Assembly: GCA_002840975.1 (NCBI GenBank)
Contig: PHDN01000010.1
Location: 62,001 to 126,000, forward strand
Direction of reading: 5' to 3'
DNA length: 64,000 nt
From: Bacteroidetes bacterium HGW-Bacteroidetes-16
GTDB taxonomy: Bacteria > Bacteroidota > Bacteroidia > Bacteroidales > F082
Shown here: piece by piece, positions 1 to 64,000 of the stretch
Position numbering within the stretch: position 1 is the stretch's first letter
How the letters are laid out: each line of letters starts with the position of its first letter
Translations under genes and position numbers: made by a program
Notes under the pieces: generated by a model
What the model saw: the letters and a program-made list of their open reading frames with translations, nothing else
Told to the model about the DNA's origin: nothing
Database searches by the model: none

Positions 1-278
1 TCGTGCAGGTCGTCCACATTTTGGGTGATAATTTGTACATCGAAATGAGCTTCGAGTTGAACCAGGGCATGGTGGCCAGCATTCGGTTCTACTTCAAAAA
101 GCTGCTTTCGGCGTTGGTTATAAAAATCATTTACGAGGGAGGGATTTCTTTCCCATGCTTCTGGTGTAGCCACATCTTCCACACGGTGGTTGTTCCACAA
201 TCCATCGTGATCGCGAAAGGTGCTGATGCCACTTTCGGCGCTGATGCCGGCACCGGTTAGAACGACTAGTTTTTTCAT
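1..278 (-). CDS. cobB: Sir2-family NAD-dependent protein deacylase, partial (C-terminal part outside window)
   Basis: Only the first 92 codons are inside the window; the gene runs off its left edge. The start reads [19 protein letters not shown] followed by TFRD and GLW, the glycine-rich NAD-binding signature of sirtuins, and the visible part ends in the QNVDDLH motif that carries the conserved QN-D group of the family. Sirtuins remove acetyl or other acyl groups from protein lysines using NAD in the cytoplasm. An in-frame ATG five codons upstream (293) is also possible; 278 is chosen because the beta strand before GAGIS normally starts the protein. The catalytic histidine and any zinc cysteines lie outside the window. 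Confidence 0.9.
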
Positions 279-311
279 GCGATTGATTTTCATCAAAGAT
301 ACATAGGAATT

Positions 312-341
312 AAAAAAAAAAACGCCCTCCAGAGAGGGCGT
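312..341 (-). terminator. Rho-independent terminator of mdh
   Basis: An 8-bp perfect stem (ACGCCCTC paired with GAGGGCGT, 322-329 with 334-341) with a 4-base loop is followed, on the reverse strand, by an unbroken run of about ten T residues (312-321). It lies about 50 bases after the mdh stop codon. Confidence 0.9.
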
Positions 342-388
342 CGTCAAGTCTATACAAGAATCGCAACCATCAATGAATAGACCCTAGG

Positions 389-1330
389 TTATTCAAATAA
401 TTTCATGTCGTCGAGCGATTTCATTAATTCTCTTACCGCTTGGGCAGAAGTATTAAGCAACGCTTGTTCTTCTTTATTCAAGGCTATTTTAATGATTTCT
501 TCGATGCCATTTTTACCAATTTTACAAGGCACGCCCAAATATACATTTTTTAATCCATATTCACCATTGAGCATCGCACACACCGGCAATACCCGGTTTT
601 GATCGTCAACAATGGCTTCCACAATTTGTGCTGCTGCAGCGCCCGGGGCATACCACGCACTGGTTCCCATCAGGTTAACGAGTTCACCACCCCCTTTTTT
701 GGTACGCTCAACAATTTTGTCCAGCTCCTCTTTTCCCAATAATTCGGTAACAGGAATACCGTTCACAGAAGTGTATCGTGGTAGGGGAACCATGGTGTCG
801 CCATGACCTCCCATGAGCAAGGCGTGAACATCAATGGGATCCACATTGAGTGCGTTGGCAATAAATGCCCGGTAACGACCTGTATCAAGAGTTCCTGCCA
901 TCCCAAAAACCTTACTGGAAGGTTTATTGGCAGCCAGGTAGGCAGCATAAGTCATCACATCCAACGGATTGCTCACAATAATGATGATGGCATCCGGTGA
1001 ATATTTAGTGGCTTTCTCTGTGACTTCCTTCACGATGGCAGCATTGGTTTTAATCAGGTCGTCGCGCGACATACCTGGTTTTCGGGGAATACCGGAAGTG
1101 ATGACGATAACACCTGATCCTTTGGTGGCCAGGTAATCATTAGTAACCCCGGTTACACGGGTGTTGAAATGGTTAATAGGAGCTGATTGCCAGATGTCCA
1201 GGGCTTTTCCTTCAGCAGTTCCTTCTTTGATATCTACCAGCACCACTTCCTTTGCCAGGTTTTTGTGCGCTATCACATTGGCAACTGTTGCTCCAACGTT
1301 CCCGGCTCCAATTACAGTAATTTTTTGCAT
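389..1330 (-). CDS. mdh: Malate dehydrogenase
   Basis: Interconverts malate and oxaloacetate with NAD in the TCA cycle (cytoplasm). The 313-residue protein starts with a Rossmann nucleotide loop (VIGAGNVGATVAN), has the substrate-loop segment GIPRKPGMSRDDL with the arginines typical of malate rather than lactate specificity, the SNPLDVMTYAAY segment, and the catalytic histidine in MGGHGDTMVP. Length is usual for the LDH-like MDH group. An open frame extends 52 codons upstream to 1486, but that extension has no family similarity, so the ATG at 1330 is used. A reverse-strand TAAATTTG at 1488-1495 would give a leader of about 150 bases. A strong terminator follows. Confidence 0.95.
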   Translation of the reverse strand: MQKITVIGAGNVGATVANVIAHKNLAKEVVLVDIKEGTAEGKALDIWQSAPINHFNTRVTGVTNDYLATKGSGVIVITSGIPRKPGMSRDDLIKTNAAIVKEVTEKATKYSPDAIIIIVSNPLDVMTYAAYLAANKPSSKVFGMAGTLDTGRYRAFIANALNVDPIDVHALLMGGHGDTMVPLPRYTSVNGIPVTELLGKEELDKIVERTKKGGGELVNLMGTSAWYAPGAAAAQIVEAIVDDQNRVLPVCAMLNGEYGLKNVYLGVPCKIGKNGIEEIIKIALNKEEQALLNTSAQAVRELMKSLDDMKLFE

Positions 1331-1658
1331 AATCTGAGATATTATTTTTGGTTTAATCTTTTGTTTCATCAGCCAAATGTACAAATATTTTGTAAAGTAA
1401 TTATGATTGTGATTGATAGTTACCTTTGATTGAACGGTTTTAAAAAAGCCCCAATTGATTCGGATCTTTTTTAATTGAACTACCATGCAAATTTAAACAT
1501 CTGGCTGGATTCTTTCGCATCATCCTTTTAAATTAACTTTTATTAATGAACGAAAGGAAGTTGACAGCCTGATTGACGTCTGAATGCCCACTATTTTTAG
1601 TTATTTTTGCCTCCATACATTACCATGGTTACCAAGTTGAGATAAACCGATCCTATTC
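1331..1658. other. Divergent intergenic region between mdh and dut
   Basis: This 328-base gap holds no convincing gene. It contains a forward -7-type element for dut (1602-1609) and a reverse TAAATTTG at 1488-1495 that may serve mdh. The rest is AT-rich with no hairpin I trust. Confidence 0.5.
1602..1609 (+). promoter_or_regulatory. -7 promoter element (TATTTTTG) of the dut operon
   Basis: Exact match to the Bacteroidetes TAnnTTTG element, 50 bases before the dut ATG. A TTG at 1573-1575 is a possible but somewhat distant -33 element. Confidence 0.55.
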
Positions 1659-2093
1659 ATGAAAGTAAAAGTTGTTAATACGTCGCTTCATCCACTGCCT
1701 CAGTATCAAACACAGGCCTCGGCAGGCATGGATTTAAGGGCATTTTTAAGCGAACCGGTTCAAATCAAGCCACTCGAAAGGGCGCTCATTTCAACAGGTT
1801 TGTTTATTGAATTGCCCGTTGGATATGAAGCGCAGGTTCGCCCAAGAAGTGGGTTGGCTGCCAAACATGGTATCACGGTTCTCAACACACCGGGTACCAT
1901 TGACGCGGATTATCGCGGCGAAATTAAGGTGATACTGGTCAATCTTTCGAACGAACCTTTTGAAATAGTCAATGGTGAACGCATTGCTCAAATGATTATT
2001 TCGGCTCATGTGCAGGCACAATGGGAACAGGTGGAGATACTTACTGAAACTGAACGTGGGGCAGGGGGTTTTGGCCATACCGGGAAAAAATAA
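1659..2093 (+). CDS. dut: Deoxyuridine 5'-triphosphate nucleotidohydrolase (dUTPase)
   Basis: Hydrolyses dUTP to dUMP and pyrophosphate, keeping uracil out of DNA and supplying dUMP for dTMP synthesis. The 144-residue trimeric-type protein shows the conserved motifs in order: AGMDLRAF near the N-terminus, [21 protein letters not shown] with the catalytic aspartate, RIAQMII, and the C-terminal flexible arm [10 protein letters not shown]. Length is standard. It is the first gene of a tight forward cluster with a TPR protein, a DUF4292 lipoprotein and an EnvC-like protein. Confidence 0.97.
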
Positions 2094-2121
2094 AGAAACG
2101 AAAAATATTCAACAACCAGAT

Positions 2122-3849
2122 ATGAACTATAAATCGCTTATCCTGATTTTACTAATAGGCTTGCTACTAAGTAATTCTGCCTTTTCTCAAGGCAGAAAAT
2201 CAAAAATTAAAGTGAAGGAGCTTTCGGAAAAGGAACGCATGCAAGAGATTGACTTGTTCGGACAGGGCCTGGTGGAAAAAAGCAAAGGAAATGTAACGGG
2301 TGCATTGGTGTTTTATGACCGGGCACTGGAAATTGATCCCTTTGATGCTGCTGCCTGGTACGAAAAAGCCAGGCTCTATCTGAGCATGAACCGCAACGAT
2401 GAGGCACTGGAAGCCGCTAAACGCTCCATTGAGATTGATGGGAAAAACAAATGGTATCTGGTTTTGTATGCCAATGCGTGCAAGGCAAACGATCAATATG
2501 ATGAATATGTAAAAACCTATGAGACCCTTGCACTTGAATATCCGACAGATCTGGATTTTTTAAAGGAACTGGCCTTTGCTTATTATTTTACGGGTGATTA
2601 TAAAAAAGCCATTGTGGCGTATGATAGAATAGAAAAGGAAGAGGGTGTAAACGAGCAGCTTACTATCCAAAAAGTGGGCTTTTACGATAAACTGAAAGAA
2701 CCTGAAAAAGGAGTCATGGAATATCAAAAACTCATCGACTCAAATCCGGAAGATCCCAGGTATTATGCTTTGATGGCTGAATATTGCGCAAAAAACGGGC
2801 TCGACGATCAGGCCATAGCAGCCTATGAAAAAATTGTTGAAATAAATCCTTCAGATCCTTATGTACACATTGCCCTTGCAGACTATTATAATAAAAAAGG
2901 CAACCAGCATCGGTCGTTTCAGGAGTTGAAACTGGGTCTTGCCAATTCGGTGCTCGACTTAAAAACGAAAATCAATCTTTTAGTAAACTACTATCAGGGA
3001 AACCTGAGCGATGAACAGAAAAAACATGCCCTTGAATTATCAGAAGTTCTGATGCAGGCTCATCCGGATGAAATATTATCGCACACGTTTTATGCTTCCA
3101 TGCTTTATGAAAACAACGAATTTGAAAAGGCCCGTCCTCTTTTTTTAGACATACTGAAAGAAGAGCCCAGCAATTATTCTATATGGGAACAGCTGCTTTT
3201 GTGCGATTTAAACCTACAGGATTTTACACAGCTTGATACCGATTCGGAAGATGCTGTTGATTATTTCCCAAATTACCCGCTGCCTTATTTTTTCGCTGGT
3301 CTGGCCAATTTACAGCTCAAGGATTATGTTAAAGCGAAAGCCTACCTTGAGTCGGGGAAAAATTTTGTGGTCAACAACGATGGCCTGCTGGAACAATTCT
3401 ATTCCACCCTGGGCGATACGTATCATGCACTTGATAATTTTGAGGCGGCTTATCTTTCGTATGACAAAGCATTGCTTATTAATCCGAAAAACGCTTTGGT
3501 ATTGAATAACTACGCCTATTACCTTTCTTTGGAATCAAAAAACTTAGAAAAGGCGGCTACTATGGCCAAAGCAGCTGTTGATCTCGATCCATACAACAGC
3601 AATAATTTGGATACGTATGCCTGGGTATTGTATAAACTTGGTAAATTTGATGAAGCCATTATTTGGATTGAAAAAGCGTACGACAATAAAGGAGACCAAA
3701 GTGGGGTGGTATTGGAGCATTACGGGGACATTCTTTTTCGCCTTGAGCGCAAATCAGAAGCGTTTGATTATTGGAGAGTTGCTTTAGAAAAACCAGAACA
3801 CTCTGAGTTACTTCAAAAAAAGATCACTGATAAAAAACTATATGAATAG
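2122..3849 (+). CDS. Exported tetratricopeptide repeat (TPR) protein
   Basis: A 575-residue protein with an N-terminal signal segment (MNYKSLILILLIGLLLSNSAF) and then about twelve TPR-like helical pairs with typical A/Y/G/P spacing (for example ALVFYDRALEIDP, AIAAYEKIVEINPSDP, AYLSYDKALLINPKNA). TPRs bind protein partners; it probably acts in the periplasm or at a membrane. The frame is open back to 2008, inside dut, but the ATG at 2122 directly precedes the signal segment, 28 bases after the dut stop. Its last 8 bases overlap the DUF4292 gene, so the two are probably translationally coupled. The specific partner is not known. Confidence 0.85.
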   Translation: MNYKSLILILLIGLLLSNSAFSQGRKSKIKVKELSEKERMQEIDLFGQGLVEKSKGNVTGALVFYDRALEIDPFDAAAWYEKARLYLSMNRNDEALEAAKRSIEIDGKNKWYLVLYANACKANDQYDEYVKTYETLALEYPTDLDFLKELAFAYYFTGDYKKAIVAYDRIEKEEGVNEQLTIQKVGFYDKLKEPEKGVMEYQKLIDSNPEDPRYYALMAEYCAKNGLDDQAIAAYEKIVEINPSDPYVHIALADYYNKKGNQHRSFQELKLGLANSVLDLKTKINLLVNYYQGNLSDEQKKHALELSEVLMQAHPDEILSHTFYASMLYENNEFEKARPLFLDILKEEPSNYSIWEQLLLCDLNLQDFTQLDTDSEDAVDYFPNYPLPYFFAGLANLQLKDYVKAKAYLESGKNFVVNNDGLLEQFYSTLGDTYHALDNFEAAYLSYDKALLINPKNALVLNNYAYYLSLESKNLEKAATMAKAAVDLDPYNSNNLDTYAWVLYKLGKFDEAIIWIEKAYDNKGDQSGVVLEHYGDILFRLERKSEAFDYWRVALEKPEHSELLQKKITDKKLYE

Positions 3850-4672
3850 CAGGGTTCGCTTTCTTTTATTCTTCATGATTTCCATGTTGCTTTTAGCCTC
3901 TACCTCCTGTAAGAGCAAAAAGGTAATTTTAAAAAAATCAATACATGAATATGGTTTTGATTACCTGTATGCGCAATTGACGAACAATCAGCTAAAATTT
4001 AACACACTCACTGCACGCTTTAATTTGTCGTTTGAAATGGATAAAAAGAAAACCAGCCTCAGAGGACAGTTACGCATACAAAACGACAGCCTGATCTGGA
4101 TTTCCTTTAGCCCTGCTTTGGGAATTGAGGCTGCAAGGGTTCTACTGCGCAACGACAGCGTTTTTTTCATTAACAGGCTCAGCAAAAGCTATTTTACCGG
4201 ACAGTATAGTTTAATAGACAGCCTTCTTAATACAACCATCGATTACAACGTGTTACAGTCGATGTTGGTTGGTAACGACCTTACCCAGTACGATATCAAT
4301 AAGTACAAGTCTTCGGTGGATGGGGGATTGTATAAAATAAACATTCGCGAGCGAAGGAAAATAAAACGGTATTTAAAATCGGGAGAAATAGCCTCTAAGG
4401 TGTTGGTACAGCAAATCTGGCTTGACCCGGATCATTTCAGGATCAGGCGCATTGACCTGAAGGAAAATGGAGAGTCAATTAAAAATAACCTACAGGTGTT
4501 CTACGATGATTATGTCGAAATCGACGGGCAGCTTGTCCCTTCAAAGATTTATATCGATATCAACAGCCAGAAAAAGATTCACATCGATCTTGATTTTGGC
4601 AAAACCGAACTCAACCAAGAGGTTAGCTTTCCATTTAGTATCCCTGAGAAATACGATAAAATGCTCAATTAA
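3842..4672 (+). CDS. DUF4292-type outer-membrane lipoprotein
   Basis: A 276-residue protein with a hydrophobic N-terminus ending in a lipobox-like STSC (residues 20-23), so probably a lipoprotein. The body has the features of the Bacteroidetes DUF4292 family, which resembles LolA/LolB-like half-barrels: repeated amphipathic strands such as LRGQLRIQNDSLIWISF and the segment HIDLDFGKTELNQEVSFPF near the end. It overlaps the upstream TPR gene by 8 bases and shares its final stop-codon base with the next start (TAATG). From family fold and context a role in envelope lipid or lipoprotein handling is plausible but unproven. Confidence 0.8.
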   Translation: MNSRVRFLLFFMISMLLLASTSCKSKKVILKKSIHEYGFDYLYAQLTNNQLKFNTLTARFNLSFEMDKKKTSLRGQLRIQNDSLIWISFSPALGIEAARVLLRNDSVFFINRLSKSYFTGQYSLIDSLLNTTIDYNVLQSMLVGNDLTQYDINKYKSSVDGGLYKINIRERRKIKRYLKSGEIASKVLVQQIWLDPDHFRIRRIDLKENGESIKNNLQVFYDDYVEIDGQLVPSKIYIDINSQKKIHIDLDFGKTELNQEVSFPFSIPEKYDKMLN

Positions 4673-5880
4673 TGGCTATGAGGCGATTACTTTATGCTGT
4701 AATTTTTACCTTCACTTTTGTTCTTGCAGGAACTTTGCTGGAAGCACAGGAAAGCCAGCAACAGCTTGAGGAAAAGAGAAAGAAGATTGAAGCTGAAATT
4801 GCCTATACCAATAAATTAATCGCTGAAATAAAAACCGATAAAGAGACTTCGATCAATCAACTACAACTGGTTGAATCAAAAATCAACAGCAGAAACAATT
4901 TGCTGGCCAACTACAAACTCCAAATACATGCCCTGACAGTTAGCATCGAAACCACGGAGTTGAGCATACGCAACCTGAACAATGACCTGAAGACACTTAA
5001 AAAGGAATATGCCAAAATTGCCTGGTATGCTTATCAGTACAAAACATCCTATAACAAATTGATTTTTTTATTTTCGGCCGAAAGCCTTAATCAAGCGTAT
5101 CAGCGAATGCGTTACCTCGATCAGTTAAGTGTTTTTCTTCGCAACCAAGCCAAAGGAATTTCGGATAAAGAAAGCGAGAAAGCAACGGCTTTGGCCAAAT
5201 TGCAACAAAAAAAGGAGGAGTTGAAAGGCTTGCTAAAACACGAAAGTAACGAAGTTTATCTTCTGGAAGGTGAAAGACAGGAAAAAGTGAAGGTGACTAC
5301 CTCTTTTAAGGGCAGGGAACAGGAACTTAGAAAGTCGCTGAAAGTCAAAGAAAAAGAAGCCGGGGATCTTGATAAGCGGATTGAGGACATTATCGCGTTG
5401 GAAACCAAACCCAAATCAACGGCAGGTAAACCGGCAACTTATGCGCTTACGCCTGATGAGCAACTTTTATCAAACTCATTTTTTGCTAATAAGGGAAAGC
5501 TTCCATGGCCTCTTGAACGTGGTGTGGTTAGTGAGACTTATGGGGTTCATACACATCCGGTATTAAAAAAAGTGCAAACAAAAAACAACGGTGTTGATTT
5601 GGCTACTGCTAAAAATAGTGAGGCCCGCTGTATCTTTGATGGTATGGTGGCAAGCGTGACCACTATCTCCAACACCAATTTGGCCGTTATTGTAAAACAC
5701 GGTGATTATTTCACCGTTTATTCAAACCTGGATGAAGTATACGTGAAAAAAGGAGATCAGGTAAAAACCAATCAACTGTTAGGCCAGGTGCATACCAATT
5801 TAAAGGGTGAAACCGAGCTGCATTTTGAAGTTCGCAAAGGAGTAATTCCTCAAAATCCCGTTTACTGGATTTCACATTAG
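4672..5880 (+). CDS. EnvC-like murein hydrolase activator: coiled coil plus degenerate M23/LytM domain
   Basis: A 402-residue exported protein: signal segment (about residues 1-25), long coiled coil rich in E/K/Q (about 25-250), then a LytM/M23 domain (about 275-402). The zinc-site residues look degenerate. Where active M23 enzymes have H-x-G-x-D, this has NNGVD, and the usual HLHFE is ELHFE. That is the pattern of EnvC, which does not cut peptidoglycan itself but activates amidases through its coiled coil. Start and previous stop overlap by one base. Likely role: control of septal or daughter-cell wall splitting. An ATG two codons downstream (4678) is also possible. Confidence 0.85.
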   Translation: MAMRRLLYAVIFTFTFVLAGTLLEAQESQQQLEEKRKKIEAEIAYTNKLIAEIKTDKETSINQLQLVESKINSRNNLLANYKLQIHALTVSIETTELSIRNLNNDLKTLKKEYAKIAWYAYQYKTSYNKLIFLFSAESLNQAYQRMRYLDQLSVFLRNQAKGISDKESEKATALAKLQQKKEELKGLLKHESNEVYLLEGERQEKVKVTTSFKGREQELRKSLKVKEKEAGDLDKRIEDIIALETKPKSTAGKPATYALTPDEQLLSNSFFANKGKLPWPLERGVVSETYGVHTHPVLKKVQTKNNGVDLATAKNSEARCIFDGMVASVTTISNTNLAVIVKHGDYFTVYSNLDEVYVKKGDQVKTNQLLGQVHTNLKGETELHFEVRKGVIPQNPVYWISH

Positions 5881-5895
5881 TCGGTCCCCCTGTTT

Positions 5896-7857
5896 TTATT
5901 GTTTGATGATTTTACCGTGATCAATTTCCTTTGTTCCCGAAATCAGTCGGTAGTAATACATCCCCGATGGTTGTCCGGTTGCCTTCCATTCCAATAGCTG
6001 AGGGTTTTGAGGATTGATGTCTTTTTGAAAAAGAACTGTTCCCAATTGATTGAATATCTCCAATCGCAGCCGGGTATCATTCTGTTGGGATAATTCAGCT
6101 TTTATGCTGTTAGTGAACGGGTTGGGATAGAACTGAATCAATGCTCCAAACCGTGTTTCTGCATAACCCACGTGAGTGTCAACAATCAATGTAACAGGCA
6201 CCAATTTCTCAGGAAGCAGGTTTGATTGAATGCGCAAAACACAGGAATAGGTACCCAGATTTAGTCCTGAGCTGTTAAAGGTTAACTGTATCACTGCTTC
6301 GGAGGCAGCCTGTACCTGATAACCGGAGGCAGAGGTTGAAATCCATGAGGGCTGGTCATCAATCTCCAGTGAAAAATTCAGTTCAGATGAACCAGTATTG
6401 GTTAAAATCAGGTTTTGTGTTTTAATTTTATTTGGCTCAATTGAGTCAGCAACAGCACATGGATCCAGGTGGATAATTGGCCCCAGGTAAATCTGTTTTA
6501 TCGAATTGAAAACATTCAATCTGCCACCGGTAACGGTCAATGTATCCAATGCAGGCAGGTGGTCAACTCCATTTAAAATGGCCTCTTTCATGCTTATCGC
6601 ACCTGTAGCAGGATCGTTTTTATAATTGATCATAAAGGTAGAATCAGCTGCAGCATAGAGCAAAGCCACGGCGCCTGTGACATGGGGTGTTGCCATGGAA
6701 GTGCCTGAACTGGTTCCGTAAGCATTGTTGATTCTACACGACATGATAATGCTGCCGGGTGCCCCCAGATCGATGGTTGTTTTACCATAACCCGCGCTTT
6801 GATACTTTATATCCTGTTTAGTGGTGTTGGTAACAGAGATCATATAGGGAGTTGTAAATGCAGTGGGAACATCGCCCACCACGTCAATATTCCAGTTTTG
6901 GTTTGCTGTTGCTGCGATGCTTAACACACCAATTTGCCCCAGACTGTCGTACATGGCTTCCCAAATTGGAAAGTTTTGAGGATTTCCATTGTCCACTCCA
7001 AATGAACAATTGTCGGCAACCACGAAAGCTCCTTCGGCGCCATCGGTCAGGTTGTAACGTTCCCGCTGGGTAAATACATACGACAGGGCCTCAACGACAG
7101 TGGCCTCGGTGGTTGAAGAACCTGCTACCGGCATCACTTTCGTTCCCCAGTTGATTCCTGTCACACCCAGGCCGTTGTTGCCAATAGCAGCTGCTATTCC
7201 GGTTACATGAATCCCGTGGTTGTATAAAGGAATGTTGCCATTGTGGTTGTATGCGTTCCAGCCATTTATGTCATCAACGTATCCGTTTAAGTCGTCATCG
7301 ATATTGTTGTTGGGGATTTCGAACCGATTTTTCCAAAAATTAATATCTTCATGGTTGAGGTCGCTTCCTCCGTCGACGATGGCGATGATGATGGTATCAC
7401 CCAGCGCTGTAATTCCTCCGGTGGTTAAATCCCATGCCGAGGAGGCATCAATGTCCGCTCCCGGCAATCCACCTCCCTGTCCTGTATTGAGCAGCGACCA
7501 TTGACTACTGAAGAAGAAAGGGTCATCGGGCAAACAGGTCTCATCCGACTCACGTTCGGTGACCAGGTGGTTTGGCTGGGCATTTACAACCCCTTCGTGA
7601 TTCAGGAGTGTGCTAAGAAGTTCCTGTCGACTGGTTTTGCTTTCGTTGAAGAAAAGGAGAAAAATTTGAAAACGGGCTGAAACAGATTGATAATTAACCA
7701 CCCCAACTTCACCGACCTGATCCATCAATTGCTCAATGGAGGTATTGCGCGACAACTGCACCAGCAATTCGCCATCAGTGGCCTTTGGTTGTTGAGCCAA
7801 TGCTCCATTGGATATAAACAGTAATAATAGTAAACCAAGTAGGGTTGTTTTCATCAT
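5896..7857 (-). CDS. Secreted subtilisin-like serine peptidase (S8) with T9SS sorting domain
   Basis: A 653-residue protein with signal peptide (cleavage near residues 20-22, GALAQ), a propeptide-like region (25-110), and an S8 catalytic domain with the full triad: D162 in AIVDGGSDLNHED, H214 in NHGIHVTGIAA, S387 in SSGTSMATPHVTGA. A beta-sandwich region follows, and the last about 80 residues form a type A T9SS sorting domain (FYPNPFTNSIKAEL, then GMYYYRLISG and a lysine-rich end). It is probably secreted across the outer membrane and cell-surface attached or released. A second in-frame ATG is at 7854. It shares orientation with the C25 peptidase gene but is separated from it by a terminator and its own promoter. 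Confidence 0.93.
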   Translation of the reverse strand: MMKTTLLGLLLLLFISNGALAQQPKATDGELLVQLSRNTSIEQLMDQVGEVGVVNYQSVSARFQIFLLFFNESKTSRQELLSTLLNHEGVVNAQPNHLVTERESDETCLPDDPFFFSSQWSLLNTGQGGGLPGADIDASSAWDLTTGGITALGDTIIIAIVDGGSDLNHEDINFWKNRFEIPNNNIDDDLNGYVDDINGWNAYNHNGNIPLYNHGIHVTGIAAAIGNNGLGVTGINWGTKVMPVAGSSTTEATVVEALSYVFTQRERYNLTDGAEGAFVVADNCSFGVDNGNPQNFPIWEAMYDSLGQIGVLSIAATANQNWNIDVVGDVPTAFTTPYMISVTNTTKQDIKYQSAGYGKTTIDLGAPGSIIMSCRINNAYGTSSGTSMATPHVTGAVALLYAAADSTFMINYKNDPATGAISMKEAILNGVDHLPALDTLTVTGGRLNVFNSIKQIYLGPIIHLDPCAVADSIEPNKIKTQNLILTNTGSSELNFSLEIDDQPSWISTSASGYQVQAASEAVIQLTFNSSGLNLGTYSCVLRIQSNLLPEKLVPVTLIVDTHVGYAETRFGALIQFYPNPFTNSIKAELSQQNDTRLRLEIFNQLGTVLFQKDINPQNPQLLEWKATGQPSGMYYYRLISGTKEIDHGKIIKQ

Positions 7858-7879
7858 GAGTTGAATTAATGTCCAACGG

Positions 7880-7887
7880 CAAAAGTA
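7880..7887 (-). promoter_or_regulatory. -7 promoter element (TACTTTTG) of the S8 peptidase gene
   Basis: Reverse-strand exact match to TAnnTTTG, 23 bases upstream of the ATG at 7857. It overlaps the T-run side of the terminator of the preceding C25 gene, so the two signals are packed back to back. Confidence 0.5.
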
Positions 7888-7925
7888 AAAAAAAGCCGGT
7901 TGAAGAGATCCTCCAATCGGCTTTT
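7888..7925 (-). terminator. Rho-independent terminator of the C25 peptidase gene
   Basis: A 12-bp stem, AAAAGCCGGTTG (7891-7902) with CAATCGGCTTTT (7914-7925) and one G-T pair, has a T-rich tract on the reverse strand side. It lies just after the C25 stop codon. Confidence 0.85.
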
Positions 7926-7948
7926 AACTAAACAAGTGAAACAAAAAG

Positions 7949-10900
7949 TTATTTGGTGAGCAATACCTTTTGTGAAGCGGTATGGTTGCCCTGTTCAATT
8001 TTTATCACATAAATGCCGGAAGCCAGGTCTTTTCTTTCTATCTGAAGAGTAAACCCGGAGGCAGGCATTTTTTGTTGGTTGATGAGGGTTGCCCCCATCG
8101 AATTCAACATTTTTAAATTGATGGGCTCTTGATATGATGACTGTACTTGCAGCATAAAAATTCCGTCATTTGGGTTAGGGGTGATGGTAATCAACAGGTT
8201 TTGATCGGTTTGTTCGCCTAATCCAACGGTATTATCCACAAAAATCACCTGGGCTTCTGAAGGCGCGCTGATGCCACAATTATCTGTTGCACTAACCGTA
8301 AGTGAGGCCTCGCCTAAGAAATCGGAATTCCAGTTGATCAATGAAATATTACCCATGGGGACAATGGTTCCGGCTTCCGATGGAGATAGAACCCATAGAT
8401 ATCCGGTTGCTCCTGTTACGGCAGCAGTATTGTGTTGAGTTTGTGTAATGCGGTATACATCAACATAATCTGGACCAGTTGGCTTTTCCGGACTTGCCGG
8501 GCCGTTAAGTAAGACAAGATTCATCGTATCCGAAAATAGTTCACCCACCACATCAGTCATGTTTAAGGTTAGTTCTGCCTCGCCAGTGGTCATGTCAATG
8601 GCTCCTGGTGTGTATATAGGATTTAACACATTGTCCAGGTTAAAGGTGCCATCGCCCGAAGTAGTCCATTGCAAACTGCTGAAGTTGGTGGATGAGCCTT
8701 CACACTGGTAATCGATATTTGCGCAGCTCGCATCGTCAGGTCCTGCAAAAACAGTACTCACCATCATGGTTGGCAACTCGATGTAGTCGATCCAGGCACA
8801 GTCGCTTCCGGAAGTGCCTGAATAATCTTTTTCATAAATCCATTTGAAAGTATGTGTTCCTGAAGAAACCGGGAATTTAGCCTGGGCCCAACTTTTCGAT
8901 CCCGTCCAGGTTCCTTTAATCACATTGTCGATTTTGAATATCAATTTGTCAAAATCCGCTTCGCTTGAAATTTTTCTCCAAAATTTAATGGTGTCCTCTT
9001 CCATTACAGTATACGAAATGAAGAATTCAGTTGATTGATCATCACCAATTGCTCCTGATTTTGCCTGATAATAACCCTCGTATGGATAAATATGATCAAT
9101 GGTCCAGGGTAAGTTACCATCTTGTTGCCAATTGTATTTATTAAAGTCACCAGTTTCCCAGTCTTCGAGGAAAAGACCAATCTTGGGATAGTAAATTCTG
9201 TCGACGCTATATCCGGCTGCTGAGGCATTGAAATGCATCTCTGCAATCACGGCATTTGGCGCGTTATTGGCAACCGTTACCTGATAGATGATATTTTGTG
9301 ACCCAAAAACCCCCAATGTCTCAATGGTTTGAGGAGGTGTATTTACCACAACAAAAGGATTGTAAGCCACTAAATTGCACAATACATCGTGGATGACGCA
9401 ATGTCCGTTATTTGCCATTTTAATCACCATATCCACCGTTTCGCCCGGATCGAGACGCCCATTGTTGTTGCCTCCCTGCGAATCGTCGATGGTTAAAGTA
9501 GTAGGGTTGATATTGGGTGCGTTTACTACTATATTAAATTTGCTGGTCCAGGTTGAATCTTGTTCATCTGTGGCGGCAATATCAAACTGAAGTTTGTGCT
9601 GGTCGGGAATTCCATTGCTGATTTTAAGTTTATATCCTCCGTTAACGGTGGCACTTCCGTTGGCGGCAATAGTGTCATATATTTCAGTTGAATCGATAAA
9701 GGTAACATACTGATCGGTAGCTAAGGCTACATTGATGTTGATTCCATTGTCGTTTCCAAGGTTTTTCATCCCCAGGTTTATAAAAATTTCTTCATCAAAT
9801 TCTACCTTGTTATTGCCGTTGCCAAGGGTGTCGATGGCCGTATGGGTGTCATACAGACAGTAGGCTCCATCCGGAGGAATTACACCAATACTTGTTTCAT
9901 AACGGTAAAAATTTTGTTTGGTGATCACCAGATTGATTATCGTGCCAGGAAGCTGTGGAATGATAGGAATATCCATTTGTTGACCGGTGCTCTCAGCCAG
10001 CCCGATGATTTGATCGTTAACAGTTAAACAAACCAAAGCACCTGAATTAACTTCGATGGTGAAAAAGTCGATTCCGCCAAGCTGCACATTGTTATGAACC
10101 ACGTTTAGATTCTGGGGAACTTCTGAATACATTACCGAAAAAGCATCGCCATGGTGGTGGAAAAGATAATAGGTTACCTCTTTATTATTGGTATTGTATG
10201 GCCACGAAGACTGTGCCAGAAAATGTTTCCCTGCTGCATTTCCAAAAGCAGGAAGCAAGTCCCTGGATTCGGGCGTTGTTCCATAATCGGGCATAAAATC
10301 AGGCCACATATTATCGAATAATCCCCATACATAGGTGTCGTTTACAAATGAATACGAAACTTCGGTAGCTGCGGTTATTCCTAAGGCGCCACTGTTGTTT
10401 CCGTTGTATGTATACCCATGAAATTTTTCAGAAAAACATTGGCCGCTCCAGTTAAATTTTCCGGTAAGGCAGTTAATTGAAAAGATAAAGGTAAGATCGG
10501 TGTTGGTTAATCCATCAATACTTGAGTTGGTGTACGAAGGCTCGCCCCAGCCGGTTTCCATTCCGTGGTCACGGTGTTGGAGCATAAAAGCGCCATCATT
10601 AATGTCATTATTAATCCGTGTTGCATTTCCGCCCCAATCAGTCAGGTAGTTTGGTGTTGATGGAATATATCCAAGGCCATCCGGTCCGAAATAGGCGAGT
10701 ACTGTTGCTGTATTGGTGGCCGAGGACCACACTCCTCCGGAAGGTGAACCATCATAAATGGCGTTTTCACGTTTTGGCGATTTACCCAGCTCGTTTTCCA
10801 AAAACCCCGCAATGACTTCCGAGCAAATTTGAAACCACCGTTCTGTTTGCCATCCCATGGCTGTGATGGGATGGTCATAAAAGTTTGGATTTGTTGGCGG

Positions 10901-12028
10901 GTTTCGCTCATAGTTTAAAAACTTGGTCACCATGATTTCCAGTTGAGCCTCGTTTTGTGCAGCTAAACGTGCCAGCACAACATCTGGCAAGTCATCGCCA
11001 TCAACATCTGCAAAAAAGTTATCCGAAATACAGTAATTATCCCAGGTAGGGCATGTGATGTTGTTTCCGGTGGTTCCATAATCGCCTATCAGCAATACTG
11101 CTGCCGGAGGTACATCCCAATTGTAATACGCATTATCAATAAAGGTTTCGATGGCAGAGTTGGTGTTTCCACCGATTTCGTCAGTTGTATAAACCTGGGT
11201 GGTAATGCCCTGACGTTGTCTGAAAATTCTGATAGAATCGGCCCAGGCATGATAAATCGGGTTGTTGGGAACAAGGATTACATATTCGCAACCCATTTCT
11301 CGGGTTGTGTGTAGCTTAGTCTCGAAGGCTGGTATCGAAGCTTCATTCAAAACAGCATCGTGCACAATTGGCTCCCACCACCTGCTTTGAAGTCTATTAT
11401 CGCCGAATTGCCCGTCTCCGCCTTCAAAGTTTATTTCAATTTCCATGTCGCGGTTTACAATCAGCTCTTGCGTCACCGGATTGTACTGAAATGGACTCAC
11501 ACTGATTAGCACGACATCCATTCCTCTTATTTGTTGCACAGAAGAAACGATGACCTGTTTTTCCGGATAAAATGCGTTGGTGTTATAAATTTCAGGGTTT
11601 TTGGCATAGTGTAACGGGCTCAGGTCATCGTCTTTTGGGATGCGCGGTGCCGGTGCAATACTTAAACCTGCGATGGACTCTGTTCGTTTTTTTGGAATGG
11701 TTACCGACACTGTTGCGCCATGTGGAACTGCAATAAATTTGCTGAATGCCGGCAGGTTGGGAGCCCCTTCACTGTTTTGAAGCATAACCCCTTCCATGGT
11801 GATAGCGCTCATTGCTTCATTGTCGATTGTGATGGGTGTAACCACATAATCTTCAACACTAAAATTGATTTGAAGCTTTTGAGGACTTTCTTTGAGAAGT
11901 GAAATGCCCTGTTTTCCCCAGGCATCGTTTAATTTCACGTGCTGATTTTGCCCAATAACCCAATAACCGAGCACGGTTAAAGAAACAATCATCACTGATT
12001 TTGCAAATAAAATAGAGATTGATTTCAT
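7949..12028 (-). CDS. Gingipain-type C25 cysteine peptidase with T9SS sorting domain
   Basis: A 1359-residue secreted protein. Order: signal segment (1-27), propeptide-like region with dibasic and arginine-rich sites (30-240), C25 peptidase domain (about 245-600), beta-sandwich modules (about 640-1270) and a C-terminal type A T9SS domain (ITPNPNDGIFMLQVQ to the lysine end). Catalytic residues can be placed: H488 in HRDHGMETGWG and C520 in FSINCLTGKF, 32 residues apart, close to the spacing in gingipains. An Asp-rich DVDGDDLPD (341-349) looks like a calcium loop. It is expected to cleave extracellular protein; the P1 specificity cannot be read from sequence. Neighbour of an S8 peptidase with the same secretion tag. 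Confidence 0.92.
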   Translation of the reverse strand: MKSISILFAKSVMIVSLTVLGYWVIGQNQHVKLNDAWGKQGISLLKESPQKLQINFSVEDYVVTPITIDNEAMSAITMEGVMLQNSEGAPNLPAFSKFIAVPHGATVSVTIPKKRTESIAGLSIAPAPRIPKDDDLSPLHYAKNPEIYNTNAFYPEKQVIVSSVQQIRGMDVVLISVSPFQYNPVTQELIVNRDMEIEINFEGGDGQFGDNRLQSRWWEPIVHDAVLNEASIPAFETKLHTTREMGCEYVILVPNNPIYHAWADSIRIFRQRQGITTQVYTTDEIGGNTNSAIETFIDNAYYNWDVPPAAVLLIGDYGTTGNNITCPTWDNYCISDNFFADVDGDDLPDVVLARLAAQNEAQLEIMVTKFLNYERNPPTNPNFYDHPITAMGWQTERWFQICSEVIAGFLENELGKSPKRENAIYDGSPSGGVWSSATNTATVLAYFGPDGLGYIPSTPNYLTDWGGNATRINNDINDGAFMLQHRDHGMETGWGEPSYTNSSIDGLTNTDLTFIFSINCLTGKFNWSGQCFSEKFHGYTYNGNNSGALGITAATEVSYSFVNDTYVWGLFDNMWPDFMPDYGTTPESRDLLPAFGNAAGKHFLAQSSWPYNTNNKEVTYYLFHHHGDAFSVMYSEVPQNLNVVHNNVQLGGIDFFTIEVNSGALVCLTVNDQIIGLAESTGQQMDIPIIPQLPGTIINLVITKQNFYRYETSIGVIPPDGAYCLYDTHTAIDTLGNGNNKVEFDEEIFINLGMKNLGNDNGININVALATDQYVTFIDSTEIYDTIAANGSATVNGGYKLKISNGIPDQHKLQFDIAATDEQDSTWTSKFNIVVNAPNINPTTLTIDDSQGGNNNGRLDPGETVDMVIKMANNGHCVIHDVLCNLVAYNPFVVVNTPPQTIETLGVFGSQNIIYQVTVANNAPNAVIAEMHFNASAAGYSVDRIYYPKIGLFLEDWETGDFNKYNWQQDGNLPWTIDHIYPYEGYYQAKSGAIGDDQSTEFFISYTVMEEDTIKFWRKISSEADFDKLIFKIDNVIKGTWTGSKSWAQAKFPVSSGTHTFKWIYEKDYSGTSGSDCAWIDYIELPTMMVSTVFAGPDDASCANIDYQCEGSSTNFSSLQWTTSGDGTFNLDNVLNPIYTPGAIDMTTGEAELTLNMTDVVGELFSDTMNLVLLNGPASPEKPTGPDYVDVYRITQTQHNTAAVTGATGYLWVLSPSEAGTIVPMGNISLINWNSDFLGEASLTVSATDNCGISAPSEAQVIFVDNTVGLGEQTDQNLLITITPNPNDGIFMLQVQSSYQEPINLKMLNSMGATLINQQKMPASGFTLQIERKDLASGIYVIKIEQGNHTASQKVLLTK

Positions 12029-12059
12029 TATACTTTTTGGTTTGATTTATTATCAGGCT

Positions 12060-12067
12060 CAAAATTA
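12060..12067 (-). promoter_or_regulatory. -7 promoter element (TAATTTTG) of the C25 peptidase gene
   Basis: Reverse-strand match to TAnnTTTG, 32 bases upstream of the ATG at 12028. Confidence 0.5.
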
Positions 12068-12213
12068 CGGTTTTAGTCATTAAAAATCATTCTAAATTAC
12101 ATGGTTTAGTAAAATCCGGGAAGGTAAAATCAAACAAAAGGCTGAAAGATACCTGATGCAAAATGCAATTAAGTTGGACGTTGGTTTTATGCACAGATAT
12201 AAGAGGGTTTTGT

Positions 12214-12221
12214 TACTTTTG
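12214..12221 (+). promoter_or_regulatory. -7 promoter element (TACTTTTG) of lipA
   Basis: Exact TAnnTTTG match ending 12 bases before the ATG at 12234. No good -33 element is seen at normal spacing. Confidence 0.55.
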
Positions 12222-12233
12222 CAACTTGTTTAA

Positions 12234-13109
12234 ATGATAAGAATGAACACCCCGGAAAGAGAAACGATTCTCCGTAAACCTGAATGGCTGAAAATTAAAA
12301 TCCCATCAGGCAAAGAATATATAAAAGTTCGCGAAATTGTTGAAAAACACCAACTTCACACCATCTGTACCAGTGGACATTGCCCCAATATGCACGAATG
12401 TTGGGGGCGTGGAACGGCTACTTTAATGATTCTGGGTGATATTTGTACCCGTGCATGCGGATTTTGCAATGTAAAAACCGGACGTCCCAAACCTGCCGAC
12501 TGGGGAGAAGCCCTGCGTGTTGCCGAATCCGTAAAGCTCATGAAATTAAAGCACTGCGTGTTAACTTCGGTTGATCGGGACGATCTCGATGATTTGGGTG
12601 CAGGAATCTGGGCGAAAACGATTGAAGAAATCAAAAAAATGAATCCCGATACCACCCTCGAAACCTTAATCCCTGATTTTGATGGCCGTGAAGAGTTAAT
12701 CAACATGGTAATTAATGCCGGACCCGAAGTAATTTCTCATAACCTGGAAACCGTCCGCCGCATTACACCCTGGGCCCGTAGCCGTGCCAGGTATGATTTG
12801 AGTTTGCATACCCTGAGCGTGATTGCCAAATCGTCGGTCGTGGCCAAATCGGGGATCATGGTCGGTTTGGGAGAATTACCTGCAGAAGTGATCGAAACTT
12901 TGTGCGATATGCGTTCGGTGGGTGTTCAGGTAGTCACCATTGGACAATATTTACAACCCACCAAAAAACATTTGATGGTAAAGGAATTCGTTACACCTGA
13001 GCAATTTCAGGAATATAAAATGGCCGGATTGGATATGGGATTTCGTTTTGTCGAAAGCAGTCCTTTAGTCCGCTCATCTTACCGGGCAGAAAAGCATGTC
13101 AACAAATAA
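12234..13109 (+). CDS. lipA: Lipoyl synthase
   Basis: Radical SAM enzyme that inserts two sulfurs into protein-bound octanoyl groups to make lipoyl cofactors. The 291-residue protein has the auxiliary-cluster cysteines (CTSGHCPNMHEC), the radical SAM CxxxCxxC motif (CTRACGFC), and the C-terminal RSSY motif that binds the auxiliary cluster (SPLVRSSYRA). Length is standard. A second ATG at 12243 (MNTPERE) could be the start. lipB follows 15 bases later, so both steps of endogenous lipoylation are encoded together. Confidence 0.97.
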   Translation: MIRMNTPERETILRKPEWLKIKIPSGKEYIKVREIVEKHQLHTICTSGHCPNMHECWGRGTATLMILGDICTRACGFCNVKTGRPKPADWGEALRVAESVKLMKLKHCVLTSVDRDDLDDLGAGIWAKTIEEIKKMNPDTTLETLIPDFDGREELINMVINAGPEVISHNLETVRRITPWARSRARYDLSLHTLSVIAKSSVVAKSGIMVGLGELPAEVIETLCDMRSVGVQVVTIGQYLQPTKKHLMVKEFVTPEQFQEYKMAGLDMGFRFVESSPLVRSSYRAEKHVNK

Positions 13110-13124
13110 TACCGAACTCATTTA

Positions 13125-13841
13125 ATGAAATCCAACCAGCTAAAAAATCTCCGGGTTCAATATATGGACATGGGATTAATAGAATATCAAAAAGCCTGGG
13201 ATCAACAGGAAGCTTTGTTTGACCAGATTGTTGCCGTCAAGGAAGCGAACAGAAATTCCGGGTCTCCTGAACTGACGCCTAATTTTTTAATCTTTTGCTC
13301 ACATCCGCATGTTTATACACTTGGCAAAAGCGGTGATGAAGCTAATTTATTGATCAACAAAGAATTTCTAATATCAAAAGGGGCTGAATTTTACCACATC
13401 AATCGGGGTGGTGATATCACCTACCATGGACCCGGTCAGTTGGTGGGTTACCCCATCCTCGACCTAAATAATTTTGGTGTTTCCATCAAATCCTATATTA
13501 ATTTACTTGAAGAAGTGATTATCCGCTCACTGCGTTATTATGGTATTGTAGGCACACGTGCCGATGGTGCCACCGGGGTTTGGCTTGATGCCAATAGTCC
13601 GGCCAAAGCAAGAAAAATATGTGCCATTGGCGTTAGAACCAGTCATTGGGTGAGCATGCATGGATTTGCATTTAACGTGAATACCAACCTCGATTATTTC
13701 AATTACATCGTACCTTGTGGAATTAAAGGTAAAAGTGTTACCAGTCTTCAAAAAGAATTGCATCGGGAGGTAGATATGAAGGAAGTGGAGGCACTTTTAA
13801 AACGTGAGTTTCAGCAGGTGTTCGACATGAGCCTGGATTAG
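13125..13841 (+). CDS. lipB: Octanoyl-ACP:protein octanoyltransferase
   Basis: Moves octanoyl from acyl carrier protein to lipoyl domains, the substrate for LipA. The 238-residue protein has LIFCSHPHVYTLGKSG, the RGGDITYHGPGQLVGYPI core, the catalytic lysine in RKICAIGVR and the catalytic cysteine in IVPCGI, with the MHGFAFNVN strand between them. It is downstream of lipA in one transcription unit. Its 3' end overlaps the convergent recO gene by 4 bases. Confidence 0.97.
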   Translation: MKSNQLKNLRVQYMDMGLIEYQKAWDQQEALFDQIVAVKEANRNSGSPELTPNFLIFCSHPHVYTLGKSGDEANLLINKEFLISKGAEFYHINRGGDITYHGPGQLVGYPILDLNNFGVSIKSYINLLEEVIIRSLRYYGIVGTRADGATGVWLDANSPAKARKICAIGVRTSHWVSMHGFAFNVNTNLDYFNYIVPCGIKGKSVTSLQKELHREVDMKEVEALLKREFQQVFDMSLD

Positions 13842-14563
13842 TCAATTACCATTTTTAGTATTTCAAGCGATTTAAACCCTGAGAAGGCAGGCAAATGCAA
13901 TTTGTAAAATATGATAAGTGCCTCCAGTAAATCACGGCGTTGTGCATTGGTGAAGGCATAGTTGTTGTTCTGATCAAAAGAAGCCTCCATCAGGCGGTTC
14001 ATCTGATCCACTGTTTCACCAGTTATATAATATGGGTGGAGAGGCAATCGGTTTCCAAAGATACCTTCCTCCATATCGAATACGGTATGAATTCGGGCAG
14101 GCTCTTTTTTGGGATAAAACCCCAGATATTTAGTGAGCTCCATCATCACGATCAAATGAAAATCGGCCACATGCCGGTCAGCCAGGTCGAGCCAGACCAG
14201 GGCATGGTGCAACCATTGGAACAGGGGCTTGTTGGACATTTCCTCAAGAAGCGATTTGTAAAGTAGTTCGTTCACAAACACAAGCAATGCCCGCTTGATA
14301 ACATCGCTGTGCAGATGCTGGTAGATATAATCCGGTTGCACCTCTTTAATGTGATGTAAGCCCTGATTTTCCTTGTGATACACCACCAAATCGAGCAGAT
14401 TGAGTGGCTGAAAAAAGGCAGATTTGTTTTTCGATCGTTTGCCACCAATGCCTTTTACCATAAACGACTGCATGCCCAGCTGCTCAGTAAAAATTTTCAC
14501 CACCAACCCCGACTCACCATAGGAAATGGTTTTAATAACGATGCCTTTGGTTTGTGAAATCAT
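13838..14563 (-). CDS. recO: DNA repair protein RecO
   Basis: Mediator of RecA loading on gapped DNA in the RecFOR pathway. The 241-residue protein begins with the RecO OB-fold (TKGIVIKTISYGESGLVVKI, then FTEQLGMQSFMVKGI) followed by the helical domain containing the LLYKSLLEE region. Length and domain order match the family; the zinc-finger cysteines present in some RecO proteins are not evident here, as is common in Bacteroidetes. It lies downstream of pheS with a repeat-containing 179-base gap. Confidence 0.9.
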   Translation of the reverse strand: MISQTKGIVIKTISYGESGLVVKIFTEQLGMQSFMVKGIGGKRSKNKSAFFQPLNLLDLVVYHKENQGLHHIKEVQPDYIYQHLHSDVIKRALLVFVNELLYKSLLEEMSNKPLFQWLHHALVWLDLADRHVADFHLIVMMELTKYLGFYPKKEPARIHTVFDMEEGIFGNRLPLHPYYITGETVDQMNRLMEASFDQNNNYAFTNAQRRDLLEALIIFYKLHLPAFSGFKSLEILKMVID

Positions 14564-14642
14564 GGTGGTTGCATGTAAATAAACAGATGGTTTACAATGA
14601 TGTAGGGTTTAAAAACAATGTGATCAGCCTAAACTATTTCTT

Positions 14643-14701
14643 CTTCGCGTCTCCGCGTCTTCGCGGTGGATATTTTACCGCTAAGACGCTAAGGCGCAAA
14701 G
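14643..14701. repeat. Imperfect inverted repeat of a dispersed GCGTCT-type element
   Basis: Two 25-base arms (14643-14667 and 14677-14701) pair at 20 of 25 positions around a 9-base spacer. The arms are built of short GCGTCT / GCGGT units. Related sequence occurs again at 14723-14746 and at 17050-17082. Such elements are typical short intergenic repeats of Bacteroidetes; no ORF is inside. Confidence 0.7.
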
Positions 14702-14722
14702 GTGATTTCTTCCGTACATTTC

Positions 14723-14746
14723 CGCGTCTCTGCGGTGGAAAGCTAA
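14723..14746. repeat. Copy 1 of a direct repeat overlapping the pheS 3' end
   Basis: CGCGTCTCTGCGGTGGAAAG followed by CTAA recurs almost unchanged at 17059-17082 (one substitution, one extra G). The repeat supplies the pheS stop codon. Confidence 0.6.
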
Positions 14747-15762
14747 AAAGCCGATTTAAACTGCCCTAAAAAGCGCACATCGTTTTCAAAAAACAACCGC
14801 AGGTCGTTGATTTGGTACTTTAGCATGGTGATGCGTTCAATGCCCATCCCAAAGGCAAAACCTGTGTATTTTTCGCTATCAATATGGCAGGCATCCAACA
14901 CAGCAGGATCCACCATACCGCAACCCAGAATTTCGACCCATCCTGAATATTTGCAAATATTACATCCCGATCCACCACAGATATTACATGATATATCCAT
15001 TTCGGCCGAAGGTTCCGTAAAAGGAAAATAGGAGGGACGGAACCGGATTTTAGTGTGCTCACCAAAAAGTTCTTTTGCAAAATAATACAGGGTCTGTTTC
15101 AGGTCGGTAAAGGATACATTCGTGTCGACGTACAGCCCTTCCACCTGATGGAAGATGCAATGAGCCCTGGCCGAGATGGCCTCGTTGCGGAAAACCCGAC
15201 CGGGAGAGATGGTGCGGATGGGTGGTTGGTTATTTTCCATAACACGTACCTGAACCGATGAAGTATGGGTGCGTAAAGCCAGATCTGGGTTTTTCCCGAT
15301 GAAAAAAGTATCCTGCATATCGCGGGCCGGATGCTCTTCGGGGAAATTCAGGGCGGTAAAATTGTGAAAGTCATCTTCAATCTCAGGACCTTCGGAGATG
15401 GTAAACCCAATGCGTGCAAAAATATCGATGATCTCACTGCGGACAATGGAAAGCGGATGTCGCGATCCCAGGCTGGCCATCGAAGGCAAGGTCAAGTCCT
15501 TGTCCGATTTGGTTTCTATGGTGGCTACCTCCAGTTTTTCGCGCAAAGCGACAATCCGTTCCTGAGCTGCATTCTTTAAGGTGTTAAGCAACTGCCCCAT
15601 TTCTTTTCGCTCTTCAGCCGCACTATTTTTAAAATCGGAAAATAAGGCAGGAACCAGCCCTTTCTTGCTTAAATATTTAATTCTGAAGGCTTCCAGTTCT
15701 TCCAGGCTGGAAGCATTAAAGGCCTCGATTTGCGACAGCAGTGCTGAGATTTTTTCTTTCAT
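14743..15762 (-). CDS. pheS: Phenylalanyl-tRNA synthetase alpha subunit
   Basis: Catalytic subunit of PheRS, which charges tRNA-Phe. The 339-residue protein has the N-terminal tRNA-binding coiled coil (1-90), then the class II core with motif 1 around HPLSIVRSEIIDIF, motif 2 FRNEAISARAHCIFHQVEG and motif 3 GFAFGMGIERITML. The cysteines CNICGGSGCNIC are a small metal-site-like loop seen in this family. The beta subunit is not in the window. A cyclophilin gene lies 34 bases upstream. The last codons fall next to a dispersed repeat. Confidence 0.97.
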   Translation of the reverse strand: MKEKISALLSQIEAFNASSLEELEAFRIKYLSKKGLVPALFSDFKNSAAEERKEMGQLLNTLKNAAQERIVALREKLEVATIETKSDKDLTLPSMASLGSRHPLSIVRSEIIDIFARIGFTISEGPEIEDDFHNFTALNFPEEHPARDMQDTFFIGKNPDLALRTHTSSVQVRVMENNQPPIRTISPGRVFRNEAISARAHCIFHQVEGLYVDTNVSFTDLKQTLYYFAKELFGEHTKIRFRPSYFPFTEPSAEMDISCNICGGSGCNICKYSGWVEILGCGMVDPAVLDACHIDSEKYTGFAFGMGIERITMLKYQINDLRLFFENDVRFLGQFKSAF

Positions 15763-15796
15763 CGGAAACGAAGTGAGGTATTAATTTTTCCTGAAA

Positions 15797-16426
15797 TTAC
15801 TCCAGGATTTCGATGGTCATGGTCACAGGAACCACCGGAACATCGCCGGGGCCGGTTTTTACGGAAGCAATTTTGTCAATCACCTCCATGCCATCAACAA
15901 CTTCGCCAAAAACGGTGTAGCCACCATCCAGATGAGGAGTCCCCCCAATGGTTGAATAGGCCGTTTTTTGTTCTTCGGTATAGGTGATGCCTGACCTGGC
16001 TGAGAATTGCTGAAGAGAGGCAGGAGGAACTACCTGACCTTGTACAATATAAAATTGCGACCCTGAGGACGCTTTCTTTGGATTTACCTGATCGCCCATG
16101 CGTGCAGCCGACAATGCCCCTTTTTTATGGAAATGGTTGGGTAAAAACTCTGCAGGCACCGTGTATCCGGGATCTGTTTTCCCGTTGGCATTGCCGCCAC
16201 CCTGTATCATAAACTGACTGATAACCCTGTGAAAAGGCGAACCATTGTACCATCCTTCTTTCACCAGTTTGATAAAGTTATCGCGGTGTTGAGGTGTATC
16301 GTTGTAAAGTTTGGCGGTAATATCACCCATCGAGGTATGGATAACCACCAGTGTTTCGGGTTTTTGTGTTTGAGCCATCAGTTGAATGCTTAAAAATAAG
16401 GTAAATACAAAAATCAATTTTTTCAT
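15797..16426 (-). CDS. Exported cyclophilin-type peptidyl-prolyl isomerase
   Basis: Accelerates cis-trans isomerisation at proline; here probably in the periplasm. The 209-residue protein has a signal segment (MKKLIFVFTLFLSIQLMAQ) and a cyclophilin domain with FHRVISQFMIQGG, the SAARMGDQVNPKKASSGSQF region, and VFGEVVDGMEVIDKI. An ATG four codons further up (16438) exists, but the likely promoter element at 16453-16460 puts transcription start about there, which favours 16426. Confidence 0.92.
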   Translation of the reverse strand: MKKLIFVFTLFLSIQLMAQTQKPETLVVIHTSMGDITAKLYNDTPQHRDNFIKLVKEGWYNGSPFHRVISQFMIQGGGNANGKTDPGYTVPAEFLPNHFHKKGALSAARMGDQVNPKKASSGSQFYIVQGQVVPPASLQQFSARSGITYTEEQKTAYSTIGGTPHLDGGYTVFGEVVDGMEVIDKIASVKTGPGDVPVVPVTMTIEILE

Positions 16427-16452
16427 AGGTAGTTTCATGTAAAGTTAAGTTG

Positions 16453-16460
16453 CAAAAGTA
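16453..16460 (-). promoter_or_regulatory. -7 promoter element (TACTTTTG) of the cyclophilin gene
   Basis: Reverse-strand TAnnTTTG match about 27 bases upstream of the chosen ATG. Confidence 0.5.
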
Positions 16461-16562
16461 ATAAAATGGATTGAAAGAGAGGGGAAAGTGTTGAGGGCAA
16501 TTTTATGTGGCGTTTCTCCGAAAAAATGAGCCGGGATATGGCCATCATTTTTTCAATCCGGT

Positions 16563-17000
16563 TTAAGTGGCGAACATTTTCATCGAAAGAAATGCTTCGA
16601 TAATTTCTCCATGATCAAAAGCCAACTCCGGGAGCCGATCTAACGAAAACCACTGTGCCATTTTTGCATCATCTCCGGCGGTTATTTCGGGGGCCTCCGT
16701 TATGACCTCCCAAAAAACCACTGAAATGGTTCTCCCACGTGGGTCACGGTCAACAGCACTATAGCTTTTAAACTGTTGTAGATTATGACAGACCAGACCA
16801 GTTTCTTCCAGTAATTCCCTGACCACAGCCTGTTCCAGGGTTTCTTCCATGTCCATAAATCCACCGGGTAAAGCCCAACAATTCTGAAAGGGAGGGTTTT
16901 TGCGTTGGATGAGCAGGATTTGGGTACCGTTTGTGGATTTACAGAGTATTAAAGCATCTACTGTAAGTGCAGGACGTGGATATGCATATTCGTAGGGCAT
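16563..17000 (-). CDS. Nudix hydrolase
   Basis: Hydrolyses a nucleoside-diphosphate-linked substrate; the exact one is unknown. The 145-residue protein carries a complete Nudix box from GGFMDMEETLEQAV to RELLEETGL (GX5EX7REUXEEXGU). The N-terminus YAYPRPALTVDALIL is typical of the small Bacteroidetes Nudix group. The frame opens at a TTG (17036) and has ATGs at 17012 and 17000. A near -7 element (TACTTTCG, 17019-17026) would start transcription at about 17012, so the ATG at 17000 is chosen. Confidence 0.9.
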   Translation of the reverse strand: MPYEYAYPRPALTVDALILCKSTNGTQILLIQRKNPPFQNCWALPGGFMDMEETLEQAVVRELLEETGLVCHNLQQFKSYSAVDRDPRGRTISVVFWEVITEAPEITAGDDAKMAQWFSLDRLPELAFDHGEIIEAFLSMKMFAT

Positions 17001-17049
17001 TCTACTATTCATTTTGTACGAAAGTATGGAAATCAAACTTAAAATCTTT

Positions 17050-17082
17050 GCGTCTTTGCGCCTCTGCGGTGGGAAAGCTAAC
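17050..17082. repeat. Copy 2 of the dispersed GCGTCT-type repeat
   Basis: Contains GCGTCTTTGCGCCTCTGCGG and GGGAAAGCTAA, matching the element at 14723-14746 in the gap between mtnA and the Nudix gene. Confidence 0.6.
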
Positions 17083-17108
17083 CGCTTATGTACCCAGATT
17101 AGAGATCA

Positions 17109-18158
17109 TTATTCATCCTCCATCAGCTTTTTTATAGAAGCATGATGCGCTTTTACGAGACCTTTTTCGGTAATAATTCCGGTGATATATTTGGCCGGAG
17201 TTACATCGAAAGCAGGATTGTAGGCTTCCGATCCGGGTGAACACACCAACACCTTCACCAGATTGCCATTGGAATCGGTACCGGTTTGGTACAGCACTTC
17301 ATCCTGGCTGCGTTCTTCGATGGGAATACTTTTTCCTGTTTTGCATTCCAGATCAAAAGTGGAGGTGGGAGCAGCCACATAAAAAGGGATCCCAAATTCC
17401 CTGGCCAGGATAGCACGTCCGAAAGTGCCAATTTTATTGGCTACATCTCCATTGGCGGCGATGCGGTCGGCACCCACTATCACCATATCAATCTTACCGG
17501 CAGCCATCAGGTAAGCCGCAGCATTATCCGGAATAATGACATGAGGGATATTGGCATTGAAAAGCTCCCAGGCCGTGAGTCGGGCTCCTTGTCCGCGTGG
17601 TCGGGTTTCGTCCACATAAACAAACACTTCCTTGCCTTCACTTTGCGCCAGGTAAATTGGTGCAAGAGCAGTTCCATAGTCCACGAAGGCTAACCAGCCT
17701 GCGTTACAATGGGTAAGAATGTTGGCTTTTTTTCCGATCAGGGCACTCCCTATTTCTCCAATTTTTTTTGAATCGCTTTCGTCCTGACGGGCTACTTTTT
17801 GGGCTTCCAACAAAGCGTTTTCAGGTGAAATGAGCCCTGCACGATATACCCGGTCCACGGCATAAAAAAGGTTTTTCGCAGTTGGCCGTGTCGATTCGAT
17901 GTCATGTTTGGCTTCACGGATGATAAGAGACTGGTCTTGATCACGTTCCATCAAAAAAGCCTGTGCCATGGCAAAACCTGCGGCAGCGCCAATGGCCCCG
18001 GCACCCCGTATCACCATTTCGGTGATGGCCATGCAGGTATCCCAATAGGTCGGGCATTCATGGATTCTAAACTCGAACGGAAGCAGGTTCTGTTCAATCA
18101 TAAAGACTGAGGTCCCCTCCATCCAAACAGTTTGATATGATTTTTCGCCAACCAGCAT
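17109..18158 (-). CDS. mtnA: S-methyl-5-thioribose-1-phosphate isomerase
   Basis: Converts methylthioribose-1-phosphate to methylthioribulose-1-phosphate in methionine salvage. The 349-residue protein has IRGAGAIGAAAGFAMAQAF, the catalytic cysteine in LTHCNAGWLAFVDYGTAL, DETRPRGQGARLTAWEL and the catalytic aspartate in VGADRIAANGDVANKIGT. These distinguish it from eIF2B-like relatives. No other mtn gene is next to it. It starts 8 bases after the M20 amidohydrolase stop, so the two are probably co-transcribed. Confidence 0.95.
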   Translation of the reverse strand: MLVGEKSYQTVWMEGTSVFMIEQNLLPFEFRIHECPTYWDTCMAITEMVIRGAGAIGAAAGFAMAQAFLMERDQDQSLIIREAKHDIESTRPTAKNLFYAVDRVYRAGLISPENALLEAQKVARQDESDSKKIGEIGSALIGKKANILTHCNAGWLAFVDYGTALAPIYLAQSEGKEVFVYVDETRPRGQGARLTAWELFNANIPHVIIPDNAAAYLMAAGKIDMVIVGADRIAANGDVANKIGTFGRAILAREFGIPFYVAAPTSTFDLECKTGKSIPIEERSQDEVLYQTGTDSNGNLVKVLVCSPGSEAYNPAFDVTPAKYITGIITEKGLVKAHHASIKKLMEDE

Positions 18159-18166
18159 ACAGGTTT

Positions 18167-19357
18167 TTATTTTTCAAGACGTTGTAAAGCCAGCCAGGTC
18201 ATTAATCCAGTACCTGTTTCGATGGCTTTTTCGTCGATGTTAAATGTGTCGGTATGTAAATTTGAAGTGATGTTGAGTGATTGATTTCTGGTTCCGAGCC
18301 GATAAAAACAACCGGGAACCTGTTGCAGGAAATAACCAAAATCTTCAGCAGTAGTGCGTATTTCCAGCTCCACTACATTCTCCAACCCCAAAAATTCAAT
18401 GGCCGCCTCACGTACAAGTTTGGTTTCTTCGGGATGGTTTATTACCACCGGATATCCTTTATCTATGACCACTTCGCATCTTACTCCAAAGGCTTCTGCG
18501 GTGTGGTGCGCAATTGTTTCAATCAGTTGATGCGCCGTGGTTCGCCATCTTTCATCAAAGGTGCGGAAGGTTCCTTTAACGATCACCTCCGAAGGAATCA
18601 CGTTGTGCGCCCCATCGGCGATTACTTTCCCAAACGAAAGTACGGTAGGGATTTGCGTGGGCGCTTTGCGCGAAACTATTTGTTGTAAAGCCACGATGAT
18701 TTGCGCCATGGCCAGTACTGTATCATTGAATTTCTCCGGCATGGCACCATGCCCGCCCCTGCCTGTTATGGTCAGGTTGATTTCATCAGAAGAGGCCATG
18801 TAATCGCCTGACTTAAAGCCTGCCTTACCTGCTTCCAATTCAGGAAATACATGCTGTCCCAGAATCATTTCCACATCCGGGTGTTTGAGTACGCCTTCGA
18901 TGATCATTTGCTGTGCACCTCCCGGCAGGGTTTCTTCAGCCGGTTGGAAAATGAATTTTACACTTCCGTTGAAATCGTCTTTTAAACTGTTGAGTAATTT
19001 GATGGTTCCCAACAAACAGGTCATGTGTACATCGTGACCACAGGCGTGCATAACACCCCGATTCATAGATTTGTAAGACACCTGATTGGCTTCGGTGATG
19101 GGCAATGCATCCATGTCCGCGCGCAAGGCGATGGTGCGTTTCCCGGGATTTTGACCCTTTATCACACCAACAATTCCATGACCGGCAATCCCGGTTTGGT
19201 GGTCAATTCCCCAGCTTGTAAGCAGTTGGCTAATGTAGGCTGCCGTTTCCTTTTCGTGAAAGCTGAGCTCAGGATGCTGGTGCAGGTGATGACGTATGTC
19301 CGTCAACTCTTCAATAAGTTGAGCTGTTTTCTCGCGTATAAAGCTGCTGGTAATCAC
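18167..19357 (-). CDS. M20-family amidohydrolase (N-acyl amino acid / peptide hydrolase)
   Basis: A zinc-type amidohydrolase of the hippurate/IAA-amino-acid hydrolase group that releases amino acids from N-acyl conjugates. Seen: RHHLHQHPELSFHE, ALRADMDALPI, MHACGHDVHMTCLLG, the catalytic glutamates in FQPAEETLPGG, a dimerisation region with ITGRGGHGAMPE, and a C-terminal TAEDFGYFLQ. The frame opens at a TTG at 19381, but that codon lies inside a TACCTTTG promoter element and no ATG occurs in the first 80 codons. The GTG at 19357 (reading VITSSFIREK) is therefore the best start, giving 396 residues. mtnA follows 8 bases on. Confidence 0.88.
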   Translation of the reverse strand: MITSSFIREKTAQLIEELTDIRHHLHQHPELSFHEKETAAYISQLLTSWGIDHQTGIAGHGIVGVIKGQNPGKRTIALRADMDALPITEANQVSYKSMNRGVMHACGHDVHMTCLLGTIKLLNSLKDDFNGSVKFIFQPAEETLPGGAQQMIIEGVLKHPDVEMILGQHVFPELEAGKAGFKSGDYMASSDEINLTITGRGGHGAMPEKFNDTVLAMAQIIVALQQIVSRKAPTQIPTVLSFGKVIADGAHNVIPSEVIVKGTFRTFDERWRTTAHQLIETIAHHTAEAFGVRCEVVIDKGYPVVINHPEETKLVREAAIEFLGLENVVELEIRTTAEDFGYFLQQVPGCFYRLGTRNQSLNITSNLHTDTFNIDEKAIETGTGLMTWLALQRLEK

Positions 19358-19378
19358 AGGGTAGAATTTTGATTTTAG

Positions 19379-19386
19379 CAAAGGTA
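19379..19386 (-). promoter_or_regulatory. -7 promoter element (TACCTTTG) of the M20-mtnA unit
   Basis: Exact reverse-strand TAnnTTTG match; it overlaps the TTG that would otherwise be the first possible start codon, and so decides the start. Confidence 0.55.
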
Positions 19387-19412
19387 CAATTTTTCAGGGT
19401 GTCATTCAGCCG

Positions 19413-19445
19413 AAAAAAAAAAGGTCAAAGAAAAATCTCTGACCT
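19413..19445 (-). terminator. Rho-independent terminator of the atp operon
   Basis: Stem AGGTCA (19422-19427) with TGACCT (19440-19445), extended by an inner AGA/TCT, followed on the reverse strand by ten T residues. It follows the atpG stop by about 27 bases. Confidence 0.85.
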
Positions 19446-19471
19446 GTTTCTTTACTGAAGAATGCGAATGA

Positions 19472-20362
19472 CTATCCATTTTGTGCCTCGGCACCACCCA
19501 CAATCTCCAGGATTTCATTGGTGATGGCAGCCTGGCGGGCTTTGTTGTATGAGAGTTTGAGACTCTTAAGCATTTCATCAGCATTTTCGGTTGCTTTGTG
19601 CATAGCGGTCATACGTGCGCCATGTTCGGCTGCAAAACTGTCGAGCAATGCTTTGTAGAGCTGTACCTTAATGGTTTTTGGCACAATGGCTTCCAGAATC
19701 TCCTGTTTACCGGGCTCGAAAATATAATTGAGCCTGATTCCTGTTTCTTTTTGAGGTGTTTCCTCATTTTTATCCATCACCGGAAGGAGCTGTTCTACCT
19801 GTAGTAACTGGGAAGCCGCGTTTTTGAATTGATTATAAACGAGCATGACTTTGTCAACCTTTTTGTCGAGAAATAACTGCATTATTTCTTCAGCAATGAC
19901 GGTGGTATCGTTAAAGTTGAGGTGATCAAAAATTTCAGTATTCAAAACGGTGGGTTTAAAACCTGCCGACACCAATCCGTCGGCACCCTTTTTTCCAATG
20001 CAGTAAAAATTGACTTTCCCTGCCTTAAATTGTGACGCATATTGATGGTGTACAAGAGAGATGGATTCTTTAACCACGGAGGAGTTAAAGGCACCGCAAA
20101 GTCCTCTGTTTGAGGTAACCGTAACGATTAAAATGTTATTTTCATTCCTGTCGGTAGTAAATTGTCCTTCCCCGTCGTTGTCCATATCGCTGCTAATATG
20201 CTGCATGATTTTGAGCAGATTTTTAGCATAGGGTCGTATATTTTGAATGGCATTCTGTGCGCGCCGTAATTTAGAAGCTGCCACCATTTTCATCGCACTG
20301 GTAATTTGCCTGGTGCTTTTAACGGAGGCAATCCTAACTCTTACATCTTTTAGACTGGCCAT
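19472..20362 (-). CDS. atpG: ATP synthase gamma subunit
   Basis: Central rotor stalk of F1. The 296-residue protein has the N-terminal helix ending IASVKSTRQITSAMKMVAAS and KLRRAQ, the central VTSNRGLCGAFN strand, and the C-terminal helix MTAMHKATENADEMLKSL to YNKARQAAITNEILEIVGGA. Last gene of the operon, with a terminator right after it. Confidence 0.97.
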   Translation of the reverse strand: MASLKDVRVRIASVKSTRQITSAMKMVAASKLRRAQNAIQNIRPYAKNLLKIMQHISSDMDNDGEGQFTTDRNENNILIVTVTSNRGLCGAFNSSVVKESISLVHHQYASQFKAGKVNFYCIGKKGADGLVSAGFKPTVLNTEIFDHLNFNDTTVIAEEIMQLFLDKKVDKVMLVYNQFKNAASQLLQVEQLLPVMDKNEETPQKETGIRLNYIFEPGKQEILEAIVPKTIKVQLYKALLDSFAAEHGARMTAMHKATENADEMLKSLKLSYNKARQAAITNEILEIVGGAEAQNG

Positions 20363-20380
20363 AGTTTACTGAATGGGTGA

Positions 20381-21964
20381 TTATTTATAATATTGACGGG
20401 CCACTTCTGCTGCAACTTTAGTCAGAGTTTCAGTGATTTCGTCCGTGTATTTTCCCTGAGCCAACAATTTCAAGGTTTCTTTGTGGTGGTCTTCCATATT
20501 CATCAGAAATTGTGCCTGGAAATCAATAATTTTTTCCACAGGAACTTTTGACAACAGGTTTTGTGATCCGCAGAAAATAATGGCCACCTGCTGTTCTACT
20601 CTTAAGGGAGAATATTGGGGTTGTTTCAGAATTTCCACATTTCGTTTTCCTTTTTCCAAAACGGCCATGGTAGCGGGATCAAGGTCGGAACCAAATTTCG
20701 AAAAGGCTTCCAGCTCGCGGTATTGTGCCTGGTCGAGTTTCAATGTACCAGCTACTTTTTTCATGGATTTGATCTGGGCATTACCACCCACCCTCGAAAC
20801 TGAAATACCCACGTTGATAGCGGGCCGGATCCCCGAGTTAAACAGGTCGTTTTCCAAAAAAATCTGACCGTCGGTAATCGAAATTACGTTGGTAGGAATG
20901 TAGGCACTTACGTCTCCGGCCTGGGTTTCAATAATGGGCAAAGCAGTGAGTGAACCACCTCCTTTTACCAGTGGTCGGATACTTTCAGGCACATCGTTCA
21001 TTTTCTGGGCGATGTCATCGGCATTGATGATCTTGGCTGCTCTTTCGAGCAAGCGTGAGTGAAGATAAAACACATCACCCGGATAAGCTTCTCGTCCCGG
21101 TGGACGACGGAGCAGCAATGAAACCTCGCGGTATGCCACAGCCTGTTTACTTAAATCGTCGTAGATTACCAGGGCAGGACGGCCTGTGTCGCGGAAAAAT
21201 TCGCCAATAGCAGCACCTGCAAATGGAGCGTAGAACTGCATGGCAGCCGGGTCGCTGGCCGAAGCCATGACAATGGTTGTGTAGGCCATGGCGCCATTGT
21301 CTTCCAATATCTGTTGAATGTTGGCCACAGTCGAACTTTTCTGTCCTGAGGCAACGTAGATACAATAGACAGGCTCTCCCTTTTCGTAAAACTCTTTTTG
21401 GTTGATGATGGTATCGATGGCGATGGCGGTTTTACCTGTCTGGCGGTCACCGATAATCAGCTCACGTTGTCCACGGCCAATGGGGATCATCGCATCGATG
21501 GCCTTGATACCCGTTTGCAAAGGCTCGTTTACCGGTTGACGATAAATCACGCCCGGTGCCTTACGTTCCAATGGCATCTCATAGGTCTGTCCCTGAATGG
21601 GGCCTTTCCCGTCGATGGGGTCTCCCAATGTATTGATAACCCGGCCCAACATGCCTTCGCCTACTTTGATGGAGGCAATCAGGCGGGTACGTTTTACGAT
21701 ATCTCCTTCGTTCAGGTCACTGGTTTCGCCCAACAACACGATACCAACATTGTCTTCTTCCAGGTTGAGCACAATTCCCTTAAGGCCGGTTTTTTCAAAC
21801 TCCACCAACTCACCGGCTTCCACGTTTGATAGGCCGTAAACACGGGCAATTCCGTCCCCGATCTGGAGAATGGAACCCACTTCTTCCAGTGCAGTCTCCG
21901 ATTCGTAGCCTGCAAGTTCTTTGCGAAGAATGGCTGATACTTCGGCTGGTTTAATGTCTGCCAT
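20381..21964 (-). CDS. atpA: ATP synthase alpha subunit
   Basis: Non-catalytic nucleotide-binding subunit of F1. The 527-residue protein has the P-loop [13 protein letters not shown], the [17 protein letters not shown]-like segment (here [16 protein letters not shown]) with the arginine finger, and the C-terminal helical domain. The open frame extends 15 codons upstream into the atpH end; the ATG at 21964 ([17 protein letters not shown]) is the family start. Lies between atpH and atpG. Confidence 0.98.
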
Positions 21965-21983
21965 AGTCTGTCTCTTTTCTGTA

Positions 21984-22541
21984 TTAAAATTTCTTGATGT
22001 AATGTTCATGCGAGAAAACTGATCTCAACTTGTTCAATTCGTTGAGTATGCTCGCATCATATTGATAATCATTAAAATGGAGTACAAACCCACCCACCAT
22101 CTTTTCTTCTACTTTTTCCTGCAGTTCGATGTTCATTTTGGTGGCAAGGGTCATTTTTTCTATTACTTCCTTTCTGAATTTGGCATCGGCTTCCACGGCA
22201 GTGGTAAGCCTGACGGACAGGATGTTTTTAAAATCCTTGTAGATTTCATCAAAGGCATCGCAGATGGGCATGATGTAGCTTTCGCGCCCTTTACGGGTAA
22301 TAAGCAGCAAAAACTTAAGGGTGAGCTGGTGAACATGAGGTTGGAATATCTTTTGCAGCACCCTGACCTTTTTAGAAGTATCGAGGACAGGGTTATTGAT
22401 AATGGCTCTCAGTTGCCGGTTTTCATCGAATACTTTTCTCACCAGAACGAGATCCTGATATACCTGTTCCACAATTTTGTATTCATCGGCTAAATCGAAT
22501 ACCGCCTGAGCATATCTTCTTGATAACAATTTGATTCGCAT
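21984..22541 (-). CDS. atpH: ATP synthase delta subunit
   Basis: Peripheral stalk subunit joining F1 to the b-subunit. The 185-residue protein begins with the OSCP-type helix [17 protein letters not shown], has [19 protein letters not shown], and the C-terminal [20 protein letters not shown] strand seen in delta subunits. Length is standard. Located between atpF and atpA as in other atp operons. Confidence 0.95.
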
Positions 22542-22553
22542 GCCGGTAATTTC

Positions 22554-23048
22554 TTAGTTTAGGCTGGTTTCTTTGAGTAATTTTTCGGCGTAAGCCATCT
22601 GACGACTTTTGTCCTTCAGTTCTTCGCGCAGTATTTTCTCAGCGATGGAGATGGAATAGGAGGCAATGGTATTTTTAATCTCAGCCAAAGCCGCGTTTTT
22701 ATCGGTAGTAATCTGTTCACGGGCACTTTGGATCATATTTTTTGTTTCCATGATCGATTTCTCACGTGCCTCGTTCAAGATAACATCTTTTAGTTTCCGC
22801 GCTTCTTTCAGGATGGTATCACGTTCTATTTGTGCTTCCTGCATCAATTTCTCATTGCCCAGTTTCAACTCTTCCATGGCTTGCTGCGCCTTTTCTGCGG
22901 CCAGCAATGCATTTTCGATGGAATCTTCGCGCTCCTTTAAAGCGGCCATAATTGGTTTCCAGGCAAATTTGGCCAGCACAAACAATAAAATGCCAAATGC
23001 CAGGGTCATCCAAATAATCAGTCCGAATCCGGGATTAATTAACGACAT
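22554..23048 (-). CDS. atpF: ATP synthase F0 b subunit
   Basis: Peripheral stator subunit. The 164-residue protein has one N-terminal membrane helix (GLIIWMTLAFGILLFVLAKF) and then a long charged helix (about 30-164) starting WKPIMAALKEREDSI. It is separated from the atpE stop by about 90 bases carrying a strong hairpin. Confidence 0.96.
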   Translation of the reverse strand: MSLINPGFGLIIWMTLAFGILLFVLAKFAWKPIMAALKEREDSIENALLAAEKAQQAMEELKLGNEKLMQEAQIERDTILKEARKLKDVILNEAREKSIMETKNMIQSAREQITTDKNAALAEIKNTIASYSISIAEKILREELKDKSRQMAYAEKLLKETSLN

Positions 23049-23089
23049 ATTCTCTACTTTTTAATTAATTACCATTTCATGATGTTATT

Positions 23090-23114
23090 GTGCCGCAGCC
23101 AATCGCTGCGGCAC
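23090..23114 (-). promoter_or_regulatory. Perfect 10-bp hairpin between atpE and atpF
   Basis: GTGCCGCAGC (23090-23099) pairs perfectly with GCTGCGGCAC (23105-23114) around a 5-base loop. In the transcript it lies 23 bases after the atpE stop. It has no T-run behind it (AATAACATC follows), so it looks like an attenuating, processing or mRNA-stabilising element rather than a full terminator. Confidence 0.6.
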
Positions 23115-23137
23115 TTTAACCTGATTGGTGGTTTGGA

Positions 23138-23410
<273 letters not shown>

Positions 23411-23414
23411 TTAT

Positions 23415-24563
23415 TTAGTGATTAATGGTTTCTGAAGAATGGTGTGCTTCCTCTGTGGCCATCCCAAAGTAAAGGGCCGACAACAAGGTAAACACGTATG
23501 CCTGGATAAACGCTACCAGTATTTCGAGTACATCCATAAAAATGGAAAACCCCACTGAGACGATGGAAACCCCAAAACCCAATCCCTGGCTGATTTCGCC
23601 GAAGATAAAGATTAAACTAATGAATCCCAGGATGATGATGTGACCTGCACTCATGTTGGCAAAGAGACGCACCATGAGGACGAAGGGCTTGGTAAACACA
23701 CCCATAATTTCAACAATAGGCATCAACGGTACCGGAATTTTTAACCACCATGGAACACCGGGAGCGTTTACAATATGTACCCAGTAGTTTTTGTTTGCGC
23801 TATAGGTGGTGATGATGAAGGTAAAAGCCGCCAGAACCCCCGTTACACCAATGTTTCCGGTGATATTGGCTCCTCCCGGAAAAAAGGGAATAATACCCAA
23901 CAGGTTGTTGATGAGGATAAAAAAGAAAATCGTCAGCAAGAAAGGTGTATATCTTTCGTAGCGTTTTTCACCGATGGAGGAACGGGCAATGTCGTCGCGC
24001 ACAAAAATGATGATGGGTTCAAGCAGTGACTGTAACCCTTTGGGAGCTTTTCCTTTGCGTTTTTTGTAGCTGTTGGCTACCGAAATAAAAATGAATCCTA
24101 ACAAAAAAATACTGAAGAAAATGGCCAGTACATTCTTTGTAAACGAGAAGTCGAGGTCAGGACGGATTTCAGCTCCGGCATCATCTTTACGTACCAGTTT
24201 CCCTGAATTAAAACCTTCGTCGGAGATAAAATACCCCTGATAGATTCCGTTGTTGTGGTGGAGTTCCGACGACATAAAAAAATGAAATTCACCTTCATCG
24301 TAAAGCATTACCGGAAGTGGGATGGATACATGGGTATGTCCCACCGTGATAATATGCCATTCATAAGAATCGGTGATGTGTTCGATGATCATTTCACCGG
24401 CTTTAAAGTCTTCCTGTTCGATTTCTTCCTGCCAATTTTCCAACTTGTCAACAGGGTTTTTATGATCATGCTGGGCCATCCCTAAGTTGCTTATAATAAA
24501 TATAATAAGCAGTACAATACCCATTCTTTTCAGCCCACTTTTTTGTCTTGATCGATCACTCAT
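23415..24563 (-). CDS. atpB: ATP synthase F0 a subunit
   Basis: Stator half-channel for ion flow. The 382-residue protein has a signal-like first hydrophobic segment, an about 100-residue hydrophilic region (30-130) containing a histidine-rich stretch, then the multi-helix membrane core with the essential arginine in LMVRLFANMSAGHIIILG. Longer than the about 270 residues of the E. coli protein because of that N-terminal region, as is usual in Bacteroidetes. The frame opens at a TTG; the ATG at 24563 is chosen. First gene of the operon. Confidence 0.95.
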   Translation of the reverse strand: MSDRSRQKSGLKRMGIVLLIIFIISNLGMAQHDHKNPVDKLENWQEEIEQEDFKAGEMIIEHITDSYEWHIITVGHTHVSIPLPVMLYDEGEFHFFMSSELHHNNGIYQGYFISDEGFNSGKLVRKDDAGAEIRPDLDFSFTKNVLAIFFSIFLLGFIFISVANSYKKRKGKAPKGLQSLLEPIIIFVRDDIARSSIGEKRYERYTPFLLTIFFFILINNLLGIIPFFPGGANITGNIGVTGVLAAFTFIITTYSANKNYWVHIVNAPGVPWWLKIPVPLMPIVEIMGVFTKPFVLMVRLFANMSAGHIIILGFISLIFIFGEISQGLGFGVSIVSVGFSIFMDVLEILVAFIQAYVFTLLSALYFGMATEEAHHSSETINH

Positions 24564-24774
24564 TTGCAAAGGAAAGTCATTGGTTTAAAACGGGTGCAAT
24601 TTTACAACTATTTGCCGTAATTACAAAATAGTTTTTTTAATTTATTTATTTACTGATCATTATGGTGTTTAGTGGTGATTTTATTGAATGGTTCTAAATA
24701 ACTCAAAACATGTGTTTTTCGCCAGAAAATTTGTATCTTCACGGCAAAGAAACCAGGACTTAATTTTACTTATC

Positions 24775-25272
24775 ATGAAAACCATTTACTTTTTATCCTT
24801 TTTTTCTCTTGCCTTGTTTTTTTCATCTTGCCAGGATTGCGACAAAGATATAAACGTTAGAGACGAAACGCTGGCAGTAGAAAGCCTGCTGGAACAATAC
24901 ATCATTGCAAACGAAAAACAGGACTTTAATTTAATCCAGGATATTTGGTCGCCTGATAGCGACATCATTCTTTATGGCACCGACACCGATGATCGCCTGA
25001 TGGGATGGATCAACATTAAAAATGCGGTAAAGGATCAGTTTTCGCAAATTAGCGAGACGTATATTTCTGTTTCCAATCAACACATCGGAATAAATTGTAC
25101 CGGAAATACCGCCTGGTTTGCCGAAACCCTCAATTATAATTTTATATATAAAGAACAAGCCCGAACTTATGAAGGGCTGCGTTTTACGGGCGTGGTTGAG
25201 AAAATTGATGGTAAATGGATGCTTGTACAGGCGCATCTTTCACTACCTGCCCATGTGGGTATTGGGAAGTAA
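24775..25272 (+). CDS. NTF2/SnoaL-like lipoprotein
   Basis: A 165-residue protein with a lipoprotein signal (LALFFSSC, lipobox FSSC). The rest matches the cone-shaped NTF2/SnoaL-like fold (DUF4440-type): an N-terminal helix VESLLEQYIIANEKQDFNLI, a DSDIILYGTD strand, and the C-terminal GLRFTGVVEKIDGKWMLVQA with HLSL. The fold may be enzymatic or ligand binding; no catalytic residues can be assigned. The frame is open 29 codons upstream, but the ATG at 24775 starts the signal peptide. Monocistronic, divergent from the atp operon. Confidence 0.75.
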   Translation: MKTIYFLSFFSLALFFSSCQDCDKDINVRDETLAVESLLEQYIIANEKQDFNLIQDIWSPDSDIILYGTDTDDRLMGWINIKNAVKDQFSQISETYISVSNQHIGINCTGNTAWFAETLNYNFIYKEQARTYEGLRFTGVVEKIDGKWMLVQAHLSLPAHVGIGK

Positions 25273-25436
25273 GATTTGTGAATTCTTAGGTATTTTTTGA
25301 AGACCTTAATTAGCGATTTGAGGTAAATACTTAGGTCTTTATCGCTTGCGTTTATCTATTGAAAAAACGTGCATTTCAGTTGCGACATCCTTTTTCGGGC
25401 TTGTATTTTTGAAACGTTATAAATTAATTTCCGCCC

Positions 25437-25444
25437 TATTTTTG
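25437..25444 (+). promoter_or_regulatory. -7 promoter element (TATTTTTG) of gatE-gatD
   Basis: Exact TAnnTTTG match, with a TTTG at 25408-25411 as possible -33 element; about 55 bases upstream of gatE. A second TATTTTTG at 25404-25411 could be an alternative promoter. Confidence 0.5.
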
Positions 25445-25499
25445 CCTCAATTATGTTACATTTGGCTCTTTTTTAATATGAATTCATAATTCAGATACA

Positions 25500-27440
25500 A
25501 TGCAGTTTGATTCCATGCGTAATTATGAGAACAGCAAGCAATTAGTGGGGTATGTCCCACGCAGGGAAGCTACCCCGGAAACCTATCGGCGTGTTGGTTT
25601 TATGGCAGGGCTGGAAGTTCACCAGCAGTTGCTCACCAAAGAGAAACTTTTTTGTCATTGCCCGGCAGGTGTGTATCATCACCACGAAGAATATAATGCA
25701 GAGTTGATCCGGCACATGCGGCCTACATTGAGCGAATTAGGCGTGTACGATGGTACCGCGCTGATGGAGTTTAGAACCCGCAAAGAAATTAATTACCGGA
25801 TAAACAACGAAAATGCCTGTACCTACGACGTAGACGATACTCCTCCTTTTCCCATTAACAGAGAGGCTTTAGGCATTGCCCTGGAGATTTCATTGTTATC
25901 GAAATTGAATGTGGTGGGCGAAGTTCACATCACACGCAAGCAATACCTTGACGGAAGTATCCCGGCCGGTTTTCAGCGTACAGCCATTCTTGGCGTAGAA
26001 GGTGAATTGGAACTCCCCCACAAAAAAATCAGGCTTATACAACTCAGCATCGAGGAAGATTCTTGCCGTGAGATTAGCGACATCGGTCATGTACGGGTAT
26101 ATAAAACCGACAGGCTGGGAATGCCACTCATCGAAACCGTAACCTACCCTGATTGCGATACTCCTGACGAGATTAAACAAGCCTGTGATTATATCCGTTT
26201 TTTAAACCGCAGCACCGGTCTGGTGAGAACCGGAATCGGAGCAGGAAGACAGGATGTGAACGTGAGCTGTAAAGGGGGTACACGTGTTGAAATAAAAGGC
26301 GTGGCCCATACCAAGTGGATTCCGGAACTAACACATAACGAAGTCTTTAGGCAATGGGCTTTGTTACAAATAAAAGACAAGCTTAACAACCAAATTGCGG
26401 ATGTTGAAGGATGGAAGGCTGATTATATTTTTGTAACCGGAGCCATGCTTGACAAAATACCATTGGTTGGACAGGCAGAAAAAGTAATGCTTGTCAATCT
26501 TCCGGGATTTGAAGGGGTGCTTTCGTATTTTACACAACCGGGACAGTCGTTTGCCAACGAAATTGCCGATCGCCTCAAAGTAATAGCCTGCCTCGAGAAA
26601 CCCAACATGCAATCCAGCGAACAACTTTACCCGGATGTTGATGAGATCGTTTGGGACGAGTTTCGTCGCCAGATGAATGCCGGGGCAAAAGATGTGCAGC
26701 TGTTGGTTTGGGGTCCCGAAGCGGATATGAAAACGGCTTTTGAAACCATCGAAGAGCGTTGCCAAATGGCGTTTTTAGGTGTGCCTCCCGAAACACGTAA
26801 ATCGCTTGCTGATGGCACCACTATCTTCGAACGCGTGCTGCCAGGTGCCGACCGGATGTATCCCGACACCGATTCTCCGCCCATTCCATTGCCCGATGAA
26901 TACATTACCTCCCTTTCGAAAAAATTACCCCGTGAGGTAATCGATTCGTATAAACAGCTTAAAAAATGGGATGTATCGGAAGAGGTATACACCTACCTTT
27001 TTTCTAAAAACCTGTTTCCGGTTATTCAGCGCATGGCAAACGAATTAGAAGCAGACCCTAAGTTTATCGCCCTCTTTTTCGGTCAAAAGGTCAAGTTTGC
27101 CGAAGGTCATTTCAGGGGACCCGATCCCTTCGATTACAACCGGATTTTCGAACTGTTTGCCTTTTTGAAGGCAAGAGAAATCCACCACAATCTGGCCGCT
27201 TACATGCTTCAGGAAATGATTGAACATCCAAAAATGGACTTCGATTCCATATTGCAAAGTATTGGTTTTAAAAAGATTTCAAAAGAGGAAATTGAAAGCA
27301 AACTTCCTATGTTGAAAACTAAATTCATGGATGGCAAGCAGGAGATTTCAAAAACAAACATGCGAAACTGGGTCATTGGTCAGGTACGAAAACGTGCCCT
27401 CGGAAATGTTGACCTGTCCGGCTTAAGTAAACTTATATAA
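25500..27440 (+). CDS. gatE: Glu-tRNA(Gln) amidotransferase subunit E (archaeal-type GatE)
   Basis: GatE is the tRNA-binding kinase subunit that activates Glu on tRNA-Gln with ATP and receives ammonia from GatD. The 646-residue protein has the GatB/GatE cradle (GLEVHQQL at 38-45, KLFCHCP with C52 and C54, RTGIGAGRQDVNVS at 243-256), an inserted AspRS-like GAD region (about 300-425), the hallmark segment GVPPETRKSLADGTT at 427-441 with PGADRMYPDTDSPP after it, and a helical tail (480-646) of the GatB/YqeY type. The GAD insert and hallmark separate it from bacterial GatB (about 480 residues). gatD follows 38 bases on. The family is described mainly from archaea. Confidence 0.9.
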   Translation: MQFDSMRNYENSKQLVGYVPRREATPETYRRVGFMAGLEVHQQLLTKEKLFCHCPAGVYHHHEEYNAELIRHMRPTLSELGVYDGTALMEFRTRKEINYRINNENACTYDVDDTPPFPINREALGIALEISLLSKLNVVGEVHITRKQYLDGSIPAGFQRTAILGVEGELELPHKKIRLIQLSIEEDSCREISDIGHVRVYKTDRLGMPLIETVTYPDCDTPDEIKQACDYIRFLNRSTGLVRTGIGAGRQDVNVSCKGGTRVEIKGVAHTKWIPELTHNEVFRQWALLQIKDKLNNQIADVEGWKADYIFVTGAMLDKIPLVGQAEKVMLVNLPGFEGVLSYFTQPGQSFANEIADRLKVIACLEKPNMQSSEQLYPDVDEIVWDEFRRQMNAGAKDVQLLVWGPEADMKTAFETIEERCQMAFLGVPPETRKSLADGTTIFERVLPGADRMYPDTDSPPIPLPDEYITSLSKKLPREVIDSYKQLKKWDVSEEVYTYLFSKNLFPVIQRMANELEADPKFIALFFGQKVKFAEGHFRGPDPFDYNRIFELFAFLKAREIHHNLAAYMLQEMIEHPKMDFDSILQSIGFKKISKEEIESKLPMLKTKFMDGKQEISKTNMRNWVIGQVRKRALGNVDLSGLSKLI

Positions 27441-27478
27441 ACATTGGTTTTAAGTGAGAACCAGCAAATTGCGTGATA

Positions 27479-28864
27479 ATGGATAACGATATATTTCAGG
27501 GTTATAAAGGAGCAGCACTTGAGGTTTTAAAAAAATATCAGGTGAGGGTTTGGGGCACCACCCGGGTGGATACCACGCGCGGGGGATTTGAAGGGACGGT
27601 GTTGCCACGATCTGAAAATGATGATGACCAGCATATTGTAATCAAGATTGTTACCGGGTACAACATCGGACTTGATGTGAATACCATCCTGGGAATGATA
27701 GAAACCGGCTATAAAAAAGCCAATTATAAAATTCCGGAAAAGCAATTCCCCTATACCAAAGGACTTCCAAAGGTGAAGCTGTTTGGAACCGGTGGCACCA
27801 TCGCCAGCCGTCTGGATTATCGTACCGGAGCGGTGATTCCTGCTTTTTCGCCCGGAGAGTTGTACGGAGCCGTTCCTGAATTGGCTGATATCTGCAACCT
27901 GGAAACCGAAAAAATATTTGCCGTATTTAGCGAAAACATGGGCCCGATGCAGTACAAAGCACTTGCCATCGCCATTGGAAAAGAAATTGAGAAAGGGGTG
28001 GATGGAATTGTCATAGGACATGGAACAGATACCCTGCACCATACCGGCGCTGCTCTGTCGTTCATGTGCCAGAACCTGCCGGTTCCGGTGGTGTTGGTGG
28101 GTTCTCAGCGTTCATCCGACCGGCCCAGTTCCGACGCGGCTCTCAACCTGATGCATGCCATGAAAGCTGCCGGCGAGTCGGATATTGCAGAAGTAATGAT
28201 CTGTATGTTTGGGCCTACTTCGGACGAGTATGGCTTATTGCACAAAGGCACGCGGGTACGAAAAATGCACTCTTCTTACCGCTCAACTTTTCGTACCATC
28301 GGCGATACACCCCTGGCGATGATCAGCCGCAAGGAAATAACGCCCATAAAAAAGAGTTATAACAAACGCCGCCCCGATAAAAAAGTAACCATCCTACCCT
28401 ATTTTAGCGATAAGGTGACGATGTTGTATTATTATCCGGCCATGAGTCCTGATGTGCTCGATGCCATGGTGGACAAAGGCTACAAAGGCATTATATTCGT
28501 GGGAACAGGATTAGGGCACGTGAATAAAGAGTTGTATCCTGCCATCGAGCGGGCACATGCCAAAGGCGTTCACATGTTTATGACCCTGCAAACTATTTGG
28601 GGATTTGTTCACATGTTTGTGTACGATACAGGTCGCGACATGATGGCCAAAGGAATAATACCGGCCGGGAATATGTTGCCTGAGGTGGCATGGGTTAAAC
28701 TTAGCTGGATACTCGGACAGACAGAAGATCCTGAAAAAGTAAAAGAAATGATGCTCACTCCGATCAACGATGAAATCACCCAACGCGAGCCATACAATGG
28801 CTATTTGGTTTACCAGGGTGGAGTGCCCGAAGTGGAAGAGTTTATCAAACGGGTACATAAGTAA
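27479..28864 (+). CDS. gatD: Glu-tRNA(Gln) amidotransferase subunit D (asparaginase-like GatD)
   Basis: GatD hydrolyses asparagine or glutamine to supply ammonia to GatE. The 461-residue protein has an N-terminal beta-barrel domain specific to GatD (1-95) and an asparaginase domain with all catalytic residues: T107 in GTGGTIAS, T183 and D184 in GHGTDTLHHTG, K262 in RVRKMHSSY. From memory, the Methanothermobacter enzyme uses T101, T177, D178 and K254, so spacing agrees. A plain L-asparaginase would lack the N-terminal domain and be about 330 residues. The frame opens at GTG 27473; the ATG two codons later is chosen. It forms a two-gene operon with gatE. Confidence 0.9.
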   Translation: MDNDIFQGYKGAALEVLKKYQVRVWGTTRVDTTRGGFEGTVLPRSENDDDQHIVIKIVTGYNIGLDVNTILGMIETGYKKANYKIPEKQFPYTKGLPKVKLFGTGGTIASRLDYRTGAVIPAFSPGELYGAVPELADICNLETEKIFAVFSENMGPMQYKALAIAIGKEIEKGVDGIVIGHGTDTLHHTGAALSFMCQNLPVPVVLVGSQRSSDRPSSDAALNLMHAMKAAGESDIAEVMICMFGPTSDEYGLLHKGTRVRKMHSSYRSTFRTIGDTPLAMISRKEITPIKKSYNKRRPDKKVTILPYFSDKVTMLYYYPAMSPDVLDAMVDKGYKGIIFVGTGLGHVNKELYPAIERAHAKGVHMFMTLQTIWGFVHMFVYDTGRDMMAKGIIPAGNMLPEVAWVKLSWILGQTEDPEKVKEMMLTPINDEITQREPYNGYLVYQGGVPEVEEFIKRVHK

Positions 28865-28928
28865 CAGGTGCTGAAGACGTCATAAGTAACCATTTCCTTC
28901 AAGCAGAATATTATAAAATTTGTTGCAA

Positions 28929-28956
28929 AAAGAGGTGCGCCCGGGCACGCTTCTTT
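28929..28956 (+). terminator. Likely terminator of gatE-gatD
   Basis: Arms AAAGAGGTGCGCCC (28929-28942) and GGGCACGCTTCTTT (28943-28956) pair with two G-T pairs and one mismatch, ending in a T-rich stretch. The small loop must be made by opening the central base pairs. Confidence 0.5.
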
Positions 28957-29036
28957 ATTTGGATTTGTACATAAATCTGATTTATGGCAGACTCACTTTC
29001 AACATAATAAATTAGAATAAAGAGTAATCGGTTACC

Positions 29037-30074
29037 CTACAATTCATTCTTTATGGCAGAGATTAGTCCATCCACATCTTCCCGGGTGGTGTCCCACGAA
29101 CACATCAACCTGACTTCATGGGTAGTTTCGTTCCACACATGGAAGAAGTATTTCTTTTGAACTGCCGGAATGAGGTATTCGGGCATTTGAACAAATACGC
29201 CGTTTGCCGGGGCTTCCTGTGTGATGGTCAACTGTGGGATCTTCTCAATTTCGGAGAACAGGTAGTGAGCCATCAGATTGGCATTTTGGGCATTCTTCTT
29301 CCATAAATCATCTGTCAGATAACGTGAAAACTGAGCGGCGATGAACCTCATCTTCGAATGCAGCTGCATGCCTTGTTTTCGGGTATATTCAAAATCTTTA
29401 CCCAGCTGCTGATTGAAAAAGATGACTGTTTCACCAAACATCAAGCCGTTTTTGGTGCCTCCAAACGATAGCACATCTACGCCCACGTCAGTTGTTATTT
29501 CCCTCAATTCCAAACCTAAAGCAACAGCGGCGTTGGCGATACGCGCTCCGTCCACATGCAACAACATGTTATTGCCATGTGCAAAGTCGGCCAGCTGACG
29601 GATTTCGTGCGGTGTGTAAACAGTACCAAATTCAGTAACCTGCGAAATAGAAATTAACCGGGGTTGCACATGGTGTTGAAATCCAAAGCTGTGTAAAAAT
29701 GGGGTTACCTGGTCGGCGGTAATTTTACCGGTTTTGGTTTCGATGGACAGGATCTTATTGCCGCTGATTTTTTCCGGGGCACCACATTCGTCTTCATTCA
29801 GGTGGGCCGAGTGAGCAGTAACGATGGCCTGGAAAGGTCGCAACAGGTGACCTATACCAAGCACGTTGGCCGCGGTTCCGTTGTACACGAAAAACACCGA
29901 TATTGCTTCTCCAAAAACCGCTTTAAAGTTTAAGATGGCCTCCTGAGTAATGGCCTCATTACCTTCGCCATAGGAAAAAACATGGCCCTTATTTACCTCC
30001 TGAATTGCTTCCATTACTTCAGGACAAACCCCCGACCAGTTATCACTGGCAAATCCTTTATTTACTTTCATCAT
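29037..30074 (-). CDS. ltaE: Low-specificity L-threonine aldolase
   Basis: PLP enzyme cleaving threonine or allo-threonine to glycine and acetaldehyde. The 345-residue fold-type I protein has the N-terminal FASDNWSGVCPEVMEAI, the HVDGARIANAAVALG segment with the PLP-contacting aspartate and arginine, and the Schiff-base lysine in LSFGGTKNGLMFGE. Two tandem ATGs at 30074 and 30071 overlap the stop codon of the TrkA-type gene, so it is probably translationally coupled to the potassium transporter genes, although no functional link is known. Confidence 0.92.
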   Translation of the reverse strand: MMKVNKGFASDNWSGVCPEVMEAIQEVNKGHVFSYGEGNEAITQEAILNFKAVFGEAISVFFVYNGTAANVLGIGHLLRPFQAIVTAHSAHLNEDECGAPEKISGNKILSIETKTGKITADQVTPFLHSFGFQHHVQPRLISISQVTEFGTVYTPHEIRQLADFAHGNNMLLHVDGARIANAAVALGLELREITTDVGVDVLSFGGTKNGLMFGETVIFFNQQLGKDFEYTRKQGMQLHSKMRFIAAQFSRYLTDDLWKKNAQNANLMAHYLFSEIEKIPQLTITQEAPANGVFVQMPEYLIPAVQKKYFFHVWNETTHEVRLMCSWDTTREDVDGLISAIKNEL

Positions 30075-30760
30075 CGTTTTTCTTTTAAAAATGATTGAAT
30101 ATCTTGATTGGCACCAAATAGCACCAATACATCATTGGCTTCCAGAACAACCTCTGGCGAGGCAACTCCCTGCACTTCGGTAACATTTCGATTCAGCCCT
30201 AAGATGCCTTTATGTTGAGTATTTTTTATTGTAGTTAATATCAAGAGGTTATATTTTCTTCTAAAATCTATTTCACCTATTGATTTTCCTTCCAAATTTT
30301 TAGGAACATTGGTTTCCACCATACTAAAATTGTTGTCAAGCTTAAAAGAATCAATTAAACCAACCAAACAAAGTTTTTTTGCCCATCGTTCCGCGGTTTC
30401 TTCTTCCGGATGCACGATTTCATCCACACCTATGGCATTTAACACATTTTCGTGTAACGGATTTAAAGCCCTGCCTATCAGACGTTTTACGTTCAGGTTT
30501 TTTAATAAGGCGGTCACCATAATATTATCGCCCTCATTTTCACCAATGGCCACAATTACTACATCGGTATCTTTCAGGGGAAGACCGGGAACAGTATATT
30601 GATCGGTAGCATCCAAGCAAATGGTGTGCGAAATTTTTTCTTTAAACGCGTCTACCTTACTCATGCTGTGGTCGATGCCGATTACTTCATGGCCACGTTC
30701 GGTTAATTTTTGAGCAAGTGAGGCTCCAAAATTTCCAAGTCCAAAAATGATAAATTTCAT
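30071..30760 (-). CDS. ktrA: Potassium uptake regulatory subunit (KtrA/TrkA type)
   Basis: Cytoplasmic RCK ring that gates the TrkH/KtrB channel in response to nucleotides. The 229-residue protein has an RCK-N Rossmann domain (FGLGNFGASLAQKL, acidic end of strand 2 at GHEVIGID) and an RCK-C domain from about 140. A single RCK unit, as in KtrA, not the double unit of E. coli TrkA. Its gene lies 12 bases after the membrane subunit. Confidence 0.92.
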   Translation of the reverse strand: MKFIIFGLGNFGASLAQKLTERGHEVIGIDHSMSKVDAFKEKISHTICLDATDQYTVPGLPLKDTDVVIVAIGENEGDNIMVTALLKNLNVKRLIGRALNPLHENVLNAIGVDEIVHPEEETAERWAKKLCLVGLIDSFKLDNNFSMVETNVPKNLEGKSIGEIDFRRKYNLLILTTIKNTQHKGILGLNRNVTEVQGVASPEVVLEANDVLVLFGANQDIQSFLKEKR

Positions 30761-30772
30761 TTTACTTTTATT

Positions 30773-32542
30773 TTAGTTGATGGCAATTTCTTCAGTCGGA
30801 TAATGATAGTTCTTGTGTTTGGTTTTGATAAATAGGGCTATCAGAATAGTCAACATACTAACCCTTCCAAAAAACATGATGACAATGACAATCATTTTGC
30901 TGGCAGTGCTTAAGCCCGCGGTTATACCCATGCTTAAACCAACGGTACCATAGGCGGAAAAACATTCAAATGCAACGCTTAACAGGTCCTTTTCACCATC
31001 AAAATACGTTATACCCAATATTCCAAATCCAATAACCATGATAGACAGTAAAATAATTGCGTTAGCGCGTTTTACAGAAATATCGGCAATTTCCCTGCGA
31101 TACACCTCTACTCTTGATTTTCCTTTGGCCAGGCTGATGATGTTTAAAATGGCGATGGCAAAAGTACTTGTTTTAATACCTCCACCGGTGGATCCCGGAG
31201 AAGCTCCAACCCACATTAAAAAAATGATCATAATCAGGATCGGGAACTGCAACGCTCCGATGTCAATGGTATTAAAACCTGCGGTTCTGGGGGTGGCAGC
31301 AGTAAAAAGTGCGGTAACGACCTTGCCTATTCCAGGATGCATAGCAAGGGTATGGTGGTATTCCCCAAAATAAATAAGAACAGTACCAATTACAGTAAGC
31401 GTTAAGGTGGTAACGAGCGTAATACGGCTATTAATATTTAATACCCAGGGAATATTTTTTCTTTCCGTGCCTATAGGTTTGATCAATCGACTTAATATCT
31501 GATATTTCAAATATTTAAACAGGTTGAACACAATAGGAAAACCGAGGCCTCCAATGATAACCAAAGTGATGATAACCAGCTGCAAAGAATAATTGAATCT
31601 GTATGCCTCTTCATAAAGGTTGTTTTGAAGTGTGGAAAAACCTGCATTACAAAAGGCAGAAACGGAATGAAATACGGAAAAAAAACTGCGCTCAAAAAAA
31701 GTGGACAGTTGATCTTTGCCCAGGCTTGAATAAATGAGCATTGCACCTGCTAATTCGATTGAAAAGGTGGTTAAAATGATTCTTTTTAACGTGGTAAATA
31801 CTTCACCCAATTTTTGCAAATTGGTCATATCTCCAATAACCATTTGACTTTTGTAGGTAGAACCTCCTTTGAAAAAGTAGCTAAAATAACTGGCAAACGT
31901 AAGAATGCCGATTCCCCCAATTTGAATGAGCATGAGAATAATAAGTTGTCCGAAAAAGGTAAAATAGCTGCTCGTATCTACAACGATCAGTCCCGTTACA
32001 CAAACAGCGCTTGTGGAGGTAAATAAGGCATCGATAAACGAAATCCCCGAAAAGGTTGCTCTGGGGAGCATCAACAAGAGTGTTCCGATAAAAATAATCG
32101 CAAGAAAACTGGTTATAAACAACTGAGCTGGATTAAGGGTGGTACGCCGATAATCAATATCTCGATCCGCCAGTTCTCTGATAAATACCAATAAAATGGC
32201 AATACGAATCCAGATATCATGATGTAAAGTTGATAAAAAGTAATATTGATCGTTTGAAACAAAGTGTGCTGCGATGATGAGTCCAATGAAAAGAATACTG
32301 GCACCATCAAAAAGCAACACGTTTACTTTGACTTTTGAAGGCTTATAAATATATCTGATAATGGATGAGGCAAATCCGGCTGATAATACAAACAACAAGA
32401 AACCGTCAATCAGATTTTGGGCAAATGCCGACTGGTTGAACCCGAAATCTATTATAACAAGAATAATCCCAGTGAGACTTATATAAAATACTGTTTGATA
32501 AACGGCGGTTATTGATAACCTATTTTTGATATCTTCTCTCAA
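30773..32542 (-). CDS. ktrB: Potassium uptake membrane subunit (TrkH/KtrB family)
   Basis: Cation-selective membrane channel subunit, 589 residues, with all four filter loops: TSTSAVCVTGLIVVD, HSVSAFCNAGFSTL, GASPGSTGGGIKTSTF and FECFSAYGTVGLSMG. About 130 extra N-terminal residues form four more predicted membrane helices. No ATG occurs near the 5' end. The TTG at 32542 is 29 bases downstream of a TAACTTTG promoter element and is taken as the start. Confidence 0.9.
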   Translation of the reverse strand: MREDIKNRLSITAVYQTVFYISLTGIILVIIDFGFNQSAFAQNLIDGFLLFVLSAGFASSIIRYIYKPSKVKVNVLLFDGASILFIGLIIAAHFVSNDQYYFLSTLHHDIWIRIAILLVFIRELADRDIDYRRTTLNPAQLFITSFLAIIFIGTLLLMLPRATFSGISFIDALFTSTSAVCVTGLIVVDTSSYFTFFGQLIILMLIQIGGIGILTFASYFSYFFKGGSTYKSQMVIGDMTNLQKLGEVFTTLKRIILTTFSIELAGAMLIYSSLGKDQLSTFFERSFFSVFHSVSAFCNAGFSTLQNNLYEEAYRFNYSLQLVIITLVIIGGLGFPIVFNLFKYLKYQILSRLIKPIGTERKNIPWVLNINSRITLVTTLTLTVIGTVLIYFGEYHHTLAMHPGIGKVVTALFTAATPRTAGFNTIDIGALQFPILIMIIFLMWVGASPGSTGGGIKTSTFAIAILNIISLAKGKSRVEVYRREIADISVKRANAIILLSIMVIGFGILGITYFDGEKDLLSVAFECFSAYGTVGLSMGITAGLSTASKMIVIVIMFFGRVSMLTILIALFIKTKHKNYHYPTEEIAIN

Positions 32543-32570
32543 AATGCTTTGTGTAGAAAAAAATAACTTG

Positions 32571-32578
32571 CAAAGTTA
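32571..32578 (-). promoter_or_regulatory. -7 promoter element (TAACTTTG) of the ktrB-ktrA-ltaE unit
   Basis: Reverse-strand TAnnTTTG match just upstream of ktrB. It supports a start downstream of it, at the TTG. Confidence 0.5.
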
Positions 32579-32596
32579 CGTTTTTTCTGTTGGCTA

Positions 32597-33211
32597 TCAT
32601 CTGATATTTTTAAGGTAGGAGCCTGCCTCCGGCCCCAGATTGAAAAGCAAATCCAGAATGCTCAGGTTTTGTTCAAAAGGTTTTTCAGTAGAAAAAACTT
32701 GTGTATATGATGGAAAATATTGAAAAACGGGCGCTTTTTTCGGTGATAAGGCACTGCGATAATCTGCAGTTTCAAGTGAAAAAACATACTGTTCAGTATA
32801 AATTAATGCGGCAGTGATATTTAAAAGTTTCAAAAAATGAGCTGTCAAAAGGGTATTGAATTCTAATAAGTCAGCATGTTCCCCGCTGAAAAACAGCTTC
32901 AGTTCATCCTGGTAATATAAAAAAAAAGGAGAGGCATTGTATGCGGAAGTAATAGCCTTCCAATGATTTACGTACCACTTCGATTCATTCATGATTTCCA
33001 CTTGATGGGTAAGTGTATGGTTGCCTTGTGGTTTTTGAACAGGAATGGAGAGGTTGAGCAATCCCTGGGAAGTGAGTATGGTACAACGGTTGCGCCAGGT
33101 TTGTTTCGGATAAGTCTCCATTTGTTCGACGAACACTTTATGGGCCTGGTTTTGGGCAATTAGGGCAAAATACTCCACAGGAGCGCAATAGGCGGTTGGT
33201 AAAATTAACAT
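32597..33211 (-). CDS. WbqC-like family protein
   Basis: A 204-residue protein starting MLILPTAYCAPVEYFALIAQ, the N-terminal signature of the WbqC family, with TWRNRCTILTSQGLLNLSIPV and the W(Y)xxHWKAI-type helix (KWYVNHWKAITSAYNASP). The family is linked by name to O-antigen/glycan loci, but its biochemical role is not settled. ATGs at 33247 and 33211 are both downstream of the promoter element at 33270; the second is chosen because the family signature starts there. Confidence 0.82.
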   Translation of the reverse strand: MLILPTAYCAPVEYFALIAQNQAHKVFVEQMETYPKQTWRNRCTILTSQGLLNLSIPVQKPQGNHTLTHQVEIMNESKWYVNHWKAITSAYNASPFFLYYQDELKLFFSGEHADLLEFNTLLTAHFLKLLNITAALIYTEQYVFSLETADYRSALSPKKAPVFQYFPSYTQVFSTEKPFEQNLSILDLLFNLGPEAGSYLKNIR

Positions 33212-33269
33212 GTTGTTGTTATGAGCAGGTAGTCCGGATAATACCATGATGTCCTATGTGAATCAGATA

Positions 33270-33277
33270 CAAAAATA
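33270..33277 (-). promoter_or_regulatory. -7 promoter element (TATTTTTG) of the WbqC-like gene
   Basis: Reverse-strand TAnnTTTG match 23 to 59 bases upstream of the candidate start codons. Confidence 0.45.
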
Positions 33278-33320
33278 GACATTTGAACGGTTTAAAATTT
33301 TCGATTTGTGCAAACGGAAA

Positions 33321-33350
33321 TAAAAAAGGCCGCTAAATTAATAACGGCCT
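33321..33350 (-). terminator. Rho-independent terminator of the thioredoxin pair
   Basis: AGGCCG (33327-33332) pairs with CGGCCT (33345-33350) around a 12-base loop and is followed by six to seven T residues on the reverse strand. Confidence 0.8.
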
Positions 33351-33372
33351 CCAATTCATACATGACAATTAA

Positions 33373-33732
33373 TTATTCTGCCACTTTAAGTAGCACATCA
33401 TTGATGGCCTTAACCAGAGTTTCTTTGGGTAATGCTCCCTGAGCCATTTGAGGCTGGCCTTCGCCCGGACAAAAGAGCAATGAAGGGATGCTGCGAATTC
33501 CAAACGCTGCAGCCAGCTCCGTTTCTTCTTCCGTGTTTACTTTATAAATATTGATTTTTCCTTCATATTCTTTCGACAACTCCTCTAAAATGGGAGCCAC
33601 AATTTTACAAGGCTGGCACCAATCGGCGTAAAAGTCGATAAGGCAGGGCAATTTTCCTTCAAAAGTCCAGTCTTTATTTTTCTCGAAATTAAATACTTTA
33701 TCCTGAAAGGATTGTTTGGTAAGATGTTCCAT
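33373..33732 (-). CDS. Thioredoxin, cytoplasmic, CQPC active site
   Basis: A 119-residue thioredoxin with the active site YADWCQPCKIVAP in place of WCGPC, cis-proline in IRSIPSLLF, and no signal peptide. It likely reduces disulfides in cytoplasmic proteins. It is a close paralogue of the lipoprotein thioredoxin 22 bases upstream and shares its N-terminal region of unusual length (FEKNKDWTFEGKLPCLIDF). Confidence 0.93.
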   Translation of the reverse strand: MEHLTKQSFQDKVFNFEKNKDWTFEGKLPCLIDFYADWCQPCKIVAPILEELSKEYEGKINIYKVNTEEETELAAAFGIRSIPSLLFCPGEGQPQMAQGALPKETLVKAINDVLLKVAE

Positions 33733-33754
33733 GTACGCTAATATTTTTTTTGAA

Positions 33755-34273
33755 TTATTGATTATTTGAAGTAGGGTGATTTAACAGTTCTTTCTCGATG
33801 ATTTGGATATATTGTTCTCTGGGAAGCGCCCCGGCTTGCATGCTGGGTTGTCCTTTCGTGGGTGAAAACATGACAGAAGGAATGCTGCGGATGCCAAATA
33901 CACCGGCCAGTTTTTTCTCTTTGTCAACGTCTATTTTGTAAATTTTTACCTGGCCGGCATATTTTATGGCCAATTCGTCCATGATCGGGGCCACTTGTTT
34001 ACATGGCTTACACCAGTCGGCATAGAAGTCAATTACGCAAGGGATTTCTCCTTGATAGTTCCATTCTTGTGGGTTCTTTTCAAAATCCCATACTTTTTCA
34101 CGAAAGGTTTCGTAAGTTAAATATTCCGGAGCTATTTTATCATCATCAGCCGGACTGGAGATTGACTCAGAAACTTCACTATTCAGTTTATTTTCCTGAT
34201 TACCTTTCATGTTAGTGCAACTTAAAGCTGATATTGCGATGGTAAAAACGAATAATACACTTAATTTTCTCAT
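33755..34273 (-). CDS. Thioredoxin-domain lipoprotein, CKPC active site
   Basis: A 172-residue protein with a lipoprotein signal (AISALSC, residues about 13-19), a short Ser/Glu-rich linker, and a thioredoxin domain with YADWCKPCKQVAP and IRSIPSVMF. It should act outside the inner membrane, while its tandem paralogue is cytoplasmic. The two share the block before the active site and the GQPSMQAGALPRE-type tail. Confidence 0.9.
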   Translation of the reverse strand: MRKLSVLFVFTIAISALSCTNMKGNQENKLNSEVSESISSPADDDKIAPEYLTYETFREKVWDFEKNPQEWNYQGEIPCVIDFYADWCKPCKQVAPIMDELAIKYAGQVKIYKIDVDKEKKLAGVFGIRSIPSVMFSPTKGQPSMQAGALPREQYIQIIEKELLNHPTSNNQ

Positions 34274-34351
34274 ATTTAGTTTGATCAGATTTATTTTAAT
34301 TTAATTTTCGGCAAATATACAATAAAATGTATCACATTAAGATCACTTTGT

Positions 34352-34359
34352 TACCTTTG
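34352..34359 (+). promoter_or_regulatory. -7 promoter element (TACCTTTG) of the zinc-ribbon gene
   Basis: Exact TAnnTTTG match 52 bases before the ATG at 34411. It lies inside the longer open frame and so argues for the shorter protein. Confidence 0.5.
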
Positions 34360-34410
34360 CTTCAAATCTTGTTCCAAAAAAAAAAGTATTTAACAAAGTT
34401 GCTCAATTTT

Positions 34411-34875
34411 ATGAACCAAAAAGCAGAAAAAGTAAATAATGCGTCAAATTTATTAAAGAAATTCTCGACAATTTTCCCGGATGAGTCACATTGTCTTGAA
34501 ATGCTTGCGGAATTAAAGTGGAAAGATGGATTTGTGTGCCGCCATTGCGGTCATACCAATTGGTGTCATGGTAAAAGCGTAACTTCACGGCGATGCACCA
34601 AGTGTAAAAGGGAGGAATCGGCTACCGCCCACACGATATTTCATCATTGCAAATTCTCACTTAATGTTGCCATGAAGTTGTCATTGCTTGTGTGTCAAAT
34701 TCCTGACATTTCGTCATACGAACTGAGCCGGCAGGTTAAAATACGTCACATGACCTGTTATCATTTTCAAAAAAAATTGCTGGTTTGCCAACAAGGGCAG
34801 CCTGAAAATGAGCTATTAAAGGAACTGCTGAAGGAAATGACAAAACGATTAGAGCACCAAACTTTAATCATATAG
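34411..34875 (+). CDS. Transposase zinc-ribbon domain protein without catalytic domain
   Basis: A 154-residue protein with the N-terminal half of IS1595/ISXO2-type transposases: a helix (SNLLKKFSTIFPDESHCLEML), the zinc ribbon CRHCGHTNWCHG to RRCTKCKREESATAHTIFHH, and the following helical segment. The DDE nuclease domain that normally follows is absent; the frame stops at 34875 and nothing similar follows. No inverted repeats or target duplications were seen. It may be a stably kept DNA-binding protein, or a remnant. The upstream frame to 34327 starts before the likely promoter. Confidence 0.75.
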   Translation: MNQKAEKVNNASNLLKKFSTIFPDESHCLEMLAELKWKDGFVCRHCGHTNWCHGKSVTSRRCTKCKREESATAHTIFHHCKFSLNVAMKLSLLVCQIPDISSYELSRQVKIRHMTCYHFQKKLLVCQQGQPENELLKELLKEMTKRLEHQTLII

Positions 34876-34917
34876 AGGAAAAGGCATTCTTTGCTTGTTT
34901 AAAAAAGCAGAAACGTA

Positions 34918-35814
34918 TTATTGCTTTAAATGGACAGCCTTTGGTCCCACCACAAGTTCCGCTTCCCTTCCCATCACCAGCGCATGGTTATCAGGTTTGT
35001 GACCCGCCGGGCAACCATAGGCCACTGGAAAATCAAATTCTTCAACAGCCTCCGCGATAATTTCTTCGGCAGTTTTTCCAAAAGGGACGGTGTTGTCATT
35101 CATGCCATTCATGCCGCCAATGACCAGCCCGGCCAGCTTGCCCAGCTTCCCTGCCCGCTTCAATCCCATCATCATGCGGTCGATGTGATAAAGGTACTCG
35201 TCCAGGTCTTCCAGAAATAAGATGGCTCCGTCCATTTCTGGAAAAGAACGGCTGCCTAGCAAACTATATAAAACAGACAGGTTACCACCAACAAGTTTGG
35301 CTTTTGCTTTTCCCTTTCGGGAGATTGATTGCATTGGCCATATGATTTGATCTGGTTTTCCTGACAAGGCTGCAAACAGCGACCGCAATGATTCAGTATT
35401 GTTGACATCAAAACCTAAGGGCATTGGTCCGTGGATGGTTTCAATTCCGTAAAGACTATTCACATGGCCATGAAAAACAGTAATATCACTGTAACCGACC
35501 AACCATTTTGGGTGCTGAACAAATTTCGAAAAATCAAGCCGATCGATAATTCGAACACTTCCATAACCTCCTCGTACAAAAAAAATGGCTTTGATGGTTG
35601 GATCATCCAGCAAGTGCTGCAGGTACGTGGTTCGGTGCACATCATCTCCGGCAAACTGGTTATAAGCCAGGAAGAGATTTTCATCAAACACCACTTCAAA
35701 CCCTTTTTGTTTGAGGAGCCTGATCCCAAAAGCCAACTCCTGTTGGCTGACTTTACGTGCCGGAGCGGCCAGTGCAATTTTATCTCCTTTTTTCAGAGGG
35801 GGCGGACTGATCAT
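34918..35814 (-). CDS. ldcA: LD-carboxypeptidase (S66 family)
   Basis: Cleaves L-lysine/D-amino acid bonds, typically trimming the tetrapeptide in murein recycling. The 298-residue protein shows the S66 fold: [14 protein letters not shown] at the N-terminus, [12 protein letters not shown], the nucleophile serine in [10 protein letters not shown], the glutamate in [17 protein letters not shown] and the histidine in [12 protein letters not shown]. No signal peptide, so cytoplasmic. The related MccF peptidases share these motifs, so a microcin-type substrate cannot be excluded. Divergent from metG with a 50-base gap. Confidence 0.9.
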
Positions 35815-35830
35815 ATTTGCATCGATTGAT

Positions 35831-35838
35831 TAACTTTG
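35831..35838 (+). promoter_or_regulatory. -7 promoter element (TAACTTTG) of metG
   Basis: Exact TAnnTTTG match 27 bases before the chosen metG start. Confidence 0.5.
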
Positions 35839-35864
35839 CCGAAATTACGGAAAATTTGATGTGT

Positions 35865-37913
35865 ATGTCTAAAAATTTCAAACGAACCACCATTACTTCG
35901 GCCCTGCCTTATGCCAACGGGCCCATCCACATCGGCCATTTGGCTGGTGTTTACGTGCCTGCTGACATATACGCACGTTATTTAAGGATGCGTGGCGAAG
36001 ACGTGCTTTTTATTGGCGGATCGGATGAACATGGAGTACCCATTACCATCAAAGCCCGGAAAGAAGGCATCACACCACAACAAGTAGTCGACCGGTATCA
36101 TAACCAGATTAAAGAATCGTTTGAGACTTTTGGGATTTCGTTTGATATTTATTCCCGAACCTCCTCCCCCATTCACCACGAAACCGCTTCCGAATTTTTT
36201 AAAAAGTTATTTGAATCAGGAAAGTTTATCGAGAACACCAATCAGCAATACTACGACGAGGACAACAATCAGTTTTTGGCGGATCGTTACATTACTGGAA
36301 CCTGTCCTCATTGCGGTTTCGAACGCGCCTATGGCGATCAGTGCGAAAACTGCGGTACTTCGCTGAGTCCCATGGAATTGATTAACCCTAAATCCGCTTT
36401 AAGCGGAAATGTACCTGTGCTAAAAAACACCACACACTGGTATTTGCCACTTGAAGATTATGAGCCCTGGCTCACCGAATGGATTCTTGAAGGTCATAAA
36501 GACGACTGGAAGACCAATGTTTACGGGCAGGTTAAAAGCTGGATCGATCAGGGGTTAAAACCACGTGCCGTAACCCGCGACCTGGATTGGGGAGTGAAAG
36601 TGCCCATCGAAGGCGCTGATGGAAAAGTGCTCTATGTGTGGTTTGATGCTCCCATTGGCTATATATCAGCCGCCAAGGACTGGTCAGTAAAAACCGGAAA
36701 GGACTGGGAACCATACTGGAAAAGCGCTGACACCAAACTGGTTCATTTCATCGGCAAGGACAACATCGTGTTTCACTGCATTATTTTTCCGGTGATGCTT
36801 AAAGCTGAAGGCAGTTTTATCCTACCGGAGAATGTACCCGCCAACGAATTTTTAAACCTCGAAAACGATAAAATTTCAACCTCACGCAACTGGGCGGTTT
36901 GGTTGCACGAATACCTGGAGGATTTCCCGGGCAAGCAGGATGTGTTGCGTTATGTGCTCACAGCCAATGCACCCGAAACCAAAGACAACGATTTTACCTG
37001 GAAGGATTTTCAGGCGCGAAACAACAACGAACTGCTGGCCATCTATGGCAACTTTGTAAACCGTACACTGGTACTGACCCAAAAATATTTTAACGGTCAG
37101 GTGCCGGAACGTGGAGAGCTGGATGAAATTTCAAAAACGGCCCTGGAAGAAATGGCCCGATATCCTGAAACCATCAGTGCTTCCATCGAACGTTACCGCT
37201 TTCGCGAAGCCCTTTCGGAACTCATGAACCTGGCACGTTTGGGGAATAAATACCTTACCGAAATGGAACCCTGGAAACTCATCAAAACCGATGAAGCAAA
37301 GGTGAAGGTGATTTTAAATGTTTCGTTGCAAATTGTCGCCAACCTGTCGGTACTTTCAGAGCCATTTCTACCCTTCTCAGCTAAAAAGTTGCAGGAGATG
37401 ATCGACCTTACCGGGCTATTATGGAAGGATGCGGGTGGTGATAACCTGCTTAAACCGGGGCATCAGCTACAGCAACCGGATTTTCTTTTTGCCCGCATTG
37501 AAGACGAAGAAGTGGAAAAACAGGTGCAAAAATTGCTCGACACCAAAAAGGAAAACCAAAATGCAGCACCTGCGAAACCGGCCAAAGAGCCTATCGAATT
37601 TGAGGATTTCATGAAAATGGATATCCGAACCGGTACCATTCTGGAAGCCGAAAAAGTGCCAAAGACAAAAAAACTCCTCAAATTAAAAATTGATACCGGC
37701 ATCGATCAACGTACGGTGGTTTCAGGGATTGCTGAATTTTACGAACCGGAAGATATCATTGGTCGCAAGGTGAGCATTCTGGTTAACCTGGCACCGCGAA
37801 AGCTAAAAGGCATCGACTCGCAAGGGATGATTTTAATGGCTGAAGACAAAGATGGAAAGCTTTGTTTTGTGAGCCCGACCGAAGATTTTAATAACGGAAG
37901 TGAAATAAAGTAA
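35865..37913 (+). CDS. metG: Methionyl-tRNA synthetase with C-terminal tRNA-binding domain
   Basis: Charges initiator and elongator tRNA-Met. The 682-residue protein has the class I HIGH-type motif ([13 protein letters not shown]), a zinc knuckle ([19 protein letters not shown]), the KMSKS equivalent as KISTS followed by [10 protein letters not shown], and a C-terminal EMAPII/Trbp111 domain (about 575-682, [20 protein letters not shown]). KISTS is usual for Bacteroidetes MetRS. An ATG at 35859 is an equally possible start; the frame back to 35817 starts before the promoter. Transaldolase follows 6 bases on. Confidence 0.96.
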
Positions 37914-37919
37914 ACTAAG

Positions 37920-38879
37920 ATGAACGCATTAGAACAACTTAAAAAATATACCCGCGTGGTTGCCGACACCGGCGATTTTGAGTCGATGAGGCAATACCTG
38001 CCGGTGGATGCCACCACCAATCCAAGCCTGATTTATGCCTCCGCACAGGACGGGAGATATGCCGGATTGGTAGACGAGGCCATCGCTTACGCTAAGGCAA
38101 ATGCCAGTGGAGAGGCCAATCAGTTGTCCTTGTGTTTGGATAAACTGGCCGTAAATTTCGGACTTGAAATCCTTAAAATTGTACCTGGTCGTGTTTCCAC
38201 TGAAGTGGATGCACGACTGTCGTTCGATACCCGGGGATCCATTGCCAAAGCACGTCAGTTAATCACACTGTACGCCGATGCCGGTATTCCTAAAGAGCGT
38301 ATACTGATCAAGGTAGCCTCCACCTGGGAAGGTATAAATGCGGCCGAGGTATTGGAAAAAGAAGGCATTCATTGTAATCTGACATTGCTGTTCAGCAAGA
38401 TACAAGCCGTTGCATGCGCCGAAGCGGGTGCTCAACTGATTTCTCCCTTTGTGGGCCGTATATTGGATTGGCATAAAAAAGATAGAAATGTTGACCATAT
38501 TCCTGCCACAGAAGATCCGGGAGTAATGTCAGTAACCGAAATTTTCCATTACTATAAGAAATTCGGCTATGCCACCGAAGTGATGGGAGCCAGTTTTAGA
38601 AACACCGGGGAAATTATGGAGTTGGCAGGTTGCGATCTGTTGACCATTGCACCGAGCCTGCTGGGCGAACTGGATAACATGGAAAACATCGAACTTCCTA
38701 AGAAGCTGGACGAAACCAAGTCGGCAGCGATGAACTTGGAAAAAATACATGCCGATGAAGCTACTTTTCGCTGGTTGCTGAACGAAGATGCCATGGCCAC
38801 CGAAAAACTGGCTGAAGGCATCCGGAAATTCACTGATGATTTGATCAAACTGGAAAATTTTGTGAAGGGGAAGATGTAA
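37920..38879 (+). CDS. tal: Transaldolase
   Basis: Moves a dihydroxyacetone unit in the non-oxidative pentose phosphate pathway. The 319-residue TalB-type protein has [13 protein letters not shown], the [12 protein letters not shown] segment, the Schiff-base lysine in [13 protein letters not shown], and HCNLTLLFS with PFVGRILDW. Full length for the TalB class, not the short fructose-6-phosphate aldolase class. Immediately follows metG and is probably co-transcribed. Confidence 0.95.
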
Positions 38880-38937
38880 TTGTTGATTGTCATCATCAGC
38901 TAAAGAGAACAGTCGTTTTTTAGCTGGAAATTTTTAT

Positions 38938-38945
38938 TACTTTTG
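38938..38945 (+). promoter_or_regulatory. -7 promoter element (TACTTTTG) of tRNA-Arg
   Basis: Exact TAnnTTTG match 14 bases upstream of the mature tRNA 5' end. Confidence 0.5.
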
Positions 38946-38959
38946 CGCCTGAAATGCTT

Positions 38960-39031
38960 GGCCCCGTAGTTCAACGGATAGAATAGAAGTTTCCTAAACT
39001 TTAGATAGTGGTTCGATTCCACTCGGGGCTA
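38960..39031 (+). tRNA. tRNA-Arg, anticodon CCT
   Basis: Folds as a standard cloverleaf: acceptor GGCCCCG with CGGGGCT (first pair G-T), D arm with TTCAACGGATA, anticodon stem GAAGT/ACTTT around the loop TTCCTAA with anticodon CCT, and T arm AGTGG-TTCGATT-CCACT. Discriminator A; CCA is not encoded. It reads AGG codons. Confidence 0.93.
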
Positions 39032-39055
39032 CAACCTTTTCCTGACAATTTTACC

Positions 39056-39298
39056 ATGTACTATGTTTATGCCATTGTGAGTGAGGTGGATCAACGGATT
39101 TACGTTGGCTTTACCACGGATGTGGAAAAAAGACTCAAAGAACACTACAGTGGAAAAACAACTTCTACCAAAGGTCCCAGGCCATGGAATATTTTAGTTG
39201 TTGAAGAAGTGACAAGCAGAGAAGAAGCAAGAAAAAGGGAGAAATATCTTAAAAGCGGTATAGGAAAAGAATACCTCAAGAAGGTTAGGGATAAATAG
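39056..39298 (+). CDS. GIY-YIG endonuclease-domain protein
   Basis: An 80-residue stand-alone GIY-YIG domain: YYVYAIVS and RIYVGFT (YVY...YVG variant of GIY-YIG), the catalytic arginine region VEKRLKEH, the metal-binding glutamate region VEEVTSREEARKREKYLK, and the tail YLKKVRDK. Small proteins of this type are common in Bacteroidetes; a repair or mobile-element role is suggested but not proven. A longer frame back to 39008 reads through the tRNA 3' half and is rejected. It begins 24 bases after the tRNA and is probably carried on the same transcript. Confidence 0.85.
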   Translation: MYYVYAIVSEVDQRIYVGFTTDVEKRLKEHYSGKTTSTKGPRPWNILVVEEVTSREEARKREKYLKSGIGKEYLKKVRDK

Positions 39299-39313
39299 GA
39301 GGTTCAACGGATA

Positions 39314-39325
39314 CCTGCCGGCAGG
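39314..39325. repeat. 12-bp perfect palindrome after the GIY-YIG gene
   Basis: CCTGCCGGCAGG, a self-complementary 12-mer directly after a 12-base copy of part of the tRNA D arm. It may be a terminator-like or dispersed element; no T-run follows. Confidence 0.45.
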
Positions 39326-39463
39326 CTGAAAGGAAACCGCCTTATAATCTCGTACGACACCATACCATCAACCATTACAATCTCTCATCGACAAGCCTAT
39401 ATGTTCGTAAATTGTTAGCATCGGTCAAAAAAAGTCAATTTACCGGTTTGAATGGGAAAAAGT

Positions 39464-39471
39464 TACTTTTG
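39464..39471 (+). promoter_or_regulatory. -7 promoter element (TACTTTTG) of the M6 peptidase gene
   Basis: Exact TAnnTTTG match about 74 bases before the ATG at 39545. Confidence 0.45.
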
Positions 39472-39544
39472 TGCTTTGAAATGACAACCGGATCGTGATT
39501 GGTGTTTGTCGCTTCGTAAATTTTACCTTTATAAATGATAAACT

Positions 39545-42187
39545 ATGATACAGAAATTCCTTCCATTGAAAGCCCTCTTTTTTTCACTCCTTATGATCGG
39601 GTCCTCCCTGCTACAGGCGGCATGGCTTCAAAATGAGCCCATGGTTGTTTCACAGCCAAATGGGACCGAAATCCATTGCTTTGCCACCGGTGATGAATTT
39701 TATAATTGGCTGCACGATGCTGAAAATTACACCATCATTCAGAGTTCGGAGGATGGGTATTATTACTATGCTGAATTGGCAGATGGAAAGTTGAATCCCT
39801 CGCTTTACCGCGTCGGAGAAATAAACCCGGGCACTACCACTCTTGTGGCCGGAGCCAACATCAGTGGCCTGCAAATGAAACTCGTCAGAGAAAAAACAGA
39901 GGCCGACATGCAGATCACAAAAAGCAAACTGAGCGATTCGCCTACAGCCGGAACCCTCAATAACCTGGTAATTTATATCCGTTTTAGTGATCAGCCTGAA
40001 TTTACTTCCGATACCATAGAAAACTACCTTAAATTCAATAACACAGAACCGGGGGCCAACTCAGTATTCAATTATTTCCAGGAAATATCATATGACCAGC
40101 TTCAACTGCCTTCCACTTTCTATCCTGTACCACCCGACAACATTATTCTTTCTTACCAGGATGCTTTTCCCCGAAACTATTATATTCCTTATAACGCGGT
40201 TACCAACCCGGATGGATATCAAAATGGCAATCAACGTACCCAACGCGAGCATCAACTGTTGGCCAATGCCGTTACATACATCAACCTGAACTCGCCCGTG
40301 CCAACGTCACTCGATCTTGATTACAACAACGATGGCAATGTTGACAATGTTGTATTCATAATCAGAGGGGCTCCAACGGCCTGGTCCACGCTTTTGTGGC
40401 CCCACCGTTGGAGTTTGTTCAGCGAAACAGTTTTTATCAACGACAAGCGTGTGTGGGATTTCAACTTTCAATTGGAAACACACATGGCGAGCAGCGGCGT
40501 GGGTGTTCTTTGTCACGAAATGTATCACTCATTGGGTGCTCCCGACCTCTATCGTTACAACAACAACGAAATAACACCCATTGGCCCCTGGGATATTATG
40601 GCAGCCAACAACAATCCACCACAATATATGGGTGCCTTTATGAAATATAAATACGGGGGTTGGATTGAGGATATTCCATGGATTACCGAGAGCGGAACCT
40701 ACTCCATTAAACCGCTTACCAGTGCCCAAAACAATGCTTTTCGAATCCATTCACAAAATTCGTCACAAGAGTATTTTGTAGTGGAATATCGCAAAAAGGA
40801 AGGCACTTTTGAATCCACCCTGCCCAAAAGCGGACTGTTGATTTATCGCATCAATCCTGCTGCCGGCAATGGAAATGCTTCAGGACCACCTGATGAGGTT
40901 TATGTGTTTCGCCCGGATGGCTCGCTTACCAATACAGGCAACCTCAACAATGCCGTTTTTGGTACCGATTATGACCGAACCGAATTCAACGACTATACGA
41001 ACCCGAACGCATTTTTGCAGAATGGTAGCGTTGGTGGTGTTTATATTTATGATGTATCTTCAATCGGCGATTCAATGACATTTTCAGTCGATTTCCCCGG
41101 GCAAACTCAGGCAGCGTTTTCCTCCAACATAAAAGTAGCTTGCGTGGGTGAAGCCATCCAATTTTACGATCAATCAACAGGCATCCCTGACAGCTGGGAA
41201 TGGATTTTTGAACCTGCCCTAGCCACCTATTTAGAAGGGTCCGACTCCACTTCTAAAAATCCGGTCGTGTCATTTAATCAGGAAGGTGATTACACAATTA
41301 CCCTTACGGCATCGAATGACTTTGGACCAAGCACGATCCATCAAACTGATTATTTGCACATAGGGTCTCTGTATTCCTGGTTTACCGAAAACTTTGAATC
41401 AGGTGCTTTCACCAATGGTTCCTGGAGCATCGAGAATCCGGACAATGGTATTACCTGGGGTCTCCATAATGTAGGTGGCAACGGTGGCTCGCTGGCTGCC
41501 GGTATTGATTTCAGGAATTATTATTCCATTGGGCAAAGAGACCGTTTGATCTCCATGCCTTTCGATTTGAGCAACCTGAGCAACGCAAATCTTTCGTTTG
41601 AGCATGCTTATGCCCAAAACACTTCCATGGTACCCTATACCGACTCACTCATCGTTTATCTTTCAGATGATTGCGGACTAAGTTGGTTGCGTTTGGCAGC
41701 TTATGGTGAAGATGGCAACGGCAGTTTTGCCACTCATGAGCCAACCGAGGACGTCTTTTTTCCTCTTGTAGCTACCGACTGGTGCGGACAAGGATGGGGG
41801 AGTTTATGCAATAACATCAATCTCAGCAATTGGGCTGGCCAACGGGATATACGCATTGCTTTCGAAACCTATAGCTTTTATGGAAATCCTATTCTCATCG
41901 ACAATATTGAAGTGTCGCAATATGTTAGTCAGGAAGAAAATCTCTTTGCGGGCAATGATATTCAAATCTTCCCCAACCCAAGTTCAGGGAGTTTTACGAT
42001 CAGGGTGACGCAATCAGATGAACCCGTGCAGTTTAAAATGTACAATCCAATGGGTCAACTTTTATTTGAGGCGATGGTTAATAAATCTATTTCCGTTGAA
42101 AAGCAAAGTAACTGGACACCTGGAATTTATCTTTTACACTTCAATGGTAAGGAAGGCCACACCGTTAAAAAACTAATCATCGATTAA
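39545..42187 (+). CDS. M6-family metallopeptidase with PKD-like and T9SS sorting domains
   Basis: An 880-residue secreted protein: signal peptide (1-25), M6-like N-terminal region, zinc peptidase domain with HEMYHSLGAPD (H324, E325, H328 and D334 as third ligand), an Asp/Asn-rich DYNNDGNVDN (259-268) that looks like a calcium loop, a PKD-like domain (about 520-610), a jelly-roll region and a C-terminal type A T9SS tail (IFPNPSSGSFTIRV). Relatives (immune inhibitor A family) degrade host or environmental proteins. Convergent with xseA, 35 bases apart. Confidence 0.92.
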   Translation: MIQKFLPLKALFFSLLMIGSSLLQAAWLQNEPMVVSQPNGTEIHCFATGDEFYNWLHDAENYTIIQSSEDGYYYYAELADGKLNPSLYRVGEINPGTTTLVAGANISGLQMKLVREKTEADMQITKSKLSDSPTAGTLNNLVIYIRFSDQPEFTSDTIENYLKFNNTEPGANSVFNYFQEISYDQLQLPSTFYPVPPDNIILSYQDAFPRNYYIPYNAVTNPDGYQNGNQRTQREHQLLANAVTYINLNSPVPTSLDLDYNNDGNVDNVVFIIRGAPTAWSTLLWPHRWSLFSETVFINDKRVWDFNFQLETHMASSGVGVLCHEMYHSLGAPDLYRYNNNEITPIGPWDIMAANNNPPQYMGAFMKYKYGGWIEDIPWITESGTYSIKPLTSAQNNAFRIHSQNSSQEYFVVEYRKKEGTFESTLPKSGLLIYRINPAAGNGNASGPPDEVYVFRPDGSLTNTGNLNNAVFGTDYDRTEFNDYTNPNAFLQNGSVGGVYIYDVSSIGDSMTFSVDFPGQTQAAFSSNIKVACVGEAIQFYDQSTGIPDSWEWIFEPALATYLEGSDSTSKNPVVSFNQEGDYTITLTASNDFGPSTIHQTDYLHIGSLYSWFTENFESGAFTNGSWSIENPDNGITWGLHNVGGNGGSLAAGIDFRNYYSIGQRDRLISMPFDLSNLSNANLSFEHAYAQNTSMVPYTDSLIVYLSDDCGLSWLRLAAYGEDGNGSFATHEPTEDVFFPLVATDWCGQGWGSLCNNINLSNWAGQRDIRIAFETYSFYGNPILIDNIEVSQYVSQEENLFAGNDIQIFPNPSSGSFTIRVTQSDEPVQFKMYNPMGQLLFEAMVNKSISVEKQSNWTPGIYLLHFNGKEGHTVKKLIID

Positions 42188-42222
42188 CGGATAGTAGCGA
42201 GTGCCTTGTAAAGGGGGTTTTT

Positions 42223-43626
42223 CTATGGTTCCAACTCCTGGATGATGCTGGTGGTTTTACCTTGGTAATATTGAGTTTCAATTTTATCTCCGGTGTGCAA
42301 ATCCACGGTGCTTTTGATAGGTTTCCCGTTACGAAAGGTAATGCTAAATCCTCTTTTCAGAATATTCACCGGGTCGAGCAACCTGATTTTCTCCTCCACC
42401 CCTTCTATTTTCTGATGGGCCGTAACCAAGGGTCGGAGACTTGTTTTTACCACAGATGTTGAATATCCGGAGAGTATCACCCCTTGTCGCTTAATGGCCA
42501 TCTGGACGGAAACATCCAGCTTTTCCGAAAGTCCACTTAGTTTATGTCGCTGATGAAGGTTTCTGGATTTTAATTCCTTTTCAAGCACCAGTCCCGAACG
42601 ATTCAACCGGTATTGATGTCCGGCTATCAAGCCGGTAGTCCGCCGGCTTAACCGGTCAGCCAGATGGCTTAACATCTGGTTTTCACCTTCCAACGTTAAC
42701 TGAGGGATTTCCATTAAGGCGGTGGTGGCACCGCTTACACGCTGTATAAACTGGTGCACATGTTGAAGCAGAAAATAGGCCACTTCGGTAGGGGTGATCT
42801 TGTTGCTGTGGGCCACCAGTTCAACCACTGTTTCGTTGGTGGCATGGCCTATTCCGGTAATGACCGGCAGTGGGAAAGTAGCCACGGAAGAAGCCAGCGA
42901 GAAATGATCGAAACTGCTCAGTCCCACATCGCCTCCACCTCCCCTGATAATGACCACCACATCGAAATGGTGTTTTACTTTTTTAATCCGCTCCAATTGT
43001 TGCCTGATAGAAACAACGGCCCCGGTGCCCTGAAGCAACGCCGGAAAAAGCATGGTAAACAACTGATGACCGGCTGCATCTTCGCTCAATATTTTCATGA
43101 AATCATGGTAACCTTTGCTGGTTTCTACCGAAATAATGGCCACCCTGCGAGGCAACAAGGGAAATGCCACCTGATGATTTAAATCAAACAGGCCTTCATT
43201 TTTCAGTTTTGCAATGGATTCGTTTCGTTCACGGGCCATCTCGCCCACCGAAAAGGAAGGATCGATATCTGAAATTTGAAGTGTCAATCCATGTGTGGGA
43301 TGAAAAACCAGGTTGGCTAGAAAAAGAACCTTCATGCCATCACCCAGGTGCTCGCGGGTAATCTCGCGAAATTTACGGTTGATGTCCTGAAAAGGCCCTG
43401 CCCAGATGGTAGCCCGCAGCTGAGCCAATGTCACCCCGTTTTCTTTTTCTACCAAATCGGGATAGCAATGACCGCTTTTTGGATAAAAATTCAATTTGGC
43501 AATCTCAGCCCTGATCCAGTAAGGACGTTGATAGGTTCGGTTGATCACCGATTCGAGGCTTTTTGTCAGCTCGTAAAGGGTGTAAACCTTGCGGGTTGGG
43601 TCGGATATGGGTTGATCGGTGGTCAA
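42223..43626 (-). CDS. xseA: Exodeoxyribonuclease VII large subunit
   Basis: Catalytic subunit of the ExoVII single-strand nuclease. The 467-residue protein begins YTLYELTKSLESVINRTYQ with the OB-fold (PYWIRAEIAKLNFYPKSGH) and has the core RVAIISVETSKGYHDF and VVIIRGGGGDVGLSSFDHF, then the IGHATNETVVELVAHSNKIT region. No ATG is near the N-terminus; the TTG at 43626 is the most likely start. xseB is not adjacent. Confidence 0.93.
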   Translation of the reverse strand: MTTDQPISDPTRKVYTLYELTKSLESVINRTYQRPYWIRAEIAKLNFYPKSGHCYPDLVEKENGVTLAQLRATIWAGPFQDINRKFREITREHLGDGMKVLFLANLVFHPTHGLTLQISDIDPSFSVGEMARERNESIAKLKNEGLFDLNHQVAFPLLPRRVAIISVETSKGYHDFMKILSEDAAGHQLFTMLFPALLQGTGAVVSIRQQLERIKKVKHHFDVVVIIRGGGGDVGLSSFDHFSLASSVATFPLPVITGIGHATNETVVELVAHSNKITPTEVAYFLLQHVHQFIQRVSGATTALMEIPQLTLEGENQMLSHLADRLSRRTTGLIAGHQYRLNRSGLVLEKELKSRNLHQRHKLSGLSEKLDVSVQMAIKRQGVILSGYSTSVVKTSLRPLVTAHQKIEGVEEKIRLLDPVNILKRGFSITFRNGKPIKSTVDLHTGDKIETQYYQGKTTSIIQELEP

Positions 43627-43773
43627 TGTGGTTACGACAAAAAAAAGTTTTCTTCTGCGAAAATAGCTAAAACCAGGCTGAATTGATCTTCTTCAAAAGA
43701 AAACCTGCTGAAAGAATGATCCTGCTAAAGAATTTGAATTTAAGTATTTGAGTGCTTCAATTTAAATAATTGC

Positions 43774-43781
43774 TACTTTTG
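43774..43781 (+). promoter_or_regulatory. Promoter (-33 TTTG, -7 TACTTTTG) of the Rrf2 gene
   Basis: TTTG at 43747-43750 and TACTTTTG at 43774-43781 are separated by 23 bases, a fair fit to the Bacteroidetes consensus, 18 bases before the ATG. Confidence 0.55.
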
Positions 43782-43798
43782 CGAAAACAATAGGTACC

Positions 43799-44197
43799 AT
43801 GGCCAATATAGTTAACTTTTCAGATGCGGCATCCATTGGGTTGCATTGCATGATTATCCTCGCCAAATCGGACAACTCGCTCAATGCCATTCAGCTTTCT
43901 GAGCGCATCGGTAATTCAAAACACCATATCGGGAAGGTGCTTCAGCGATTGGTAAAAGACGGTTTTCTTACTTCACAACGGGGGCCCACAGGTGGGTTTG
44001 AGTTGGCCGTAAAACCGGAAGAGTGTACACTTTACGATATCTACACCTCAATCGAAGGTAAGGCCAGAAATAAAGCCTGCGATTTGATTCATAAGGTATG
44101 CCCACATGACAAATGTATCCGCGACAATGTGGTAAATAAACTCACCAACGAGTTTATTGCTTTCATGAAAAGCCAAACCCTGGCTCAATACATGTAA
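43799..44197 (+). CDS. Rrf2-family transcriptional regulator with three C-terminal cysteines
   Basis: A 132-residue winged-helix regulator of the Rrf2 family (IscR/NsrR relatives): LHCMIILAKSDNSLNAIQLS, then the recognition helix region GNSKHHIGKVLQRLVKDGFL and wing SQRGPTGGFELA. Three cysteines, C94, C101 and C106, lie where family members bind an Fe-S cluster, so a redox or Fe-S input is plausible. The spacing (C-x6-C-x4-C) differs slightly from C-x5-C-x5-C of NsrR/IscR. It stands 312 bases upstream of the PqqD/ATP-grasp gene cluster on the same strand and may control it. Confidence 0.88.
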   Translation: MANIVNFSDAASIGLHCMIILAKSDNSLNAIQLSERIGNSKHHIGKVLQRLVKDGFLTSQRGPTGGFELAVKPEECTLYDIYTSIEGKARNKACDLIHKVCPHDKCIRDNVVNKLTNEFIAFMKSQTLAQYM

Positions 44198-44241
44198 AAA
44201 GCGTAATTTGTTAGCGATATCATTGGAATGCAATTATCCAG

Positions 44242-44261
44242 TTGCGCCATTAGGTGCGCAA
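44242..44261. promoter_or_regulatory. Inverted repeat TTGCGC-N8-GCGCAA, possible operator
   Basis: Six-base arms (44242-44247 and 44256-44261) around an 8-base spacer, located between the Rrf2 gene and the operon. No T-run, so not a terminator. An operator for the neighbouring regulator is possible, but the distance to the operon start is about 250 bases. Confidence 0.35.
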
Positions 44262-44345
44262 ATGATGCTCCTCTGGTGTGCATATCTGAATAATGAAACT
44301 TATTTTAGATAAGGCAAATAATATAAATACATTGCTTTTTTAAGT

Positions 44346-44483
44346 TCAGGTCCTATTTCCAGGTTGATAGAATCCTACAAAATCTCCGTTAATTATGGGG
44401 CCGATCTTTTCTTCTCCAGCATAAAATCTTATACATTTTTTGTCAAATTTCATAACATCTGTATAAAAATATGGTTCTATCAT
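44346..44483 (-). CDS. Possible small or remnant protein, 45 residues
   Basis: The ATG-started frame reads MIEPYFYTDVMKFDKKCIRF followed by a Gly/Lys/Asn-rich tail ending FYQPGNRT. Its composition is protein-like (few rare residues, balanced charge), and the frame stays open about 11 codons upstream of the ATG. I recognise no family. It could be a small antisense gene, or a fragment of a gene destroyed by rearrangement. Its start is just 27 bases from the divergent pqqD-like ATG. Confidence 0.3.
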   Translation of the reverse strand: MIEPYFYTDVMKFDKKCIRFYAGEEKIGPIINGDFVGFYQPGNRT

Positions 44484-44509
44484 TGCAACTTCATTTAAAA
44501 TATTAAAAG

Positions 44510-44770
44510 ATGAAAATCAATAAACATATTGCCGTAAGTGATTCGGGGTTTGTTTTCAACCCGGTTACCGGCGAATCATTTACCGCCAATCCGATGGGCA
44601 TTGAAATAATTGAAATGCTGAAAAAAGAACAAACGGTAGAGGAGATTCATGCCGCGGTTTTGGATAAGTATCACACTGATAACACCACCGTTGAAAAGGA
44701 TGTGGCCGAATTTTTTGAGCTTTTGAAAAACTTTTCTTTAATCGACCGTCATGAAACGACCGAAAATTAG
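44510..44770 (+). CDS. PqqD-like (RiPP recognition element-type) small protein
   Basis: An 86-residue PqqD-fold protein: beta strands (HIAVSDSGFVFNPVTGESF), NPMGIEIIEMLKKEQTVEEI, and a C-terminal helix VEKDVAEFFELLKNFSLID. PqqD proteins bind a leader peptide or carrier and present it to a modifying enzyme. No partner radical SAM enzyme is present; the next gene is an ATP-grasp ligase, overlapped by 20 bases, so the pair is probably translationally coupled. The peptide or carrier it would bind is not obvious in the window. Confidence 0.82.
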   Translation: MKINKHIAVSDSGFVFNPVTGESFTANPMGIEIIEMLKKEQTVEEIHAAVLDKYHTDNTTVEKDVAEFFELLKNFSLIDRHETTEN

Positions 44771-45797
44771 GATTGGCGTCACCGGTCTAAATGCCATCGA
44801 CAATCCCGGACCGGGAGTCCCTGTGATCCGTGGATTGCTCGAAGCCAAATCCTTTGATGCACACATCATCGGATTGGCCTACGAATCGCTGGAACCGGGC
44901 ATTTATATGCATGATCTGGTAAACAAAACCTACCAAATTCCCTATCCTTCGGCAGGTACCGATCAGCTTATTGACCGCCTTGAATATATACAGGAAAAAG
45001 AACACCTGGACGTCATCATCCCCAACTTCGACGCAGAATTGTATTCATTTATCAAGCTGTCGCCCAGGTTGAAAAAAATGGGTATCCATACTTTTTTGCC
45101 TACCATGGAACAGTTTGACGAAAGGTTGAAGGTTAACCTGCCGGAGTTTGGCGAGAAGTACGGAATCCATGTCCCAAAAAGCGAAGTGATTTACCAGGTA
45201 AGCGACCATAAAAAACACATGGAGAAACTGGGATGGCCCGTGGTTGTGAAAGGTAAATACTACGATGCCGGCATCGCATACAACGCCGATCAGCTGACCG
45301 GCTATTTCAATAAGATCTCTGCCAAATGGGGCTTGCCCATTATCTTGCAGGAATTTGCCCATGGAACAGAATACAATGTAACCGGCCTCGGTGACGGACA
45401 TGGCAACACCATTTCGGCGGTGCCCATGCGCAAGCAATACATCACCGACAAAGGCAAAGCCTGGGGAGGTATCGCTATCACCGATGAAAAACTGCTCAAC
45501 CTGACCCGTAAATTTATCAAAGAAACCAAGTGGCGCGGGGCTTTTGAGCTGGAGCTGATGAAAAATAAAAAGGGTCAGTTTTATCTGCTTGAAATCAATC
45601 CGCGTATTCCGGCCTGGGTGTACCTGGCGGTTGGTGTGGGTCAAAATATACCCGAAGCCTACGTAAACCTGGCCATGGGAAAAGAGGTGGATGCTTTTGA
45701 AACCTTTGAGTCGGGTAAAATGTTTGTGCGCTATTCCTGGGATATGATCGTCAACTTGTCGGATTTTGAAAAGATTTCGACCCTCGGAGAACTATAG
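44751..45797 (+). CDS. ATP-grasp ligase
   Basis: A 348-residue single-chain ATP-grasp protein: an N-terminal pre-ATP-grasp Rossmann-like region (IRIGVTGLNAIDNPGPGVPV, 1-120), ATP-binding lysines around K167/K169 in VVVKGKYYDAG, the hinge ILQEFAHGTEYNV with E201, and the metal-binding LLEINPRIPAW with E281 and N283. It should join a carboxylate to an amine or thiol using ATP via an acyl-phosphate. The acceptor and donor are unknown. It overlaps the PqqD-like gene by 20 bases and precedes a PLP decarboxylase by 59 bases. Confidence 0.85.
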   Translation: MKRPKIRIGVTGLNAIDNPGPGVPVIRGLLEAKSFDAHIIGLAYESLEPGIYMHDLVNKTYQIPYPSAGTDQLIDRLEYIQEKEHLDVIIPNFDAELYSFIKLSPRLKKMGIHTFLPTMEQFDERLKVNLPEFGEKYGIHVPKSEVIYQVSDHKKHMEKLGWPVVVKGKYYDAGIAYNADQLTGYFNKISAKWGLPIILQEFAHGTEYNVTGLGDGHGNTISAVPMRKQYITDKGKAWGGIAITDEKLLNLTRKFIKETKWRGAFELELMKNKKGQFYLLEINPRIPAWVYLAVGVGQNIPEAYVNLAMGKEVDAFETFESGKMFVRYSWDMIVNLSDFEKISTLGEL

Positions 45798-45810
45798 TAC
45801 CACACAGCCA

Positions 45811-45818
45811 TATGTTTG
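45811..45818 (+). promoter_or_regulatory. Possible internal promoter (TATGTTTG) before the decarboxylase gene
   Basis: Exact TAnnTTTG match, 38 bases before the ATG at 45857; no good -33 element. Confidence 0.35.
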
Positions 45819-45856
45819 TTTAGAAAAATAATATAGAATATAAAGATTGAAATAAA

Positions 45857-47215
45857 ATGGAAAAATTAAGATACGAACGGCCATTGATCAAGCGCCTGGA
45901 TGGAAATATGCCCAACAAATTTGGGATGAGATCCGATTATACACCCAAGACCCACATCGAGGGAGTAGCAGTGAAGGATTTAATTAAAAAATACGGGTCA
46001 CCCCTTTTTGTCATCTCCGAACGTCAGATTCGTGAAAACATCCGCAAGGCACGCAAAGCATTCGAAACCAGGTATCCACGCGTGCAGTTTGCCTGGTCCT
46101 ACAAGACCAATTACCTGGATGCCGTATGCCGTACCTTTCATCAGGAAGGTTCCTGGGCCGAAGTGGTTTCAGGTTTTGAATACGACAAAGCCCTGCATAA
46201 TGGGGTTGAAGGCAGTAAAATTATCTTTAACGGACCTGATAAAAGCAGTGCCGATCTGGAGAAAGCCATCAACAACAACAGCCTGATCCACATCGATCAC
46301 CTGGATGAACTCTATAAAATTCAGGAATTATCCAAAAAACAAAATAAAACTGTCCGCGTAGCTATCCGGGTGAATATGGACACCGGTATTTACCCCATGT
46401 GGGACCGCTTTGGGTTTAACTACGAAAACGGACAAGCCTGGACTGCCATCAACAAGATCATGCAGTCGGAAACACTGGAACTGGTTGGTTTGCATACCCA
46501 CATTGGTACTTTTATGCTGTCACCCAATGCATACGCAACAGCGGCTTACAAACTGGCCGAACTGGCCAGAAACATCAGACTGAAGTACAACCATGAAATC
46601 AACTACATCGACATGGGTGGTGGTTTTGCATCGCACAACACCTTAAAAGGCGCCTATTTGCCCGGTACCGACATCAGTCCGTCCATCAACGAATTTGCCG
46701 AAGCCATTACCACGGCGCTCATCAACAGCGATTTTCCTCAAAACAAACTGCCGCTGCTCATCCTGGAAACAGGCCGTGCCCTCATCGACGATACCGCCTT
46801 TTTGCTTGGCTCGGTGATTACCAACAAAAGATTGTCGGATGGACGCAGAAGCACCATTCTGGATATTGGAGTGAATATTTTGTTTACCTCCTTTTGGTAC
46901 GACCATAAAATTACACCTGCCCAGCCATTTACTCAATATACCGAGGATACCGTGCTGTATGGCCCTTTGTGTATGAACATTGATGTGGTACGCGAAAACA
47001 TCAACCTGCCTTTGCTTAACAATGGCGAACACCTGGTGGTGCACAATGTAGGAGCCTACAATATGACCCAATGGATGCAGTTTATAACCCTGAGACCCAG
47101 GGTGGTGATGATCGACATGGAACATAAGGTGCATGTGATACGCGACAACGAAACCCTGAAAAGTTTACTCGACCTAGAACATGTTCCGGATCATTTGACT
47201 AAATTTGATCTATAA
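45857..47215 (+). CDS. Fold-III PLP decarboxylase of the DAP/ornithine/arginine group
   Basis: A 452-residue alanine-racemase-fold protein with an extra about 35-residue N-terminus. Residues expected of the group are present: PLP lysine K83 in WSYKTNYL, H213/H215 in GLHTHIGT, the phosphate loop MGGGFA (253-258), E304/R307 in ILETGRALI, and C372 with Y401 (GPLCMNIDVV, GAYNMTQ). It probably decarboxylates a basic or diamino acid or a modified peptide end. The sequence is too far from lysA or speA to assign the substrate, and the gene context (ATP-grasp, PqqD-like) is unlike lysine biosynthesis. Confidence 0.83.
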   Translation: MEKLRYERPLIKRLDGNMPNKFGMRSDYTPKTHIEGVAVKDLIKKYGSPLFVISERQIRENIRKARKAFETRYPRVQFAWSYKTNYLDAVCRTFHQEGSWAEVVSGFEYDKALHNGVEGSKIIFNGPDKSSADLEKAINNNSLIHIDHLDELYKIQELSKKQNKTVRVAIRVNMDTGIYPMWDRFGFNYENGQAWTAINKIMQSETLELVGLHTHIGTFMLSPNAYATAAYKLAELARNIRLKYNHEINYIDMGGGFASHNTLKGAYLPGTDISPSINEFAEAITTALINSDFPQNKLPLLILETGRALIDDTAFLLGSVITNKRLSDGRRSTILDIGVNILFTSFWYDHKITPAQPFTQYTEDTVLYGPLCMNIDVVRENINLPLLNNGEHLVVHNVGAYNMTQWMQFITLRPRVVMIDMEHKVHVIRDNETLKSLLDLEHVPDHLTKFDL

Positions 47216-47239
47216 TCAGCAGAAATCCAATCAACCCTG

Positions 47240-49423
47240 ATGAATCCATTATCAAAAAAGACCGCCAACCAGGTTACTGACAGTTTACTGAATAGTTACG
47301 GACAGGTGTTTTTTTCCAGGAACAAGGTGTTTGCCGTCATTCTGATTGTGGTCTCGTTTTTTGATATGTATACAGGAATTGCAGGTCTGGCGGCGGTATT
47401 TACGGCCAACGGAGCTGCTTTGCTGATGGGGATGAACCGCGAGAAAATCAGGACCGGAGCCTATGGGTTTAATGCCCTGATGGTGGGGCTGGGAATTGGC
47501 ATCAACTACCAGCCTACAGCCGAGTTTTATTTGATTCTGGTTTCCATTTCGCTGCTCACCCTGTTTATCACCATTGGCCTTGAGGGCGTGTTGGGTAAAT
47601 ATGGCCTGCCCTATTTAAGCATCCCGTTTTTATTCGGTATCTGGTTTGTGATTATTGCCACCAAAGGTTATTCGGAACTCACCGTGAGCGAGCGTGGCGT
47701 TTATTACCTCAACGATATGTACGCCATTGGTGGAATGCCCATGGTACGATTATACGAATGGTTCAACAATCTGGGAATGCCCGAAACGCTTCGGATTTAT
47801 TTTAAATCGCTGAGTGCCATCTTGTTTCAGTACCATTTGTTTGCCGGCTTGCTGCTGGCTGTGGGATTGATCTATTATTCGCGCATTGCCTTTTTAATGT
47901 CGCTGATTGGATTTTATTCAGCATTTGCATTTTACAAAATCATTGGTGCCAACATCAGCGAACTGAATTACAGTTACATCGGGTTTAACTACATCCTTAC
48001 AGCCATCGCGGTTGGTGGATTTTTTATTGTTCCCTCAAAAAGGGCTACCATGTGGGTCATCTTTCTCACTCCATTGGTGGCCATCACCCTCAACGGAACC
48101 GCTTTTGTGTTCGTCAATTTTGGACTTTCGGTGTATTCGCTGCCCTTTAACCTGATTGTCATCTTGTTTTTGTATGTGTTAAAGTTCAGGGAGCGGCATC
48201 TCGACAAGCTTACTCCTGTGCTGATACCATTGTATTCGCCCGAAAAAAACGCTTACGGTCATACCAGTTATATGAAGCGTTTTGGAACTCTGCCCTGGTT
48301 TTCGGTTAAATTACCCTTTTGGGGAGAGTGGAAGATTACCCAGTCGCATGATGGTGAAATTACCCACCGTGAAGAATGGCGTCATGCCTTTGATTTTGAG
48401 ATTGTGGATGATGAAGGCAAGACCTATGAAGGTGAAGGTCTGCATGCTGGGGATTATTACTGTTTTGGCAAGCCGGTTACGGCACCCGCTGATGGAGTTG
48501 TAGAAGAGATTGAAAATGAGGTGGCCGACAACGCGGTTGGCGATATCAACATGGAGAAAAACTGGGGAAACAGCATTGTAATCAAGCATGGCGATCATTT
48601 CTATTCGCAGGTCAGCCACCTGAAAAAGGGAAGCCTGACTATAGCCGTGGGGCAAACTGTGAAACAAGGTGAAAAAATAGCCCTTTGCGGGAATTCAGGC
48701 CGGTCGCCCTATCCGCATCTGCACCTACAATTTCAGTCCACACCCTATATTGGATCGCACACCCTGAGCTATCCATTTTCATCGTATGTGGTGAGGGAAA
48801 ACGGGAATTTTGAATACAACACAGCCCGGATACCAAACAATAAACAGTTGGTATCCAATGCCGTTCCGGATATCACCTTACAACATGCCTTTCATTTGAT
48901 TCCTGGTGCAACGCTGGAGTTTAAAGTAAATGAGGAAATTTTTGTTTGGGAGGTAGAGTCGGATCCCTATAACAACACCTATATCCAATGTACCAACACA
49001 GGATCACGGGCCTGGTTTAAAAGGGGTGTAGACGTATTTTACTTTACCGGATACGAGGGCAAAAAAGATACGCTGTTGTATTATTTCTATCTGGCCGCCT
49101 TTAAGGTTTCCATCTCATTTTATAAAAAACTGGAGCTTTCAGATCAATATCCGCTAACCATCTTCCCCAATCGCTTGATACAGGGAATACAGGATTTTGC
49201 GATCCCATTTGTTAAATTTCTGCGCGCCGATTACCTGCTGGTTTACGATCAACTCGACGATCAAACGACCAATCGAAAGGTCGTTCTGAGGTCTATAGCT
49301 ACTTTTGGAGTTGGGCAAAACATCCGGCAACAATACCAATTCAAAATGGAATGTAACACACGCGGACTGGTTCGCTTTGAGGTAAATACAGGTAAAAACG
49401 TGATCATCGCTGAAAAGCAATAG
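47240..49423 (+). CDS. Urea-transporter domain fused to an M23 peptidase domain
   Basis: A 727-residue protein. Residues about 1-320 form a UT-family membrane domain with some ten hydrophobic segments (FSRNKVFAVILIVVSFFDMY, GIAGLAAVFTANGAALLMG). Residues about 345-520 are an M23 peptidase domain whose zinc motifs look intact (H-A-F-D in WRHAFDFEIV and PYPHLHLQF). The last about 200 residues are not recognised. The transporter normally conducts urea-sized solutes; the peptidase would face the periplasm and cut or bind peptidoglycan stems. Starts 24 bases after the decarboxylase stop and precedes an outer-membrane protein by 13 bases, so all appear to be one operon. Confidence 0.85.
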   Translation: MNPLSKKTANQVTDSLLNSYGQVFFSRNKVFAVILIVVSFFDMYTGIAGLAAVFTANGAALLMGMNREKIRTGAYGFNALMVGLGIGINYQPTAEFYLILVSISLLTLFITIGLEGVLGKYGLPYLSIPFLFGIWFVIIATKGYSELTVSERGVYYLNDMYAIGGMPMVRLYEWFNNLGMPETLRIYFKSLSAILFQYHLFAGLLLAVGLIYYSRIAFLMSLIGFYSAFAFYKIIGANISELNYSYIGFNYILTAIAVGGFFIVPSKRATMWVIFLTPLVAITLNGTAFVFVNFGLSVYSLPFNLIVILFLYVLKFRERHLDKLTPVLIPLYSPEKNAYGHTSYMKRFGTLPWFSVKLPFWGEWKITQSHDGEITHREEWRHAFDFEIVDDEGKTYEGEGLHAGDYYCFGKPVTAPADGVVEEIENEVADNAVGDINMEKNWGNSIVIKHGDHFYSQVSHLKKGSLTIAVGQTVKQGEKIALCGNSGRSPYPHLHLQFQSTPYIGSHTLSYPFSSYVVRENGNFEYNTARIPNNKQLVSNAVPDITLQHAFHLIPGATLEFKVNEEIFVWEVESDPYNNTYIQCTNTGSRAWFKRGVDVFYFTGYEGKKDTLLYYFYLAAFKVSISFYKKLELSDQYPLTIFPNRLIQGIQDFAIPFVKFLRADYLLVYDQLDDQTTNRKVVLRSIATFGVGQNIRQQYQFKMECNTRGLVRFEVNTGKNVIIAEKQ

Positions 49424-49436
49424 CAACCAATTATTT

Positions 49437-50924
49437 ATGACGAAACGCATTTTGTTTAAAGCCTTTCTTCTGGTGATCGTTTCAGGACTTCTGCCTGTGA
49501 AATTAAAAGCTGAAAATAATTTCAGAACCTACGATTCAATTACCTATCAGGCCTACATCAATCAAAATTGGCCATTGGTTCTTCAGGTCGGGAATGAGGC
49601 CATCAGTCATCATTTTGATTATTACTATCTGCGGATGCGCATGGGTGCAGCGGCCTATGAATTAAACTTTCTGCCACTGGCCATAGTACATTATGAAAAA
49701 GCACTTGAATTCAATAACGGCGATCCCACGGCTCAAAAAATACTCTACCATGTATTTCTGTCGATGGGTAAAAATCCACAGGCTTACCGGCTGACGAAAA
49801 ATTTTAATGCTCAGGTAAGCGCCGGTCTCAACTACAAGATGAAGTTTGTCGAAGCCGCTTATGCTGGAGGAGGGGCTTCTTTTTCAAACAATTTCGATCG
49901 CAACAGCCATACCCGCCTCATTGGAAACGATAGTTTGATGAGTTCTCAGGTACTTTTTGGAGATAAGCAATTCTATTATGGAGGCATTCAGTTTAATCTT
50001 TCGCCTTCCCTTGGTTTTTACCTCGAGTACGATCATTTGTCTGTAGATAAGCGTACCCGGTTTTCCTATGTTGAGGATGAGCTTAAAGTGCGTTCAATAC
50101 GACACGAATCTTGGGGTTATCAGGTTGAATACAATACGGCACAACATGTTGTCGAAAAAGAGTTCAACAACAAGCTTCAACAGGATCAACTGTATGCCAA
50201 CCTGAGACTGCAACTTGAAAATGGCTGGTCGGTTTCGCTTTTTAGCAACGGGCTTTTTATTAAAACAGATCGCATTTCTGTAGATCCTTATGAAGGTACT
50301 TTAACAGATACGCTTTCTTTTATGCCTGATATCAATGAGGTACAATACTACAAACAAAGCTACTTATCTTACCGTTTTAAACAAATGGATACCACTTTCT
50401 TCAACTATGTGGCCGGTTTTCATGTGACGATAGACTACAATCAGATGTCTTTTGGATTAACAGGGATTACTTCCAACATAAACGATTCGAAACAAAAACA
50501 AGTGAGTCTGGATTTGTTTTATTATTTGGGTAGAAGCGTGAATTTTTATGGGATAACCGAAGGCACCTGGATTTATCAAAACTGGTATGGTTACAAAACC
50601 AACCGATTTATTTTCAGGCAGGTACTGGGACACAAAATCTATAAAACATCGTGGCTTGAGGTGGAATATACCCATGGGGACCTCAACAATGCCAGCATCA
50701 AAAGCGGGATGATCGTTTTTAATCATGCCGACAATACCGACTACCGGATGGAAATCATGTTTCATGCAATGTTTGGACAACATCTGGATTTATCCATACG
50801 TTATCAGTATGTTTCCTTTGCAGGGAATTATTATGAAACCTCGGAAACTTATCCGGGATATATATCAAAACCGTTTGAATATCAGACACAAAATATTATT
50901 GGAGGAATAAAATGGACATTTTAA
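49437..50924 (+). CDS. Outer-membrane protein: N-terminal TPR region plus beta-barrel
   Basis: A 495-residue exported protein with a signal peptide (1-26), a short TPR-type helical part (about 30-125, for example AIVHYEKALEFNNGDPTAQ), and then alternating amphipathic strands (130-495) ending in the aromatic C-terminal IGGIKWTF expected of a barrel substrate of the BAM complex. Such a layout puts a periplasmic TPR arm on an outer-membrane barrel. Ends within the start of the next gene, so coupled translation is likely. No specific family was recognised. Confidence 0.75.
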   Translation: MTKRILFKAFLLVIVSGLLPVKLKAENNFRTYDSITYQAYINQNWPLVLQVGNEAISHHFDYYYLRMRMGAAAYELNFLPLAIVHYEKALEFNNGDPTAQKILYHVFLSMGKNPQAYRLTKNFNAQVSAGLNYKMKFVEAAYAGGGASFSNNFDRNSHTRLIGNDSLMSSQVLFGDKQFYYGGIQFNLSPSLGFYLEYDHLSVDKRTRFSYVEDELKVRSIRHESWGYQVEYNTAQHVVEKEFNNKLQQDQLYANLRLQLENGWSVSLFSNGLFIKTDRISVDPYEGTLTDTLSFMPDINEVQYYKQSYLSYRFKQMDTTFFNYVAGFHVTIDYNQMSFGLTGITSNINDSKQKQVSLDLFYYLGRSVNFYGITEGTWIYQNWYGYKTNRFIFRQVLGHKIYKTSWLEVEYTHGDLNNASIKSGMIVFNHADNTDYRMEIMFHAMFGQHLDLSIRYQYVSFAGNYYETSETYPGYISKPFEYQTQNIIGGIKWTF

Positions 50925-51529
50925 GAAGTATTGTTATCAGTTTGCTGATCATTGTTGGAAGCACCAGTTATGCACAGGACAACGTAACGTTGATGAATGC
51001 GTTTGCAAAATCGTACGAGCTGGAAAACAACGGCAGTTACGAAGAGGCTATAACCACGTTAAAAGCTGTTTATCAGGAAGATTCATACGAAATCAATCTC
51101 CGGTTGGGCTGGTTACATTATCTTTCGGGCTTGTTTAGTGAGTCGATGCCCTACTACCAGAAGTGTATTTATTTGCGTCCCATGTCCATTGAGGCCCGGT
51201 TGGGAATAGTGTTGCCGGCTTCTTCTATGGGAAACTGGACCCAGGTAGAAAAGCAATACAATGATATCCTGACCATTGATCCTGAAAACAGCCAGGCCAA
51301 CTTCCGTCTGGGCATGATCTATTATGGCCGCGAGGATTACACCAAAGCGCTGTCGGTTTTCGAAAAATTGTTAAACCGGTATCCATTCGATTACGACATC
51401 ATCATGATGACAGCGTGGACGCAACTCCGCAAAAGCGAAACCCGCAAAGCCAAAATCCTGTTTAACAAGGCATTGCTCAACCGACCCAACGACTCATCGG
51501 CGTTGGAAGGGTTAAAATTGATTAAATAA
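50912..51529 (+). CDS. Exported TPR protein
   Basis: A 205-residue protein with a signal peptide (IVISLLIIVGSTSYAQ) and about four TPR-like units (SYEEAITTLKAVYQEDSYEI, LRPMSIEARLGIVLPASSMG, DYTKALSVFEKLLNRYPFDY, RKAKILFNKALLNRPNDSSA). It starts inside the last codons of the barrel gene and is preceded by a strong Shine-Dalgarno-like GGAGGA, unusual in this genome type, suggesting re-initiation after the barrel gene. Last member of the cluster; no terminator was found behind it. Confidence 0.8.
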   Translation: MDILRSIVISLLIIVGSTSYAQDNVTLMNAFAKSYELENNGSYEEAITTLKAVYQEDSYEINLRLGWLHYLSGLFSESMPYYQKCIYLRPMSIEARLGIVLPASSMGNWTQVEKQYNDILTIDPENSQANFRLGMIYYGREDYTKALSVFEKLLNRYPFDYDIIMMTAWTQLRKSETRKAKILFNKALLNRPNDSSALEGLKLIK

Positions 51530-51644
51530 CCGAAAGAAGTACCTTAACTTATTTTTAATGGGTTATGGAAATTCGTTGACACTTTTTATCACAAGCGGAG
51601 GTAGTTTGAATAAACCGTTTTGATAATCTGAGTACCTTTACCCC

Positions 51645-52379
51645 ATGAAAATTACTACACTTCCTTTTGCCGGATCGGTGTTACCTAAGGATATTAACGA
51701 CAAAACCGTTGTGGTAATTGATGTGCTCAGGGCTACCTCCACCATGATTACGGCGTTGATGCATGGTGCAAAGCAGATAATTCCTGTAGTTGATATTAAA
51801 AGTGCCTTTAATTTAAAAAAACAATTTAGCCCCGGAAAGGTTTTCCTATGCGGGGAGCGCGATGCAAGGATCATCCCGGGCTTTGATTTAGGAAACTCCC
51901 CTTTGGAATATACTACCGAAAAGGTTCACGGCAAAACACTGATCATTTCGACTACCAATGGCACAAAAACCATTGGAGCTGTCGGGCAGGCAAAAAAATT
52001 GTTGCTGGCTTCTTTTATTAATGCCGGAGCCATTGCAAAGCAGTTCCAAAATCAACAGGAAATGGTGCTGTTCTGTTCAGGAACCAACGGGTATTTTTCG
52101 ATAGACGATGCCTTTTGTGCCGGTTATATTGCTTCCCGGATCGAAGAAACCACGGAGATCGAAGCTTGCGACCTGACGCGAACCCTTATCCTCGCATGGG
52201 AAAATTCCATCGAACAATACAGCTCCATCATAAAAAATTGTTTTCATGGAAAGTACTTGATTTCGAAAGGATTTGAGCAAGATGTGGATTATTGCCTGCA
52301 AATAAACCTGACGGAGATGATTCCCGTTTATGATACCAGATCGCAGTCAATAAGTATTCTTCATCAAGCAACATATTGA
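51645..52379 (+). CDS. comB: 2-phosphosulfolactate phosphatase-like protein (ComB family)
   Basis: A 244-residue ComB-type protein: VVVIDVLRATSTMITALMHG near the N-terminus, FLCGERDARIIPGFDLGNSP, ISTTNGTKTI, and VLFCSGTNGYFSIDDAFCAG. The family removes phosphate from 2-phosphosulfolactate in coenzyme M synthesis and exists in many bacteria where the physiological product is sulfolactate or unknown. No other com gene is in the window. The stop overlaps the TTG where the next open frame begins. Confidence 0.88.
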   Translation: MKITTLPFAGSVLPKDINDKTVVVIDVLRATSTMITALMHGAKQIIPVVDIKSAFNLKKQFSPGKVFLCGERDARIIPGFDLGNSPLEYTTEKVHGKTLIISTTNGTKTIGAVGQAKKLLLASFINAGAIAKQFQNQQEMVLFCSGTNGYFSIDDAFCAGYIASRIEETTEIEACDLTRTLILAWENSIEQYSSIIKNCFHGKYLISKGFEQDVDYCLQINLTEMIPVYDTRSQSISILHQATY

Positions 52380-52426
52380 ACAATTTTTATGTCTTCATGA
52401 TACGAACCAAATATTATCCTGATAAA

Positions 52427-55162
52427 ATGAAAAAAAATATTCTTCTAGTCTTCGTTTCTTTACTCGTAATAGCCGCATTTGGTGGGTATTATTTAATAGA
52501 TTTCAAACAAAATAAACGACAAGCATACGAAAAAGCGATTCTCGAAAAAGCGCGACTTTTGCCGCGGGCTCCAAAAGAAAAGAAAAAAGGAGTTAAATCA
52601 CCCGATCAACCTGATATGGCTGCCTTCCAGGAATACATCATGACCATGGATCCTGAAACCGGATTGGTTCCGAAAAAATCGCTGTATCCATCATATCTGG
52701 CTTCCAAGGACATGGAACGAAACAAATCGGCAGGTGATTATACGCCTCCCGTTGAATGGGAAGGGACACAGGCGATGATGGGCGGACGAACCCGCATGAT
52801 CATGTTCGATCCCAACGATCCCACCCATGAAAAAGTGTGGGCCGGAGGCGTTACAGGAGGTTTATGGTTTAACTATGAAATAAGCGATGTCAGCTCGTGG
52901 TGGGAGCCTGTGGACGATTTCTGGAGCAGTCTGGCCATCAGTTCCATGGCTTATGATCCCAATAATACGGAAACATTTTACGTGGGTACGGGTGAGGCGC
53001 AAACAGCACGTACAATTTACAGAGAATCATCCGGGGTTGGAGTTGGCATCTTTAAAAGCACCGATGCCGGTGAAACCTGGGAATTGTTGTTCTCTACTGA
53101 TCAATTCGATTATATCACCGATATTGCCGTACGCGATGAAAACGGTACCAGTGTAGTATATGCCTGTGTGGCTTCCGGGTTTTATCATGGCGAAGATTTT
53201 CAAAGCCATCCCTCCGATGGTCTTTACAGGTCAACAAATGGAGGAGAAACATGGACACAAGTCCTTCCCGATATTGCAGGTTCACCGGGCAAACCCTACA
53301 CTCCTTCGGATATCGAAATTGGCCCCGATGGCAGGATATTTATCGGAACCATGGAAAACCTTGAGTTAAAAGGCGGGGCCACCATTTTATTTTCCGATAG
53401 CGGATTACCCGATAGCTGGACAGTGTATGGGGATTATAACGTAACTATATCAAATGAAGCACAATACAATATTCCGGCACGGACCATTGTGGCCGTTTCG
53501 CCATCAAATCCCGACAGGGTATACGCACAATTTGCCGCCGGGTATACAAATGGTTTTATCTATTACAGGGGCCGTTATATGGTAAAATCGCTGGATGGCG
53601 GTTCGAGTTGGGAGTGGGTGAACCCACCTGCCGATGACTGGTCGACCCTGGCCTGGCATGCTTTTGTACTTCAAGTGGATCCGGTTAACCCTGAGATTGT
53701 TTATACCGGAGGGCTTGATTTGTGGCGATCGGCCAACGGGGGAACGATCTGGAAGCACATAAGCGACTGGTCGTTAATGTACTATGGAGGTGGAGACGAT
53801 TATGCCCATGCCGATCAACACAACATCCAGTTTCAGCCCGGATCGTATACAAAAGCGCTGTTTTCAACAGATGGAGGGATATTCCTCACCAACACGGCCA
53901 ACTATTCTTCGCCTGTATTTATTGAGCGGAGCCAGGGCTATAACACCTTGCAGTTTTATTCATGTGCCATCCACCCTCTGGCCAATTTTACCCAATACAT
54001 TGGTGGCCTGCAAGACAACGGAACACTTAAATACAACGGAAGCCCACTTGACATTAACGACATGATTGACGGGGGAGATGGGGCTTTTTGCTTCTGGGAC
54101 GAAGATTCCCCCAATGTTTATATCACTTCGGTATATTACAATAGTTATTCTACCTGGCGCAATAACAACAAAGTAGGTTATTTTGGTGGTGGTTCAGGTA
54201 CCTTTATCAGTCCGGCCGACTATAATTCATATACCAACACCTTGTATTCAAATGCCACCGATTTCTTTGGCGGATATGCCAATAAACTATTGAGGGCCAC
54301 AGGAATTCCAAATGAATTAAGTAGTCAAATAATTGATATTGGTACCAGTTCAAGTGTTGCCTTTTCGGCTGTAACGAGCAGTAAATACAGTCCTGAAGGA
54401 TCAACCAATTTATTTGTTGGTACGCAAGCAGGTTTGTTGTATAAGATCATCAATGCAAGCGACATACCCCAGGCTGTTGAGATTGGATCTACATCATTCC
54501 CCACTGCCAATATTTCATGTATTGCCCTGGGTGCTTCTGAAGATGTTTTGTTGGTAACATTCTCCAACTACGGTGTTTCGTCGGTATGGCTGACGATGGA
54601 TGGAGGAGCCACATGGCAGGAAAAAGAATCCAATCTTCCCGACATGCCGATTCGTTGGGCGTTGTTCCATCCCGAAAACGATGGCCAGGTCATGCTGGCC
54701 ACCGAATTGGGTATTTGGGCCACCAATACCCTGACCGAACCTGAAACAGAGTGGTCTCCTGCCAACCTGGGTATGGGGAATGTGCGGGTTGATATGCTGA
54801 AATTGCGTGCCGCTGACAATGTGGTGCTGGCTGCCAGTCATGGAAGGGGTTTATTTACTGCGCCTTATGAAAAAGATCTATATGTTTCCATAAACGATTT
54901 TCAATCTCACCAATCGCTATTAACACTCTATCCCAATCCCGCGAGTACAGTTGTTACTTTAAAATGGCCATCGAACAGCCAAACAACTGCCATCATCAGG
55001 GTAACTGATTTAAGTGGAAAAACTATTTTTCAAGAGCAGATACAGGTAAGCGAGTTAAACACACAATTTACTATTGATGTTACCAGGTATACACAAGGGA
55101 CTTACCTGGTGAGCCTCACACTAGATAAAGAGGTGTATACTGAAAAGCTGGTGATTAACTAA
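52427..55162 (+). CDS. Secreted BNR/sortilin-like beta-propeller protein with T9SS sorting domain
   Basis: A 911-residue protein with an N-terminal signal anchor (MKKNILLVFVSLLVIAAFGG), a basic linker, and a propeller with repeated BNR/Asp-box-like units (GIFKSTDAGETWELLFS, GLYRSTNGGETWTQVLPD, MVKSLDGGSSWEWVNPP, LWRSANGGTIWKHISDW, VWLTMDGGATWQEKESN). The end is a type A T9SS domain (LYPNPASTVVTLKW to TEKLVIN). Such proteins are often exo-enzymes or adhesins, but no catalytic assignment is possible. The longer frame starting at TTG 52376 overlaps comB; ATG 52427 starts the signal segment. Followed by a terminator. Confidence 0.88.
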   Translation: MKKNILLVFVSLLVIAAFGGYYLIDFKQNKRQAYEKAILEKARLLPRAPKEKKKGVKSPDQPDMAAFQEYIMTMDPETGLVPKKSLYPSYLASKDMERNKSAGDYTPPVEWEGTQAMMGGRTRMIMFDPNDPTHEKVWAGGVTGGLWFNYEISDVSSWWEPVDDFWSSLAISSMAYDPNNTETFYVGTGEAQTARTIYRESSGVGVGIFKSTDAGETWELLFSTDQFDYITDIAVRDENGTSVVYACVASGFYHGEDFQSHPSDGLYRSTNGGETWTQVLPDIAGSPGKPYTPSDIEIGPDGRIFIGTMENLELKGGATILFSDSGLPDSWTVYGDYNVTISNEAQYNIPARTIVAVSPSNPDRVYAQFAAGYTNGFIYYRGRYMVKSLDGGSSWEWVNPPADDWSTLAWHAFVLQVDPVNPEIVYTGGLDLWRSANGGTIWKHISDWSLMYYGGGDDYAHADQHNIQFQPGSYTKALFSTDGGIFLTNTANYSSPVFIERSQGYNTLQFYSCAIHPLANFTQYIGGLQDNGTLKYNGSPLDINDMIDGGDGAFCFWDEDSPNVYITSVYYNSYSTWRNNNKVGYFGGGSGTFISPADYNSYTNTLYSNATDFFGGYANKLLRATGIPNELSSQIIDIGTSSSVAFSAVTSSKYSPEGSTNLFVGTQAGLLYKIINASDIPQAVEIGSTSFPTANISCIALGASEDVLLVTFSNYGVSSVWLTMDGGATWQEKESNLPDMPIRWALFHPENDGQVMLATELGIWATNTLTEPETEWSPANLGMGNVRVDMLKLRAADNVVLAASHGRGLFTAPYEKDLYVSINDFQSHQSLLTLYPNPASTVVTLKWPSNSQTTAIIRVTDLSGKTIFQEQIQVSELNTQFTIDVTRYTQGTYLVSLTLDKEVYTEKLVIN

Positions 55163-55184
55163 AACGCCCCGATCAGGGGTTTTG
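55161..55184 (+). terminator. Rho-independent terminator after the BNR gene
   Basis: CCCC (55167-55170) pairs with GGGG (55176-55179), extended by AAAA/TTTT, and ends in a T-rich run. It overlaps the end of the BNR gene stop codon. Confidence 0.75.
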
Positions 55185-55290
55185 GTACGTTTCATAGTTG
55201 TTTGTGCGTGGCAAAAGCCCGGCAATTGAGCTTGGCTTGTTTAAATGAAAGATGTTTCAGATTTATACAAATTTCTGCCTCCTTGCGTTA

Positions 55291-55298
55291 TACCTTTG
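55291..55298 (+). promoter_or_regulatory. -7 promoter element (TACCTTTG) of the PBP gene
   Basis: Exact TAnnTTTG match 20 bases before the chosen ATG. Confidence 0.55.
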
Positions 55299-55318
55299 CA
55301 AATTCATTCCCCTCAACC

Positions 55319-57625
55319 ATGGTTATCAGGAAAAAAGCAAAAATCAAAAAAGGGTATAAAAACAAACCATTTAATAAATGGTTGATTTTCAAATATATTA
55401 TATTGGTTTTTTTAGTGATAGTATCGCTTTTCGCCTTACTTTTTGGTGCTGTTTATATAGGAATTTTTGGTCCGTTGCCCACAAAAACCGATCTGGAATC
55501 CATAAAAAATGAAGAATCTTCACTGATATTGGCCTCTGATGGCAGCGTGATTGGAAGGGTATTTGCCGAAAACCGGACTAATATCCGTTGGGATGAAGTG
55601 CCAAAACATCTGGTGGATGCATTGGTTTCCACCGAAGACAAACGCTATTTCAGTCATCAGGGAGTGGATGGACGAAGCATTTTAAGGGTATTTTTTAAGT
55701 CGATCCTGTTGGGCGATCGCAATGCGGGCGGCGGCAGTACCTTATCGCAACAGCTCATCAAAAATCTTTTCGGACGTGATGACCATAGCTTTATGTCGAT
55801 GCCTGTAAACAAAATCAGAGAGTCGATTATTGCTACACGTCTGGAGGAAATGTATTCAAAAGAAGAAATCCTGCTTCTATATTTTAATTCAGTGCCCTTC
55901 GGCGAAGAGGTATATGGCATTGAAGTGGCAGCAAGTCGTTATTTTGGAAAACATGCCAAAGAATTGAACACTCAGGAATCAGCCGTGTTGGTGGGATTGC
56001 TTAAGGCCAACACCTATTATAGTCCGCGACTCCATCCCGAAAACGCGCTCAAAAGGAGAAATCAGATACTGGAGCTGATGGCTGACGAAGGTTATCTCAC
56101 TCCTATGGAAAAAGACAGCCTGAAAAAGACACCGCTTGGTTTAAACTATTCCAACCTTCAAATCAATGTTCCGGCAGGTTATTTTGTTCATCAGGTAAAA
56201 AAACAAGCCCGTGAGATTTTAAATAATTTGAATGATCAAAACCTGAATCACGACCTAGAAAAAGATGGTTTGCGGGTGTACACTACCTTGAACATCGATC
56301 TCCAGAAAATGGCGGAGGCTGCCGTTAAAAAACAATTGGCCATCATGCAGCCCCTGCTCGACAAGCAACTTAAACAGGGCAAAGCACGTGCAGCCTGGTT
56401 AAGAAACCAGCCCGACTCCATTAAAAAATCAGCAGCATACAACAAACTACATCCGATAGAAGTGGTCACCCCTGACGGAGTTAAAACCTGGGAAATGACC
56501 CATGTGGACAGCCTTTGGTATTACACGAGCATGTTACAGGCAGCTGTTTTAATTACCGATCCGGTTACGGGTGAAGTACTTACCTGGATTGGCGGAAACA
56601 ATTTTCGCACCCTGCCTTACGATCAGGTATTGGCCAAACGTCAGGCTGCCTCCACTTTTAAACCGCTAATGTACGCTGCCGCGCTCGAAGTAGGTTATAC
56701 TCCATGCACCTACTTGGAAAACAGTCAAAAAACCTATGACAATTACGAAAGCTGGTCACCAGAAAATTACGACCATACCAGCAGCGAAGATACGAAGGTG
56801 GCACTTTGGTACGCGCTTGCCCATTCGATGAACCTGCCAACAATAGATTTGTATTTTAAAGTAGGGCACGAAGCGCTGCTCAACTTGTGTAACCGGCTAA
56901 ACGTAGAAATTCCACTTCATGAAACACCCTCTTTGGCATTGGGAACCGCAGAACTCTCTCTGCTCGAAATGGTAAAAATCTATGGTACTTTTGCTCGCAA
57001 GGGAGAATTTACAGAAGACTTCATGATGATAAAAAAAATAGAGGATGCCAATGGGCAGGTACTGTGGCAGCAACCCGGGTTGAAAACCCGGCAAATCATC
57101 AGTCATGTAGTTACAGATGAGTTGACCGCCATGCTACAAACTGCAATCGATAGTGGCACCGGTACCCGAATGAGAACTACTTATGGATTGAAATGCGATC
57201 TGGCCGGTAAAACCGGAACTGCCCAGAACTATACCGATGCCTGGTTTATGGCTTATACGCCAAAGCTAGTGGTTGGAGTGCGCGTGGGAGCCAGCAATCC
57301 GTCTATTCACTTCGTCAACGGACTCGGCAGCGGTTCGGCTTTGGCCTTACCAATCGCCGGAACCACCTTACATACCATTGAAAGTGATTCAAAATTGAGG
57401 GCTGAGTATTTGGTATCGTTTTATATTTCTGCGGATACTACCTCCGATTGTCCCGCTTTTCGCGAAAAGGGTGTGGAGGGCTTTTTTAATCGATTGTTCG
57501 GAAAAGACCTGAACTCAGAAGATGAGAGGAAAGAGACCCTGAGACAAAACAAGAACCCAGACAAGAAAGACCGCACTAAAGTAGGTCGTTTTTTCAATCG
57601 GTTGTTCAAGGGTAAAAAGAAGTAG
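55319..57625 (+). CDS. Class A penicillin-binding protein (glycosyltransferase/transpeptidase)
   Basis: Polymerises and cross-links peptidoglycan at the outer face of the inner membrane. The 768-residue protein has a membrane anchor (about 22-50), a GT51 domain with the catalytic E106 in STEDKRYFSHQGVD and GGGSTLSQQLIKNLFG, and a transpeptidase domain with the nucleophile serine in ASTFKP, SMN in AHSMNLP and KTGT in AGKTGTAQNY. The C-terminal tail is Lys-rich. The frame opens 39 codons upstream but the ATG at 55319 follows a promoter and starts the membrane-anchor sequence. It overlaps the convergent hydroxyproline dehydratase gene by 20 bases. Confidence 0.95.
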   Translation: MVIRKKAKIKKGYKNKPFNKWLIFKYIILVFLVIVSLFALLFGAVYIGIFGPLPTKTDLESIKNEESSLILASDGSVIGRVFAENRTNIRWDEVPKHLVDALVSTEDKRYFSHQGVDGRSILRVFFKSILLGDRNAGGGSTLSQQLIKNLFGRDDHSFMSMPVNKIRESIIATRLEEMYSKEEILLLYFNSVPFGEEVYGIEVAASRYFGKHAKELNTQESAVLVGLLKANTYYSPRLHPENALKRRNQILELMADEGYLTPMEKDSLKKTPLGLNYSNLQINVPAGYFVHQVKKQAREILNNLNDQNLNHDLEKDGLRVYTTLNIDLQKMAEAAVKKQLAIMQPLLDKQLKQGKARAAWLRNQPDSIKKSAAYNKLHPIEVVTPDGVKTWEMTHVDSLWYYTSMLQAAVLITDPVTGEVLTWIGGNNFRTLPYDQVLAKRQAASTFKPLMYAAALEVGYTPCTYLENSQKTYDNYESWSPENYDHTSSEDTKVALWYALAHSMNLPTIDLYFKVGHEALLNLCNRLNVEIPLHETPSLALGTAELSLLEMVKIYGTFARKGEFTEDFMMIKKIEDANGQVLWQQPGLKTRQIISHVVTDELTAMLQTAIDSGTGTRMRTTYGLKCDLAGKTGTAQNYTDAWFMAYTPKLVVGVRVGASNPSIHFVNGLGSGSALALPIAGTTLHTIESDSKLRAEYLVSFYISADTTSDCPAFREKGVEGFFNRLFGKDLNSEDERKETLRQNKNPDKKDRTKVGRFFNRLFKGKKK

Positions 57626-59981
57626 GTGCTTGCATCGTCCGGGTAATAATCTCTTCCTGTAACGACTCGCTCAGGTGGTTGAAGTAATCGCTGTAACCCG
57701 CTACACGCACAATCAAATCCTTATGATTTTCGGGATGTAACTGTGCTTCACGCAAGGTTTTGGCTGTCACCACGTTAAACTGGATATGGTGCCCATCCAT
57801 CCTGAAATACGAACGGACCAGGTGCAACACCACGTCTTTGCCTTTGTCGGAAGAAAATAAATCCGGATTAAGTTTTTGATTGAGGAGCGTCCCTCCTGTT
57901 TTCAGGTGATCGATCTTAGCCGCCGAACAAATCACCGCTGTAGGGCCATTGCGATCGGCACCCTGTACAGGCGAAATGCCTTCCGAAAGGGGCTTGTAAG
58001 CCAGCCGGCCGTCGGCCGTTGCTCCGGTTACACTTCCAAAATACACATGCGAAGTGGTAGGTAACATATTGATGCGGTAATGTCCGCCTTTGGTGGTAGG
58101 CCTTCCATCCACAGCATCATGAAACAGATTAAAAACAAGGGTGGCTTGTTCATCGGCATAATCGTCATCGTTGCCATATTTGGGTGTATGGTTAAGCAAG
58201 GTATTTCGCATGGTCTCCATGTGCTCAAAATTCAGTCGGGTAGCCTCCAGCAGATTCTTCATCGAAAGGCTCTTCTTTTCAAATACATGATACCGTATAC
58301 TGGTGAGTATATCGGTTATACTACCCAAACCCACTCCCTGAATGTAGCTCGTGTTGTATCGGGCGCCGCCATTGTTATAATCTTTGCCATTGACAATGCA
58401 ATCATCAATCACCAGCGACAAAAATGGAACGGGGATGTTTTCGGCAAAGATGCGATCGATGAGGTTGTTGCCTTTTATTTTGATATCGATGAAATGGCGG
58501 AGCTGACGATCGAATGCCCGGAGGAGCTCATCAAATGATCTCATCTCTTCAGCGCGACCGGTATCCGGTCCAATGGTTTTCCCCGTTATCGGATCAACTC
58601 CATTGTGCAGGGTTACTTCCAGCACTTTTACCAGGTTAAAATAGCCTGTGAGGATATAGCATTCCGTCCCAAAGGCACCTGTTTCAACGCAACCGCTGGC
58701 ACCACCATTTCGTGCATCTTCCAGGCTTTTTCCCTGGTTGAGCAATTCCTGTACAATGGCATCGGTATTGAAAATGGACGGTTGACCAAAACCGGTTCCA
58801 ATAATTTGTGCAGCCCGTCTGATAAACCGGTCGGGGTTTTTCTTGCTCACCTGGATCATGGAACTGGGTTGCAACAAGCGCATCTCTTTAACCACATCAA
58901 GAATGAGGTAGGACAATTCGTTGACGGCATCACTACCATCAGTTTTAACACCGCCCAGGTTGATGAGGGCAAAATCGGTATAAGTGCTGCTTTCTTTGGC
59001 TGTAATTCCAATTTTTGGCGGGGCCGGGTGGTTATTGAATTTTACCCAAAAGGAGGATAACAATTCTTTGGCACGATCTACAGTAAGGGTTCCTGCAGTC
59101 GTTTCACGCACATAAAACGGATACAAATGCTGGTCGAGGCGGCCGGGGTTAAAACTGTCCCATGGATTGACTTCAGAAATCACACCCAGGTGGATAAACC
59201 AATAATGCTGTAAAGCTTCGTGAAAGGTGGTGGGCGCATGTGCCGGAACCTGCCTGCAAATTTGAGCCATTTCCATGAGCTCAATTTTCCTGTCCTCTTC
59301 TGTTTCATGATTGGCCAGGTCGATCAAAAAATCATGGTTTCGCTGTGCATAAAGCATGATGGAATCGGCAGCGACTTCCATGGCTTTAAGTTCTTCATGT
59401 TTGCTGTATGCTTCCGGGTCATGATAATAATCCAGGTTTTGAATGGATTTCGAGATTTCCATTTTCAGGTCCAGAAATCCTTTATGGAACATTTTATTCC
59501 CCAAAACCGTATGCCCGGGGGCACGCTGTTCCTGAAACTCGGTAAAGATACCGGCTTCGTAGGCGGCCAACCACTCCTTGTCAAGGTTGGCGAATATTTT
59601 ATCCCGGTTGGAGCTGCCTTGCCAGAAAGGAATAATCTCTTCTGCATAAACTATTCGCATAGCTTCATCGCTCTTGTACGAAACTTTAGAACGGTTGTGG
59701 AGGGTTTCCAGATCCTCCAGACTGTGAACGGTGATTTCGGGATAGGTTGGAACCTCTTTGGGTGCTGGTCCACGTTCGCCAATGATGAGTTCGCCAGGGT
59801 TGTAGCACAGACTTTTGTGTTCCATAAAATGATAAAACGCCTGTGCCCGGCGCATGGGCACCGAAACCTGCCGGGCCCGGCTACTTTTATAATATTCCGT
59901 AATTAATTGGGCACGCTCCACTGACAACGATGGAATAGCTTCGCGGCTTTGCTTTCTGATTTGGGCAATACGGTTATTCAT
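57606..59981 (-). CDS. hypD: Glycyl radical dehydratase, probably trans-4-hydroxy-L-proline dehydratase
   Basis: Removes water from trans-4-hydroxyproline to give 1-pyrroline-5-carboxylate, which is reducible to proline; oxygen sensitive. The 791-residue protein has the radical cysteine C431 and base E433 in ASGCVETGAFG, and the glycyl radical at G762 in VRVAGYSDY. The GCVET form distinguishes HypD from choline, propanediol and formate lyases. With the C. difficile enzyme as I recall it (C434, E436, G765), the offset is three throughout, and D275, H157, F149, S331, F337 and Y447 fall on the equivalent sites. The frame opens at a TTG in the activase; the first ATG, at 59981, is chosen. Confidence 0.83.
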   Translation of the reverse strand: MNNRIAQIRKQSREAIPSLSVERAQLITEYYKSSRARQVSVPMRRAQAFYHFMEHKSLCYNPGELIIGERGPAPKEVPTYPEITVHSLEDLETLHNRSKVSYKSDEAMRIVYAEEIIPFWQGSSNRDKIFANLDKEWLAAYEAGIFTEFQEQRAPGHTVLGNKMFHKGFLDLKMEISKSIQNLDYYHDPEAYSKHEELKAMEVAADSIMLYAQRNHDFLIDLANHETEEDRKIELMEMAQICRQVPAHAPTTFHEALQHYWFIHLGVISEVNPWDSFNPGRLDQHLYPFYVRETTAGTLTVDRAKELLSSFWVKFNNHPAPPKIGITAKESSTYTDFALINLGGVKTDGSDAVNELSYLILDVVKEMRLLQPSSMIQVSKKNPDRFIRRAAQIIGTGFGQPSIFNTDAIVQELLNQGKSLEDARNGGASGCVETGAFGTECYILTGYFNLVKVLEVTLHNGVDPITGKTIGPDTGRAEEMRSFDELLRAFDRQLRHFIDIKIKGNNLIDRIFAENIPVPFLSLVIDDCIVNGKDYNNGGARYNTSYIQGVGLGSITDILTSIRYHVFEKKSLSMKNLLEATRLNFEHMETMRNTLLNHTPKYGNDDDYADEQATLVFNLFHDAVDGRPTTKGGHYRINMLPTTSHVYFGSVTGATADGRLAYKPLSEGISPVQGADRNGPTAVICSAAKIDHLKTGGTLLNQKLNPDLFSSDKGKDVVLHLVRSYFRMDGHHIQFNVVTAKTLREAQLHPENHKDLIVRVAGYSDYFNHLSESLQEEIITRTMQAPTSFYP

Positions 59982-60003
59982 AATGTGTTTTATTTTGAGG
60001 TTT

Positions 60004-60801
60004 TTATCCTCCAATGGTTACATAATATCCTTCATCTTCGAAGAAGTGTTTGGCTGTGGCCATGGACTCCTTCACAGGTTCTTCAATATCCTGCATGGTG
60101 TGATTGGGCATTTGGAAGTGTGCATATTTATGACTTCCTAGCTTGTGGTAGGGCAGCAAGCTGATTCGTGGTTTGTTATTTAATTTGGCAAGAATAACCA
60201 GAAATTTCAACAAATCCGCTTCATCATCGTTGATGGTGGGAATATTCGGAATGCGGATCCATATATCCTTATTCATTGAATCCAATAAATAAAGATTTTT
60301 TACAATTTTGGTGTTTCCAACTCCGGTATAATAGAGATGTTTTTCATTGTCCGGATGCTTAAGATCGTACAAAAAAAGATCGGTAAAAGGAGCTATTTTT
60401 TCCAGAGTTTTCCATGGGACATAACCTGAAGTATCAACGCAGGTGTGAATATCTTGTTTGTGGCATTGTTGCAACATTTGAAGTAAAAAACCGGGCTGCA
60501 TCAAGGGTTCTCCACCTGAAAAAGTAACACCACCGCCACTTTCTTCATAGAGGATGCGGTCGCGTAAAATGGATGTCATCAAGTCAACAACCGATATCTC
60601 GCGTCCAATAGTTTCAATATCTTCAACAGAAACCCCATTGATAACCTCCCTTACTTTTGTACAAATGATCCTTTTCGACCGGCTTTCGGGATTGTGACAC
60701 CAATGGCAGTTCAACGGACAGCCCTTTAAAAAAACCGTTTGACGGATGCCCGGGCCATCATGCAGAGCCAGGCGTTTGATGTCGAAAATAACTCCTTTCA
60801 T
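60004..60801 (-). CDS. hypE: Glycyl radical enzyme activating enzyme, short form
   Basis: Radical SAM protein that places the glycyl radical on the downstream dehydratase, 22 bases away. The 265-residue protein has the CxxxCxxC motif C28, C32, C35 (GCPLNCHWCHNP), GGGVTFSGGEPLMQPGF and DTSGYVPW. Most activases of non-formate-lyase glycyl radical enzymes carry extra ferredoxin-like clusters after the first motif; here the insert has only C47, so those clusters are absent and the protein resembles the pyruvate formate-lyase activase type. Confidence 0.88.
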   Translation of the reverse strand: MKGVIFDIKRLALHDGPGIRQTVFLKGCPLNCHWCHNPESRSKRIICTKVREVINGVSVEDIETIGREISVVDLMTSILRDRILYEESGGGVTFSGGEPLMQPGFLLQMLQQCHKQDIHTCVDTSGYVPWKTLEKIAPFTDLFLYDLKHPDNEKHLYYTGVGNTKIVKNLYLLDSMNKDIWIRIPNIPTINDDEADLLKFLVILAKLNNKPRISLLPYHKLGSHKYAHFQMPNHTMQDIEEPVKESMATAKHFFEDEGYYVTIGG

Positions 60802-60865
60802 TGGAATTCAAATCAATAATGAAAAATGTTAAGGTTTATTATATGGTTCTCATCCGGTGAAAACC

Positions 60866-60964
60866 ATGGCCAAAAAGGTGATGTCCGGTCAAACCCGGAG
60901 GAAATCAAAAAATCCAGCACTCATACAGGCCTTTGCCCGAACGGTGCGAGAGATGGTTGTTTAA
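60866..60964 (+). CDS. Possible small ORF, 32 residues
   Basis: An ATG-started frame reading MAKKVMSGQTRRKSKNPALI then QAFARTVREMVV. The Arg-rich segment with VRE recalls the N-terminus of porphobilinogen synthase, but the match is short and could be chance. No -7 element or Shine-Dalgarno sequence was identified for it. Confidence 0.25.
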   Translation: MAKKVMSGQTRRKSKNPALIQAFARTVREMVV

Positions 60965-60995
60965 GTAATTGAATGCCATAGCCGATAAATTGTAA

Positions 60996-61003
60996 CAAAA
61001 TTA
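60996..61003 (-). promoter_or_regulatory. Possible -7 element (TAATTTTG) of hypE-hypD
   Basis: Reverse-strand TAnnTTTG match, with transcription start about 188 bases before the hypE ATG. Confidence 0.35.
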
Positions 61004-61184
61004 TGAAAATATTGATATCAGACAACGGTTTTTCCTTGATGATGTGGCGGCTTGCTTCATTTTAATTGAGGTTTCAATAAACTATAACAAAAACCACTTT
61101 CCAAATTCCATTATATCCGTATTTTAAATTGTTAATAATTTCACAATATAAGTCCCGATTCTCTTACCACCTCTATTTTTGTGT

Positions 61185-61192
61185 TAATTTTG
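61185..61192 (+). promoter_or_regulatory. -7 promoter element (TAATTTTG) of mutA-mutB
   Basis: Exact TAnnTTTG match 23 bases before the mutA ATG at 61216. Confidence 0.55.
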
Positions 61193-61215
61193 CACCTGTT
61201 TTAAATTTCGATAAC

Positions 61216-63087
61216 ATGGAGAAAGAAACACTTTTCAACCAATTTCCGCCCATTACCACGGAAGCATGGAAGGAAAAGATTATCAAAGACCTGAAAGGCG
61301 CCGATTACGACCGAAAACTCACCTGGAGAACCGGTGAAGGATTTACCGTGCAGCCTTTTTACCGTGAAGAAAATCTGGCTGATATTCCCCACATGGAAAC
61401 TGTTCCGGGATATTTTCCCTATGTGCGTGGCAATCGTGAAGAACAAAATACCTGGCTTGTCAGGCAGGATATTCAGGTGGAAGACATTGCAGCAGCCAAT
61501 GCAAAAGCCCTTGACATCAAGTTAAAAGGAGTTGATTCATTGGGGTTTATTTTCAAGTGTGATGCCAATCCCGATGAAAAGGATGTGGAAGCCTTGCTGC
61601 AAAATATCCGCCTCGACTTGATGGAAGTCAACTTTCGTACCCATCAGCCACTCAGCATGGTGAAGATGATTGACTCGCTGGCCAAAAAATACAACCGCGA
61701 CCTTGAAAACATAAAAGGTTCAGTAATTTACGATCCTATTGGCACCTATACTGCCTGTGGAAAGTATATCCATTCTTTTGAAGAAGATATGAGTCAGTTG
61801 GTGGAAATGCACCAGGCAACCAGGCATCTCCCGAATTTCCAATACCTGACCATAAAAGGACTTTTGTTTAACAATGCAGGTGCCGGAACGGTAAGTGAAC
61901 TGGGCTTTATGCTAGCTTTAGGAGCCGAATACCTGACCTACCTTACCGGTAAAGGGCTCGACATTGATGAAGTAGCTCCGCATATCCGTTTCCATATGGC
62001 CGTTGGTTCCGATTATTTCATGGAAATAGCCAAATTCAGGGCAGCCCGCTATCTCTGGGCCAAAATCGTAAATGCTTATGGCTTAAACAACGCGGCAAAC
62101 GCAAAGATGCACATCCATTGTTCCAACTCCTCCTGGAACAAAACCGTTTATGACCCTTATGTAAACATGTTGCGCACCACCACCGAAAGCATGTCGGCCA
62201 TTTTGGGTGGTGTTGATTCGCTTACCGTGTTGCCCTTTAATGCTGTTTACGAAACCGAAACCGATTTTTCGGAGCGCATTGCCCGCAACCAGCAACTCAT
62301 CCTGAAAGGCGAGTCGTATTTCGACAAAATCGCCGATCCTGCCGCGGGCTCCTATTATATAGAAACCCTCACCCACGAACTCATCCAAAATGCCTGGAAT
62401 TTGTTTCTCGAAGTGGATGAGCAGGGAGGATACCTGGAAGCTTTGAAGAAAGGAACTATCCAGGAAAAAGTGAATGCAGAAGCTCAAAAGAAAAACATGG
62501 ATATCGCCTTACGCAGAAAATCCATACTGGGAACCAATCAATACCCCAATACCAACGAGCAAATCCAGACGTTACCCGTCAATAAAATGGCAAAAGTTGA
62601 ATCGGAAATCGAAACGTTGAAACCCTATCGCGGGGCCGAACAGCTTGAAAAACTACGCTTTGCCACCGATGAATTTGCCAGAAAAGAGCATCGTCCGGTG
62701 GTATGGATGTTTACTTATGGCAACCTGGCCATGCAAAAAGCAAGGTCTCAGTTTGCAGGTAACTTTTTCGGTTGTGCCGGATATCAGATTGTCGACAACA
62801 ACGGATTCTCTACTGTGGATCAGGGCATCGAAGCCGCCAGACAGGCGAAACCGGATATTGTGGTGATATGTAGCAGTGATGAAGAATATGATACCATTGC
62901 ACAACCTATTTTTAAGGCCCTGAATAAAGAAACTATTGTGGTATTGGCCGGTTATCCAACCGATTTGGTTGAATCGTTGCAAGCCATCGGAATGAAGCAT
63001 TTTATTCATGTAAAGAGTAACTTGCTGGAACAACTATCCGAATTTCAACAACTTATAGGAATTCAAAATAACCAGTACCAGCAATAA
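61216..63087 (+). CDS. mutA: Methylmalonyl-CoA mutase small subunit
   Basis: Partner subunit of the B12-dependent mutase that interconverts methylmalonyl-CoA and succinyl-CoA. The 623-residue protein has the TIM-barrel family region (GLLFNNAGAGTVSELGFMLA, then RFHMAVGSDYFMEIAKFRAA and NAKMHIHCSNSSWNKT) and a C-terminal Rossmann domain that lacks the cobalamin-binding DxHxxG histidine, as is normal for the small subunit. The open frame starts at 61129, before the promoter element, so the ATG at 61216 is used. The large subunit follows 12 bases on. Confidence 0.95.
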   Translation: MEKETLFNQFPPITTEAWKEKIIKDLKGADYDRKLTWRTGEGFTVQPFYREENLADIPHMETVPGYFPYVRGNREEQNTWLVRQDIQVEDIAAANAKALDIKLKGVDSLGFIFKCDANPDEKDVEALLQNIRLDLMEVNFRTHQPLSMVKMIDSLAKKYNRDLENIKGSVIYDPIGTYTACGKYIHSFEEDMSQLVEMHQATRHLPNFQYLTIKGLLFNNAGAGTVSELGFMLALGAEYLTYLTGKGLDIDEVAPHIRFHMAVGSDYFMEIAKFRAARYLWAKIVNAYGLNNAANAKMHIHCSNSSWNKTVYDPYVNMLRTTTESMSAILGGVDSLTVLPFNAVYETETDFSERIARNQQLILKGESYFDKIADPAAGSYYIETLTHELIQNAWNLFLEVDEQGGYLEALKKGTIQEKVNAEAQKKNMDIALRRKSILGTNQYPNTNEQIQTLPVNKMAKVESEIETLKPYRGAEQLEKLRFATDEFARKEHRPVVWMFTYGNLAMQKARSQFAGNFFGCAGYQIVDNNGFSTVDQGIEAARQAKPDIVVICSSDEEYDTIAQPIFKALNKETIVVLAGYPTDLVESLQAIGMKHFIHVKSNLLEQLSEFQQLIGIQNNQYQQ

Positions 63088-63099
63088 AAAAGTTGACCA

Positions 63100-64000
63100 A
63101 TGAAACCAAATTTTAAACATATCAATATCAACAACAATCCGGCTGCTCACGGGGAAGTGCATCACAGCAAAAATGCTGTGTGGGAAACACCGGAGCACAT
63201 CGATGTGAAACCAGCTTACACTACTGCCGATTTAAAGGGAATGCCTCATTTGAATTATGCGGCCGGTATTCCGCCGTTTTTGCGCGGACCTTATTCAACC
63301 ATGTACGTCACCAGGCCATGGACCATCAGGCAGTACGCCGGATTTTCCACTGCCGAAGAATCCAACGCTTTTTACCGCAGAAACCTGGCTGCAGGCCAGA
63401 AAGGACTTTCCGTGGCTTTCGACCTGGCTACACACCGGGGTTACGATTCCGATCACGAGCGCGTTGTGGGAGATGTAGGAAAAGCTGGTGTGGCCATCGA
63501 TTCCATCCTCGACATGGAAATCCTGTTCGATCAGATTCCATTAAACAAGATCTCCGTTTCCATGACCATGAATGGGGCCGTCTTGCCCGTATTGGCTTTT
63601 TATATTGTGACAGCACTCGAACAGGGTGCCAAACTGGAAGAACTGGAAGGAACCATCCAAAACGATATTCTGAAGGAATTCATGGTGCGCAATACTTACA
63701 TCTATCCTCCCGAGCCATCCATGCGGATTATCTCCGATATTTTTGAATACACGGCAAAAAAAATGCCCAAGTTCAACTCCATCTCCATTTCAGGATACCA
63801 CATTCAGGAAGCTGGGGCTACCGCCGACATCGAATTAGCCTATACTCTGGCCGATGGTCTCGATTACATCCGCACCGGATTGAAATCGGGGTTGAAAATT
63901 GATGAGTTTGCTCCGCGATTGAGCTTTTTCTGGGGGTCGGGCATGAACCATTTTATGGAAATAGCCAAACTCCGCGCCGGACGTATGTTGTGGGCTAAGA
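63100..64000 (+). CDS. mutB: Methylmalonyl-CoA mutase large subunit, partial
   Basis: The N-terminal 300 codons, cut by the window end. Starts [20 protein letters not shown] and contains the family segments [20 protein letters not shown] and [40 protein letters not shown] (substrate-binding region), [18 protein letters not shown] and [18 protein letters not shown]. This subunit carries the B12 site at its C-terminus, outside the window. It is expected to work with MutA in propionate formation or breakdown. Confidence 0.95.

Follow-up and report, generated by a model that had tools for sequence, protein, structure and literature searches.

A conserved six-gene cassette of Bacteroidota with a urea transporter-M23 fusion: a possible pathway for an amine- or amide-type product

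In the LysW pathway an ATP-grasp enzyme loads a small protein, chemistry is carried out on the bound group, and a metallopeptidase releases it. Channels of the urea transporter (UT) family are known for small planar solutes. FigC, SbnH, AcsE, MccE and BtrK decarboxylate conjugated or carrier-bound amino acids, as set out in part of PMC7857480, and UT proteins are described in sections of PMC10541013 as having 10 transmembrane (TM) helices and a channel-like mechanism. Here we describe a six-gene cassette in which proteins related to these families are found together. The cassette lies in a 64,000-nucleotide stretch of Bacteroidetes bacterium HGW-Bacteroidetes-16, referred to as the window, and its parts are listed in the table below. 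No description of the six-gene cassette was found in the open-access literature searched, in agreement with a preliminary description of this DNA that had named it a candidate undescribed system.

Features of the six-gene cassette in the window (positions are those of the window)
Feature	Position	Strand	Basis
Gene A: PqqD/RRE-like protein, 86 aa	44510..44770	+	Pfam PqqD 4.2e-12
Gene B: ATP-grasp ligase, CarB-like, 348 aa	44751..45797	+	Pfam ATPgrasp_Ter 2.5e-11
Gene C: alanine-racemase-fold PLP decarboxylase, 452 aa	45857..47215	+	Orn_Arg_deC_N 3e-33 and Orn_DAP_Arg_deC 5.5e-11
Gene D: UT-like channel, M23 and further C-terminal domain, 727 aa	47240..49423	+	Pfam
D, UT-like membrane domain, residues 14-314	47279..48181	+	Pfam UT 3.2e-54
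D, M23 domain, about residues 356-505, probably cytosolic	48305..48754	+	Peptidase_M23 1.2e-16 (residues 410-499)
Gene E: exported TPR and probable outer-membrane beta-barrel, 495 aa	49437..50924	+	Sequence inference
Gene F: exported TPR protein, 205 aa	50912..51529	+	Pfam TPR_2 6.8e-16 and other TPR families

All six ORFs are open throughout on the plus strand at 44510-51529, with intergenic spacings from A to F of -20, 59, 24, 13 and -13. These ORF coordinates confirm the same-strand arrangement and spacings first reported for the locus, and profile matches likewise bear out the families then assigned, namely PqqD-like, ATP-grasp, PLP decarboxylase, UT/M23 and exported TPR. Scans for promoters and terminators performed no better than chance. 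In the window the cassette is flanked by an Rrf2 regulator upstream (43799-44197) and a 2-phosphosulfolactate phosphatase downstream (51645-52379). Across 60 loci, an Rrf2 regulator occurs within 8 kb of D once and the phosphatase never, so we set the limits of the cassette at A and F. Among the near-identical relatives L002-L004, the phosphatase is present in 3/3 and the Rrf2 regulator in 2/3.

Co-occurrence across the order, taken to be Bacteroidales, was determined for four of the genes, B, C, D and F, from genome lists entered by hand from the matches. Among 198 genomes, B is present in 85, C in 86, D (as UT-M23) in 87 and F in 83, where B and F were counted at E ≤ 1e-20, C at an identity of at least 53% (next matches ≤ 31%) with contig-edge fragments included, and D at E ≤ 1e-60 with two weak contig-edge fragments (G022 and G154) added by hand. 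B, and likewise UT-M23, is thus carried by about 43% of the sampled genomes. All four genes are present in 79 of the 90 genomes holding any of them, and C is found in 85/85 B genomes, with one extra genome that has C without B. The order A-B-C-D-E-F is kept in 44 of 60 fetched neighbourhoods, which are a selection from the D matches to which genome G067 contributes two; the remainder read ABCDF (4), ABCDE (3), CDEF (1), DEF (4), DE (1) and D (3). Several of the incomplete neighbourhoods sit at contig ends. The 13-nt overlap of E and F is conserved in 39/46 loci. Divergence is correlated in the four gene pairs permuted (r 0.52-0.83, reached by 0/500 permutations), a correlation to which shared ancestry contributes. 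The cassette is also present in other classes of the phylum, and the gene order is maintained in loci outside the order as well.

Scattered genes without co-occurrence had been named beforehand as the finding that would speak against a joint system. Five genomes (G057, G026, G090, G053 and G192) keep parts of the cassette scattered, in the sense of lying on different contigs of draft genomes with other genes beside the fragments, and the genes are co-retained even there. The gene set is inherited nearly all-or-none and in a conserved order, with conserved active-site residues intact. We conclude, in line with the joint role suggested in the preliminary description, that the six genes are one conserved system and not chance neighbours.

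A role in defence was rejected, with none of the six proteins matching the PADLOC anti-phage models at 1e-3, and a plasmid-borne cassette was rejected on finding no match to B in the plasmid collection searched. Inserted genes, none of them in more than two loci, encode IF-2B-like (L035, L042), PIN (L039) and IVP (L094) proteins, a sigma factor (L054), a histidine kinase (L052, with a relative in L068) and an aminotransferase (L052). IspG lies downstream of F in 9/61 loci and was taken as housekeeping. For the T9SS-tail family the cut, set after viewing the matches listed, was E ≤ 1e-10 with a match starting within the first 60 residues; weaker full-length matches occur in G069 (3e-9) and G056 (7e-8), which lack B, and in G039 (6e-7), which has it.

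We tentatively propose, as a possible reading, that the six genes constitute a Bacteroidota pathway in which an amine- or amide-type product is made in the cytosol and then passed through the envelope. The RRE protein A would present a peptide, a protein tail or another carrier to B, and this ATP-grasp ligase would join an amino acid to that carrier through an amide bond; the PLP enzyme C would decarboxylate the amino acid while it is still conjugated. At the cytosolic face, the M23 domain of D would then cut the amide, freeing the product where D's own UT-like channel opens, after which F, the exported TPR protein, and E, the TPR-barrel, would take it across the periplasm and outer membrane. 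How the steps are ordered, which carrier takes part, which way the transport runs and what the product is are points that we infer. More doubtful than the general pathway is its specific form, a phylum-wide, carrier-based ligate-then-decarboxylate system in which a cytosolic M23 amidase fused to a UT-type pore discharges the product into its own channel and onward to the TPR/outer-membrane barrel.

The family profile of A finds its best solved match in TbiB1 (5v1u, 1.3e-12), which we take to be a lasso-peptide RRE, and A is the sole PqqD match in its own genome. These matches suggest that A is an RRE protein of the leader-binding type. In B, residues E281, N283 and R285 are invariant (52/52); its profile matches carbamoyl phosphate synthetase 1a9x, as well as 2pn1, and the protein resembles ATP-grasps of the CarB/PRK12767 type. 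An RRE-like protein beside an ATP-grasp enzyme is a hallmark of RiPP loci, and the cassette also has a protease-type domain. A RiPP or graspetide-like system would have A bind a leader, B close or extend the peptide and C decarboxylate a residue; M23 would remove the leader on the cytosolic side, and the modified peptide would be exported by D-E-F. We think this unlikely. In a precursor search confined to the stretches beside the cassette, no small ORF recurred in 40 stretches upstream of A or 54 downstream of F, and the same-strand small ORFs, 221 upstream and 174 downstream, form no cluster that spans more than two loci; the earlier remark that no precursor gene is evident therefore holds for these stretches. 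The cassette is also without an ABC exporter, B matches CarB-like enzymes, and peptide passage through a UT pore appears hardly likely. In the main text of a graspetide survey (PMC8939145) the terms "urea transporter" and "M23" have no occurrences, nor do "urea" and "M23" in that of a Bacteroidales RiPP survey (PMC10352776). The lack of a carrier or precursor gene beside the cassette also counts against the pathway that we prefer, as does the C-terminus of A, which is not conserved and whose tail has no conserved terminal Glu.

The best solved relative of C is the N-citrylornithine decarboxylase 7kh2 (2.4e-63). Among solved proteins C is closest to FslC/FigC, with DAP decarboxylases next in score, and it also matches the BtrK structures 7ru7 and 2j66; its score with the NCBIfam N-citrylornithine decarboxylase model (FslC/FigC) is 247.7 bits, below the 500-bit cut-off. 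K83, H213, C372 and D376 are invariant (52/52). From its nearest solved relative and intact PLP site, C appears to belong with the alanine-racemase (AR)-fold PLP decarboxylases of conjugated amino acids. By alignment mapping, C keeps R307 and Y348 in place of FigC R290 and Y331, which part of PMC7857480 reports as modelled to touch the amide oxygen through water, and it has I375 and Q405 (each 52/52) in place of the citrate contacts H357 and R387 of the FigC model. The substrate of C is perhaps an amide-linked amino acid, though not a citryl one. Equivalents of R307 and Y348 also occur in DAP decarboxylase, so these residues give no proof of a conjugated substrate.

We also considered whether C is simply the DAP decarboxylase of lysine synthesis, with unrelated neighbours. 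TIGR01048 (lysA) gives C 227.6 bits, no gene in the window's own genome passes the lysA cut-off, and a separate LysA over the cut-off is rarer in genomes with the cassette (24/85) than in those without it (59/113). Even so, this reading is very improbable, given that the score of C falls under the cut-off of 297.9, that 24 cassette genomes have both C and LysA, and that C shows near-perfect linkage to B, D and F. In addition, the GPLCMNID motif of C, present in 51/51 loci of the order and in 18/20 others (the other two read C-M-Q-I-D), is without the Glu of the DAP decarboxylase motif C-E-S-x-D, a residue that has a functional role in DAP decarboxylases. C was accordingly rejected as a LysA.

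The UT domain of D scores 184.5 bits with PF03253 against a cut-off of 25. Mapping of the pore by hand, with dvUT numbering, showed F25 conserved in 60, F77 in 57, F196 in 61, F249 in 59, N78 in 61 and N250 in 61, each of 61 sequences, while the position of dvUT E187 is A in 54/61 and those of T130 and T294 are S in 56/61 and 57/61. The small planar solutes that UT channels pass restrict the range of possible products, and the channel-like mechanism of UT proteins (PMC10541013, in part) leaves the direction of transport unfixed by sequence. The latter, together with an M23 domain that probably faces the cytosol, would also suit uptake and processing, in which E, F and the channel admit a small amide or urea-like solute, the M23 domain hydrolyses the amide, and A-B-C use it. 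We regard uptake as an unlikely alternative, since a ligase and a decarboxylase would seem to suit production better. For urea itself, further points against it are the Ala at the E187 position, plain UTs that adjoin urease in three genomes without the cassette, and the distribution of urease (E below 1e-40), which is found in 6/198 genomes and in 0 of the 85 B genomes (P 0.033, a value that treats partly related genomes as independent and is weak taken alone). Urea uptake for nitrogen was rejected on the finding that urease and B never share a genome among the 198. Outside the order, locus L143 has a UT without the M23 part and L144 a D without the C-terminal domain, and both weigh against our preferred pathway.

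In the M23 domain of D, H376, D385, H460, H493 and H495 are invariant (61/61); we take these His and Asp residues to be the metal and catalytic positions. Their H-D spacing is not that of the classic HxxxD. With 10 TM helices in the UT fold, both ends of D should lie on the same side of the membrane. Family-averaged loops, assigned to sides by hand, carry 11.2 K+R versus 3.4 D+E on the in-side and 4.2 versus 7.8 on the out-side, charges that point to the cytosol as the shared side of both termini. In locus L126 the M23 part is encoded as a separate protein without a signal peptide. In the plasmid collection, M23 is matched most strongly by proteins from haloarchaea and Thermus, whose N-terminal segments are hydrophobic as judged by eye; haloarchaea to our knowledge have no murein. 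Topology, the separate signal-less gene and the haloarchaeal relatives, all of them indirect lines, together suggest that the M23 domain of D is probably cytosolic, contrary to a periplasmic M23 acting on peptidoglycan, which with a peptide was one of the two targets originally suggested.

An export-like hydrophobic N-terminus, defined by an 11-residue hydropathy rule rather than by a signal-peptide program, is present in 43/47 E and 51/53 F proteins, compared with 0/39 for A, 0/51 for C and 6/51 for B. The E sequence of the window alone matched no family over the cut-off and no barrel family, so the barrel is read from sequence. The family profile of E matches TPR proteins at about residues 65-120, TPR_1 is matched by 14/25 members, the C-terminal residue is F in 28/47 and L in 11/47, and the family evolves fast, with a mean pairwise identity of 23% (33 sequence sets). 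E is a TPR protein with a probable outer-membrane barrel. AlphaFold runs with four near-identical sequences each gave a mean pLDDT of 28.4 for D and 27.7 for E, too low for a model of the barrel or of the M23 geometry. The proposal that the parts run from the cytoplasm to the outer membrane is supported, with the M23 domain probably in the cytosol. Many of the NCBIfam M23 models matched by D represent cell-wall enzymes, e.g. MepM and ShyA, and these matches and the export of E and F would be expected if a periplasmic M23, together with E and F, acted on the cell wall and A-B-C supplied an amine for this. Such remodelling of the envelope or peptidoglycan is nonetheless quite improbable, as the UT fold and loop charge point to the cytosol for M23, the separate M23 protein of L126 is without a signal peptide and M23 relatives occur in haloarchaea.

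If the pathway in its specific form, with an M23 amidase discharging into its own pore, is correct, the UT fold and M23 hydrolases would have roles beyond urea transport and cell-wall cleavage. The cassette hints at a small molecule made or handled by many Bacteroidota. UT and M23 are both textbook families, and the pathway, which is open to test, is one where they apparently act outside their textbook jobs.

Among described systems, rhizoferrin FigA/FigC, staphyloferrin B SbnH and achromobactin AcsE resemble the proposed route in that an acyl-amino acid is first formed by ligation and an AR-fold PLP decarboxylase then acts on this conjugate. These citryl-amino-acid pathways use an NIS synthetase, whereas the ligase of the cassette is an ATP-grasp enzyme; the citrate contacts of the FigC model are replaced in C, and the cassette adds an RRE protein, a UT channel and an M23 domain and has no MFS exporter. 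Graspetides and other RiPPs with PqqD/RRE likewise place an RRE-like protein beside an ATP-grasp enzyme, but at our locus no precursor or RiPP exporter was found and B is CarB/PRK12767-like. BtrJ of the butirosin pathway is presumably an ATP-grasp ligase. In butirosin BtrI/BtrJ/BtrK, a carrier-bound amino acid is decarboxylated by an AR-fold enzyme (part of PMC7857480), while A is RRE-like and not an acyl carrier protein, and the cassette is without aminoglycoside genes and has added membrane and envelope parts. D shares with the PF03253 urea transporters dvUT and UT-B the same domain fold and the pore Phe and Asn residues, and differs in the replacement of E187 by A and of T130/T294 by S, in its fused M23 domain and in the lack of urease in B genomes. 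Finally, the LysW amino-group carrier pathway follows the same logic as the proposed route; the cassette has no LysW-like protein and the tail of A no conserved terminal Glu, and its hydrolase is instead an M23 domain fused to a channel.

The six open reading frames of the cassette lie exactly where the preliminary description placed them, with identical spacings, and matches to family profiles bore out its family calls: a PqqD/RRE-like protein (A), an ATP-grasp ligase (B), a PLP decarboxylase (C), a fusion of urea transporter (UT) and M23 domains (D), a TPR protein with a probable barrel (E) and an exported TPR protein (F). In the window's own genome (G000; 3.94 Mb, 46 contigs, 96.6% complete), D is 97-98% identical to D of the MAGs Bacteroidetes bacterium GWF2_41_31, Bacteroidetes bacterium CG18 and Bacteroidales bacterium C24_maxbin.026. 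We found the order ABCDEF in 44 of 60 neighbourhoods chosen around D matches in the order Bacteroidales, and the remainder held ABCDF (4), ABCDE (3), CDEF (1), DEF (4), DE (1) or D (3); the window's two flanking genes occurred within 8 kb of D in 1/60 and 0/60. In 39/46 loci the E-F overlap is exactly 13 nt; A and B overlap in 27/39 and D and E in 35/47, and these recurrent overlaps suggest translational coupling.

The proposal that the six genes form one system was upheld, both by their conserved order and by the co-retention of B, C, D and F in genomes of the order. Among 198 such genomes, B was present in 85, C in 86 (including every B genome), D in 87 and F in 83, and all four occurred in 79 of the 90 genomes holding any, with pairwise hypergeometric P values of 2e-41 to 3e-56 that count genomes as independent, which is only partly true. 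Incomplete sets comprised BCD without F (G009, G046, G084, G170, G177), BC (G157), CD (G187), DF (G016, G191) and F alone (G056, G104), several of them at contig ends or in genomes of lower completeness. G016 is 96% complete and has D at a contig end, and its absence of B and C may be a real loss. The parts are spread over contigs yet kept in G057 (AB, C, D and F apart), G026 (AB, C and DEF), G090 (ABC and DEF), G192 (BC and DF) and G053 (ABC, D and F). In G026, D-E-F follows genes that encode a polysaccharide deacetylase, a GNAT protein and a 392-aa product matching no Pfam family.

Divergence of the six proteins was correlated (r 0.45 to 0.83, 33 sequence sets), and in permutation tests of four pairs the observed r was reached in 0/500, a correlation that shared descent would also produce. 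Across the phylum, B was detected at E <= 1e-40 in 30/345 genomes, G000 counted, and of the other 29, five belong to the same class and 24 to other classes. We fetched 20 loci from those 29, and seven, three from the same class and four from other classes, carried ABCDEF complete and in order. In others of the 20, D-F is followed by a 274-309 aa protein resembling E minus its TPR arm; only two of these proteins matched the E profile (16 and 12.5 bits), and none of five scanned had a Pfam match.

We next consider the enzymes. The solved proteins closest to the A family profile are TbiB1 and TfuB1, and A is the sole PqqD match in G000. B is a CarB-like ATP-grasp protein by family profile, with E281, N283 and R285, which we take to be catalytic, invariant in 52 sequences. 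Likewise invariant were K83 (presumably the PLP lysine), H213, C372 and D376 of C in 52 sequences, and H376, D385, H460, H493 and H495 of D in 61, whose roles in catalysis or metal binding we also assume. Because these active-site residues are invariant, B, C and the M23 domain of D do not look degenerate. No small same-strand ORF recurred in more than two loci upstream of A (900 nt, 40 stretches) or downstream of F (600 nt, 54 stretches), which gives no candidate acceptor for the ligation. A peptide pathway is one rival reading.

Hydrophobic, export-like N-termini were found in E (43/47) and F (51/53), and in A, B and C at 0/39, 6/51 and 0/51. A, B and C are cytosolic, D spans the inner membrane and E and F are exported, with the M23 domain probably cytosolic. 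Action of the M23 domain on peptidoglycan or a peptide had been suggested earlier; UT topology, loop charges, a split locus and haloarchaeal relatives together make a cytosolic, non-cell-wall domain likely instead. Characterised UTs have both ends in the cytosol. PMC10541013 gives UT proteins 10 membrane helices, and both ends must therefore lie on one side. The assigned inside loops of D average 11.2 K+R and 3.4 D+E across the family, and the outside loops 4.2 and 7.8. The UT and M23 parts are encoded apart at locus L126 (G202, a single-contig genome), by two genes with a 4-nt overlap; the M23 product, 393 aa long, has a charged start running straight into the conserved domain.

The top plasmid-collection matches to the M23 domain of D scored 106-116 bits; a Thermus plasmid protein is 34.5% identical to it, and those of Haloferax, Haladaptatus, Haloplanus and Halocatena 37-39%. 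By eye, four translated Thermus and haloarchaeal proteins have hydrophobic N-terminal segments, then R-Y-R and a domain of the form LPF-G-W ... RYA(Y/H)DF ... HLH, an arrangement that would face the cytosol. Haloarchaea are not known to have murein. Counter to a cytosolic domain are weaker non-cassette M23 matches within the order, at most 89 bits. Envelope remodelling is the rival least compatible with the topology evidence. In Haladaptatus, nitrile hydratase genes start about 1 kb downstream of the M23 gene.

The UT pore of D retains its Phe and Asn positions (61 sequences); the position of dvUT E187 is Ala in 54/61, and two dvUT Thr positions are Ser in 56/61 and 57/61. Urease occurred in 6/198 genomes of the order, none holding B, and six more have short urease matches near 1e-4, two with B (G057, G138). 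In three non-cassette genomes, G139, G078 and G133, a plain UT and urease are no more than about 7 kb apart. On the simplest reading, B, with A, would ligate first, C would then decarboxylate, and the product would be released at the pore of D and passed outward; an uptake route is a further rival. Beyond one system with intact enzymes, we infer these pathway steps.

Members of a family of exported proteins, about 265 aa long and bearing a type IX secretion tail, are encoded within the cassette or next to it at 11/61 loci (five upstream of A, three between B and C, three after F; one a 67-aa fragment). At E <= 1e-10, the N-terminal region of the family has a match in 25 genomes of the order, 24 with B (P 3e-9, or 3.7e-6 when only the 102 genomes that have a match at all are considered). 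G000 has a single, unlinked member. An AraC-type regulator lies upstream in 14/61 loci; of three scanned, two have an HMA-like N-terminus that scores below the Pfam cut-off. At 9/61 loci of the order a membrane acyltransferase is encoded close by.

Coordinates of features (G, genome; C, contig; L, fetched locus)
Feature	Position	Remark
tRNA-Arg (CCT)	window 38960-39032	about 5.5 kb upstream of cassette
Two large ORFs	window 39545-42187, 52376-55162	near cassette; translations look exported, type IX-type C-terminal tails
D-E-F region of G026	L061:3201-8135	
AR-fold gene	G000:C32:46560-47756	97 bits
M23 relatives, haloarchaea/Thermus	L147:3755-4618, L148:3803-4762, L149:2704-3630, L150:2566-3639	
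Stand-alone M23 relatives	G082:C125:36573-37109, G186:C38:178168-178707, G110:C19:9641-10123	79-89 bits
Type IX-tail family by cassette	L043, L048, L052, L059, L064, L068, L078, L079, L080, L082, L090	Pfam tail matches
Type IX-tail family, G000	G000:C42:163271-164029 (L095:8224-9036)	
HGSNAT-like membrane acyltransferase	L066:9905-10948, L077:7050-8087	inside cassette
HGSNAT-like membrane acyltransferase	L137:2925-4010	directly after cassette

We found no description of the cassette in the open-access literature (full-text searches and, for broader ones, the matches listed, by title and start of abstract); an account published elsewhere could have escaped these searches. The words 'urea' and 'M23' appear 0 times in the main text of a Bacteroidales RiPP survey (PMC10352776), as do 'urea transporter' and 'M23' in that of a graspetide survey (PMC8939145). 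The cassette is real, conserved and, as far as open-access literature shows, undescribed, and its mechanism is a proposal. The best solved relative of C is N-citrylornithine decarboxylase (2.4e-63), followed by DAP decarboxylase (2.9e-38). According to PMC7857480, the group of the former enzyme (FigC, SbnH, AcsE, MccE, BtrK) shares an ancestor with DAP decarboxylase, and its substrates are amino acids in conjugated form, bound to citrate, to a peptidyl nucleotide or to a carrier protein. C falls below both the FslC and LysA cut-offs. Its motif GPLCMNID (51/51 in the order, 18/20 outside) lacks the Glu of DAP decarboxylases, and C has other residues where the FigC model places its citrate contacts. 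G000 has no gene above the lysA cut-off, and its only other match to that model is the AR-fold gene. Of the known pathways compared, each is at odds with the cassette in one or more defining features or is missing most of its parts, and no single known kind that we can name holds this combination.
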